Part shown: one piece after another, positions 1 through 48,925 of the stretch
Numbering within the stretch: the first letter of the stretch is position 1
How the letters are laid out: each line of letters begins with the position of its first letter
Program-made: the position numbers and the translations under genes
Assembly (NCBI GenBank): GCA_020722095.1
Contig: DYLM01000001.1
Span: forward strand, 1 to 48,925
DNA length: 48,925 bases
Reading direction: 5' to 3'
DNA from: Chloroherpeton thalassium
Lineage (GTDB): Bacteria > Bacteroidota > Ignavibacteria > Kapaibacteriales > UBA2268
Notes under the pieces: model-generated
What the model was told of the DNA's origin: nothing
The model's database searches: none
Seen by the model: only the letters and a program-made list of their open reading frames with translations

Positions 1-60
1 AGTTTGTAAAGTTGAATGTAATCCCGAAGGGATGATAATATTATAGCTGGTAAAGTTTGT
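1..60. repeat. AT-rich intergenic repeat region with AAAGTTTGT-type units and a CCCGAAGGG palindromic motif
   Basis: agtttgtaaagtt at 1-13 and taaagtttgt at ~52-61; same k-mer recurs at the right window edge (48900-48925). Confidence 0.4.
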
Positions 61-68
61 GTCCTCGT

Positions 69-101
69 AGATGTGCCACATCTGCCAGATGTGCCACATC
101 T
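69..101. repeat. Two copies of near-perfect palindrome AGATGTGCCACATCT separated by 3 nt
   Basis: agatgtgccacatct at 69-83 and 87-101; palindromic except for the central base. Confidence 0.7.
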
Positions 102-151
102 CAATAAGTCCAAAATATTTCAAAATTGTCATTCCCGTGCAAACGGGAATC
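99..151 (-). repeat. Partial copy of the MITE-like element found at 43824-43952
   Basis: tctcaataagtccaaaatatttcaaaattgtcattcccgtgcaaacgggaatc closely matches the reverse complement of the right half of the 43824-43952 element. Confidence 0.65.
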
Positions 152-198
152 TATTTTCCCACGAATAAATTCGTGGGCTATGATTATTTGATCCTACA

Positions 199-230
199 TT
201 TTCAAATTATCAAATTTTCAAATTATCAAA
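199..230. repeat. Two perfect 16-bp tandem copies of TTTTCAAATTATCAAA
   Basis: direct reading of 199-214 and 215-230. Confidence 0.8.
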
Positions 231-333
231 TTGATTTATGGAAAACCTCTAATAAATTTACCTAATACCTAATACCCAACCCCAATTAATAGACTATTGA
301 AAAAGTTTATATTATAAATCATCTAAAACTTAC

Positions 334-341
334 TAATTTTG
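334..341 (+). promoter_or_regulatory. Bacteroidota-type -7 box candidate (TAATTTTG) upstream of pdxH
   Basis: TAnnTTTG match 22 nt before the ATG at 363; same motif recurs upstream of many genes in the window. Confidence 0.45.
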
Positions 342-362
342 TGTTTTATATAAATTACAAAA

Positions 363-998
363 ATGAAAATAATAGACGATAAACATCAAGATTACGGGAA
401 GTTTAAATTAGAAGAGAAAAGTTTATCAAGAAATCCATTAGAACTATGTGCTAATTGGTTTCTTTTTGCTAAAGAGCAAGATATTCCTGACTATAATGCA
501 TTTGCTTTATCAACTGTCTCGCCCGATGGAATGCCATCATCTAGAATGCTGTTAATGAAAACAATAGATGATACAGGTTTAGTATTTTATTCAAATTACG
601 AAAGCCAAAAAGCGAAAGAATTAGAATTAAATCCAAAAGCTTCAATCCTCTTCTTTTGGCAGCAATTCGAGCGTCAAATAAGAATACAAGGAACAATAGA
701 AAAGATAACTCCCGAAGAATCTTATGAGTACTTCAAAACTCGTTCAATAACAAGTCAAGCGGGTGCTTGGGCTTCTAAGCAAAGTCAGCCGCTCTCCAGT
801 AGATTCAAACTTATGAGAGAAGTTGCAGTAATTATGATGAAAAATCCAATTTCATTGCCTTTACCACCAAACTGGGGAGGCTATAGAATGATTCCAACAC
901 AATTTGAATTTTGGCAAGGCAGACCAAGCCGCTTGCACGATAGATTTCAATATAAGTTAATTGATGGTGAATGGAAAGTTTGCCGACTTTATCCATAG
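363..998 (+). CDS. pdxH: Pyridoxamine 5'-phosphate oxidase
   Basis: 211 aa; PNPOx features: SSRMLLMK, FFWQQFERQIRIQGTIEKI, ASKQSQPL, PPNWGGYRMIPTQFEFWQGRPSRLHDR, C-terminal RLYP. Confidence 0.95.
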   Translation: MKIIDDKHQDYGKFKLEEKSLSRNPLELCANWFLFAKEQDIPDYNAFALSTVSPDGMPSSRMLLMKTIDDTGLVFYSNYESQKAKELELNPKASILFFWQQFERQIRIQGTIEKITPEESYEYFKTRSITSQAGAWASKQSQPLSSRFKLMREVAVIMMKNPISLPLPPNWGGYRMIPTQFEFWQGRPSRLHDRFQYKLIDGEWKVCRLYP

Positions 999-1012
999 TT
1001 TTGTTTTTCAAA

Positions 1013-2230
1013 CTAAATTCTGTTTAAATATTTAATCCCAATTGCTGCCATAAGTGCAGTTCCTTGAATTAAAGCATTTTCGTCTGGATTTAAATTAGGA
1101 TTATGTAATGGAAAAATCGGTTTATCCTCGTTTTTAACACCCAGAAACCAAAAAGTTGAAGGAGCAATTTGTGTGTAATAAGCAAAATCTTCTGCCCACA
1201 TTTTGGGTTCAGCAATCTCAAAAGAATTTTCACCTAAAATTTGCACTGCAACATTCTGAACTAATGCGGTTGTTCCTGAATTGTTAATTAAAGGTGGATA
1301 ACCTTCTAAAATATTATTTTCAACAGAGCAATCATATTGTTTGGCAATATCAATAATATTTGAATTTATTTTTTCTTTTAATAATTCGCGTAATTCTTGA
1401 TTATATGTTCGCAATGTCCCCATCATTTTGGCAGAATCAGGAATAATATTAGTTGTATTTCCCGAATTAATTGCAGTTATTGAAATTACGGCGGGTTCTA
1501 ATGGATTTTTAAATTTTGTTAGAAGATTTTGAAAAGATTGAATAATATTTACAGATGCTAATATTGGGTCGGCTCCAAGATGTGGCTGTGCCGCATGAGT
1601 TGATTTACCATTAATTGTCAAATGAATTTCATCTGTAGAAGCCATCAAGGGACCAGATTTCGTTACAATTTTTCCTGATTGTATTTCTGGATTTATATGT
1701 TGTCCAAAAAATGCTTCTGGCTTGTATTCATCAAGAATTTTACTATCCAATAACAATTTTGCTCCACCGGGGAGCATTTCTTCGGCAGGTTGAAAAATCA
1801 ATATTATCCTTCCCTTGATTTGATTTTCATTTTCCTTTAATATTTTAGCAGCAGTTAGTAGAATTGCAGTGTGCATATCGTGTCCGCAAGCATGCATTAT
1901 GCCTTTATTTCGTGATGAAAATTCCAAATTTGTTGATTCAGCAATAGGCAATGCATCAATATCCGCCCGAAGTGCAAGTGTCCTCTCGCCTACCCCGAGA
2001 ACTCCAATTACCCCGATATTGTTATCAGCCACTTCAGGACTTGATTTTAATGCAAAGAAATTTTTTATTCCTAAATTAGTCAATTCCTTAGCAATTAATT
2101 TAGATGTTTCAATTTCATTAAATGATAGTTCAGGATTTTGATGAATTGCTCTTCTAATTGATTTGCAATATTCAGAGTTTTCTTTTGCAAGTTCTAAAAA
2201 ATTAATTTCCATTATTAAAAATTCCTTCAA
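1013..2230 (-). CDS. M20 family amidohydrolase (hippurate/IAA-amino-acid hydrolase-like peptidase)
   Basis: 405 aa; RRAIHQNPELSFNEIET, LRADIDALPIAE, MHACGHDMHTAILL, FQPAEEMLPGGAKLL; alternative ATG at 2212. Confidence 0.9.
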   Translation of the reverse strand: MKEFLIMEINFLELAKENSEYCKSIRRAIHQNPELSFNEIETSKLIAKELTNLGIKNFFALKSSPEVADNNIGVIGVLGVGERTLALRADIDALPIAESTNLEFSSRNKGIMHACGHDMHTAILLTAAKILKENENQIKGRIILIFQPAEEMLPGGAKLLLDSKILDEYKPEAFFGQHINPEIQSGKIVTKSGPLMASTDEIHLTINGKSTHAAQPHLGADPILASVNIIQSFQNLLTKFKNPLEPAVISITAINSGNTTNIIPDSAKMMGTLRTYNQELRELLKEKINSNIIDIAKQYDCSVENNILEGYPPLINNSGTTALVQNVAVQILGENSFEIAEPKMWAEDFAYYTQIAPSTFWFLGVKNEDKPIFPLHNPNLNPDENALIQGTALMAAIGIKYLNRI

Positions 2231-2233
2231 TTT

Positions 2234-3076
2234 TTATTCAATATCAATTTCAAAATAGCCAATTTTGTCAGCAAGACCAGTTAGTTCAAATCCATCAATG
2301 ACATCACTATTTTTTACAATATTCACCTTTAAAGGTATTTGACTTGTTGGAATAATTGAAACACTTTCATTAATCTGCCCTCGGCTAAATAAAGTGAATG
2401 CGGTGGAAATTGATGCAGTTCCACAAGCACCAGTTTCGGCTTCCACTCCCCTTTCGTAAGTTCGTAAATATACTGAACTATGACTAATAATTTTGTATAT
2501 GCTCACATTCACTCCATTTGGAAAGGCTTGTAAGTTATTTCGAATTGGTTCGGCGAAATCAGCAAGCGGATAATATTTGTATTCAAACTTATCAGAATAA
2601 GGTATTTGCAAGTAATTAAATAAAATATGTGGCGAACCAACATCAACATAATCTGCGATTATTGATAAATTATCAAATTGGACTTCTTTATTGAAAATAC
2701 TTTCAATTGGTTTGGGAAATTCCACATATATTAATTTTTTATAAATACGTGCATTATATATTCTGCCAGCCAAAGCAATTCTTACATTTTCGTTTTCATT
2801 GATTAAGAACATATCAAGGGCAAACTGCACAACCGAACGAGCACCATTGCCACACATCATATCCGTAGTTCCATCGGGATTAAAGAATTGGACATCGATT
2901 TCATTGTTTTCCGCTGAATTTAATGCTATAAAACCTTCAGTTGCCATTGTAAATTTATCAAATTTTTGGCAAAACTTCACAGCAAATTGTGAAAGTTGCT
3001 CTGTGGTAAACCGAGCAAATCTATTATCAATAATTGTAAATAAATTTCCTGAGCCTGAATAATAATAAAATTTCAT
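2234..3076 (-). CDS. dapF: Diaminopimelate epimerase
   Basis: 280 aa; both catalytic Cys motifs: MMCGNGARSVVQFA and ETGACGTAS; GSGNLF near N terminus. Confidence 0.95.
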   Translation of the reverse strand: MKFYYYSGSGNLFTIIDNRFARFTTEQLSQFAVKFCQKFDKFTMATEGFIALNSAENNEIDVQFFNPDGTTDMMCGNGARSVVQFALDMFLINENENVRIALAGRIYNARIYKKLIYVEFPKPIESIFNKEVQFDNLSIIADYVDVGSPHILFNYLQIPYSDKFEYKYYPLADFAEPIRNNLQAFPNGVNVSIYKIISHSSVYLRTYERGVEAETGACGTASISTAFTLFSRGQINESVSIIPTSQIPLKVNIVKNSDVIDGFELTGLADKIGYFEIDIE

Positions 3077-3109
3077 TTTCTTAATTCTGTTTTGTGATTA
3101 TATTTGTTA

Positions 3110-3898
3110 TTATTTTGTTAAAAAAATTGAGGCTTCTTTATGAATTAAGCCATTTGTTGCCAAAATTGTGTTTGAATGTATTGAATACTCACTTAAATCG
3201 TATTGAGAAACAACTCCGCCCGCTTCCTTAACTAACAAACAACCTGCTGCAACGTCCCAAGGATTCAATTCCATCTCCCAAAATCCGTCAAATCGTCCTG
3301 TGGCAACATAAGCCAAGTCTAATGCAGCAGAGCCAAGTCTTCTGATTGGTATTCCTTTTTGCACAACATTTACGAATAATTCTGCACTCCGATAGTTTCC
3401 CGCTCCGGGACGATAAGGAAAGCCAGTTACTAAAAATGCCTCCTCGAAAGTTGAAATTGTACTTACTGTAAGTTTTTCCCCATTTAAAAAGCTTCCTTCG
3501 CCTTCTTGAGCGTAAAAAAGTTCGTTTGTAATTGGATTGTAAATTACACCAACAAAAATTTTCCCGTTTATTTCGGCAGCAATACTAACCGAAAATATTG
3601 GGATATTGTGTGCAAAATTAACTGTTCCGTCTAATGGATCAATTACCCACTTTATTTTTCCTTCGTGCTTTTCCGAAGAAGAGCCACTTTCTTCGGCTAA
3701 AAATATTGAGTTTGGAACTTCATTCTTTATTCTATTGATAATGTAATTTTCAGATTTTATATCATATTCAGTTACTAAATTATGTATACCTTCTTTGCTT
3801 TTTATAGAAAAATTAGTCCCGAAGCCTTCTAAAAGAATTTTACCCGCATTGATAGCGGTATCTTTGGCTATATTTAATAAATCAATTTTCATATTCAC
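3110..3898 (-). CDS. Inositol monophosphatase family protein (SuhB-like)
   Basis: 262 aa; FLAEESG, WVIDPLDGTVNFAHNIP, and WDVAAGCLLVKEAGG metal-binding motifs. Confidence 0.93.
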   Translation of the reverse strand: MNMKIDLLNIAKDTAINAGKILLEGFGTNFSIKSKEGIHNLVTEYDIKSENYIINRIKNEVPNSIFLAEESGSSSEKHEGKIKWVIDPLDGTVNFAHNIPIFSVSIAAEINGKIFVGVIYNPITNELFYAQEGEGSFLNGEKLTVSTISTFEEAFLVTGFPYRPGAGNYRSAELFVNVVQKGIPIRRLGSAALDLAYVATGRFDGFWEMELNPWDVAAGCLLVKEAGGVVSQYDLSEYSIHSNTILATNGLIHKEASIFLTK

Positions 3899-3912
3899 TC
3901 ACTTGTTTAATA

Positions 3913-3920
3913 CAAAATTA
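3913..3920 (-). promoter_or_regulatory. -7 box candidate (TAATTTTG on - strand) for the IMPase gene
   Basis: caaaatta 15 nt upstream of the start at 3898. Confidence 0.4.
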
Positions 3921-3942
3921 CAATAAAATCGTATATTATTTC

Positions 3943-3950
3943 TAATTTTG
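3943..3950 (+). promoter_or_regulatory. -7 box candidate (TAATTTTG) for the polysaccharide export gene
   Basis: taattttg upstream of ATG 3983. Confidence 0.4.
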
Positions 3951-3982
3951 TTAATTTGCATTTTTTATAAAAACAATCACAA

Positions 3983-5617
3983 ATGAAAAAAATCTTATTA
4001 GTATTTTTTATCCTGAATTTTGGCATAATCTACTCTCAAATTGATTATTCTAAAATAACAGGAATTTCAAAGTTGAAATTGGATACATTGGCTTTACAAA
4101 ATGCAATGGAAGTGTCCAAACAAACTCAATCATTGTTAGAAAAAGAGATTGACCCTAACTTGTATAAAGTTGGACCAGGAGATAAATTTGAATTTTCAAT
4201 TTTCACCACTCAACCCGAAGTCTATCCAATTAAAGTTTCACCTGAAAGTAAATTGATGATCCCTACAGTAGGATTAATCAATGTAAAAGATTTAAACCTA
4301 ACAGAAGTCTATAAAATCGCAGAAGAAAAGATTAAAAAAGCATATAAAACAACTGAATATGGCTTTATGCTCTCCCAACCAAGACAATTTAAGGTTATCG
4401 TAAGTGGCTCGGTAGCAAAATCAATGAGTATTCCAGCATCTCCAACCGACAGAGCATCCGAAGTAATCGAAAGAGCGGGCGGACTTAGATTCGATGCTTC
4501 ACTTAGGAATATTTCGCTTATTCGGGGAGATAGTGTTATTCCTATCGACTTATTAAAATTCTTTCTTGCTGGTATCAAAGAAGCAAATCCATTTTTGGAA
4601 GGTGGCGACCAAATAATAATTCCTCCGAGTAGTGAACGGCAGAAAATCAGCATTTTCGGTGAAGTAGGTTATCCCGGTGAATTTGAATTTATTCCCGGTG
4701 ATTCGCTTTCCACTTTAATAAGATTTGCTCAAGGTTTTCTTGCATCTGCTCAATTAGATTCAGTTGAAATAAGTAGGTTTAAAGAAGATGAAAAAGCACT
4801 TGAAATCTTTTTTGTAGATTTATCGGAGTGGAGCAATATATTGAATACTCGTGATGATTTGCAAGGAGATTTCCCATTACAGATTGGCGATAGAGTATTA
4901 GTAAGAATTATTCCAAATTGGAATAAGGAAAACTACGTTGTTATATCTGGAGAAGTTAAGTATCCAGGGAAATATGCAATTATTGAAAATAAAGATAAGA
5001 TCTATGATTTGTTGTTGCGATGTGGTGGTTTCACCGAAGATGCTTCTGTTGCAGATATTGAATTCATTCGCCAACAAGAAACAGAAAAGAAAGATTTCGA
5101 AATGGAGCGATTATATCGAACACCCTTTTCAGAAATGTCCGAATTTGAACAAAGATATTTCCAGTCTCGTGTGCGAGAGAAGCGAGGAGCAATGGCTGTT
5201 GACTGGAATAATGCAATACAACAACCCTCAAGCGACCAAAACATTTCACTTTTCAATAAGGATTCAATTATTGTTCCAACTAAGAAAAATTATATAAATG
5301 TGCAGGGTAGAGTAAATAATCCCGGTTATGTAGTATTTGTTGAGGGCTGGACTTATCTTGATTATATCAATCAAGCAGGTGGATTTGGTTATAGAGCAGA
5401 TGATAGGGAAACTTTTATCGCTAAAAGTCGCGGGGAGATATTCTTAGCGAAGGATATGAATTATGTGATTGAACCTGGTGATGTGATTCTTGTTCCACCA
5501 GAAAAAGAAATTTCATTCTCCGAAGTTTTCAAAGATGTCATTACAACTATAGCACAATTAACTACAATTTTGGGTGTATTATTCACTATTTACAGTGCGC
5601 TTCCCAAAAAACAATAA
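3983..5617 (+). CDS. Polysaccharide biosynthesis/export protein with SLBB domains (Wza-like)
   Basis: 544 aa; signal peptide; YKVGPGDKFEFSIF export motif; repeated SLBB segments (ISIFGEVGYPGEFEF, YVVISGEVKYPGKYAI, INVQGRVNNPGYVVF); C-terminal hydrophobic helix. Confidence 0.9.
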   Translation: MKKILLVFFILNFGIIYSQIDYSKITGISKLKLDTLALQNAMEVSKQTQSLLEKEIDPNLYKVGPGDKFEFSIFTTQPEVYPIKVSPESKLMIPTVGLINVKDLNLTEVYKIAEEKIKKAYKTTEYGFMLSQPRQFKVIVSGSVAKSMSIPASPTDRASEVIERAGGLRFDASLRNISLIRGDSVIPIDLLKFFLAGIKEANPFLEGGDQIIIPPSSERQKISIFGEVGYPGEFEFIPGDSLSTLIRFAQGFLASAQLDSVEISRFKEDEKALEIFFVDLSEWSNILNTRDDLQGDFPLQIGDRVLVRIIPNWNKENYVVISGEVKYPGKYAIIENKDKIYDLLLRCGGFTEDASVADIEFIRQQETEKKDFEMERLYRTPFSEMSEFEQRYFQSRVREKRGAMAVDWNNAIQQPSSDQNISLFNKDSIIVPTKKNYINVQGRVNNPGYVVFVEGWTYLDYINQAGGFGYRADDRETFIAKSRGEIFLAKDMNYVIEPGDVILVPPEKEISFSEVFKDVITTIAQLTTILGVLFTIYSALPKKQ

Positions 5618-5650
5618 ACAAATTAATTTAACTAAGGCAATAGGAAATCA

Positions 5651-6814
5651 ATGAAACTTAAAGAATTATCCAATGCATCATTTAAAGATTTGTCCATTAC
5701 TGTCTCTTCAAATAAGAGACAGATAAGTTTATTAATAATTGGATTGTATTTTGTGCTAATTATTTTTATGATTGTTACACCATTCAATTATGTTGCAGAT
5801 TATTCTATAATGCCACCCAAACAGCAAAGTTCTGCAATGAATTTGTCTGCGATGATGCAAAATGTTGGAATAGCTGGAATGGCGGGCATTGGTGGACTGC
5901 AACAATCTAATTTATCTTCGTTTTATTCAGAAGTTCTACGTAGCCGAAGTGTAGCAGTTTATATTATTGACTCATTGCAATTACAAAAAACTTCATTTTT
6001 CCGAAAATTACCTCGCGCAAAATTAATCGAGGAATTATCTTTGTCAATAAAACCTCTTGTTGATAAAAGTGGTGTAATCTATACTTCGGTATCATTATGG
6101 ACTGGATTTTTCCCAAGCAAGTCGCTTAAAGATTCTGCTGCATTACTATCCAAACAAATTGCTAATTACTCAATATATGCATTGGACTACATTCTTCGTC
6201 AGCGGACCAATAATGTTTCAGGTAAAACTAAAGATTTTATTTCGGGCGAAATCATAGTCTATTCCAAAAAATTAGACTCTATACAAAAGCAAATTGAAAA
6301 TTTTCAAACTCAAAACAAAGTTCTGGAGTTAGAAGAGCAAACCAAAGCAATTGTTGGACAAGCAAACGAATTAGCTGTGGAACTTGCTAAAGCTGAAGTG
6401 GAAATGAATTTAGCTAATAATTTATATTCAGACAATTCCCAAACAACAAGAATTCTCAAACAAAATTATTCAGTTTTGAAAAGTCAATTTGACAAAATTC
6501 AAACTGGCGGATTAACTGCTAATGATAAGTTTTCTATTCCTTTGAATGAAATTCCTTCATTGATTAGGCAATACACTAACTTAATAAGAGATCAAAAACT
6601 TTATGAACAAATACTTGCGTATTTAAAGACAAATTACTTCCAAGAGGCAATTCAAGAAAAGAAAGATGTGCCTCAAATTGATGTGCTTGATTGGGCTGTA
6701 AAACCCTATGAAAAGAACTTTCCATCATATTCTCTATTACTAATAGTTGGCTCTATAATTATCTTAACAATAACAATTATTTATATTTTATTTAAAGCAT
6801 TTGTAACAAAATAA
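5651..6814 (+). CDS. Chain-length determinant / Wzz-like polysaccharide co-polymerase
   Basis: 387 aa; N- and C-terminal TM helices flanking a coiled-coil-rich periplasmic domain; directly downstream of the Wza-like gene. Confidence 0.75.
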   Translation: MKLKELSNASFKDLSITVSSNKRQISLLIIGLYFVLIIFMIVTPFNYVADYSIMPPKQQSSAMNLSAMMQNVGIAGMAGIGGLQQSNLSSFYSEVLRSRSVAVYIIDSLQLQKTSFFRKLPRAKLIEELSLSIKPLVDKSGVIYTSVSLWTGFFPSKSLKDSAALLSKQIANYSIYALDYILRQRTNNVSGKTKDFISGEIIVYSKKLDSIQKQIENFQTQNKVLELEEQTKAIVGQANELAVELAKAEVEMNLANNLYSDNSQTTRILKQNYSVLKSQFDKIQTGGLTANDKFSIPLNEIPSLIRQYTNLIRDQKLYEQILAYLKTNYFQEAIQEKKDVPQIDVLDWAVKPYEKNFPSYSLLLIVGSIIILTITIIYILFKAFVTK

Positions 6815-6825
6815 ATTTCAGAAAT

Positions 6826-8769
6826 ATGGAAATTAAACAAGCCTCAGAATCTGCACTCATTGACGATTATGCAGAAGGATTTGGAAAAGATACAAAACAG
6901 GATTTTGATTTTTTAATAAATAAATTATTACCTCATAATCCCGATGCAGATGTTGATTTTCTAAAAAGTGTTTTTGCTTTTGCTGTGTTTCACCATAGAA
7001 ATCAGTATCGTAAATCAGGACAGAGATACTATGTGCATTTATTATGGGTTGCATTATTTCTTATTGAGAGATTTAAAATTTATGATGAGATTTATATTGC
7101 TGCTGCATTGCTTCACGATACAATTGAAGATACCCAACAAAATATCCAAAAAGTTTCTCGCGACCTAATTACTCGTAAATTTGGCAATCAAAACTTAGCT
7201 TTAGCAGTGGAAGCATTAACCAAAATTTCAAACGATAATATAAAGCAAGACGTAGGATTGAATTTCAATATAATTAATAAAATTCAAGCTAATCATAATT
7301 TCGATGACTATTTGAATAATAAAACTATTCAGAAAGGTCTGACGTACTGTAAGCTTTTTATGACATTTGTTACCGATCCGAATGTTATAGTCATCAAACT
7401 TTCAGATAGGCTTCACAATATGAAGACTTTGCAATATTTTGAGGAGGGTCGCTCCAAAGAAGAAGCACTAAAAAAGCAAAGAGCTATTGCAAGCGAAACA
7501 ATGCAGTTCTATGTTGGTTTTGCATATCGCTTGGGATACTCAGATATTGCTAATGAATTGATTCAATTATCATTTAGGTATCTTTCTGACTCAAATTTAC
7601 AAAAAGAAATACGTTCAATAATCAATCAAAATATGGACAAAATTATGAACAAAATTTCAATTTTTGAGTCAAGAATAAATAATAAACTACTTGAAACTGG
7701 TTTAGATATCATCAAGTTAAATGTCTATCACAGACCAGACTATGAAATTTATAATCTCACCAATAAACTTAAGAATTTGAATGCCATCAAAGATTTTGTA
7801 AATTGCGTTATACCCGTACCCAAACCAATTGACATTGAATTTGCAAGTTCAATAATTGCCTCGATTTTTCCTACTAAATTTTATTCACAACAAAAGATGC
7901 AGTTTTCAGAATATATTTTTGAAGTAATAAAATTAACCATCTCAAATATAGAAAATGATGATGAATTGGAAATTGTGTTTTTGAGCGACGAAGACCATAA
8001 TATACTTGAAGAACAATCAGTTAAGCGATCTAATTTACATTTAACGAACAAAATAATAAATATCACTAATGAGGATCTAAATACTTGGGGTGAATGGATG
8101 ATATACACATTATTCCATTCAGCCGAAGATGCTATTCCAATAATATGGGAATCGGTGGAGCGAAACATTTTTAAAGAAAAGATTAAATGTTATTATTTGA
8201 ATAAAGGTGAATATTCATTACCACAAAATTCAACAATTAATGACTTTATTTTAATCATAAATAAAGAATATAATACTAATTACAATGCTGCGAAGATATT
8301 CGACAAAAATGTTGATAACATTTATGTCCTACAAGGTGGAGAAATCATACAGTTATACTATAACGACACATTATCAAACAACAAAATTAATTTCCATCAA
8401 CTAATCGACTATCGCTCAATAAGTTATTTATACAAGTATTTATATGAGACTAATCAATTAAATTTTGACCAAATTAATATCGCAATAACAGAAGAGGAAG
8501 ATATTTCAACTGAAAGAATCTCAACTGGTATGCTTCGTGAAATAATTACAATTGAAGGAAACGATAGAAATGATTTAGTCAAGGATATTTATGCGGTATT
8601 TGATAGAAATTCTGTCTTAAAATACTCATTCAAAAGCAATGAAGCCGACAAGACTTTCCAAGGTGTGATTGAAGCACAATTTTCCAATCGCTATCAAAGC
8701 AATCAGAAACTACTTGATTTAATGGGAATTAGAAGTGTTAAGTCTATCAATATTGTTGATTTAAAATAA
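6826..8769 (+). CDS. RelA/SpoT-homologue (RSH) with HD hydrolase, TGS-like and ACT-like regions; synthetase region appears degenerate
   Basis: 647 aa; RYYVHLLWVA, AAALLHDTIEDT, IKLSDRLHNMKTL (HD motifs); TGS-like IKCYYLNKGEYSLPQNSTINDF; ACT-like ITIEGNDRNDLVKDIYAVF; no recognisable GYQSLH or EVQIRT motifs. Confidence 0.8.
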   Translation: MEIKQASESALIDDYAEGFGKDTKQDFDFLINKLLPHNPDADVDFLKSVFAFAVFHHRNQYRKSGQRYYVHLLWVALFLIERFKIYDEIYIAAALLHDTIEDTQQNIQKVSRDLITRKFGNQNLALAVEALTKISNDNIKQDVGLNFNIINKIQANHNFDDYLNNKTIQKGLTYCKLFMTFVTDPNVIVIKLSDRLHNMKTLQYFEEGRSKEEALKKQRAIASETMQFYVGFAYRLGYSDIANELIQLSFRYLSDSNLQKEIRSIINQNMDKIMNKISIFESRINNKLLETGLDIIKLNVYHRPDYEIYNLTNKLKNLNAIKDFVNCVIPVPKPIDIEFASSIIASIFPTKFYSQQKMQFSEYIFEVIKLTISNIENDDELEIVFLSDEDHNILEEQSVKRSNLHLTNKIINITNEDLNTWGEWMIYTLFHSAEDAIPIIWESVERNIFKEKIKCYYLNKGEYSLPQNSTINDFILIINKEYNTNYNAAKIFDKNVDNIYVLQGGEIIQLYYNDTLSNNKINFHQLIDYRSISYLYKYLYETNQLNFDQINIAITEEEDISTERISTGMLREIITIEGNDRNDLVKDIYAVFDRNSVLKYSFKSNEADKTFQGVIEAQFSNRYQSNQKLLDLMGIRSVKSINIVDLK

Positions 8770-8776
8770 ACTTTTT

Positions 8777-11700
8777 TTACTGATTCTTTCTACATAAAGC
8801 TGCATAGCTGCAATATTTACAGTTATCTTTTACTCTGGTTAATTTATACATTCCATCACCAATCATATCTTTGATTCTAAACATTTCGTTTTTTGATGCT
8901 TTAAGTATGTCTTCACTTTTTTCATTAGACTCCAAAACTATATTACATTCTTTTTGATTTTGGTAATAGTTGAAAAAATAATAAATTCCATATTTATAAT
9001 TATTTTCAATATTTTGACTTGCAAGTGATGTTTGGAGAGCAAGTATGTAAAGTGGCATTTGAAATGACGAGAAATTCTCAATTTTTTTATCATTTACATC
9101 ATTATCCTTAGACTTATAATCAGCAACAATAAAGTTCAATTTATCACTCTCATCTCTTTCAATTCTATCAATTTTTAGATTTAGCTTAATGAACTTATTA
9201 TTTTCATTCATAAGTTGTATATTTCTGATTTCATACTCGAATAATATTGGATAAGAGGACTTTTGTGTTTGATTTTGTATGTCAAAATTAATAAATCTAA
9301 GAAGTGGATTGGTTGCTAAACTATCCGATAATAAGCTGCGAGTGTTTACTTTTACTAAAGGATGTTTGTATATTGGATTTGATAGCTCTGAATTTATTAT
9401 TTTAAAAAGAATACTTTTGTAATCATTGAATTTTACAGCTTCAAGTTTTATTGGATTTTGAATTGAAAAAGAATTCTTGGCAACTTCTGAGTAAAATTTA
9501 TACAAAATCTTATGGTATAAATCGCCTAATTCAAGAAAATTTAATGATTCTGTCGTTATTTGTCTAATCTTGTAATTTAACAGTTTGTCTACATAATATT
9601 TATAAGAACATTTATTGAATGTTTCAAAATCACCAACAGAATAAGATTTATTCTCAACGAAAGATTTGTCAAAATCACATAAATTAATATGAATATTTTT
9701 TGATGAATTAATAAACGAAAATTGGCTTGTTTCTCCTTGTAAATATTTATGATAAGAATAGTCTTTATTATAAATAATTATTTTTTTAAAATCAATATTT
9801 TGATAGCTATTATTTTGAACTTCAAGTTTTTTGGATATTTTTAAATGTTCTAAGAAAGGAGAAGGCAGTATTTTATAACCATTACTTAAAGTAGGATAGA
9901 AAATAAATGCGTGCTGTTCAGAATCAATATTAAAATTTAAAAATTGGTAAAATAGAACCTTTTCGGAGCGATAATGAGCAATTTTACTATCGTAGATTTC
10001 CTTCCCTGTTAGCTTATCAGTTGAATATGGCTGTGGAAAAATCCCATCATTTGCACCACACAGAATTCTTACTTTTAGTGGTAATTGCCTGATTTGCTCT
10101 ATCGAAGTGAATAAAACACCGAAATTCTCTTTTAACTGAATTTGATAGGGTTGATGAGTTATTGCAATATTCAATCTTTCCAATAATTCCGACACATCAA
10201 CCGAAGCATTTGTGCTGTCAATATTTTGTGCTTTATACCATTCTGATATGTCGTTAAAAACAATAACTAATTGATTTAAAGCTTGAGCTTCTGCTTCGTA
10301 AGAAGTGAATAAATAATTTAAATTATGAAATTCATAATCATTTGTAGATGATTTAATTTTTTTAAATGCTTCTTGTAATTTATTAATTATTCCAAATTTT
10401 CTAATTATATTTTCAATATATAACTTGATTTTATTATACTGAATAGTTAACGAAAAATCAATAAACAACGATTCCAATTTTTCATAATCCGATATAAACT
10501 GACGTATTTTTGGAACAGTATCTTTAACATATTTGCTATAATAATAATCAGAAGTTTTTTTACCCTGTTCAGTTAAATATGCTATATAGGAGGTTGCTCT
10601 ATCCACTACATAATTATTATCAAAGTTAATGTAAGTTGCTTGTATTCTAAGTAGTTGCAAAATACTCTTAAAATTATTTGGATTTTCGATTTTCAAGTCC
10701 AAAAAAGGATTATCAATTAATCTTTTTAATTCTTCAATCGTAAAAGATCTGGATATAATTTTAAGTATAAGCATTACCAAGCTAACAAGTACAGAATTAT
10801 CAAGAGTTTTTCTATGTGTTATATTTATCGGGATATTAGCACTTTTAAAATTCTCGAAAATTTCTTGAGCATAAAGTTCGGGCTTTCTTGCAACAATGGC
10901 TATTTCGGATAATTTAATACCTTTTTCGATGTTTAGCATCTTAACAAGCTTAACTATATTTTTTATTTCATTATTAATAGTTGAAACTTCATAAATATTA
11001 ACTTTCTGTCTTAATTTTTCTAAATGATTGATTTTATTGATATTAAATAAATCTCGCTTAAGAATATCTCTAAAATTAATTTTTTCAAATGGCTCATCTT
11101 CAACAAAAATATCATCAGATGAAAGCAATTTATAGCCAGATTGAAACAAGGAAGAAATTGTTTCCTGTATATTGCCAAAAACAGGTCCGTAAGTTTCTGA
11201 ATAATCGAAAAACAGGGCAGTTGGAGTAGTGATATTTGCAAAATATGAAAGAATGCTTAGTTCCGTCTTTTTAAATTCAGTAAATCCATTAAATATTATG
11301 TACTTATTAGATATATCTGATAAAAATAATTTCGTAGGTAAATCATCGTAATTCATATTAGATAAATACTTAATTAATTCATCATATATCTTGGGAATAT
11401 CATAAAAGTTTTTAGGAATTGAATCATCAAAAGCATTTAATAAAACATTTATATCATTCGACTTATCCTTGTCGATTATTTGGAATTCATCATTTGAATC
11501 ATCGATATCTATAGTTCGAAGCAATCCTTGCTTTCTTAAATTAAGAATTGCTTCACCAATTTGATTTACAATATCAAGTCTAAGCTTATTTTGTTTGTAT
11601 CGATAATAATTTAAAGTTGCAGAATTTATAACTTTTTCAAGTAAAACCATTTTCAATCCATCAGACATCAAATGGTAATCTTTATTTATCTCCAGTTTAC

Positions 11701-11941
11701 TAAAAATATGAATAACAAAATTGTCAAAGTTAAATATATTGATTTCGGAAATTGGTCGGTTGTATCGTTCGGCATACCTTTTGATGATGTGATTCTTATA
11801 TAATCGAACTAATCGATTAGTAGGTACAATTAAATATAAATCACTTATTTTATCTTCTTCTATCAACTGATTTAAATATTCAATTGTATCTTCGAATAAA
11901 TACTTTTTATCAAAAGTGTTATTATGAACAACAAACGACAT
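8777..11941 (-). CDS. PD-(D/E)XK nuclease family protein, AddB-like with putative Fe-S cysteine cluster
   Basis: 1054 aa; SVGDFETFNKCSYKYYVDKLLNY, ELGDLYHKILYKFY, NFIVADYKSKD, C-terminal CKYCSYAALC. Confidence 0.8.
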   Translation of the reverse strand: MSFVVHNNTFDKKYLFEDTIEYLNQLIEEDKISDLYLIVPTNRLVRLYKNHIIKRYAERYNRPISEINIFNFDNFVIHIFSKLEINKDYHLMSDGLKMVLLEKVINSATLNYYRYKQNKLRLDIVNQIGEAILNLRKQGLLRTIDIDDSNDEFQIIDKDKSNDINVLLNAFDDSIPKNFYDIPKIYDELIKYLSNMNYDDLPTKLFLSDISNKYIIFNGFTEFKKTELSILSYFANITTPTALFFDYSETYGPVFGNIQETISSLFQSGYKLLSSDDIFVEDEPFEKINFRDILKRDLFNINKINHLEKLRQKVNIYEVSTINNEIKNIVKLVKMLNIEKGIKLSEIAIVARKPELYAQEIFENFKSANIPINITHRKTLDNSVLVSLVMLILKIISRSFTIEELKRLIDNPFLDLKIENPNNFKSILQLLRIQATYINFDNNYVVDRATSYIAYLTEQGKKTSDYYYSKYVKDTVPKIRQFISDYEKLESLFIDFSLTIQYNKIKLYIENIIRKFGIINKLQEAFKKIKSSTNDYEFHNLNYLFTSYEAEAQALNQLVIVFNDISEWYKAQNIDSTNASVDVSELLERLNIAITHQPYQIQLKENFGVLFTSIEQIRQLPLKVRILCGANDGIFPQPYSTDKLTGKEIYDSKIAHYRSEKVLFYQFLNFNIDSEQHAFIFYPTLSNGYKILPSPFLEHLKISKKLEVQNNSYQNIDFKKIIIYNKDYSYHKYLQGETSQFSFINSSKNIHINLCDFDKSFVENKSYSVGDFETFNKCSYKYYVDKLLNYKIRQITTESLNFLELGDLYHKILYKFYSEVAKNSFSIQNPIKLEAVKFNDYKSILFKIINSELSNPIYKHPLVKVNTRSLLSDSLATNPLLRFINFDIQNQTQKSSYPILFEYEIRNIQLMNENNKFIKLNLKIDRIERDESDKLNFIVADYKSKDNDVNDKKIENFSSFQMPLYILALQTSLASQNIENNYKYGIYYFFNYYQNQKECNIVLESNEKSEDILKASKNEMFRIKDMIGDGMYKLTRVKDNCKYCSYAALCRKNQ

Positions 11942-11944
11942 ATT

Positions 11945-12934
11945 TTAATAATCTCTTTTAAAAATTGATTCAATTTGATATTTAAGCAAATCTTTGTAAA
12001 TATTATCTTCGAAACTATCCAGAAGAAACATAATATCTTTGTAATAAGATTCTATTTTTGTTTCAACTAAATCAAATATTCCATTATCGCTCAAGTACTT
12101 AATCATCGTATTAATTTGATCTTCTTCTAAACCCTTATTTTGATAAAAAAGGTTCAATAAATCAATTTCTCCTTGTTTTTTGAATAATTCTTTTGCTTTT
12201 ATGATAATAAAAGTTTTCTTACCTTCAACTAAATCTTTGCCTACAACTTTGCCAAATTTAGGATTTACAGCAGTTAAATCTAATAAATCATCTTGCAACT
12301 GAAAAGCAGTACCCAAATATTTTCCAATATTTCTTAATTTCTCTAAATTTTCCTCAGAAGAATGAGCAATTAAACCACCAATTAATAATGAATTTTCAAT
12401 CAATTTTCCCGTTTTCAAATAAATCATTTTGAAATATTCATCTTCTGTAACATTAATTCTTTTTTCAAAATCCATATCAAAACCTTGACCTTCGCACACA
12501 TCTATCAAACTTTGAGTAAAAGATAACAATACATCTTTGCAACAATCTAACTGAACATCTTTTATGATATTCCTGAATGCAAGAGCAAGCAAGAGGTCGC
12601 CTGATAATATACCAACAGCACTATCCCATTTTTTATGGATAGTTTCCCTACCCCGTCTCATATCGCTATTATCCATAATATCATCGTGTATGAGTGTAAA
12701 ATTGTGCAATAGTTCTATAGCAGCAGCTGGCTTAAGTGCTTGGTGAATATCGCCTTTGAGCATACCTGCCGCCAGAATTGTTAAGAGTGGTCTGATGTGT
12801 TTGCCCGGAATTTCAAAAAGATACTTCAAAGGTTCGTACAAGTTTGATGGAGTTTTAATTTCCAGCAAAAAAGAAAATTGATCATTTATAAGTTTTTGTA
12901 TTTCGTTGTATTTTGTTAAAAGTTCATTATTCAT
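11945..12934 (-). CDS. Polyprenyl synthetase family protein (trans-isoprenyl diphosphate synthase)
   Basis: 329 aa; LLHNFTLIHDDIMDNSDMRRG and FQLQDDLLDL aspartate-rich motifs; GKHIRPLL. Confidence 0.93.
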   Translation of the reverse strand: MNNELLTKYNEIQKLINDQFSFLLEIKTPSNLYEPLKYLFEIPGKHIRPLLTILAAGMLKGDIHQALKPAAAIELLHNFTLIHDDIMDNSDMRRGRETIHKKWDSAVGILSGDLLLALAFRNIIKDVQLDCCKDVLLSFTQSLIDVCEGQGFDMDFEKRINVTEDEYFKMIYLKTGKLIENSLLIGGLIAHSSEENLEKLRNIGKYLGTAFQLQDDLLDLTAVNPKFGKVVGKDLVEGKKTFIIIKAKELFKKQGEIDLLNLFYQNKGLEEDQINTMIKYLSDNGIFDLVETKIESYYKDIMFLLDSFEDNIYKDLLKYQIESIFKRDY

Positions 12935-12937
12935 AAT

Positions 12938-14014
12938 CTATTTCCTTACATATTGTTTTCCAGGCAATTGTTTAATAATTCCACTAAATTCTAAATTAAA
13001 TAAACTTACAGATACTTCCGTGATATTATTCTCAAGCGAATTTAGTAAATAATCTATAGTTACAGGTTCGTATTTTATTAATTCATAAACAAGTTTATCT
13101 AATTCACTTGAGAAATTGATTTTGAGTTCTGCATTTTTAGAATTATAGTTCCAACCTAATTCTACGATAATTTCAGATGGGTCCAAGCAAATTTTAGCAA
13201 TGTCTTGTTTTATCAGATTATTACAGCCTTTGCTTCTTTCTGAAGTAATATTGCCAGGAATTGCAAACACGAGTCTGTTTTGTTCAAATGCAAATCGAGC
13301 AGTAATTAACGAACCACCTTTTTCGCCACTTTCAACAACTAATGTTGCATCACTAATTCCGCTTACAATTCTATTTCTTTGCGGGAAATAGCCTATTTTG
13401 GCTGCTTCGTCTGGTGGATACTCGCTAACTACAGCTCCGCCATTTTTAATTATTTCATTAGCCAAATTATTGGCATATACGGGAGAAATTTTATTCAAAC
13501 CCGAGGCAACTACAGCGATAGTAATTCCCTTATTTGCTAATGCTGTATGATGCGAAATAGTATCTATTCCAGTTGCTAAACCGCTTACAATAACACAATT
13601 ATTTTTAACTAAATCGCTTACAAATCTTTCTGTATTTAGTTTGCCATAAGTGGTGTATTTACGAGTACCAACAACAGAAACAAATTTTTGATCATTAAAA
13701 TTAAAAAGACCTTTTTTATATAAAATGAGTGGTGGAGATGAAATTTCTTTAAGTTTCAAAGGATATTTTTCTTGCCAATATGTGATAATTTCAATATCAT
13801 TCTCTCCACAAACTTTAATGATATTATCAATTTTATCTTTGTAATGTTTACTTATGTCGCCGATTAATTCTGTTTCGATTTTGGGAAATGTTTTGTAAAA
13901 ATCCTCAATCGAGTTGAATTTATCCACAAAATCAATAATCTGCTGGGATCTAAATCTATGCACAAAAAGCAGTTGATAAATATCAATTAATGTCCAATTT
14001 TTAAAAATATACAT
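12938..14014 (-). CDS. dprA: DNA-processing protein DprA (Smf)
   Basis: 358 aa; VVGTRKYTTYG, VSGLATGIDTISHHTAL, FPQRNRIVSGISDATLVVESGEKGGSLITARFA, FAIPGNI. Confidence 0.95.
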   Translation of the reverse strand: MYIFKNWTLIDIYQLLFVHRFRSQQIIDFVDKFNSIEDFYKTFPKIETELIGDISKHYKDKIDNIIKVCGENDIEIITYWQEKYPLKLKEISSPPLILYKKGLFNFNDQKFVSVVGTRKYTTYGKLNTERFVSDLVKNNCVIVSGLATGIDTISHHTALANKGITIAVVASGLNKISPVYANNLANEIIKNGGAVVSEYPPDEAAKIGYFPQRNRIVSGISDATLVVESGEKGGSLITARFAFEQNRLVFAIPGNITSERSKGCNNLIKQDIAKICLDPSEIIVELGWNYNSKNAELKINFSSELDKLVYELIKYEPVTIDYLLNSLENNITEVSVSLFNLEFSGIIKQLPGKQYVRK

Positions 14015-14066
14015 ATTTAAAATTTAAAAAATGTAAATTACTAAAAATTTATCAAGTAAAAATCAT

Positions 14067-14074
14067 TAATTTTG
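14067..14074 (+). promoter_or_regulatory. -7 box candidate (TAATTTTG) for tRNA-Glu
   Basis: taattttg 30 nt upstream of the tRNA 5' end. Confidence 0.45.
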
Positions 14075-14103
14075 TAATTAGTTATTTTAATGAAAACAAA
14101 ATT

Positions 14104-14175
14104 GGCATATTCGTCTAGTGGTTAGGACGCTGGCCTCTCACGCCGGTAACAGGGGTTCGAATCCCCTATGTGCTA
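14104..14175 (+). tRNA. tRNA-Glu (anticodon CUC)
   Basis: Folded by eye: acceptor GGCATAT/ATGTGCT (G1:U72), anticodon stem CTGGC-CTCTCAC-GCCGG, T arm AGGGG-TTCGAAT-CCCCT, discriminator A; CCA not encoded. Confidence 0.95.
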
Positions 14176-14297
14176 CAAAAAATTAACATTTATCAATGAA
14201 TAAATTAGTATTCATCTTTTGCATATTCATCATAATTCCAAAATAAACTAATTAACTTGATTAAAATTGCCAACAAAATTGAACACCTAATTATTTT

Positions 14298-15638
14298 ATG
14301 CAAATCAAAAATCATTTAGCAAAAATATCTTGGGCACTTGCAGACAAGGCATTATTCATTTTGTATGGGTTTATTTTCCTAATAATTATTCACTACACTA
14401 ATGTTGATGATTATGGACTATATTCACTTTTAGTAGTAATTCATACTTGGATTTTTACAATCAGCGATTCATTCTCGCTGCAAAGCATTATTCAATTTGG
14501 TTTTGATGAAAAGAACCAGAAAAAAGTAAATTTAATTAGTCTAATAATACATATAACCTTTACTTTATCAATTGCGTTAATAATTTTACTTTTATCAGGC
14601 ATCCTCTCAGGCTTATACGAGCCAAGAATTGGGGAAGTTGCATTTTATTTGCCATTATTAACCCTCGCATTTATTCCGAGGACTTTTGCTCAAAAGTTAA
14701 TTTATCGCAATCAAAGTATGCTAAAATTATTTATTTCGAATGCGTTTTTCTTCGGCACCACTACAATTTACTTGGGATATATAATATTGACTAACAAACA
14801 TTTATCGTTTAATAATTTAGTTTACAGTTATATATTTGGTGGAATTATTAGTTCAGTTATCACTTTATTTCTTGTTAAACAAGACCTTCGATTCAGCAGA
14901 AATGGTACAATTAACATTAAGAAAATAATAAATTTCAATTGGAAAACAACAATAATTGGTTTGTTATACTCATTTCCTAAACAATTTGAGTTAATTATTT
15001 TGAAATTCTTCTTTTCATTAGAGATTATTGGATTATACTCAGCTGCTAAAACTCTATTCAGAATTTTCGAAGAAGCCATTAGTGCGGTTACAGGTTTGCT
15101 TTACCCATCGTATGTAAAACAAATAGAAAGTAATAGAATGGATGATGCCAAAGATTTATTAATAAAATCTACTTCTTATGTTTTTTGGTCTTTTATCATA
15201 ATATCTTTGATTATAGTTAGTCCAGTGGGAACTTTGATTTTTGATTATATTATACCCGATAAATTCAATAAGTCAATGACTTATTTTTATTGGTTTTTAG
15301 CAATGTCTCCATTTTTATCTTTCCATCTATTTTACGCTTTATTCACTGCGATGAAACACTTAAAAATTATACTTATTGCCGAAATATTCTCAATAATCAT
15401 ATTTTTAATCATCTTCTTATTCGTATCTTACAATAATTTAACTAACTATATATCTTTTGGATTAATGGCATACAATATAGTTTTAGGTCTTTTTGGTTAC
15501 TTTATAGTTCAGAAAAGGTTAGATTATAAATTTTCTTACCTTTTTAGATTGTTTAATGATTTAAAATTTTTCTTTTTAAGAATAAAATGGCTACCTCATA
15601 ACTATGACGCCTCCGCGAAGCAATCTAAAAAAAAGTAG
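14298..15638 (+). CDS. Polysaccharide biosynthesis flippase (Wzx/PST, MATE-like oligosaccharide transporter)
   Basis: 446 aa; ~12 hydrophobic segments; N-terminal ALADKALFILYGFIFLIIIHYTNVDDYGLYSL typical of PST exporters. Confidence 0.85.
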   Translation: MQIKNHLAKISWALADKALFILYGFIFLIIIHYTNVDDYGLYSLLVVIHTWIFTISDSFSLQSIIQFGFDEKNQKKVNLISLIIHITFTLSIALIILLLSGILSGLYEPRIGEVAFYLPLLTLAFIPRTFAQKLIYRNQSMLKLFISNAFFFGTTTIYLGYIILTNKHLSFNNLVYSYIFGGIISSVITLFLVKQDLRFSRNGTINIKKIINFNWKTTIIGLLYSFPKQFELIILKFFFSLEIIGLYSAAKTLFRIFEEAISAVTGLLYPSYVKQIESNRMDDAKDLLIKSTSYVFWSFIIISLIIVSPVGTLIFDYIIPDKFNKSMTYFYWFLAMSPFLSFHLFYALFTAMKHLKIILIAEIFSIIIFLIIFLFVSYNNLTNYISFGLMAYNIVLGLFGYFIVQKRLDYKFSYLFRLFNDLKFFFLRIKWLPHNYDASAKQSKKK

Positions 15639-15665
15639 GAGATTTAGAAATAGGATATTTTTATC

Positions 15666-15776
15666 AGGACCTCCCCCTGACCCCCTCATTGAGGGGGAAA
15701 AGACAAAATTCTTCTTCACTGAGGGGGAAAAGACAAAAATCCCCCTCATTGAGGGGGAATAAAAGGGGGAGGATCT
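15666..15776. repeat. GC-rich repeat cluster with two CCCCCTCATTGAGGGGG hairpins and flanking inverted arms
   Basis: hairpins at 15681-15697 and 15741-15757; third GAGGGGGAAAAGACAAAA unit at ~15721; outer arms aggacctccccct / agggggaggatct; lies between convergent genes. Confidence 0.8.
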
Positions 15777-15864
15777 GAATCAATATATGAACCACTATGA
15801 TAATTTTGAATTATTTTTGACTTACGGAAAAGCCTCTAATTTTAAATGAGATTTAAGTATAATA

Positions 15865-16212
15865 TTATTTTTTTCCAAAATCTTTATCTTTTTCTTCAAT
15901 TACTTTAGCTTCAAATCCTAAATCTTTTATCACTCTGCAAACTTTCTCTGAATTAGTAATAGTTTTATCGTAAGTGATATAAGCCAATTTTTCATCTAAA
16001 TCAATGTATGTATCCAATACTCCTTCGTGATCTTTCAATTGAGTTTCAATCATATCTTTATCGTAAAAGGAATTAACTTGAACCGATAGTTTACATTCAA
16101 CTTTGTTATTGTTTGGATTGTTATCTTCCGCAAAAGTATTTGATGTGAATGCGAAGATTGTAAATAAAGCAACAACTAAAGCTGCTATTCTGTTGTATTT
16201 TGAATTTTTCAT
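15865..16212 (-). CDS. Secreted HMA-like (heavy-metal-associated fold) small protein lacking CxxC
   Basis: 115 aa; signal peptide; beta-alpha-beta pattern CKLSVQVNSFYDKDMIETQLKDHEGVLDTYIDLDEKLAYITYDKTITNSEKVCRVIKDLGFEAKV. Confidence 0.6.
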   Translation of the reverse strand: MKNSKYNRIAALVVALFTIFAFTSNTFAEDNNPNNNKVECKLSVQVNSFYDKDMIETQLKDHEGVLDTYIDLDEKLAYITYDKTITNSEKVCRVIKDLGFEAKVIEEKDKDFGKK

Positions 16213-16350
16213 TTTATACCTCTAAAATTTGTTAATTTATATGTTCTTGATTGATTTTACGATTTTTTTCAACAAAAGTTTCAAAAAGTAATTATTTTTT
16301 AATTTTTTTTGCTTAATTTTATAAATTCAACAATTCAAAAAGGATGAATT

Positions 16351-17349
16351 ATGAAAAAATCAAAAAACATTATTCTTTCGCTTGTATTGTTTCTTTTTTC
16401 AGTTAGCTCTATTTTTTCCCAATTGTTAGAGTATAAAGAAACAATAATCGGAAAACATTCAGACGAAGTGCTTGGGGTATTTGTAAACGAAGCAAATACA
16501 AAATTTGCAACAAGTTCGCTCGACGAAACAATTAAAATTTGGAGTCTGCCAGAAGGGAAAGAATTACTAACATTAAAAGGACACTTGGGAGCAGTTTATA
16601 ATCTTTCATTTTCTGGTAATGATTTGATGCTTGCAAGTGGCTCGGAAGACCAAACAATTCGAATTTGGAATGTTCAAACTGGAGCGCAGGAGAAAGTTCT
16701 TACAGGACACACAGGACCTGTAATTGGCGTTTATTTCAGTCAAGATGAGAATAACTCAATGATAGCATCTACAAGTTTTGACAAAACTGTAAAATTATGG
16801 GATGTTGCCACTGGAACAGAAATTAAAACTTTACGCGGACACACAGAAGCAACAAACAATGTAGCATATAGTTATGACGGTAAAACTATTGCGTCTTGCA
16901 GCGATGATTCAACAGTTAGAGTATGGTCAACTGACTTGACAACAAGTCAACCTTTAATGGTATTACGAGGACATAAAGCCCCAGTATTAACCGTTCTCTA
17001 TAGCTTTGATAGCCAAAAAATTGCATCTTCTGATTTATCAGGTGAAGTTGTAATTTGGGATGCAAAAACTGGAGAAATCCTGAGAAAATTCAAAGCTCAT
17101 AATGATATACTGCAAGATTTATCATTTGCTGCAGATAATCGTACTGTAGTAACCGGAAGTTTAGACAAGCACGTTAAATTATGGGATATTGAAGGTCCTG
17201 TTTTGCTTGCCGATGTCACTCTAAATGCAGGCGTTTGGTCGGTCGATTTAGTTTCTGATGCGAGTATTATTACTGTTGGTTGCGATGACGGAAGTGTTAG
17301 ATTACTTAAAAAAGTTGTTGCACCAGTTAAAAAAACAAAGAAAAAGTAA
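16351..17349 (+). CDS. WD40 repeat protein with N-terminal signal peptide
   Basis: 332 aa; ~7 repeats with GH...WD pattern (LKGHLGAVYNLSFSGND..IRIWNVQTG, LTGHTGPVIGVYFS..VKLWDVATG, LRGHTEATNNVAYS..VRVWS). Confidence 0.92.
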   Translation: MKKSKNIILSLVLFLFSVSSIFSQLLEYKETIIGKHSDEVLGVFVNEANTKFATSSLDETIKIWSLPEGKELLTLKGHLGAVYNLSFSGNDLMLASGSEDQTIRIWNVQTGAQEKVLTGHTGPVIGVYFSQDENNSMIASTSFDKTVKLWDVATGTEIKTLRGHTEATNNVAYSYDGKTIASCSDDSTVRVWSTDLTTSQPLMVLRGHKAPVLTVLYSFDSQKIASSDLSGEVVIWDAKTGEILRKFKAHNDILQDLSFAADNRTVVTGSLDKHVKLWDIEGPVLLADVTLNAGVWSVDLVSDASIITVGCDDGSVRLLKKVVAPVKKTKKK

Positions 17350-17361
17350 GGAGATAAAAAT

Positions 17362-18072
17362 ATGAAAAAAATATTTATTACAATATTTATTACAATAATT
17401 GCTGTAATGACTTTCTCGCAAATTGATGTATTTGCGTTTAATGTTGTTTCGGTTGGTGGTGCAACTTATGATGCAATTACCAAGAAACCAATTTCTGTAT
17501 ATATTGAAATTTTTGATGAAGCAGGTAAAAGATTGCAAAAAGTAAAAAGCAACGCCAAAGATGGTTATTATTTCATCACAGGACTAAAACCAGGCCAAAC
17601 ATACGAACTCCGCTGTGCTGAATTCGAATATATGAAACAATCAGTAATTGTATCTACTCCTGCTTCTGAAAAATACCAAGAGATTTCAAAAGATTTACTC
17701 TTTACCCCCAAGAAAGTTGGAATTCAAATACCAGTTGATGTAAAACTCTTTGAATTTTCAAAATCTTCACTTAAAAATGGTACTGATCTATTTTTAAATC
17801 AAAATCTTGAATGTTTAAAACTTAATCCAACTGTAAAAATTAAGATTGTATCTTATCCCGATAATGATAACGACCCCGCAAAAAATGCTCAATTAACTCT
17901 TGAGAGAAGCAATGCTATTCGTAATTATCTTATCGGGAAAGGATTGGAACAAGATAGAGTTGTCACCGAAGGTGCGTCAAATGTAGATCCCAAAAACCCC
18001 GTTCCAGTTGGCAAGGCTTCAAAAGGCAAAAGATATGTGGGTAAATCTTACTTTTTTATTGAAGCATATTAA
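17362..18072 (+). CDS. OmpA family protein with N-terminal carboxypeptidase-regulatory-like domain
   Basis: 236 aa; signal peptide; VGGATYDAITKKPISVYIEIFDEAGKRLQKVKSNAKDGYYFITGLKPGQTYEL (CRD-like) then OmpA_C-like NAQLTLERSNAIRNYLIGKGLEQDRVVTEGAS. Confidence 0.82.
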   Translation: MKKIFITIFITIIAVMTFSQIDVFAFNVVSVGGATYDAITKKPISVYIEIFDEAGKRLQKVKSNAKDGYYFITGLKPGQTYELRCAEFEYMKQSVIVSTPASEKYQEISKDLLFTPKKVGIQIPVDVKLFEFSKSSLKNGTDLFLNQNLECLKLNPTVKIKIVSYPDNDNDPAKNAQLTLERSNAIRNYLIGKGLEQDRVVTEGASNVDPKNPVPVGKASKGKRYVGKSYFFIEAY

Positions 18073-18095
18073 TTAATACTTCAAACAAGTAAGAA

Positions 18096-18740
18096 CTAAA
18101 TCAAAGTAAAATAGTCGTGGTGCGTGTCGGAGTTTATTTGTAACACTCCAGCACGCACCAATCTTATTAATAGCTGTTCTGCTCTTCTTTTAGATATATT
18201 CACAAGCCCTGCAAATTCTTTTACTGTTGCTCTATTGTACTTTTCCAAATATTGAAATAGTCTCTTCTCTTTGTCTCCAATTGAAAGTCGTAGAGGTTTA
18301 TCGCTTGCTTGAGATTTTAATAGTCTGCTCATCTCCGAACTTGCTGGTACTGAACTCTCGCCTACTCTAATAAAAACTTGATACACTACTTTATCGTCCT
18401 CGATATGAGACATAGCCTTGTAGGGTTTGTGAGTGCCCTCTTTGATTATTACGGCAAGTAAATCTTTTCCTTGAACATCAAAAAGTTGCACTTCTGCTTT
18501 TAGTTCGGGTATAATATAAAATCCACAGGCTTTTTCAACAATATCCAATTCACTCTTTTCACTTTTGAGCCCTTTAATAGTGCCATCATCATCAATACCA
18601 ATGATAATTACACCGCCTTTGGTATTGGCAAATGCACAAATTTCTTTTGCAAGTTTTTCGGGATTATTGATTTTCCGCTTGTATTCCAAAGTTGAGCTTT
18701 CTCCAGCGGTAAGGAGTTGTTGGAATTCGCTGAATTTCAT
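18096..18740 (-). CDS. AlbA_2/Schlafen-type putative DNA-binding (ATP-binding) domain protein with C-terminal HTH
   Basis: 214 aa; GESSTLEYKRKINNPEKLAKEICAFANTKGGVIIIGIDDDGTIKGL; C-terminal HTH-like ATVKEFAGLVNISKRRAEQLLIRLVRAGVL. Confidence 0.85.
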   Translation of the reverse strand: MKFSEFQQLLTAGESSTLEYKRKINNPEKLAKEICAFANTKGGVIIIGIDDDGTIKGLKSEKSELDIVEKACGFYIIPELKAEVQLFDVQGKDLLAVIIKEGTHKPYKAMSHIEDDKVVYQVFIRVGESSVPASSEMSRLLKSQASDKPLRLSIGDKEKRLFQYLEKYNRATVKEFAGLVNISKRRAEQLLIRLVRAGVLQINSDTHHDYFTLI

Positions 18741-18780
18741 TGAATTGTAGATTTGTTTAATTATTTACAATTAAACGAAT

Positions 18781-19533
18781 TTATTTGGAAATGATTTTGA
18801 TTTTACTTACACTATCCACAAGACTACGGTTTGCTTTGGTTTCTAAAGCAAAATCAACATTTAAAATCTTTTCTTCTGGAATATCTGAATAATAAATACA
18901 TTTAATTATCTTATTTGAATTGCGGTTAACAGTTATCGGCAAATCAGTTTTTAGCAATATATTTGAACCAATATCTAATCTTATTTCATTGATAATAACT
19001 GAATGCTCGCTTATATTCGTAAAATTAACTGAAAATTCATTTTCTTTTGAAACTTTGAACTCTTGTTCAACTTCAAAATCATCTGCAAAAATATAAGGGA
19101 CTTTTGCCTCGACCATACAAAAAGTATATTCAAGATTTGCAAAAACTAATGTGTCGATATACACTCCTGGTGTTTTTGCTTTAAACTCTATCTCAATTGG
19201 AAATTCCCATCCATTTTCGCCAACTGCAGATAACAAAATCGGTATTGTTTTATTTAATATTCTGAAATTATTATCTCCAAAATATAAAAAATAATTTGAA
19301 ATCAAATAGTTGTGTGATAGCTTGTTTTGAAGTATTACTCTTTTTATTACAGATGAATCGGGATGTACAAAATCGTAATTAATATAATTTGTGCTTAACT
19401 TAACATACGGATTTTCGAAAGAATTCTCTGTAAATTCAATTGTTCTATTTGCTGGCACATCTAATGGAGATGAACAATTACTTGAAATAATCACTATCAT
19501 TAAAAAGAATAATATATTTTGGATTTTCTTCAT
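18781..19533 (-). CDS. Putative lipoprotein, ASH/Ig-like repeat character
   Basis: 250 aa; hydrophobic leader then SSNCSS lipobox-like; beta-rich repeats such as NFTNISEHSVIINEIRLD. Confidence 0.5.
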   Translation of the reverse strand: MKKIQNILFFLMIVIISSNCSSPLDVPANRTIEFTENSFENPYVKLSTNYINYDFVHPDSSVIKRVILQNKLSHNYLISNYFLYFGDNNFRILNKTIPILLSAVGENGWEFPIEIEFKAKTPGVYIDTLVFANLEYTFCMVEAKVPYIFADDFEVEQEFKVSKENEFSVNFTNISEHSVIINEIRLDIGSNILLKTDLPITVNRNSNKIIKCIYYSDIPEEKILNVDFALETKANRSLVDSVSKIKIISK

Positions 19534-19539
19534 ATATTT

Positions 19540-20850
19540 TTAAAAATTAATTCTCGATCCATAAAAAAAGCCATATTTTGGGGTATTATATGATTTATTT
19601 TGGAATTGATACATTAGTATTGAACCTTCCAATCCAGCTGTAATTAAAAGTTTATCATTCAAATGATACGCTATTCCCGCTGACGATTTGAACAATGGTC
19701 CAATTTTTGTTGCCGAACCAAGTATTTTGATATATGGATTAATTAAAAGATTATCTGCTGGTAAATCAAATGTGTATTGATAGGCTAAACCATACCACTG
19801 TGCAGTATAAACTTGATTGATATTAGCAGAAATTCCATTCACATATCCACTGAATTTCTGCGGATAATTTTCTTGACCATATTCTATTGAGAAAGAATTA
19901 TTTTTATCAATATTATATGCTAAAGCAAGCGAATAGTTATTTAGTAAAGGATTAGTTAATGGTTCTAAATCAGTTTTAATATTAGAATAATTTGCTGATT
20001 TTATTATAGATAATGACATTTTATCTAAAAAAGAAAAATCAAAATAATTAACGTCACTTTTTTTGCTGTAATCATAGAATAAATTAAGCATAAACAAATC
20101 TTTTACAAAATTTGTAAATGGGATCTCTCTGAATTCAAAAGCAACTTGTTTAATTTGTTGTTGATTTTGAACAAGTTCACTTGTATTATTAAGAGTTAAA
20201 TTTTGATAATCATTATTATCAATAAAATTATCCACAACTTGGCTGTTGGCTGTTTCTGTAAGATTTTTAGGAGATTTTAATTTAGAAATAATAAGTGGTT
20301 TGTTTTGCTTAAGATTATTATCTTTCTTTGTTGATACTTCATTTTTTCCTGCAATGAGGTTTGAATTGAATTTGTTTTGTGCAGGATTTTGTTTAATAAA
20401 ATCATCATTTGCAGTATTTTTTTCTTCAGTATTGATATTTTTAGTTAATGTTTGCTTTTCAATTTTATTTCCATTGGTTTCATTCTCTTTTGCATTTTGA
20501 TTAAAGAAATAACCGAAAATGAAAAGTGCAACCCCAAATACAGCTGCTCCAAAAGCTGGATTAAATATAATTTTCTTAATTTCCGAGAAAAAAGTAGCAA
20601 TTAAACCAATAATTGCAGCTGATCTCTGCAAATTGAGTTTGCCCAAAAGCACAAATCTGGAATCTTTTGGTGGTGGCAAAAGTTCCTGCTGAAATAAACT
20701 TCTTAAATTTATTTGTTCTTTCAATTCTTCTTGCAAACTCGGATTATTCGAAATTTCCTTGAATAATTCGCCTGTTTCCAAAGAATCTAATTCTCCATCT
20801 AAATATTCACTTATTTTCTGAGAATAATATTCTTCATTTTTCAATTCCAT
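19540..20850 (-). CDS. Anti-sigma-factor-like protein with single TM helix and C-terminal outer-membrane beta-barrel-like domain
   Basis: N-terminal ISEYLDGELDSLETGELFKEISNNPSLQEEL (anti-sigma-like), TM FGAAVFGVALFIFGYFF, N/Q-rich linker, alternating hydrophobic strands ending ..YGFFYGSRINF; longer ORF starts at 20877. Confidence 0.65.
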   Translation of the reverse strand: MELKNEEYYSQKISEYLDGELDSLETGELFKEISNNPSLQEELKEQINLRSLFQQELLPPPKDSRFVLLGKLNLQRSAAIIGLIATFFSEIKKIIFNPAFGAAVFGVALFIFGYFFNQNAKENETNGNKIEKQTLTKNINTEEKNTANDDFIKQNPAQNKFNSNLIAGKNEVSTKKDNNLKQNKPLIISKLKSPKNLTETANSQVVDNFIDNNDYQNLTLNNTSELVQNQQQIKQVAFEFREIPFTNFVKDLFMLNLFYDYSKKSDVNYFDFSFLDKMSLSIIKSANYSNIKTDLEPLTNPLLNNYSLALAYNIDKNNSFSIEYGQENYPQKFSGYVNGISANINQVYTAQWYGLAYQYTFDLPADNLLINPYIKILGSATKIGPLFKSSAGIAYHLNDKLLITAGLEGSILMYQFQNKSYNTPKYGFFYGSRINF

Positions 20851-21430
20851 AATTTTCCTTTTTGCTTTTTTCGTCAATTTTGTTTAATTTTTCAAAAACT
20901 TCACGTAGCATATTTTTGGCTCTATGAATCAGTACTCCAACGTTAGTCCGAGACTGATTAGTCATAAGTGCTATGTCATCGTAGGAATAATCCAAATATT
21001 CCCGTAAAATCAACATTTCTCTGTAAATGTCTGGTAATTGTTCTATTGCCAAATCTAATACTTCTTTTTGTTGTTTTTTTTCATAATCATTGTCGTAAGT
21101 TGATAATCTTGTTTTATTGATATCTACTCTTTTAACTTTATTTGTTCGAACCTGATTAATACACAAATTTCTTGCAATTTTTGCTAAATATGCACCAATT
21201 TTTTCTATACCTTCATTAGTCGAGGTATTTATTTCGTAAAATTTTACGAATGTTTCCTGAAAAATATCCTTTGCTGTTTCCTTGTCCTTCAAAAATCTAT
21301 AACAAAGCGTATAAATTTTTGACGAATATCTACTATAGATTTCGTCAAAAGCTCTTTTAGCAATATCCTTTTTTTCTGACTTGATAAGGAAGCTAAGTTC
21401 TATCTCCGAATATTTTGAAAAATCACTCAC
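20834..21430 (-). CDS. ECF-type RNA polymerase sigma factor
   Basis: Region 2 FDEIYSRYSSKIYTLCYRFLKDKETAKDIFQETFVKFYE; region 4 EQLPDIYREMLILREYLDYSYDDIALMTNQSRTNVGVLIHRAKNMLRE. ORF opens at 21559 but GTG at 21430 gives a normal ECF N terminus. Confidence 0.9.
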   Translation of the reverse strand: MSDFSKYSEIELSFLIKSEKKDIAKRAFDEIYSRYSSKIYTLCYRFLKDKETAKDIFQETFVKFYEINTSTNEGIEKIGAYLAKIARNLCINQVRTNKVKRVDINKTRLSTYDNDYEKKQQKEVLDLAIEQLPDIYREMLILREYLDYSYDDIALMTNQSRTNVGVLIHRAKNMLREVFEKLNKIDEKSKKENYGIEK

Positions 21431-21585
21431 ATATATATAACACAAAAAAGAACATTTTATTACAAAAAGTGGAATATTTTTTTTATTTTTCAGCAATTTT
21501 ATTAAAACAAACTCATTTTTTCTATTTTTGAGGAAATTTTCGTATATTTCTTTCAACATTTTTTTGTGAAATTGCTTACAATATT

Positions 21586-21593
21586 TATTTTTG
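21586..21593 (+). promoter_or_regulatory. -7 box candidate (TATTTTTG) for pyrB
   Basis: TAnnTTTG match upstream of ATG 21631. Confidence 0.3.
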
Positions 21594-21630
21594 TAGAATT
21601 TATTTTTACAAAAGTTAATTTTTCATCAAA

Positions 21631-22554
21631 ATGCAGACAATTTCAAAACCTTATTTATTATCATCTGAAGATTTAACAAGAGATGACATCAATCTTATTT
21701 TCCAAAGAGCAAAATTTTTCCAAGATAATTACACGCCAGGTTCACGCTTTGACGACTTAAAAGGAATTTCTGTAGCTTTGGCTTTTTTCGAAAATTCTAC
21801 AAGGACCAAACTTTCTTTCGAAATTGCTGCTAAAAGATTATCTGCTGATACAATTGGCTTTGCTGCTTCCACTTCGAGCCTTTCTAAGGGCGAATCATTG
21901 CTTGATACTTTGAAAACCATCGAGGCAATGGGAGTGCAGATTTACATCATTCGTCACGGAAGTAGTGGTGCACAGCAGTTTTTGCAAAGAAATACAAGTG
22001 GGCTTATTCTCAATGCAGGCGATGGAAAACATGAACATCCAACTCAAGCGCTTTTGGACAATTATACATTGCTCAATCATTTTGGGAAATTGGAAGGACT
22101 AAAAGTAACTATTGTTGGCGATATTTTCCATAGCCGAGTAGCTCGTTCAAACATTAATGTAATGCGAACTATGGGAATGGAAGTAAAATTCTTAGGACCA
22201 GGCACTTTACTACCTCAACAGAATAATCCTTGGGGCGTTGAATTTTGCTCAAATCTTGACGAAGCAATAGAGTGGTCGGATATTTTACTTGTTCTTAGGT
22301 TGCAAAGGGAAAGAATGAATAGTGGATTATTGCCATCAATCGAAGAGTTTTCAAATTTCTTTGGAATAACCGCAAAAAAGATTAGTAGAAAACCCGAATT
22401 AGTTGTAATGCACCCGGGACCAGTAAATTACGGAATTGAATTAGATTATCGCATTAGCACTTATCCTAATTGTTTAATTCAAACTCAGGTTACATCGGGC
22501 GTGTATATCCGTATGGCTGTTTTATCATTACTTTCTGAATATTTAAAAAAATAA
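21631..22554 (+). CDS. pyrB: Aspartate carbamoyltransferase catalytic subunit
   Basis: 307 aa; FFENSTRTKLSFEIAAKRL, HPTQALLDNYTL, LRLQRERM, MHPGPVNYGIE. Confidence 0.95.
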   Translation: MQTISKPYLLSSEDLTRDDINLIFQRAKFFQDNYTPGSRFDDLKGISVALAFFENSTRTKLSFEIAAKRLSADTIGFAASTSSLSKGESLLDTLKTIEAMGVQIYIIRHGSSGAQQFLQRNTSGLILNAGDGKHEHPTQALLDNYTLLNHFGKLEGLKVTIVGDIFHSRVARSNINVMRTMGMEVKFLGPGTLLPQQNNPWGVEFCSNLDEAIEWSDILLVLRLQRERMNSGLLPSIEEFSNFFGITAKKISRKPELVVMHPGPVNYGIELDYRISTYPNCLIQTQVTSGVYIRMAVLSLLSEYLKK

Positions 22555-22560
22555 TTTACT

Positions 22561-23421
22561 TTGGAAAAAATCTGGACTACTTCAGAACTACTTAATTGGG
22601 GCAAAAGTTATTTTGCAGCAAAAAACATATCTGAACCAAGATTGAATTTTGAGTTATTGCTTTGCAAAGTGCTAAATTGTAATAGAATTGATTTGTATTT
22701 GAGATACGATTATCCATTTAAACCAAATCAGTTAAATGAATTAAAGGGATTAGTTAATAGACGCATAAAATTCGAACCACTCCAATATATTTTGGGAGAA
22801 GTAGAATTTTACGGCAACAAATTTATTTGCGATAAAAGAGCATTAATACCACGTCCAGAGACAGAATTGTTAGTAAGTCATTCTAAAGAAATAATATCTC
22901 TATTAAATAAACCAAAGCCAAAAGTGTTGGAAGTTGGCATTGGCACTGGTTGTGTGTCAATTTCATTGGCAAAAATGTTCCCCGATGTAGAATTTTATGG
23001 GATTGATATTTCTCCAGATGCAATTAGTCTTGCTACTGAAAATCAAAAATTGAACAAAGTAGAGAATATTAAATTCAAAGAATATGACTTTTTTGAATTT
23101 ACAAAATTTTCTTATTTCGATTTAATTATTTCAAATCCGCCCTATATTCCAAAAGAACATTATTCAAAGAATAATCTACAAGAGGAATTATTTTTTGAAC
23201 CTAAAATTGCATTAACAGACGATGCAGATGGATTAGTCTTTTATAGAAAATTTGCAGATATTATCAATTCCTCAACAAATAATATCAAGTTGATACTTGA
23301 AATAAATGAAAATACAAGCAAAAAAATTGTAGAATTATTTAAAAATGAAAATACTGAGACAACAAAAATAATGGATTATAACAATTTAGATAGGGTGTTA
23401 ATAATCGAAAAAAACAAATAA
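22561..23421 (+). CDS. prmC: Peptide chain release factor N5-glutamine methyltransferase
   Basis: 286 aa, TTG start; LIPRPETELLV, VLEVGIGTGCVSISLA, DLIISNPPYIP. Confidence 0.93.
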   Translation: MEKIWTTSELLNWGKSYFAAKNISEPRLNFELLLCKVLNCNRIDLYLRYDYPFKPNQLNELKGLVNRRIKFEPLQYILGEVEFYGNKFICDKRALIPRPETELLVSHSKEIISLLNKPKPKVLEVGIGTGCVSISLAKMFPDVEFYGIDISPDAISLATENQKLNKVENIKFKEYDFFEFTKFSYFDLIISNPPYIPKEHYSKNNLQEELFFEPKIALTDDADGLVFYRKFADIINSSTNNIKLILEINENTSKKIVELFKNENTETTKIMDYNNLDRVLIIEKNK

Positions 23422-23478
23422 TTTTGTTTTGTTTATATTAATGTTAATTTAATTAACTTATATTTCACAAAAGTTTGT

Positions 23479-23486
23479 TAATTTTG
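23479..23486 (+). promoter_or_regulatory. -7 box candidate (TAATTTTG) for the STAS gene
   Basis: taattttg upstream of ATG 23509. Confidence 0.4.
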
Positions 23487-23499
23487 AAATTCTTAAATA

Positions 23500-23853
23500 T
23501 TGGAAATTATGGCAAAGTTAAAAATTGAAAAACAAATTGGTGGAGTTATACTCCATTTGAATGGAAAATTCATTGGTGGAGAAGAAACTGATGAATTAAA
23601 GCAATTATTACAAGAAATTGCTGAAAGCAACGAACAAAAATTAATTATTAACCTTGCAGATGTAACTTATCTCAATTCTACTGCGTTAGGTGTATTAATA
23701 GCAAGTCACACAAATTTTGTAAAAAGACAAGGCGAGGTGATACTTTGTAATATAAGTAAATCAATAGAAAATATCTTTGTGATAACAAAACTGACTTTGG
23801 TATTTAAAATAGCAGAAACGCTTGATGAAGCAATTAAAAATTTTTCAAACTAA
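23500..23853 (+). CDS. STAS domain protein (anti-sigma factor antagonist-like)
   Basis: 117 aa; LIINLADVTYLNSTALGVLIASHTNFVKRQGEVILCNIS; TTG at 23500, more likely ATG at 23509. Confidence 0.88.
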   Translation: MEIMAKLKIEKQIGGVILHLNGKFIGGEETDELKQLLQEIAESNEQKLIINLADVTYLNSTALGVLIASHTNFVKRQGEVILCNISKSIENIFVITKLTLVFKIAETLDEAIKNFSN

Positions 23854-23874
23854 TAAATTTTTACGAGGTTTTAT

Positions 23875-24657
23875 ATGAAAAACTACGTTAATCTCATTGT
23901 GATAACATTATCACTCGTAGTTGGTTACACCATTTATTACGTTATCTTAGGTAATCCCGATAACTTTCTTGACCCATTGTTGAAACACGAGCCAAAACCA
24001 GGCAATATTTTAGGAACAATCTATACTGGTGGTCCGCTTGTTGGTTTATTAATGTCGTTAATCGTTATTTCCATCACTTACGTATTTGAAAGATTGTTCT
24101 CAATCAAAAAAGCACAAGGTAAAGGCAATCCTGCAACTTTCATTTCTGGCGTTGTAAAAGACTTAGAAAAAGGCGAATTAGACTCAGCATTGGCTAAATG
24201 CGATAAGCAAAGAGGAAGCGTTGCTAATGTATTGCGTGCAGCAATTCAAAGATTCAAAGATATTGAAAGTGATCCTGCTTATGTTGGCGACAGAAAATTA
24301 GCAGAAATTCAACGTTCTATCGACGAATCAATGAACTTAGAAACTCCACTTTTAGAGAAGAATTTAGTAATGTTATCAACTGTAGCATCAATTGCAACTA
24401 TGGTTGGTTTGTTAGGAACAACATTAGGTATGATTAGAGCATTCCAAGCATTAGCAGTAAGCGGTACAGTATCAGCAATACAATTATCTATTGGTATTTC
24501 CGAAGCATTATACAATACTGCTGGTGGTCTTATTGGCGCTATCATTTCAATTGTTGCTTTCAACTTCTTTACAACAAAAGTTGATAACTTTGTTTATATG
24601 ATTGACGAGGCTATACTAAACATAATGGAAATATTCACTATAAGAATTAAGAAGTAA
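23875..24657 (+). CDS. exbB: MotA/TolQ/ExbB proton channel family protein
   Basis: 260 aa; LSTVASIATMVGLLGTTLGMIRAFQALAVSG..ISEALYNTAGGLIGAIISIVAFNFF. Confidence 0.92.
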   Translation: MKNYVNLIVITLSLVVGYTIYYVILGNPDNFLDPLLKHEPKPGNILGTIYTGGPLVGLLMSLIVISITYVFERLFSIKKAQGKGNPATFISGVVKDLEKGELDSALAKCDKQRGSVANVLRAAIQRFKDIESDPAYVGDRKLAEIQRSIDESMNLETPLLEKNLVMLSTVASIATMVGLLGTTLGMIRAFQALAVSGTVSAIQLSIGISEALYNTAGGLIGAIISIVAFNFFTTKVDNFVYMIDEAILNIMEIFTIRIKK

Positions 24658-24681
24658 TTCCATTAATTTTAGGAGTCTACT

Positions 24682-25194
24682 ATGCCAAAAGTAAAAAAGA
24701 AGAGAGTAGGCTTTGTAATAGATATGACACCGTTGGTGGATATCACTTTTCTGTTGCTAACATTTTTTATGTTCACAGCAAAATTCAAAAGTGAGGCTGA
24801 AAGCCAACAGAAATTTACAATACAAAGACCAAAAGTATCGCCTGATACTACAACTATACCGCAAAATAATTTAGCAGTTATTAAAATTGCAATTGATTCA
24901 GTTACTCTTGATACTAATTATTATTATGAATTGAGCAATGAAACAGATAGAGCGAAGGTTTGGGGTAGTATTTCGGCATTAACAGAAGAACAAAGAGCAG
25001 AACCTCAATTAAAAGTTACTAAGGAACTTTTAGAGGAATTAGTAAGAGGAACAAGACTTGTTCAACCTACTACTAAATTTGCTATTGATGCAGATAGACG
25101 TTTAAGATTCCAATGGATACAAGATGCAATGGATATCTTAAGAAGGAAACAAGCAACTAAATTCACTTTCGTTACTGAAAAGAAAGGGGCTTAG
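24682..25194 (+). CDS. exbD: ExbD/TolR family biopolymer transport protein
   Basis: 170 aa; VGFVIDMTPLVDITFLLLTFFMFTAKF. Confidence 0.92.
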   Translation: MPKVKKKRVGFVIDMTPLVDITFLLLTFFMFTAKFKSEAESQQKFTIQRPKVSPDTTTIPQNNLAVIKIAIDSVTLDTNYYYELSNETDRAKVWGSISALTEEQRAEPQLKVTKELLEELVRGTRLVQPTTKFAIDADRRLRFQWIQDAMDILRRKQATKFTFVTEKKGA

Positions 25195-25240
25195 TAACTT
25201 TTTAATCAATTAATAAGTATATTAAGAAAAGGAGATAATT

Positions 25241-25819
25241 ATGTCTGGAGGAGGCGAAGCGTTAGGTGGCGGAGGCAAAGCCAAACGTGGTAGTAGTAAA
25301 AGAAAGACCAAGAAAAGAGTTGGTTTTAGAATAGATATGACTCCATTAGTGGACATCACCTTTTTGTTGTTAACTTTCTTTATGTTTACAACAACAATGG
25401 CTGCTCCACAAATTATGGAAATGTCTGTTCCACCAGAAACTGAAGAAGTGGAAGTTGCTGAATCACAATTATTACAATTTTATGTGCGAGATGATGGTGC
25501 CGTTTTCTATGCAATAGGTAAAGACGAACCCGAAAGAATTGATCCTAAAAAATTAACTGAAGTAAGTGAAATTTCCGCAAGAGAAAATCTTAAGGAAGAA
25601 CATTTAAATAAACTTATTGTTGCTTTATATGCATCGGGAGATGCTCCTTATGGTTTAGTAGTAGCAGTTTTGGATCAATTAAATATAGCTGAAGGTATCA
25701 TCGTAGATAAAATGAAAAAAGATATTGATCCAGAAACAGGCAAACCAGTAGAACGACAAAGAAGATTTACTATAGCACCGTTATTACCTGAAGATGTTGA
25801 AAGATTAAAGGGATTATAA
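25241..25819 (+). CDS. exbD: Second ExbD/TolR family biopolymer transport protein
   Basis: 192 aa; Gly/basic N-terminus then VGFRIDMTPLVDITFLLLTFFMFTTTM. Confidence 0.92.
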   Translation: MSGGGEALGGGGKAKRGSSKRKTKKRVGFRIDMTPLVDITFLLLTFFMFTTTMAAPQIMEMSVPPETEEVEVAESQLLQFYVRDDGAVFYAIGKDEPERIDPKKLTEVSEISARENLKEEHLNKLIVALYASGDAPYGLVVAVLDQLNIAEGIIVDKMKKDIDPETGKPVERQRRFTIAPLLPEDVERLKGL

Positions 25820-25821
25820 AA

Positions 25822-26598
25822 ATGACAGAATTAGTGCAAAATATTATAGATCTTCCTCGCTATGGAGCCCGAGAACTTAAAGGCTTTATTAATAAATTTA
25901 CTTATCGTGGATTTATCATTACTGCTGCTATTTTCTTAGGATTATTTTTTCTTTATTTTGGTTATACAAAGTATGAAAATGCTAAGCCAAAATTAAAGAA
26001 ATTACCACCAATAGCAAAGATAGATATTGTGGATTTACCTCCACAAGACGAATCTTTAGAAGCACCACCACCTGTTGAGCAAGTTATCAATAATGGTCCT
26101 GCTGCTCGTGCTGGTATTCCTGTACCGGTGCCTGATGCACAAATTACACCTGATATGCAAGAATTTGCTACAATCGATATTATGAACAGAGCATCTGCTG
26201 AAGGTGGAACTGGATTAGATTTAGGTGGATTTGCTTCAAACATTGATTTTGAAGGCACAGGCAATGTAGATGTAAAAGTTAAGGAAAAAGAACCCGAACC
26301 CGATGAATTTATTCCAGTGGAAAAGGAACCTGGTGTGGATTACGCTCGTCTTCAACAATTAGTAGTTTATCCAGATTTGGCTAAACGTGCTGGCATTGAA
26401 GGTAGAGTAACTATTCGTGTTCTAATCGGCAAAGATGGTACAGTTCGCAAAATGTTTATTGAAGATTCTGACAACAGTTTGTTAAATGAAGCTGCAGAAA
26501 ATGCAATAAGACAATATGGCAGGTTCACACCTGCTATTCAAAACCAAGAACCAATAACTTGTTGGATATCAATTCCAATTCAATTTAGGTTACGTTAG
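25822..26598 (+). CDS. tonB: TonB family energy transducer
   Basis: 258 aa; N-terminal TM, Pro-rich linker, C-terminal VVYPDLAKRAGIEGRVTIRVLIGKDGTVRKMFIEDSDNSLLNEAAENAIRQYGRFTPA. Confidence 0.93.
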   Translation: MTELVQNIIDLPRYGARELKGFINKFTYRGFIITAAIFLGLFFLYFGYTKYENAKPKLKKLPPIAKIDIVDLPPQDESLEAPPPVEQVINNGPAARAGIPVPVPDAQITPDMQEFATIDIMNRASAEGGTGLDLGGFASNIDFEGTGNVDVKVKEKEPEPDEFIPVEKEPGVDYARLQQLVVYPDLAKRAGIEGRVTIRVLIGKDGTVRKMFIEDSDNSLLNEAAENAIRQYGRFTPAIQNQEPITCWISIPIQFRLR

Positions 26599-26620
26599 TT
26601 CTCATAATTTTTAATTATTA

Positions 26621-26659
26621 AAAAAGGTAGATTACTTGACCAATCTACCTTTTTTTTTA
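26621..26659 (+). terminator. Rho-independent terminator after tonB
   Basis: GGTAGATT-acttgacc-AATCTACC stem-loop followed by T-run. Confidence 0.88.
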
Positions 26660-26699
26660 TTATTTTTTTTGTTTTGATTGGTTAATTGCAAATTGGCAT

Positions 26700-26707
26700 T
26701 AATTTTG
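26700..26707 (+). promoter_or_regulatory. -7 box candidate (TAATTTTG) for the TPR gene
   Basis: taattttg with an upstream TTG (~19 nt) before ATG 26745. Confidence 0.45.
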
Positions 26708-26744
26708 TAATTTAATAAATTTACAGAATTAATTTTGGTTTGAA

Positions 26745-27368
26745 ATGAAAATTATCATTTACATATTTTTTATTGTTATTTTTAGTTACATTTCTTTTGC
26801 TCAAAAATCGGATTTAGAAAAAGCAAATCAATCACTAATAGATGGATATTATAACGAGGCAGTTGATGCTTATTCCAAAATCATATCTATCAATTCTAAT
26901 TATTTGCCTGTTTATTATAGCCGTGGAATAGCTTTATTAAAATTAAATGAATATCAAAGAGCAATCGATGATTTTTCATTCTTAATAAGTAAAGAAGATA
27001 CAAACTACAATGCTTACGTTGGCAGAGCAATTTGTTATCGCAATATCAAAAAGTATTCCGAAGCATTGCGAGACTTAGAAAAAGCAATAAAATTAGATTC
27101 AACAAAATTTGAAGCTTATTACGAGAAAGCAAATGTCCACTTAGATTTAGAAGAGGACGAAGAAGCTATGCAATTTTATCGTCTTGCTCAAAGAATTAAT
27201 CCATCAAATGAATTTACAATTTACGGTCAAGCATTAGTTTTTTATTATGCTGAAAAAAACAAAGAAGCTATCGATTATTTCCAAAAATTTATCGAGATTC
27301 ATACAAAAGAAGACCAATACAAGATTGATGCACTTAGAATTTTGAAATATTTGAAAGAAGAGGATTAA
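26745..27368 (+). CDS. Tetratricopeptide repeat protein with signal peptide
   Basis: 207 aa; repeats YYNEAVDAYSKIISINSNYLPVYYSRGIALLKL, KYSEALRDLEKAIKLDSTKFEAYYEKANVHLDL. Confidence 0.9.
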   Translation: MKIIIYIFFIVIFSYISFAQKSDLEKANQSLIDGYYNEAVDAYSKIISINSNYLPVYYSRGIALLKLNEYQRAIDDFSFLISKEDTNYNAYVGRAICYRNIKKYSEALRDLEKAIKLDSTKFEAYYEKANVHLDLEEDEEAMQFYRLAQRINPSNEFTIYGQALVFYYAEKNKEAIDYFQKFIEIHTKEDQYKIDALRILKYLKEED

Positions 27369-28511
27369 GTGAAAATTGCTTATTTATCAACATTTTATCC
27401 ATTTCGTGGTGGTATCGCTCAATTTAATGCTTCACTCTATCGTGTTTTTGAGAAAAACCATTCCATCAAAGCATATACTTTCACCCGTCAGTATCCCGAT
27501 GCTCTTTTCCCAGGCAGTAGCCAATATGTTAGTGGTGCCGACAAAGCCGACCACATTCCATCAATTAAATTATTAGATTCAATAAATCCTGTTAGTTATT
27601 ATCGCACTGCTTCCAAAATTGCTGATTTCAATCCAGATTTACTACTTACCAAATTTTGGATGCCTTTTTTTGCACCAAGTTTGGGTGCTGTAAGTAAAAA
27701 TCTAAAGAAGAAAAATACAATAAACATATCAATTTTAGATAATGTGATTCCACACGAAAAGCGAATGGGAGATATTAGCTTAACGAAATACTTCTTAAAT
27801 CAACAAGATGGATTTATTGTGATGAGTGATACCGTTAAAAACGACTTATTGAAATTAAAACCTAAAGCTGTTTATCAGGAGCATCCTCACCCAATTTACG
27901 ACCATTTTGCAAATTCTATGAACAAATCTGAAGCTCGGAAAAAATTAGGTATTTCTGCAGAAAAAAAAGTTCTATTATTTTTTGGGTTTATTAGAGATTA
28001 TAAAGGTTTAGATATTTTGCTTAAAGCAATGAAAGTTCTACCAGAAGAATATCATTTGATTATTGCTGGTGAAGTCTATGGAAATTTCCAAAAATACGAT
28101 GATTTAATATCCAGATTAGGTATCTCCCCTAAAATATCAAAGTTTGTTAGGTACATAAATGATGATGAAGTGCCAAGTTTCTTCTCTGCTGCAGATGTTT
28201 GTGTTTTGCCCTATAAATCTGCTACTCAAAGTGGCATTGTTGGAATTTCCTATCAATATAATTTGCCTGTCATTGCAACAAATGTCGGGAGCTTAAAGGA
28301 AATGATCGAGCCATATAAAACTGGATTAATTATAGAAGAATCAGATTATATTAAAATTTCAGAAGCAATAATCAAATATTTCAAAGATGGAATGAATTTG
28401 AATTATCCTGCAAATATCGAGAATTATAAAAATAAATATAATTGGGAAAATTTAGCAAATACTATAATAAACTTACATTCACAATTATCAATGGAAATGA
28501 TAGTAAAATAG
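27369..28511 (+). CDS. Glycosyltransferase family 1/4 (GT-B) protein
   Basis: 380 aa, GTG start directly abutting the TPR stop; TFYPFRGGIAQFN, KKVLLFFGFIRDYKGLDILLKAM, FSAADVCVLPYKSATQSGIVGISYQYNLPVIATNVGSLKEMI. Confidence 0.92.
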   Translation: MKIAYLSTFYPFRGGIAQFNASLYRVFEKNHSIKAYTFTRQYPDALFPGSSQYVSGADKADHIPSIKLLDSINPVSYYRTASKIADFNPDLLLTKFWMPFFAPSLGAVSKNLKKKNTINISILDNVIPHEKRMGDISLTKYFLNQQDGFIVMSDTVKNDLLKLKPKAVYQEHPHPIYDHFANSMNKSEARKKLGISAEKKVLLFFGFIRDYKGLDILLKAMKVLPEEYHLIIAGEVYGNFQKYDDLISRLGISPKISKFVRYINDDEVPSFFSAADVCVLPYKSATQSGIVGISYQYNLPVIATNVGSLKEMIEPYKTGLIIEESDYIKISEAIIKYFKDGMNLNYPANIENYKNKYNWENLANTIINLHSQLSMEMIVK

Positions 28512-28523
28512 TTTGATAAAAAA

Positions 28524-29144
28524 CTATTTGTTTTTTAATAACATTTTTTTGATTGAATCAAGTGTTTTCTTTTCATCTTTTGGATAAGTTTTGCTCAATT
28601 CATCTGGAGTAGCTTTTGCGGATTCTGAAGTATTAAAATCTGTTCCTAAAAAGTCGCTTGATTTAATATCCCACGCCGAAGATAAATCATTATCAGGGTT
28701 TTCGTTTAATTTGCTGGATGAGTCAATATTCTCAAGGAAAGCCTCTCCACGGCTAATTTGCAGTAATTTTTCTTTGCCATAAACTTCAACCAACTTATCG
28801 TAAACAGTTGCTCTGGTGAATGGCTTGGAAATAAATCCTGCACTACCATTACGAACAGCCATACCAAGATTTTCAGCATCAGATAGAGCAGAGACCATTA
28901 AAATTGGTATTGGGCGAGTAGTTTTGATAGCTTTTAATACCTTTAAGGTTTGCAAACCAGTAATTTCGGGCATTAAAATATCGAGTATTATTAAATTAGG
29001 TAAATGTTCAGTAGCTAAAGCAATACCATCGTAACCATTACTGGCAAGAAATGTTTTTTTGAAACCGTAACTTTGGAAGGACTTGGAAAGTATCCTTTGC
29101 ATCCAAATATCATCATCTATTATTAAAACTGAATACTCAATCAT
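28524..29144 (-). CDS. Stand-alone response regulator receiver protein with low-complexity C-terminal tail
   Basis: 206 aa; VLIIDDDIWMQRIL, LIILDILMPEITGLQ, ILMVSALSD, GFISKPF. Confidence 0.9.
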   Translation of the reverse strand: MIEYSVLIIDDDIWMQRILSKSFQSYGFKKTFLASNGYDGIALATEHLPNLIILDILMPEITGLQTLKVLKAIKTTRPIPILMVSALSDAENLGMAVRNGSAGFISKPFTRATVYDKLVEVYGKEKLLQISRGEAFLENIDSSSKLNENPDNDLSSAWDIKSSDFLGTDFNTSESAKATPDELSKTYPKDEKKTLDSIKKMLLKNK

Positions 29145-29163
29145 TTTGAATCTATTAAATATG

Positions 29164-29171
29164 CAAAATTA
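29164..29171 (-). promoter_or_regulatory. -7 box candidate for the response regulator gene
   Basis: caaaatta (TAATTTTG on - strand) upstream of start 29144. Confidence 0.4.
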
Positions 29172-29216
29172 TTAAAAAAAAGTGAAACTATGATTTTTTA
29201 TCTTAAAAATTTATAA

Positions 29217-29462
29217 TTAATTTTTCATCGGATTATTTAAGTTCTGCTTTTTGACAAAATTCTTAAAGTCATTTATGTTTGTACTTGCTGATAGTTTATT
29301 TAAATTAATAATCTTATCGTGAATTTCCTTTCTATGAACTTGTACATCTTTAGGAGCTTGTATGCCGATTCTTGCCACGCCTCTTTCAAATCCAATAATT
29401 GTAATTGTTATTGAATTACCTATTTTTATTTCTTCACCCGGCTTACGAGATAGTACTAACAT
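29217..29462 (-). CDS. csrA: Carbon storage regulator CsrA
   Basis: 81 aa; [51 protein letters not shown]. Confidence 0.97.
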
Positions 29463-29899
29463 TATTTATCTCCTTTCTCTACATTGACAATAATTTCGAA
29501 GGAGGTTGAGTATTTTTCAGTAGGCAACAGAATTTGTTCCCCTTGCATAAGTGACAAGTCAATAATCAAAGGTGCTTTTAAATTTGCAGTTATTCGTTTT
29601 TTTTCATTTTGTAGAGTAACTACTGCAAAAATCACTTGATTATTATTATCAATTTTTTTATTTATATCATATTCATAATCAATAAAATAAGGGCTAATCA
29701 AAGGAAAACCAATAGAAGTATCGTCTAAAGAAATCAACCATTTAAAAGGATCTGTTTCCTCGTCAGCGATAAGTACATATTTCTTTAAATCTTCAAAACC
29801 TAATAAACCATTAGGGAAGAAAAAAACTTGTTCCTGCTCAATTTGAATATCCCCAAACTGTGCAGTTGATATAATAATTGTATTTTCTTGTGATTCCAT
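29462..29899 (-). CDS. fliW: Flagellar assembly factor FliW
   Basis: 145 aa; [47 protein letters not shown]; overlaps csrA start (TAATG). Confidence 0.93.
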
Positions 29900-29922
29900 T
29901 CAAATATATCCTTTACTAAATA

Positions 29923-29930
29923 CAAATTTA
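29923..29930 (-). promoter_or_regulatory. -7 box candidate (TAAATTTG on - strand) for fliW-csrA
   Basis: caaattta upstream of start 29899. Confidence 0.35.
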
Positions 29931-29966
29931 GCAATAAATTACTTATCGTCAAAATTTTATTAAAAT

Positions 29967-30746
29967 TTAGTTTTCTTTTTGTTCACTTTTATTTTCTTCT
30001 GTATTGGCTGCAACTTCCGAAGAAGTTTGCGAAATTGTAATTTCCACTCTTCTATTCTTACTTCTTCCATAATCGGTTGAATTATCCTCGATTGGTCGTT
30101 CGGGTCCGAAACCTCTAATAACTACATTTTTTTCAGCAATACCCTTTTGAATCAAATAATACCCAACTACAAGAGCTCTATCAACTGACAAATGCCAATT
30201 AGATTGATATGTAAAAGTTCGGATTGGCACATTATCAGTATGCCCATCAATTGAAATCTCAAAAGGTAAATTTTTGATGGCAGCCGCAACCGAATCTAAT
30301 ACTTGATAAGATTGTGGATAAATATCTGCTTTGCCTGACGAAAACAACAGCATTTCGGGCAGAGTTAAAGTTACAGAATTTGCATTTTGAACTATAGATA
30401 ATTGCTGCGATTCCAAATATGCGGACAATTTCGAATCCAATTCAGATTTAACTTCATCAAGGCTTTTTTCTTGTTGTGAAGAGAACTCAGGTTGGGGCAA
30501 TACTCCTTTACCTGCAGAAAGCTCTCCGCTTCCGCCCTGCAAAACTTTATCTGTTTTAAAAACCTGACTTAAGGCTTCGGAAATTTCCGTAAACTTGGAT
30601 TTATCAACTTGCGAGGCGGCATATAAGATAACAAATAAACCTAAAAGCAGAGTGATAAGGTCTGCATAGGTTATCAAATATCTATCCGAACCTGTATTAT
30701 GTTCGGGCTCGGAAGATAACTTAAATTTGTCTCTTTTTTTTGCCAT
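29967..30746 (-). CDS. motB: Flagellar motor protein MotB family (OmpA/MotB domain)
   Basis: 259 aa; RYLITYADLITLLLGLFVILYAASQVD; ISIDGHTDNVPI...NWHLSVDRALVVGYYLIQKG...SKNRRVEI. Confidence 0.9.
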   Translation of the reverse strand: MAKKRDKFKLSSEPEHNTGSDRYLITYADLITLLLGLFVILYAASQVDKSKFTEISEALSQVFKTDKVLQGGSGELSAGKGVLPQPEFSSQQEKSLDEVKSELDSKLSAYLESQQLSIVQNANSVTLTLPEMLLFSSGKADIYPQSYQVLDSVAAAIKNLPFEISIDGHTDNVPIRTFTYQSNWHLSVDRALVVGYYLIQKGIAEKNVVIRGFGPERPIEDNSTDYGRSKNRRVEITISQTSSEVAANTEENKSEQKEN

Positions 30747-30768
30747 AAATCGTCTTAATTAAATCAAA

Positions 30769-31209
30769 TTAAGTTGTTGCTTGTCCGTGTATGTATTCCA
30801 TCAAATACTTGTTTTCAATGTGCATTTCGTTTAATTGTACTTTCACCAAATCGCCAATAGACACAATTCCAATCAATGAGCCCTCCTTCATAACTGGAAC
30901 GTGTCTGAATTTATTTTTGGTCATTATGCCAAGAACATAATCAACTTCATCTTCAGGTTCTGCGAAGATAATTGATTTTGTCATTACTTGATTAACGGCA
31001 ATTTCTGCAAAATTGTTTGGATTTTCGAAACAAACTTTCAATGCATCGCGTTCACTAATAATGCCAGTAATTTTAGCCTCATCATTGATAACTATCAAGG
31101 AACCAATTCGATTAGCAACAATAAGTGCCATTGCTTGCAGAACATTTTTATCTTCACTTATGGTGAATACTTCCGGTCCTTTTGATTTGAGAACATTTTT
31201 TATTTTCAT
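30769..31209 (-). CDS. CBS domain-pair protein
   Basis: 146 aa; two CBS units: GSLIVINDEAKITGIISERDAL and FRHVPVMKEGSLIGIVSIGDLVK. Confidence 0.93.
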   Translation of the reverse strand: MKIKNVLKSKGPEVFTISEDKNVLQAMALIVANRIGSLIVINDEAKITGIISERDALKVCFENPNNFAEIAVNQVMTKSIIFAEPEDEVDYVLGIMTKNKFRHVPVMKEGSLIGIVSIGDLVKVQLNEMHIENKYLMEYIHGQATT

Positions 31210-31272
31210 TAAAATACCTTTAAATTGAGAAATTTAAATTACGAAAAAAAAATCAAATATCTCAACATTTTA

Positions 31273-32172
31273 TTACACTTTTTTTCTTTTGGTTAAATAA
31301 GATACAAGTGCTTTATCGAATGTTGTAGAAGTTGATATTTGATTAAAATCAATTTTTTGAATTAAACAATGTGATTTTAGTTTCTGAATAAAATCATTCA
31401 TCGAACTTTCGTAAGATTTTTGGATGTGGAATGGATGGGTTAAAAGCGTCTCATTCGTCTCTAAATCAACAAATGTTGCACTTTTTCCAAATTTAAAGTC
31501 AACTTCCCTATCATCTAAAACCTGAAAAGCAATTACCTCATTATTGTTATGCCTAAAATGATGCAATGCTTTAATAACATCATCGGAATTATCAAAGAAA
31601 TCACTAATAACAACAATTAAACTTCGCTTTTTAATTCTCTCGGCAATTTCATTTAAGCAATTTGAAGTACCTGTTTGATTTTCTGGTTTATTTAATTCTA
31701 ATGCTTTTAGAATTTCTCTAATATATGAAGGTCTTGAATTTGGTGAAAGAAATTTCTTAATTTGAGTATCATATAAAGCCAATCCAACAGAATCTCGTTG
31801 CTGAATCATTAATAAAGCCAAAGATGCGGCTAAATACGCCCCGTATTCATATTTAGTTATATTCCCTTCCGATGCATATTTCATCGAAGCACTGGAATCC
31901 AAAATTATCATTACTCGTGTGTTAGTTTCTTCTTCGAATTGCTTAATAAAATACTTGTCGGAACGTGCTAAAACTTTCCAATCTAAATATTTAATTTCAT
32001 CACCAGGACGATATGGGCGATGTTCGGCAAATTCAACACTGAACCCGTGAAATGGAGAATGATGCAAACCTGTAATGAAACCTTCAACAACTAACTTGGA
32101 AATCAATTCAATATTAGCAAGTTTAGCTACAACTTTTGGATTTAGGTATTTTTTATAATCTTTCATTTGCAA
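31273..32172 (-). CDS. DUF58 domain protein (von Willebrand factor A-like fold)
   Basis: 299 aa; GLHHSPFHGFSVEFAEHRPYRPGDEIKYLDWKVLARSDKYFIKQFEEET. Confidence 0.93.
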   Translation of the reverse strand: MQMKDYKKYLNPKVVAKLANIELISKLVVEGFITGLHHSPFHGFSVEFAEHRPYRPGDEIKYLDWKVLARSDKYFIKQFEEETNTRVMIILDSSASMKYASEGNITKYEYGAYLAASLALLMIQQRDSVGLALYDTQIKKFLSPNSRPSYIREILKALELNKPENQTGTSNCLNEIAERIKKRSLIVVISDFFDNSDDVIKALHHFRHNNNEVIAFQVLDDREVDFKFGKSATFVDLETNETLLTHPFHIQKSYESSMNDFIQKLKSHCLIQKIDFNQISTSTTFDKALVSYLTKRKKV

Positions 32173-32193
32173 TTCATTTAATAATCAAATGAC

Positions 32194-32229
32194 GTTTTGA
32201 TTTAATTTTTGATTTAATTTTTGATTTAA
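32194..32229. repeat. 12-bp tandem repeat (TTTTTGATTTAA x3)
   Basis: three consecutive copies, first with one mismatch. Confidence 0.85.
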
Positions 32230-32263
32230 TTAACAATTAATGATTAGTTTTTCTTATTTGATT

Positions 32264-35017
32264 TTATAATTTTATTCCAAAACTTAAATATGTTTTTGCT
32301 TCACCTTTGTATAATTCTAATGATTCATCAACAGAAAAAATGTCTGCTATGCCAATACTTAATGGTCCTAATGGTGTATTTAAAGAATATGAAATTCCAA
32401 GACTATGCAAAAAACTTACAAATTGTATTTTGTCTGTTCTTTGCCAAACTCTTCCTGTATTATAATGAATGCTAACGTACATATCAAGTATTGACTTTAT
32501 TGGAATTCTATACCGATAATTAACAAATAAGTTTATTATTTGCCTACCTAAATACTGATTTTCGAGCAAACCCCAGAAATTTCCCTCTCCGCCCAGCGAG
32601 AACATTTCGGTTATTGGCATTGTCTCGTCTCCTGCTCCAATAATTGACCCAAAATTTATAGTGTTCCGCGAATCGAAGCTATAAAATGAAGAGAAAGAAA
32701 AGAATAATTTCGAATATGAAATAAAGTCGCTAAATGGAGCAATGTTTGTTTCTAAATATGACTCTAATTGCATTCCATTTGTTGGATAGAAAGTGAAATC
32801 GCGGGAATCATACTGAAAATTTATCTTAAATGTTGCTAAATTTTGAAACTTTGATGGAGTCTCTCCAATATTAAATGATCTTTGTCTTTCGTATTTTAAA
32901 TCAAATGTAAATTTCCCTTTTTTCTCGATTTGCGAACCAAAAGATAAATTCAATCCCATTTTTTCAATTAATAACTCTGATTTTAATTGATATAATAATT
33001 CTTTATCACTGTAATCTTTGGTATTATCGTAAAGTTTAATTCTATTACGATAATAATAAGCCATCGACCTGCTTGTTAAAGTAGTAGTTAGTATTTTTGG
33101 GTTAAGTCCAGAGATTGAAAAATATTGATTTAATTCTCCACCAAAGAATGAAAATGCAACTTGCGAACCCAAATTTAAAAAGTTCTGATGAATAAAATCA
33201 ACACTTGCTTGCAAATATCTTTCATTATCAGCACGAATGCCAAGCTGGAGAGTTTGATTACCTGATTCTGTTAATTGAACAATTACATTGATTTTCCCGC
33301 TTGCATTTTTAGTTGGATAAACATCAATAAAAGAAAAATAATTAGTAGAAAGCAAATTTGCTCTACTTTGTTGCAACATCTGAAATGACAAAATATCGCC
33401 CTGTTTGAATACCAATTCCCTTTTTATTAAGTAATCATCAACTGTTTTATTTCCTTTAATAATCACGGAATCAACAATGCCTTCATCAACAATCAATTCA
33501 AATATTTTATTTTCTCTGTCGCATATTATTTTCTTTATGTTTAAGAAAGAATAATTTTTTTCTTTTGCCTTTTCAATAAATGCAGTTTTTACTTTTTGCA
33601 TTAAATTATAGTCAAATTGTTCAGCAAAAAACTTTTGATTAATTTCAGATAAAATTTCTTCCAAATTAGGAGTGATTTGATGGTTAATCACAATTTTGGT
33701 TAATTGAGTTTGCTCATTAGCATTGATAATTATTTCACTTTGATTTGTTTCAACCCACAATTTGCAATAAGAGTTAGCATTTGAATTGAAATAATGATAA
33801 ATATCATCTAACACAATTAAATTCTTACTATTAAACAATTTTATAATATTTGCACTATCAATTGGCTTGATATTTTTAAATTTAATAGATGAATACTCAT
33901 TATTTATTGCTGGATTATCATTATTGAAATCATTGAACTTCTCATTTGTTAAGTTCTCAATTTGTAATTTGATATTGTTAGCCACATCTGTTGCAGTTAT
34001 CTCACCTTTATAAATCAATGAATCTGTATTTTTAAAATCAGTATTTGAATAATTTCCCAAGTCTGGAGTGATTAGAAAGTTCGCTTTATTTCGTTCAATT
34101 TCTGTAAACTTTTGCATTTCAATCGAAACAATTTGATCGGCAACATTCCAAGGTTTGTTGAGATCCTTTTGCTCAAAAAGTGGTGAAGTAACATCAACAG
34201 CAATAGTTATATCGGGATTGAATTCACTGTTAGCAATACTTACTGGAATATTTGACATTAGTCCGCCATCTACAAGCAGCATATTTTGATAAGGAACAGG
34301 CGAATGCCGTAGTGGAATGGTTGAACTCGCACGCACCGACATTGGCAAACTCCCATTTTTAAGAACCACCGTATTGCCCGAAACAATATCTGTTGCTACT
34401 GGTCGAAACGGAATTTGCAAATCATCATAATCTTCGAGCGATACACTTCGGGCATTATAAAACAAATCGCTCAATAGTTGATTGAATTTATTTGCAAACG
34501 ATAGGCCTTGAGGAAATACAACTTCGAAATTCTGAAAATTTAACTTTATCAAACTTCTATCCAGAAATGCCTTGTTATCATAGATGTATTCGCGCCTATC
34601 GGTGTTTTCGATAAGCGAAAATATCTCGGTCCAATCTTTGTCCATAAAGATTTTCTCGAGTTCGTCAGTTGTGTAGCCCGCAGAATAAAGACCACCGATA
34701 ATAGCACCAATACTTGTTCCAACAATATAATCAATTTTGATATTTGACTTTTCGAGTTGTTTTATTACTCCAATGTGAGCAATACCACGAGCACCACCGC
34801 CGCTAAGAACTAAGGCAACTTTTGGTTTGAAAAAATTCCTATTTGGGATTAAATTATACTTTTGTGTATTTACGGAATTGTAGTATTTTTCCCAGTCTTG
34901 TTCGGAAACAAAAGGAGCATCGGAATTAACTACTTCCAAAGATTTACTTAATAAATTTGCAGAAAAACTGGAAAGTAATATAAGTAGGTAAAGGATATTT
35001 TTTGGAACTTTTTTCAA
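32264..35017 (-). CDS. Patatin-like phospholipase fused to POTRA and Omp85/BamA-type barrel (PlpD-like)
   Basis: 917 aa; GGGARGIAHIGVIKQL, GTSIGAI, VDGGLMSNIP; POTRA-like FELIVDEGIVDSVIIKGNKTVDDYLIKRELVFKQGDI; C-terminal LSFGIKL barrel end. Confidence 0.9.
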   Translation of the reverse strand: MKKVPKNILYLLILLSSFSANLLSKSLEVVNSDAPFVSEQDWEKYYNSVNTQKYNLIPNRNFFKPKVALVLSGGGARGIAHIGVIKQLEKSNIKIDYIVGTSIGAIIGGLYSAGYTTDELEKIFMDKDWTEIFSLIENTDRREYIYDNKAFLDRSLIKLNFQNFEVVFPQGLSFANKFNQLLSDLFYNARSVSLEDYDDLQIPFRPVATDIVSGNTVVLKNGSLPMSVRASSTIPLRHSPVPYQNMLLVDGGLMSNIPVSIANSEFNPDITIAVDVTSPLFEQKDLNKPWNVADQIVSIEMQKFTEIERNKANFLITPDLGNYSNTDFKNTDSLIYKGEITATDVANNIKLQIENLTNEKFNDFNNDNPAINNEYSSIKFKNIKPIDSANIIKLFNSKNLIVLDDIYHYFNSNANSYCKLWVETNQSEIIINANEQTQLTKIVINHQITPNLEEILSEINQKFFAEQFDYNLMQKVKTAFIEKAKEKNYSFLNIKKIICDRENKIFELIVDEGIVDSVIIKGNKTVDDYLIKRELVFKQGDILSFQMLQQSRANLLSTNYFSFIDVYPTKNASGKINVIVQLTESGNQTLQLGIRADNERYLQASVDFIHQNFLNLGSQVAFSFFGGELNQYFSISGLNPKILTTTLTSRSMAYYYRNRIKLYDNTKDYSDKELLYQLKSELLIEKMGLNLSFGSQIEKKGKFTFDLKYERQRSFNIGETPSKFQNLATFKINFQYDSRDFTFYPTNGMQLESYLETNIAPFSDFISYSKLFFSFSSFYSFDSRNTINFGSIIGAGDETMPITEMFSLGGEGNFWGLLENQYLGRQIINLFVNYRYRIPIKSILDMYVSIHYNTGRVWQRTDKIQFVSFLHSLGISYSLNTPLGPLSIGIADIFSVDESLELYKGEAKTYLSFGIKL

Positions 35018-35029
35018 TTTAATTTATGG

Positions 35030-35037
35030 CAAATTTA
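35030..35037 (-). promoter_or_regulatory. -7 box candidate for the patatin-Omp85 gene
   Basis: caaattta upstream of start 35017. Confidence 0.3.
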
Positions 35038-35052
35038 TGCAAAAAAAATTAT

Positions 35053-35337
35053 TTAATAAATTACAAATTCATATAAGTCAGTTGAAAAATTGGAAAAATC
35101 ATCTTGAATTTCACTCACTCTTTTTACATTAGCCCGCTGTGGACCAATTTCTAATTGCTTTTTGAAAAGCTCGATATTTTCTTCGTATCCGTGTGCAATA
35201 ATCTCTACATTTCCATTCATCAAATTTTTGGCATAACCATAAATGCTATGCTCAATTGCCTTGCGATGAGCAAAGTAGCGGTATCCAACACCCTGCACAA
35301 ACCCTTCTACTATGAATTTTTTGGTAATTTTTTTCAT
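35053..35337 (-). CDS. Acylphosphatase
   Basis: 94 aa; VEGFVQGVGYRYFAHRKA (catalytic Arg), GYAKNLMNGNVEIIAHG (catalytic Asn). Confidence 0.95.
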   Translation of the reverse strand: MKKITKKFIVEGFVQGVGYRYFAHRKAIEHSIYGYAKNLMNGNVEIIAHGYEENIELFKKQLEIGPQRANVKRVSEIQDDFSNFSTDLYEFVIY

Positions 35338-35338
35338 T

Positions 35339-35893
35339 TTATTCCGACCAAACTATGGCTCGTTTAACATTTTCTAATGTTTCATTTCCAAACAATTTTT
35401 CAATTATATAAAATGATAATTGAAAAACAGTTCCTGCTCCCCTACTCGAAATTATATTATTCTCTTCAACAATAATTTCTTCGGAATAATTATAATTCAT
35501 TAAATCCTCGCGAACAGATGGATGTGAAGTAATTTTTTGTCCTGGTTTTAGCAGTTGAAAATAAGATAAAATGCTTGGAGCAGCACAAATTGTAGCAACT
35601 AATTTTTGATTTTCTAAATGATTTTCCAAAATTGTTTTTACCTGCGATAATTCCATAATATTCTGCACTCCTTTTGCACCGCCAGGAAGATATACCAAGT
35701 CAAATAATTGATTATCTTTGATTTTATGCAAAGGCACATCTGGAAGAATTTTTATATTCCTGGAACAATGGATAATATCATTCTCGCCCGCCAAAGTTAC
35801 ATTTGCACCAGCACGGCGAAGCAAATCAACAAAAACCACTGTTTCGATTTCCTCTGTTCCATTAGCAACAATAACTAAAATGTTTTTAAACAT
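35339..35893 (-). CDS. DJ-1/PfpI family protein
   Basis: MFKNILVIVANGTEEIETVVFVDLLRRAGANVTLAG; nucleophile elbow ATICAAPSIL; start trimmed from the 35992 ORF to the internal Met at 35893. Confidence 0.92.
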   Translation of the reverse strand: MFKNILVIVANGTEEIETVVFVDLLRRAGANVTLAGENDIIHCSRNIKILPDVPLHKIKDNQLFDLVYLPGGAKGVQNIMELSQVKTILENHLENQKLVATICAAPSILSYFQLLKPGQKITSHPSVREDLMNYNYSEEIIVEENNIISSRGAGTVFQLSFYIIEKLFGNETLENVKRAIVWSE

Positions 35894-35972
35894 AATTTTG
35901 ATTATTTTATATTTTAAAATATTATATTCTAATAATTTATTTATATTTTTGTGAAATAAATTTATCACAAAA

Positions 35973-37205
35973 ATGATTTTACAAAATTGCAAAATTTTCG
36001 GTAAAATAGACGCAAAACCCTCAAAAAGTATTTTTCAAAGATTGCTTGCTTTTGCTATTTTATCTAAAAATCCAACCACGATACATAATGTTTGTATTTC
36101 CGAAGATGCTTATGCCTCATTAAAACTCATTGAAGATATTGGAAATGAAATAATAGAATTGGGCAACAATTCAATTCAAATTATTCCACATTCTCCAAAA
36201 AGAGACACTGTACTTAATTGCGGCGAATCAGGTTTATGTATTAGAATGTTCTCGCCTATTCTTGCCTTGTTTCCTTATAATTTCACAATAAACGCAAAAA
36301 ATACTTTGCTAAAAAGAAAAAATGATGGAATACAAGAAACTTTAACATCGCTTGGAGCAAGTGTTGAAACAAATAATAATTATCCACCAATAAACATTAC
36401 CGGCAGTATAAAGCCAGGAAACATAAAATTTTCCAACCTTGATTCATCTCAATTTTTATCAGGGTTATTGATAGCATTACCCTATTTAAATTCAGCATCA
36501 TCTATTACAATTTCCAATATTGTAAGCAAACCCTTTCTTGATATTACTTTGCATTATTCAAAATTATTTGGTGGAAAAGTTGAATTTGATGGAGAAAACC
36601 ATTTTACTTGCTATCCATCTGCATATTTTGGGGGAGAGTTCTATGTAGAAAATGACTGGACTAATGCTGCTACAATGCTGATTGCTGGAGCAATTGGTGG
36701 ACAAGTTCAAATAAATAATATTTCCAGCAATTCTCCCCAAGGCGATAAAGTTATTCTTGACTTATTAACTGAAATTGGCGCCAAAGTAATTGAGCAAGGC
36801 AATTCAATATTAGTAGAACAAAATGAATTAAAGAATTTCGAATTTGATGCAACAGATTATCCTGATTTGGTTCCTGGGTTGTCAGTTCTGGCGGCTAACT
36901 GCAAGGGTTTATCCCGTATCAATAATATTGATAGACTAAAAAATAAAGAAACTAATAGAGTAGAGACTATTATAAATATTCTTCAAAATTCTGGAATTAA
37001 AGTTGAGTATTATGATTCTGCTTTAAAAATATATGGCGGGGAAACTAATATTGATTTGATAAATGCACAGAACGACCATAGAATTGCAATGATGGCAGCA
37101 TTATTATCCATCAACAACAAAAATGATATTCAGTTAATTGGCTTTGATTCTGTTGCAAAATCCTATCCAACATTCTGGCACGACTTTAATTTCTTAAAAA
37201 GATAA
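35973..37205 (+). CDS. aroA: 3-phosphoshikimate 1-carboxyvinyltransferase (EPSP synthase)
   Basis: 410 aa; NCGESGLCIRMFSPI, SSQFLSGLLIALP, DYPDLVPGLSVLAA, RLKNKETNRVE, NDHRIAMMAAL. Confidence 0.93.
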   Translation: MILQNCKIFGKIDAKPSKSIFQRLLAFAILSKNPTTIHNVCISEDAYASLKLIEDIGNEIIELGNNSIQIIPHSPKRDTVLNCGESGLCIRMFSPILALFPYNFTINAKNTLLKRKNDGIQETLTSLGASVETNNNYPPINITGSIKPGNIKFSNLDSSQFLSGLLIALPYLNSASSITISNIVSKPFLDITLHYSKLFGGKVEFDGENHFTCYPSAYFGGEFYVENDWTNAATMLIAGAIGGQVQINNISSNSPQGDKVILDLLTEIGAKVIEQGNSILVEQNELKNFEFDATDYPDLVPGLSVLAANCKGLSRINNIDRLKNKETNRVETIINILQNSGIKVEYYDSALKIYGGETNIDLINAQNDHRIAMMAALLSINNKNDIQLIGFDSVAKSYPTFWHDFNFLKR

Positions 37206-37270
37206 TTAATATAATAATCAATTAAGACCATAAATTTTCTTGTGATTATAAATTTATTCTTAATAATTGT

Positions 37271-37278
37271 TAATTTTG
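37271..37278 (+). promoter_or_regulatory. -7 box candidate (TAATTTTG) for the SIS isomerase gene
   Basis: taattttg 15 nt upstream of ATG 37293. Confidence 0.4.
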
Positions 37279-37292
37279 TAAAAAAATAAAAA

Positions 37293-37880
37293 ATGAATTA
37301 TTTCGAAAAAATTACAACATCAATAGAAGATAGCATTTTTACTAAACAAACTCTGTTCAAAAAAGAAACTATCGAATTAATAAATGAAATTGCCCTAAAA
37401 TTGAAAAAAGTTATCGAAAAAGGTGGCAAAATTCTTTTTTGTGGTAATGGTGGAAGCGCTGCTGATAGTCAGCATTTAGCTGCAGAATTAGTTGTCAGAT
37501 TTCGTAGTTCTTTTCCTCGTCCTGCAATACCAGCAATCGCTCTTACTACTGATTCTTCCATTTTAACTGCTTGCGGAAATGATTTTGGTTTTAATCAAAT
37601 ATTCGCCCGTCAAGTGGAAGCTCTTGGCAATCCAAACGATGCCTTGTTCGCAATTTCCACAAGTGGGAACTCCACAAATATCATTGAAGCTGTTAAGCAA
37701 GCTCGCAAAAAGAATATGCTTGTAGTTGGCTTTTTGGGGGGCAATGGCGGAGAGTTATCTTCAATGTGCGATATTAATTTTATTGCTCCAAGCGATGTTA
37801 CCGCACGAATTCAAGAAACTCACATTATGGTAGGTCATATTCTATGCGAATTAATTGAAGAATATTTATTTTTAAATTAA
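37293..37880 (+). CDS. gmhA: SIS-domain phosphoheptose isomerase (GmhA-like)
   Basis: 195 aa; FCGNGGSAADSQHLAAELVVRF, LTTDSSILTACGNDFGFNQIFARQVEALG, ISTSGNSTNIIEA, ETHIMVGHILCELIE. Confidence 0.9.
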   Translation: MNYFEKITTSIEDSIFTKQTLFKKETIELINEIALKLKKVIEKGGKILFCGNGGSAADSQHLAAELVVRFRSSFPRPAIPAIALTTDSSILTACGNDFGFNQIFARQVEALGNPNDALFAISTSGNSTNIIEAVKQARKKNMLVVGFLGGNGGELSSMCDINFIAPSDVTARIQETHIMVGHILCELIEEYLFLN

Positions 37881-37958
37881 ATTTTTTTAAATTTAGAAAT
37901 ATTCTAACTGATTATTCGTTTTAAACTATAAATTTATTAACTTAATTAGGAAATTATT

Positions 37959-38471
37959 ATGATTAAAGAATCTTTGCAAACAGCAATTAACGAGCAAATC
38001 GTTCGTGAAATGTATTCTTCAAACTTATATTTATCAATGGCCGCATATTATGCATCAATCAATTTAAATGGTTTTGCAAATTGGATGAGAGTCCAAGCAG
38101 AAGAAGAAATGATTCACGCTTTGAAATTTTTCGACTATGTTTTAGACCGCGGTGGCAAAGTAACTTTAGGAGCTATCTCTGCAACTCCAGCGGAATGGAC
38201 GGGCTACATTCAACCATTTGCTGATGCTTTGGAACACGAGCAAAAAATAACTGCTTGGATTAATGATATTGCAGATATTGCTCATACCGAAAAAGATTAC
38301 GCAACAATGTCATTCTTAAATTGGTTTATTGACGAGCAAGTTGAAGAAGAGAAAACTACAGGTGAAATACTTGATAGATTAAGATTAGCAGGCGATAGCA
38401 AATCAAGTTTATTCCTCCTTGATAATGAACTTAAAACCAGAAAAGTAGGAACTGCAACAGAAAAAGAATAA
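37959..38471 (+). CDS. ftnA: Non-heme ferritin
   Basis: 170 aa; REMYSSNLYLSMAAYY, WMRVQAEEEMIHALKFFDYV, FLNWFIDEQVEEE. Confidence 0.93.
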   Translation: MIKESLQTAINEQIVREMYSSNLYLSMAAYYASINLNGFANWMRVQAEEEMIHALKFFDYVLDRGGKVTLGAISATPAEWTGYIQPFADALEHEQKITAWINDIADIAHTEKDYATMSFLNWFIDEQVEEEKTTGEILDRLRLAGDSKSSLFLLDNELKTRKVGTATEKE

Positions 38472-38488
38472 ATTTATAAAATTATACT

Positions 38489-38531
38489 AAAGATGGAGTC
38501 CATTTACAAAAACGGGATCCATCTTTTTTTT
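38489..38531 (+). terminator. Rho-independent terminator after ferritin gene
   Basis: AAAGATGGA ... TCCATCTTT stem followed by T-run. Confidence 0.8.
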
Positions 38532-38561
38532 ATTTAAACACCTTCCGTTTTACCTAAGACG

Positions 38562-38577
38562 AGGCTGTCTTATAAGT
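38562..38577 (+). repeat. Solo MITE-end-like sequence AGGCTGTCTTATAAGT
   Basis: 15/16 match to the terminal inverted repeat of the 43824-43952 element. Confidence 0.6.
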
Positions 38578-38614
38578 CGATTATTTGGAAAAATATAAAA
38601 TTAAAAATTTTTTC

Positions 38615-38769
38615 AAACCTTATTTATCCTAACAACTTTAGTAGAGAAAAATGAACCAAACCAAATATTATAACCTTATTTCCTATTTTCAATAATTTAA
38701 TAAGGTTATAAGGTTTGGTGTGTATCAATGGGAATTATTTCTACTAATGTAAATAATTAGGATAAGGTT
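38615..38769. repeat. Nested imperfect palindrome (cruciform-type repeat)
   Basis: inner arms ACCAAACC+TTATAACCTTATT (38655-38662, 38668-38680) pair perfectly with 38699-38719; outer arms aaaccttat..tcctaa..tagtaga pair imperfectly with 38740-38769. Confidence 0.85.
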
Positions 38770-38845
38770 TTTCGATGTTATTTAATTAATTCTAATACCT
38801 AACACCCAAAACCAAAAACCTTTATAACATTTTCAAATTTTCAAA

Positions 38846-40411
38846 TTATAATGGTATATTTCCGTGCTTTTTATATGGATTTTTATCTACTTTATTTTGC
38901 AATAATTCATAAGCATTTACCAATATTCTTCTTGTATCTTGCGGAATTATCACATCGTCAATAAATCCATAAGATGCAGCAATATATGGATTGCCAAATC
39001 TTTCATTATATTCATTAATCAATTCTTGTTCCTTTTCTTCGGGATTTGCGGAATCGTCAATATCTTTTTTGAAAATAATCTCAACAGCACCTTTCGCCCC
39101 CATCACAGCAATTTCGGCGGTAGGCCAAGCATAATTCAAGTCGCCACGAATATGCTTGCTATTCATCACATCATAAGCTCCGCCATAAGCTTTACGTGTA
39201 ATTACCGTAATCTTTGGAACGGTAGCTTCGGCAAATGCGTAAAGAAGTTTAGCTCCATTTGCAATAATACCATTCCATTCTTGGTCAGAGCCAGGTAAAA
39301 ATCCCGGGACATCTTCCAAAACAAGCAAAGGAATATTAAAAGCATCGCAAAAACGAACAAAGCGAGCGGCTTTTTTGGAAGCATTAATATCCAAAACTCC
39401 AGCCAAAACTGCTGGTTGATTAGCAATCACTCCAATGGAACGTCCTGCTAAACGAATAAAACCAACTACTATATTTTCTGCAAAATCTTTATGAACTTCA
39501 AGGAAGTCGCTATTGTCTGCTAATGAATGAATAATATCCCGAATATCATAAGGTTGATTTGGATTAGCTGGAACGATGTAATTCAAAGCCTCATCAATTC
39601 TATCTGATGGGTCATCAGTAGGAATAATTGGCACTTCTTCGGCATTATTTTGTGGAATAAATGAAAGCAATTTCTTTACAATATTCATTGCATCAATATC
39701 ATTTTCGGCAACAAAGTGAGCTACACCACTTTTAGATGAATGTACTTCTGCTCCGCCCAATTCCTCGCTTGTGAGAGTCTCGTGAGTAACCGTCTTTACT
39801 ACTTTCGGACCAGTAACAAACATATAAGAAGAATGTTTTACCATTATAATGAAATCAGTAATTGCTGGAGAATATACAGCACCACCAGCAGAAGGTCCCA
39901 TAATCACAGAAATCTGTGGCACAACTCCAGAAGCAAGTGTATTTCGCAGGAAAATATCAGCGTAAGCGCCCAAAGAGCTAACGCCCTCCTGCACACGAGC
40001 ACCACCAGAATCATTTAGTCCAATTACTGGCGTTCCAATTTTCATTGCAATATCCATTATCTTGCAGATTTTCCGCCCGTGCTGTTCTGCCAAACTACCA
40101 CCGAGAACAGTAAAATCTTGTGAGAACAACATTACTTTCCTACCATCAATTTCACCAAAACCTGTTACAACTCCATCGCCAAGAAATACTTCCTTATCCA
40201 AGCCAAAGGAATTAGAATGATGATGAGCAAGAGCATCAATTTCGTTAAATGAATTATTATCTAATAAATAATCTACTCGTTCGCGTGCAGTTAATTTGTT
40301 TTTTTTATGCTGGGAAGCAATTCTTTTTTCTCCTCCGCCAAGTTTAGCTTGAGTTTTGAGAACATTTAATTTGTCAATTTTTTTGTCAATAATGTGTTTA
40401 TTTTCACTCAT
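38846..40411 (-). CDS. pccB: Acyl-CoA carboxylase carboxyltransferase subunit (propionyl-CoA carboxylase beta-like)
   Basis: 521 aa; [79 protein letters not shown]. Confidence 0.93.
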
Positions 40412-40496
40412 AAGAATACTTTTTTTAGAAAAATTAATTTTAAAAAAAACAAATTAATAAAAAATTATTTAAATTACTTTTTTTTTAATAACAAAT

Positions 40497-42008
40497 ATGA
40501 AAAATATGTTTAAAAGAATACTTATTGCTAATCGTGGGGAAATTGCAATTCGAGTGATGCGTGCTGCAAAAGAGTTAAATATCGAAACCGTTGCAGTTTT
40601 TCACGAAGCCGACAAGAAATCATATTACTTGCAATTTGCTGATTATTTAATGCAAATCTACGGCGAAACCCCGAAAGCAGCTTATTTAGATGCAGAACAA
40701 ATAATCAAAAAAGCAAAGGAAATAAATTGCGATGCAATACATCCAGGTTATGGATTTTTATCTGAAAATTCTGATTTTGCCCGAAAGTGCGAGGAAAATA
40801 ATATAAAATTCATTGGTCCGAAAGCAGATTCTATTGATGCAATGGGAAGCAAAACACAAGCCCGTCAATTAATGCATAAAGCAAATGTGCCAATTGTCCC
40901 TGGGACTTTATCTCCAATTACAGACATTGAAGAAGCTATGAACTTTGTGCAATCGATTGGATACCCCGTTTTGCTTAAAGCTGCTGCTGGTGGTGGTGGC
41001 AAGGGAATGCGTATTGTGCGAAATGAAGGTGAATTTGTTGAAAATTTTGAATCTGCCCAAAGAGAAGCAATAAATTCCTTTAAAGATGGTTCAATTTATA
41101 TCGAAAAATTAATTGAGAATGCAAAACATATTGAAATTCAGATAATTGGTGATGAGTTTGGAAATTATGCTTATTTAGGCGAACGCGATTGTTCTATTCA
41201 AAGACGGCATCAAAAATTGATTGAGGAAAGTCCTTCAACAGTTCTAACCCCCGAAATTAGAAGTAAAATGGGTGAAGTAGCCGTGAATGCAGCCAAGGCT
41301 GTAAATTATGTGAATGCTGGTACAATTGAATTTCTGTTTGATAATCAAAATAACTTCTACTTTCTGGAAATGAATACACGATTACAAGTGGAGCATCCCG
41401 TTACAGAGCTTGTTACGAATATTGATTTAGTAAAAGAGCAAATTATGGTAGCATCGGGACATAAATTATCCTTCAACCAAGATTCAATCAAAATTAATGG
41501 GCACGCAATAGAATGTAGAATTAATGCCGAAGATGTTTTCAATGATTTTATGCCAGATATTGGTACAATCACATATTTGAACGAACCTGATGGAATAGGA
41601 ATTCGCCTTGATAGTGGAGTTACTCAAGGTAGCGAGGTCTCGATGTTTTTCGATCCAATGTTAGCAAAATTAATAGCTTATGGAAAAGATAGAAAAGAAA
41701 CAATTGAAAAAATGAAAAGAGCGTTAAAGAATTTCACTTTGTTTGGTATAAAGTCAAATATTCCATTCCATTTAGCAGTTTTAAGTAATCCAAAGTTTGT
41801 AGAAGGTTCATATAACACTAACTTTATTACAAATGATTTTAGTATTGATGAAATCAAAAAATTGACTGAAAGTGATTTGGAACATTTAGCTGCGATAATT
41901 GCTTATTATCAAAGTGAGATCAAGCACAAATTTAACATACCAATAAAAAATACTTCAACAAAAAGCAATTGGAAACAAACACAATTATTAACCCGAAAAT
42001 TAATTTAA
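40497..42008 (+). CDS. accC: Biotin carboxylase subunit of acyl-CoA carboxylase
   Basis: 503 aa; FKRILIANRGEIAIRVMRAAKEL, KAAAGGGGKGMRIV, ERDCSIQRRHQKLIEESPS, FLEMNTRLQVEHPVTE. Confidence 0.93.
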   Translation: MKNMFKRILIANRGEIAIRVMRAAKELNIETVAVFHEADKKSYYLQFADYLMQIYGETPKAAYLDAEQIIKKAKEINCDAIHPGYGFLSENSDFARKCEENNIKFIGPKADSIDAMGSKTQARQLMHKANVPIVPGTLSPITDIEEAMNFVQSIGYPVLLKAAAGGGGKGMRIVRNEGEFVENFESAQREAINSFKDGSIYIEKLIENAKHIEIQIIGDEFGNYAYLGERDCSIQRRHQKLIEESPSTVLTPEIRSKMGEVAVNAAKAVNYVNAGTIEFLFDNQNNFYFLEMNTRLQVEHPVTELVTNIDLVKEQIMVASGHKLSFNQDSIKINGHAIECRINAEDVFNDFMPDIGTITYLNEPDGIGIRLDSGVTQGSEVSMFFDPMLAKLIAYGKDRKETIEKMKRALKNFTLFGIKSNIPFHLAVLSNPKFVEGSYNTNFITNDFSIDEIKKLTESDLEHLAAIIAYYQSEIKHKFNIPIKNTSTKSNWKQTQLLTRKLI

Positions 42009-42023
42009 TTAGGAACAAAAAAT

Positions 42024-42542
42024 ATGGAAAATTGTAAAATAAAAATAAATGATAAATCATTTTCAATTGAAAGATCGCCTGATGGTAAAACTATTTTTGT
42101 TAATTCAAAGCCATATCAAGTTGAATTAATTAAATCACTTTCCAAGGATTATTTCTCATTTGCATCAAATGCAAAAATAATGAAAGTAGGATTTCAGCCT
42201 ACTGAAAACAATAATCTGAAAGTTTATGTTGATAATATCGAGACCGAAGTGGAATTGATGAACAAAACTAAGGAAATGATTAATAAATTAGGTATGAATA
42301 TCGGTGGATCTGCAAATAGCGGAATAGTTCAGATTAAAGCACCAATGCCCGGCTTAGTTGTGAAAATTCTTAAAACCGAAGGTGATTTAGTTGAGAAAAA
42401 TGAGACACTAATTATTGTTGAAGCAATGAAAATGGAAAATTCAATAAAATCTAACTTTAAAGGTAAGATAATTTCCGTAAAAGCAAAACAAGGATCACCG
42501 ACAAACAAAAACGATGTTCTGTTTGAATTAGAAATCCTTTAA
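42024..42542 (+). CDS. Biotin/lipoyl carrier protein (BCCP-like subunit)
   Basis: 172 aa; C-terminal VQIKAPMPGLVVKILKTEGDLVEKNETLIIVEAMKMENSIKS. Confidence 0.92.
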   Translation: MENCKIKINDKSFSIERSPDGKTIFVNSKPYQVELIKSLSKDYFSFASNAKIMKVGFQPTENNNLKVYVDNIETEVELMNKTKEMINKLGMNIGGSANSGIVQIKAPMPGLVVKILKTEGDLVEKNETLIIVEAMKMENSIKSNFKGKIISVKAKQGSPTNKNDVLFELEIL

Positions 42543-42589
42543 TTTTTCGCAAAATCAAAGCAAATTAAATTTAATCTTAACAGATTAAA

Positions 42590-42865
42590 CTAAATTCGAA
42601 TATCCAAATATCCTTTGGCTATTTGATTTTGTGCTGTTGCTTGAATCTGCTGTACTGGAGCAGCTGCCGACATCATTTGCAATAATTGCTTTTGCAAATT
42701 GTTGTCAGTACCAATAACATCGCCTCTCATTGATTGACGAAGCATTTCTGTTTGTAATTTCTGCTGTGGGTTGCTACCCTCTTTGTTCTCCTGAACTTCA
42801 GCAGTTGTTTGTAGAATCCTTTCTTGCTCGTAATTACTTCCTGTTTTAATTGCATCAATTGCCAT
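42590..42865 (-). CDS. Small hypothetical protein, possibly YjfB-like putative motility protein
   Basis: 91 aa; Gln-rich helix and C-terminal GYLDIRI; own TAnnTTTG box at 42888-42895. Confidence 0.45.
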   Translation of the reverse strand: MAIDAIKTGSNYEQERILQTTAEVQENKEGSNPQQKLQTEMLRQSMRGDVIGTDNNLQKQLLQMMSAAAPVQQIQATAQNQIAKGYLDIRI

Positions 42866-42887
42866 AACTCCCTCTCTATTTACAATA

Positions 42888-42895
42888 CAAAATTA
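42888..42895 (-). promoter_or_regulatory. -7 box candidate for the 42590-42865 gene
   Basis: caaaatta upstream of start 42865. Confidence 0.4.
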
Positions 42896-42989
42896 ATAAT
42901 AATTTTGGATTTATAAGTATCTTTTTTATAATTAACGTCACTTTTAATATTTTATTTAGTTTTTTTAGTAATTTTTTGTTATTTTTTAT

Positions 42990-42997
42990 TAATTTTG
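42990..42997 (+). promoter_or_regulatory. -7 box candidate (TAATTTTG) for dapB
   Basis: taattttg upstream of ATG 43017. Confidence 0.4.
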
Positions 42998-43016
42998 AAT
43001 AAAATAAGGATTTTAA

Positions 43017-43760
43017 ATGACAAAAAATTTACCAAAAATTGCCATAGTTGGTTATGGTGCAATGGGTAAAGTTGTAGAAGAGATTGCCAATAGGAAGGGC
43101 TTCCCTATCACAGCTATTTACGACATTGACAAACCACTTCAGAGCGACCCAAATCTAAATTTCGATGTTGCCATCAATTTCTCCACCCCAGATTCACTTA
43201 TGGAGAATATCAATTTCTTAGCTTCCAAACGAAAGAATATTGTAATTGGCACAACTGGTTGGTATGACAAAATGGACGAAATTCGTTCTATAGCCGATAA
43301 ATCCAATATTGGGGTGGTTTGGGGTAGCAATTTTTCGATGGGAATGCAATACTTCTTTAGAATAGTACAAAGGTCTGCAATTTTAATGAAAAAATTAGAA
43401 GAATTTGATGTAGGAATTATCGAAACACACCACAAAAGAAAGAAAGATGCTCCAAGCGGGACTTCCATTTCACTTGCAAAGTATTTTCTAAATGAACTTT
43501 TCACTTATGACGGATATTCAACAAATCCTGATGAGTGTTTAAACGATTCCAAGAAAATTCCAATTACTTCACTTAGATTGGGAGATGTTTTTGGTGAACA
43601 TACCGTTAAAATTGAATCACCTTATGATACAATTGAACTTAAACATATTGCTAAAAACAGAAGTGGCTTGGCGCTGGGAGCTTTAGAAGCGGCAAAATGG
43701 ATAAACCGCAAACAAGGTTTTTTCAGTTTCAATGAGATTTTATCAAGTTATTGGAGCTAA
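43017..43760 (+). CDS. dapB: 4-hydroxy-tetrahydrodipicolinate reductase
   Basis: 247 aa; IVGYGAMGKVVEEIA, VIGTTGWYDK, SNFSMGMQYFFRI, IIETHHKRKKDAPSGTSISLA. Confidence 0.93.
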   Translation: MTKNLPKIAIVGYGAMGKVVEEIANRKGFPITAIYDIDKPLQSDPNLNFDVAINFSTPDSLMENINFLASKRKNIVIGTTGWYDKMDEIRSIADKSNIGVVWGSNFSMGMQYFFRIVQRSAILMKKLEEFDVGIIETHHKRKKDAPSGTSISLAKYFLNELFTYDGYSTNPDECLNDSKKIPITSLRLGDVFGEHTVKIESPYDTIELKHIAKNRSGLALGALEAAKWINRKQGFFSFNEILSSYWS

Positions 43761-43823
43761 ACTATTCTGTTCGTAAAGCTTGTAATGTTTATAAAGTGGA
43801 AAGTGGAAATATAACGAAAATTG

Positions 43824-43952
43824 AGGCTGTCTCATAAGTAAGCTTTGCTGTCATTCCCACGAAAGTGGGAATCCATAAATCCGCTCTGGCTGTGGATCCC
43901 CGTTTGCACGGGAATGATAATTTTGAAATATTATGGACTTATGAGACAGCCT
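43824..43952. mobile_element. MITE-like non-autonomous element, 129 bp, 16-bp perfect terminal inverted repeats
   Basis: AGGCTGTCTCATAAGT at 43824-43839 and its exact reverse complement at 43937-43952; internal ATTCCCAC-GAAA-GTGGGAAT and CCCGTTTGCACGGG hairpins; no ORF. Confidence 0.75.
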
Positions 43953-44022
43953 TATTTTATTAGGTTTACTGTCATTTTAACAAAAATATACTCAGACATT
44001 TAGTCTGATTGCACATTTATTT

Positions 44023-44442
44023 CTATTGATTAATCAAAATACCTTCATAAGTTACTTCGCAACCTGATTGCTTGAACATTGCAGAAGCACCGCAATATGT
44101 ATTTTGACTTAATTCTATTGAACGGTCCAAATCTTTTTGTTCAGCATCTGGGCTTACTAAAGTATATTTCAAATGAACTTTGGTATAAACTTTTGGATGC
44201 TTATCGGCACGAAGTCCTTCAACTTCCATTTTTAATTCAGTTATTGTTTTTCTCTTTTTTCTCAAAATTGCAGCTACATCCATCATCGAGCAGCCAGCCA
44301 TTGCTTGAAGCATGACAACCATTGGAGCAGCGGCTGTGTTCTCACCACCGACTTCAGGAACTGTGTCAAAATATGTTTTATGCCCATTGCTTTCGGTAGC
44401 AGTGATGTGCATATTGCCGTCTAATACTAAATTTACAATCAT
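44023..44442 (-). CDS. OsmC/Ohr family protein
   Basis: 139 aa; MLQAMAGCSMMDVAAILRKKRKTI and NTYCGASAMFKQSGCEVTYE cysteine motifs. Confidence 0.92.
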   Translation of the reverse strand: MIVNLVLDGNMHITATESNGHKTYFDTVPEVGGENTAAAPMVVMLQAMAGCSMMDVAAILRKKRKTITELKMEVEGLRADKHPKVYTKVHLKYTLVSPDAEQKDLDRSIELSQNTYCGASAMFKQSGCEVTYEGILINQ

Positions 44443-44618
44443 ATTACCCTTATTTTGTTGAAAATTATTTTTAGTTATGACGAAAATAATTATTCTGAAT
44501 TTTATTTTTTACAGGCAGCAATTAACCAATTATTCAATATTGTGAATACATTCTGATTAGAAAATTAGAAATAGAAGTCTAATATTTCTTAATTTGCATT
44601 TTTACAAATTACAATTTT

Positions 44619-45767
44619 ATGAAAGTTCCATTATTAGATTTAGTAGCCCAATATAATTCCATTTCTCATCAAATTGAACCTGAATTATTGAGAGTGGCTC
44701 GCACTCAAATGTGTATTCTGGGGAAAGATGTTGAAAATTTAGAAATCGCTCTTGCAAATTATCTTGATGTTAAAAATGCAATTACAGTATCAAGTGGAAG
44801 TGATGCGCTGCTAATGTCCTTGATGTTGCTTGGCATAAAGGCCGGTGATGAAGTAATAATGCCGACTTTCTCATTTTTTGCAACAGCGGGAAGTGTGGCT
44901 CGATTAGGGGCAACACCAATTTTTGTTGATTCAGAGTTTGATACTTATAATATTGACCCAAAGCAAATCGAAGCAAAAATTACTGATAAAACTAAAGCAA
45001 TCATTCCTGTTCATCTTTACGGACAATCTGCTGCAATAGATGAAATTATGCAAATTGCAAAGGAACATAATCTTTTTGTTATAGAAGATGCGGCTCAATC
45101 GCTTGGCACTCAATACAAAGATGGAAAATTTGTTGGTTCAATTGGAGATTTGGGATGTTTTTCATTCTATCCATCAAAAAATCTTGGTGCATTCGGTGAT
45201 GGTGGATTAATCATTACAAATAATGATGAATATGCTACAAAATTAAAGCAAATGCGCAATCATGGAATGAATCCAAAATATTATCATAAATTTATTGGGG
45301 GAAATTTCAGATTAGATGCAATTCAAGCGGCAGTGCTAAATGTGAAATTACCTTATTTGGATAGTTGGCACAAAGCAAGACAAAATAATGCAGAATTATA
45401 TAATTCATTATTTGCCCAAAATGGTTTGATTGGTGAGGAAAATTCACCTATAATTATCCCAAAAGCAATTTACCAAAATGATAATCTCAAAAATTATCAT
45501 ATTTATCATCAATACACAATTCAAACAGCGGATAGAGATAGTTTAAAGGATTATTTAACGCAAAATGAAATTGGCTCGGATATTTATTACCCAATTCCTT
45601 TTCATCGTCAAGAGTGTTTTGGATATTTAAATTGCAATGATGATGCTTTTCCTATTGCTAATAAACTTGCTGAAAGAGTGATTTCATTGCCAGTTTATCC
45701 AGAATTAACTGAAGAACAAATAAGATTTGTGGTTGAAAAAATCACAGAATTTTATCATAAAAAATAA
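44619..45767 (+). CDS. DegT/DnrJ/EryC1/StrS family PLP-dependent sugar aminotransferase
   Basis: 382 aa; VSSGSDALLMSLMLLGIKAGDEVIMPTFSFFATAGSVARLGATPIFVD; EDAAQSLGTQY; FSFYPSKNLGAFGDGG. Confidence 0.95.
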   Translation: MKVPLLDLVAQYNSISHQIEPELLRVARTQMCILGKDVENLEIALANYLDVKNAITVSSGSDALLMSLMLLGIKAGDEVIMPTFSFFATAGSVARLGATPIFVDSEFDTYNIDPKQIEAKITDKTKAIIPVHLYGQSAAIDEIMQIAKEHNLFVIEDAAQSLGTQYKDGKFVGSIGDLGCFSFYPSKNLGAFGDGGLIITNNDEYATKLKQMRNHGMNPKYYHKFIGGNFRLDAIQAAVLNVKLPYLDSWHKARQNNAELYNSLFAQNGLIGEENSPIIIPKAIYQNDNLKNYHIYHQYTIQTADRDSLKDYLTQNEIGSDIYYPIPFHRQECFGYLNCNDDAFPIANKLAERVISLPVYPELTEEQIRFVVEKITEFYHKK

Positions 45768-45802
45768 TTTAAATTGATTATCATAAAATAAAATAAAAAA
45801 AT

Positions 45803-47074
45803 ATGTTAGATTTAAAATTCATACGCGATAATTTTGAATTAGTTAAAGAGAATATTCAAAATAAAAACGAAAAAACAGATTTAGGTCGCTTCTCGGAATT
45901 AGAAGAAAGCCGCCGAAATATTATTCAAACAGTTGAAAATTTGAAGAATGAGAGAAATAATGCCACCAAAGAAATTGCAAACCTAAAAAAAGAAGGCAAA
46001 AATGCAGATGATATTATTTCACAAATGAAAAGTGTTTCGGATAATATAAAAGAACTTGACGATAAGTTGAAAGAAGTAGAAGGCGAGATAACTGATATTG
46101 TTGCTCGTATTCCAAATATGTTAGGCAAAGCAGTGCCAATCGGCAAATCATCTGACGATAACAAAGTTGTTCGTACTTGGGGCGAAAAGAAAGGTCAGAA
46201 ACTCAAAGCAAACCATATTGAGATAGCCAAAAAACTTGGGATAATTGATTTTGAACGTGGAGCAAAAGTAACTGGTTCGGGCTTTTCATTTTACATCGGC
46301 AAAGGGGCGGCATTAGAAAGAGCAATAATTAGATTTATGATAGATTATCACACAAATCATCATAATTATACAGAAATTTGGTCGCCTTTTGTTGTGAATG
46401 CAGCAAGTATGTATGGCACTGGGCAATTGCCAAAGATGGCAGAAGATATGTATTTTGTTGGTGAAGATAATTTATATTTAATTCCAACTGCCGAAGTTCC
46501 ACTTACAAATTACCATCGCGATGACATATTAAAAGTTGAAGATTTAACCAAGAAAATTTGTGGTTATTCTCCTTGCTTCCGCCGTGAGTCAGGTAGTTAT
46601 GGCAAGGAAGTTCATGGCTTTTTAAGAGTACATCAATTCAATAAAGTGGAAATGGTAAATTTCTCTTTACCCGAAAATTCATATCAGCAATTGGAAATTC
46701 TTACTGGTGAAGCCGAAGATATTTTGAAGGCATTAGAAATTCCGTATCGTGTGCTTTTATTATGTTCTGGCGATACTTCTTTCTCGAGTGCCCAAACTTA
46801 TGATTTAGAATTATGGGCAGAAGGCGAGGAAAAATGGTTGGAAGTATCAAGTTGCTCCAATTTTGAAGATTTCCAAGCAAGACGAGCAAATATTAGATTT
46901 AGACGAACTCCTAATTCAAAACCTGAATTTGTGCATACTCTAAATGGTTCGGGACTTGCAACATCGCGACTTTACGCTGCTATTTTAGAAAATTATGTGC
47001 AAGAAGATGGTAGCGTAATCATACCAGAAGCATTAAGAGATTATACAAAATTTGATGTGATTGAATCTGCTTAA
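45803..47074 (+). CDS. serS: Serine--tRNA ligase
   Basis: 423 aa; MLDLKFIRDNFELVKENI; coiled-coil; YLIPTAEVPLTNYHRDDIL, SPCFRRESGSYGKEVHGFLRVHQFNKVEMV, LNGSGLATSRLYAAILENYVQEDGSVIIPEALRDY. Confidence 0.97.
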   Translation: MLDLKFIRDNFELVKENIQNKNEKTDLGRFSELEESRRNIIQTVENLKNERNNATKEIANLKKEGKNADDIISQMKSVSDNIKELDDKLKEVEGEITDIVARIPNMLGKAVPIGKSSDDNKVVRTWGEKKGQKLKANHIEIAKKLGIIDFERGAKVTGSGFSFYIGKGAALERAIIRFMIDYHTNHHNYTEIWSPFVVNAASMYGTGQLPKMAEDMYFVGEDNLYLIPTAEVPLTNYHRDDILKVEDLTKKICGYSPCFRRESGSYGKEVHGFLRVHQFNKVEMVNFSLPENSYQQLEILTGEAEDILKALEIPYRVLLLCSGDTSFSSAQTYDLELWAEGEEKWLEVSSCSNFEDFQARRANIRFRRTPNSKPEFVHTLNGSGLATSRLYAAILENYVQEDGSVIIPEALRDYTKFDVIESA

Positions 47075-48900
47075 TTGGCTTTTGCAATCAACATTGTACT
47101 AAATTGATTATTAAATTTTAAAGTCCTTTGCTCGATAGATGTATCGATTGAGTAAAGGAATTTTTCATTGTCAAATGGAATTTTTTCATTTGATATTTGA
47201 ACAAGTTTTTCTTGATAGTTGGAAATAAAAAAATAATCTTTATCGTCAAGTGAAATTTCTATAATCAAGCAATCATCATTTTCAATCACCTTATTGAATG
47301 TAATTTTTGAATAACTATCAATAATCTTATTAATTTCTTGAATAAAATTAATAATGGTATTCGGATTTTTCCAATTTAATTGAGATGTTGAAAACAATGG
47401 TAAATTATCAGAAGAGAAACCATATTTCAATTCATCAGTAAAGTCTAAACCAGTATTGATAGGAGTGGATTCGAGCAACTCAAATCCATTCAGTATAAAT
47501 GGAATTGAATTTGGCAATAAATTGCAAAGCAAGTAACTCATTTTGGAATAATTTGCATTCTTAAATCTTTGGAATGCTCGTGGCGTATTGTGAGTTTCTG
47601 GTGTGCCAAAGTATTTTATCTGCATTTTTTGATTGATTAAATAATTCACTAAATCTTTTGCTTTCTGTAAGTTATACAAATCAAATGGCAAATATCCAGC
47701 AACTACTTCAAAGCCTTTTTCAATTGAATTATCGTTTATAACAAAATTTTCTTCATAAAATATAAAGTCCTCTTTTTTCTTTTTGGCTTGATGAATGATA
47801 TTTTCAAGTAATTTAGTGGGCAAAGAATGACCCATATCTAACATTATACCGTCAATATCAAATTTATCAATAAAATATGGAATAATTCCAGTTAAATATT
47901 CACTCAATTCCTTATTATCAAATTTTCCATTAATTAATTCCTGCTCGTACATTCTAACTGTATTATAAGCAATATAGTTATAATTATGATGGTTATGAAG
48001 TTTCAAATAAGTAACATCATCCCAAGTCGGTTGAGTGTCATCGGGGGGCCAGTCGGCAAATGCGCCAGGAATCACACCTCTCTCACCATTGGAATTTATG
48101 CCAATATACTCACCATTTTCAATAAATATTTCAGTTGGAGTTTCGGAAAATTGCGAAATATATTCTTTACTTGGTGTAATTAAATCTGTAAAGTCTTTGT
48201 TTTCAACTTTTTGTTTAATTTCGTGGAGTTCATTTTCGGTGAATTGTGGCAAAGTAAAATTTTGTTTTGCACTTTCTTTTATCCAATAAAACCAATCGGG
48301 ATGTTTTGGAATTAAAGTATTATCTTTACTTGAAGTCCTAAACACCATTTCTGCTATCACTTTAATTCCAAGAAGATGACAAGCCTCCACCAATGCAGCA
48401 AATTCTGTATCATCTTCAAAATTCAATAATGAATCTTTTAAATTTGGATCTAATTCATAATGATTTTTAATGGAATAAGGAGAACCTAAATTTCCTTTTT
48501 GTCCAATACTCCCAATTTCTGTAATAGGCAATAAATATAAATGTGTTATTCCTAACGACACCAAATAAGGAAGCAAGGCTATTGTTTTCAAAAAAGTACC
48601 ATTTTCCGAAAATGTAAGTGGTTGGTAAAATTTAGTTTGCGATTGATTTTGCTCAATATGTGTGTTGAGCCTTGTGAATGAATTATAAATGCGTGTTCTC
48701 TTATTTCTCTTGGCAGATTTACTTAAAAATTCTATTTCAATAATTTTATTGTAGAAAAATTGAGCTGCATTTACAGGAATCAACTCTCCTTTTGCAAAGT
48801 TCTGTTCAATCCAATAATCGGGAATAAAATACTCAATTGTGTCTGTTTGAGATTGTAATTCTATTAATTTTCGTTTAATTTTATTTAAGTTAGAGTTCAT
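47071..48900 (-). CDS. Alpha-amylase (GH13) family protein, GlgE/maltosyltransferase-like active-site arrangement
   Basis: 609 aa; GSPYSIKNHYELDPNL, HPDWFYWI, FDIDGIMLDMGHSLP, FIFYEENF, FGTPETHNTPRAF. Confidence 0.8.
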   Translation of the reverse strand: MNSNLNKIKRKLIELQSQTDTIEYFIPDYWIEQNFAKGELIPVNAAQFFYNKIIEIEFLSKSAKRNKRTRIYNSFTRLNTHIEQNQSQTKFYQPLTFSENGTFLKTIALLPYLVSLGITHLYLLPITEIGSIGQKGNLGSPYSIKNHYELDPNLKDSLLNFEDDTEFAALVEACHLLGIKVIAEMVFRTSSKDNTLIPKHPDWFYWIKESAKQNFTLPQFTENELHEIKQKVENKDFTDLITPSKEYISQFSETPTEIFIENGEYIGINSNGERGVIPGAFADWPPDDTQPTWDDVTYLKLHNHHNYNYIAYNTVRMYEQELINGKFDNKELSEYLTGIIPYFIDKFDIDGIMLDMGHSLPTKLLENIIHQAKKKKEDFIFYEENFVINDNSIEKGFEVVAGYLPFDLYNLQKAKDLVNYLINQKMQIKYFGTPETHNTPRAFQRFKNANYSKMSYLLCNLLPNSIPFILNGFELLESTPINTGLDFTDELKYGFSSDNLPLFSTSQLNWKNPNTIINFIQEINKIIDSYSKITFNKVIENDDCLIIEISLDDKDYFFISNYQEKLVQISNEKIPFDNEKFLYSIDTSIEQRTLKFNNQFSTMLIAKAN

Positions 48901-48925
48901 AAAGTTTATAAAGTTTGTAAAGTTT
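48900..48925. repeat. 9-bp-period tandem repeat (AAAGTTTRT) running off the window edge
   Basis: aaagtttataaagtttgtaaagttt; shares 13 nt with window positions 1-13. Confidence 0.7.

Follow-up and report, generated by a model that had tools for sequence, protein, structure and literature searches.

A putative class I anti-sigma factor predicted to span both membranes, with a lipoprotein partner gene, in Kapaibacteria

We analysed a window of 48,925 nucleotides from the genome of an uncultured Kapaibacterial bacterium (Chloroherpeton thalassium, assembly GCA_020722095.1, contig DYLM01000001.1). On its minus strand, positions 18781-21464 hold a promoter followed by co-directional genes for an ECF sigma factor, a membrane protein of 436 aa and a lipoprotein. 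The three ORFs lie where the original prediction had placed them, with two corrections. The sigma gene had been started at ATG 21559, but the homologue profile begins at GTG 21430 and a conserved promoter (21436-21464) stands just upstream of this codon, inside the longer ORF, so the GTG is most likely the start of a 198-aa product (20834-21430). The middle protein, earlier counted as 437 aa, has 436 residues (19540-20850 including the stop codon). As had been described, the sigma gene overlaps the next gene, by 17 nt, and 6 nt separate the latter from the lipoprotein gene (18781-19533). The sigma factor matches Sigma70_r2 (1e-12) and Sigma70_r4 (1.5e-13) in Pfam and the generic NCBIfam model sigma70-ECF (3.7e-24); its best scores for ECF subfamilies in NCBIfam fell below the cut-off, leaving a generic ECF assignment only. 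The genome, of 2.46 Mb, carries three such units, with three paralogous sigmas. Directly downstream on the same strand lies a gene for a SLFN_AlbA_2 protein (18096-18740), which also follows the unit in the two closest relatives. Elsewhere in the window there are an ExbB-ExbD-ExbD-TonB-like cluster on the plus strand (23875-26598), close to the unit, and a 917-aa patatin-POTRA-Omp85 protein resembling the patatin autotransporter PlpD (32264-35017).

The N-terminal domain of the membrane protein (residues 1-75; 20626-20850, minus strand) is best read as a class I anti-sigma domain, a reading drawn from profile, Pfam and Foldseek comparisons. When a profile of this domain was searched against all PDB sequences, E. 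coli RseA (1or7_C) came first at 8.7e-5, with Asp18 of the D-G-E-L motif aligned to RseA Asp11, and DdvA and RsiW were matched in register. In Pfam the window protein itself gave no significant match; RseA_N was found in 12 of 23 members (best 1.2e-7) and zf-HC2 in 18 of 23, each match being weak individually. Folded alone, the domain was predicted to form helices at residues 3-17, 23-35, 37-55 and 64-71, the class I layout of three helices and a fourth. Fifteen of the 16 Foldseek matches of this model in the PDB were anti-sigma domains (MucA, RseA, RsiW, RslA and DdvA), with E-values for the 75-aa domain that are weak one by one (0.05-2). Superposition on RsiW gave an rmsd of 2.1-2.3 A; on MucA and RseA it was about 15 A, with a good overlay for part of the domain only. 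The Asp of the DGEL motif is nearly invariant in the 59 distinct fused homologues (D in 53, E in 3), and the zinc motif is absent from the domain, as it is from RseA. Asp11 of RseA is a key sigma contact, and RseA with His in its place is inactive (PMC7406223). Thus the anti-sigma-like N terminus proposed from the sequence held up, and sigma binding and inhibition are predicted. Like the class I anti-sigmas RseA, MucA and RsiW, the protein would carry a four-helix sigma-binding domain with an Asp of the RseA Asp11 type, followed by one transmembrane helix; unlike in those proteins, the periplasmic part is replaced by a tether and a predicted outer-membrane barrel.

AlphaFold2, run on the full-length protein with an alignment of 26 sequences, gave high-confidence helices at 3-17, 23-35 and 37-54 and further predicted a long hydrophobic helix at 98-125, disorder at 126-268 (pLDDT <50) and eight strands between 278 and 435 with pLDDT mostly above 90. 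We accordingly divide the rest of the protein, on the minus strand, into a single transmembrane helix (about residues 94-125, hydropathy 2.2; 20476-20571), a disordered N/K/Q-rich tether predicted to lie in the periplasm (residues 126-277; 20020-20475) and a C-terminal beta-barrel (residues 278-436; 19543-20019) that ends in a putative aromatic beta-signal, ..INF. The best Foldseek matches of the C-terminal part in the PDB were outer-membrane barrels, NspA first (3.1e-6) and then FadL, OpcA, OmpA, OprF, Ail and OmpW. The TM-scores normalised as TMt were 0.57 for NspA, 0.53 for OprF and 0.61 for a de novo transmembrane barrel, being moderate (0.4-0.6) for real barrels; closure of the barrel and its insertion into the outer membrane are predictions from the model. 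Both ends of the protein are conserved in the alignment and the sequence of the tether is not. The tether measures 110-219 aa (median 140) in the 59 fused proteins and is never shorter. Their C-terminal residue is F, Y or L in 52, as expected for a barrel insertion signal, and R, K or E in the other 7. The combination foreseen for this protein, one membrane helix, a disordered linker and an eight-stranded barrel together with an anti-sigma fold, was predicted in full, and it was found fused in all 59 homologues. None of the outcomes named beforehand as refuting the proposal was seen.

The third gene encodes a lipoprotein whose lipobox (SSN-C) is followed by a conserved SPLDVPANR and, by homology, two ASH/Ig-like domains. 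The earlier assignment of ASH/Ig character stands for the orthologues, where it is clear (Cep192_D4 at 1e-10, HYDIN-Ig at 1e-5), but in the window copy itself it is too weak (E 0.11). An ORF of at least 150 aa follows the anti-sigma gene in 53 of the 56 fused cases in which the contig leaves room for one. A simple lipobox pattern occurs in 43 of these 53 genes, and most of the remainder look like lipoproteins by eye. They are of two main kinds, DUF4397 proteins and ASH/Ig-like proteins whose lipidated cysteine leads into a C-x-SP-x-D...R motif. The strong conservation of C-x-SPLDVxANR directly after the lipidated cysteine, seen at 19440-19475 of the window and in third genes of related units, is unusual, as lipoproteins normally have a variable tether here.

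Matches were seen in 49 of the 54 genomes that represent the taxonomic family, with as many as eight in one genome. Other families of the order have them too, and beyond the order one further family has both domains. A sigma gene is directly adjacent in all 59 fused cases and the third ORF is nearly always a lipoprotein gene. A chance fusion or a frameshift was rejected, as the 59 homologues are distinct, intact and adjoin a sigma gene in each case. In other classes, the same N-terminal domain occurs in short anti-sigmas that have no barrel and lie beside sigma genes; examples of 80-275 aa, mostly adjoining sigma genes, were seen in other groups of the phylum and are candidate ancestors of the fusion.

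Upstream of the sigma gene we recognised an ECF-type operon promoter on the minus strand, with a -35 element TGTAAT (21459-21464) and a -10 element TGTTATA (21436-21442), 8 nt lying between TGTT and the GTG start, and with an exact match in the genome. Of 57 regions upstream of the sigma genes in homologous units, 16 contain a GTAA-N18-GTTA dyad, compared with 0.25 expected, and the sigma-gene promoters share the consensus TGTAAC/T-TTTT-...-TGTTA, in the spacing form TGTAAC/T-N16-TGTTA. In 17 of the 20 loci with a recognisable site the start codon lies 8-15 nt after TGTT, which suggests that the sigma activates its own gene and that the sigma mRNAs are leaderless or nearly so. With at most one mismatch, the window version of the promoter matched 16 sites in the genome, and a reversed control 4. 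Genes downstream of the genomic sites include those for secreted or surface proteins (an IgGFc-binding protein, a C-type lectin bearing a T9SS sorting tail, a choice-of-anchor I protein and a carboxypeptidase-regulatory-like lipoprotein), a DUF3575 protein resembling a small barrel and, on contig C195, a paralogous unit. The number of independent sites is small, because four of the seven exact ones (contigs C116, C154, C164 and C184) belong to a single dispersed repeat; in two cases the repeat, with its exact promoter copy, lies upstream of a gene for a secreted protein. As a regulon, this set is thus only suggestive, being small, partly repeat and not attributable to a particular sigma among the three paralogues.

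The locus had been put forward as the best candidate in the window for an undescribed signalling architecture. This did not hold, since the layout was published for Phocaeicola and Bacteroides between 2022 and 2026 (PMC9308784, PMC13088901). In Phocaeicola vulgatus, the M0N98_03760/03761 pair includes an anti-sigma predicted to span the periplasm and to carry an outer-membrane barrel, and loss of M0N98_03760 turns on the sigma regulon, which is linked to envelope stress (Evans et al. 2022, PMC9308784). In B. thetaiotaomicron the Dma family shares all four parts and their order (Pardue et al., PMC13088901); Dma1/Dma2 with Das1/Das2 appear also in PNAS 2024 e2321910121, as cited in PMC13088901. 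For Dma1/2 as for M0N98_03760, the sigma regulon is switched on when the anti-sigma is lost and is induced by envelope stress (PMC9308784, PMC13088901). The Dma family is further marked by a cognate sigma of group ECF21 and by increased vesiculation on deletion of the anti-sigma. Dma1 and Dma2 resemble the protein described here in having an N-terminal anti-sigma region, one transmembrane helix, a long disordered tether, a C-terminal beta-barrel and an adjacent ECF sigma, in the case of Dma2 within a three-gene operon; M0N98_03760/03761 resembles it in the predicted spanning of the periplasm and the outer-membrane barrel. What is new here is that the unit is widespread in Kapaibacteria, together with a conserved lipoprotein partner gene and a shared sigma promoter.

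Whether the two groups have one origin was judged against a Bacteroidales set of Dma type found by gene context in five genomes, as a sigma gene beside one for a barrel protein (PF13568, about 420 aa); two of these adjoin NigD genes. The set was extended to 35 proteins, which we infer to be Dma, BT_1558 itself lying outside it. One of them, from Bacteroidales genome G440 (region C1:501873), is a 547-aa protein in which an ECF sigma domain is fused before the tether and barrel, fitting the description of Dma3. Neither the Kapaibacterial N-terminal domain nor the barrel gave an hmmsearch match in either direction against 34-35 of the Bacteroidales proteins, with all self-controls positive, and the HHalign probability was 0.9% for the N-terminal domain and 13% for the barrel, over 58 columns and out of register. 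OMP_b-brl_2 and OMP_b-brl were found in 7 of 7 Bacteroidales members tested, which had no detectable anti-sigma match in the PDB, and their N-terminal region is about 45 aa long; by contrast, Kapaibacterial proteins have a class I, RseA-like domain of 75-95 aa, a barrel outside the Pfam families and, encoded by the third gene, a lipoprotein of the ASH or DUF4397 kind. The same class I domain and barrel outside Pfam, and the lack of detectable homology to the Bacteroidales proteins compared here, also set the unit apart from M0N98_03760/03761. In Phocaeicola, moreover, orthologues of NigD, a putative lipoprotein, are upregulated on toxin treatment, whereas the ASH and DUF4397 lipoproteins here are encoded in the operon.

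Because no homology was detected by hmmsearch or HHalign, the Pfam barrel differs and the Bacteroidales members lack a PDB anti-sigma match, independent assembly of this layout, in which a class I anti-sigma was joined to a different barrel, seems about as likely as extreme divergence. The boldest reading, for which the chance comes close to even, is that the dual-membrane-spanning anti-sigma has two or more separate origins in Bacteroidota, one of them in Bacteroidales and another in Kapaibacteria, there from an ordinary class I anti-sigma and an eight-stranded barrel, and that in Kapaibacteria it would work with a dedicated C-x-SP-x-D-x-x-x-R lipoprotein as a three-part outer-membrane sensor. 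That the protein is instead a divergent orthologue of Bacteroides Dma, a member of one ancient family whose N-terminal domain and barrel have changed beyond recognition, is a serious though tentative alternative. The identical order of parts, the same sigma-first operon and the placing of both groups in Bacteroidota, to which NCBI taxonomy assigns Kapaibacterium, are what common descent would leave; both barrels are eight-stranded by eye, and the two barrel profiles score 26.8 against each other and at most 17.8 in 60 column shuffles. The profile searches, the HHalign probabilities and the differing barrel families and N-terminal lengths given above speak against it.

It is improbable that the protein is a conventional anti-sigma of the inner membrane, its C-terminal beta domain serving as a soluble periplasmic sensor or forming a barrel without ever entering the outer membrane. 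Outer-membrane insertion is predicted from the model, 7 of the 59 proteins end in R, K or E, and short barrel-less anti-sigmas with the same N-terminal domain are common in other classes, all of which such a protein would accommodate; it would not account for the high-confidence eight-strand model with outer-membrane barrels as its best structural matches, the terminal F/Y/L in 52 of 59, a tether of at least 110 aa in every case and the Bacteroides precedent. A FecR-type cell-surface signalling pair answering to a TonB receptor, which an ECF sigma with a membrane anti-sigma and the nearby ExbB/ExbD/TonB-like genes might bring to mind, was rejected as highly improbable, since Pfam detected no FecR/STN family match in the anti-sigma or its homologues, and the conserved third gene beside it encodes a lipoprotein and no TonB receptor. 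Control of an ECF sigma across two membranes is shared with FecIR, but here the outer-membrane part is built into the anti-sigma, whereas in FecIR it is a separate TonB receptor.

Returning to the anti-sigma predicted to span both membranes, computation supports the identity of the sigma, the anti-sigma fold, the transmembrane helix, the tether, the barrel fold, the conservation of the operon and the shared sigma promoter. Because the four parts of the protein and its lipoprotein partner are supported, a single polypeptide able to span both membranes, as the original prediction held, is still the best reading of these predicted parts, even though its claim to novelty failed; and it is quite probable that the three genes form an ECF sigma/dual-membrane-spanning anti-sigma/lipoprotein signalling unit. 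For the release of the sigma, the regulated-release system of RseA/RseB serves as the analogy. The class I domain would hold the sigma at the inner membrane, with one helix passing through that membrane, the disordered tether of about 150 residues crossing the periplasm and the eight-stranded barrel lying in the outer membrane. Most probably, while the barrel is folded there, perhaps docked by the operon lipoprotein, the tether would be protected and the sigma held. If the barrel fails to assemble, the outer membrane is damaged or a ligand acts at the surface, the tether may become exposed to a periplasmic protease, after which an RseP-type M50 protease could cut the helix and free the sigma to transcribe its own operon and genes for envelope or secreted proteins. 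M50 proteases are present in the window genome. The state of the barrel thus would control sigma release, probably by regulated proteolysis, and the lipoprotein is likely to act as a co-sensor. Sigma binding and outer-membrane insertion are predicted steps; the signal, the release step and the part of the lipoprotein are modelled on RseA/RseB and Dma.

Dma proteins have so far been described as a single Bacteroidota family. The equivalent of RseA Asp11, in a domain of known fold, offers a clearer handle on how the sigma is released, and the lipoprotein may be a missing component of such systems. If the reading is true, a second set that shows no detectable sequence relationship to the first, has a recognisable RseA-type domain, reaches eight copies in a genome and comes with a conserved lipoprotein would point to the direct tethering of an anti-sigma to an outer-membrane barrel as a general way of reading the state of the outer membrane.
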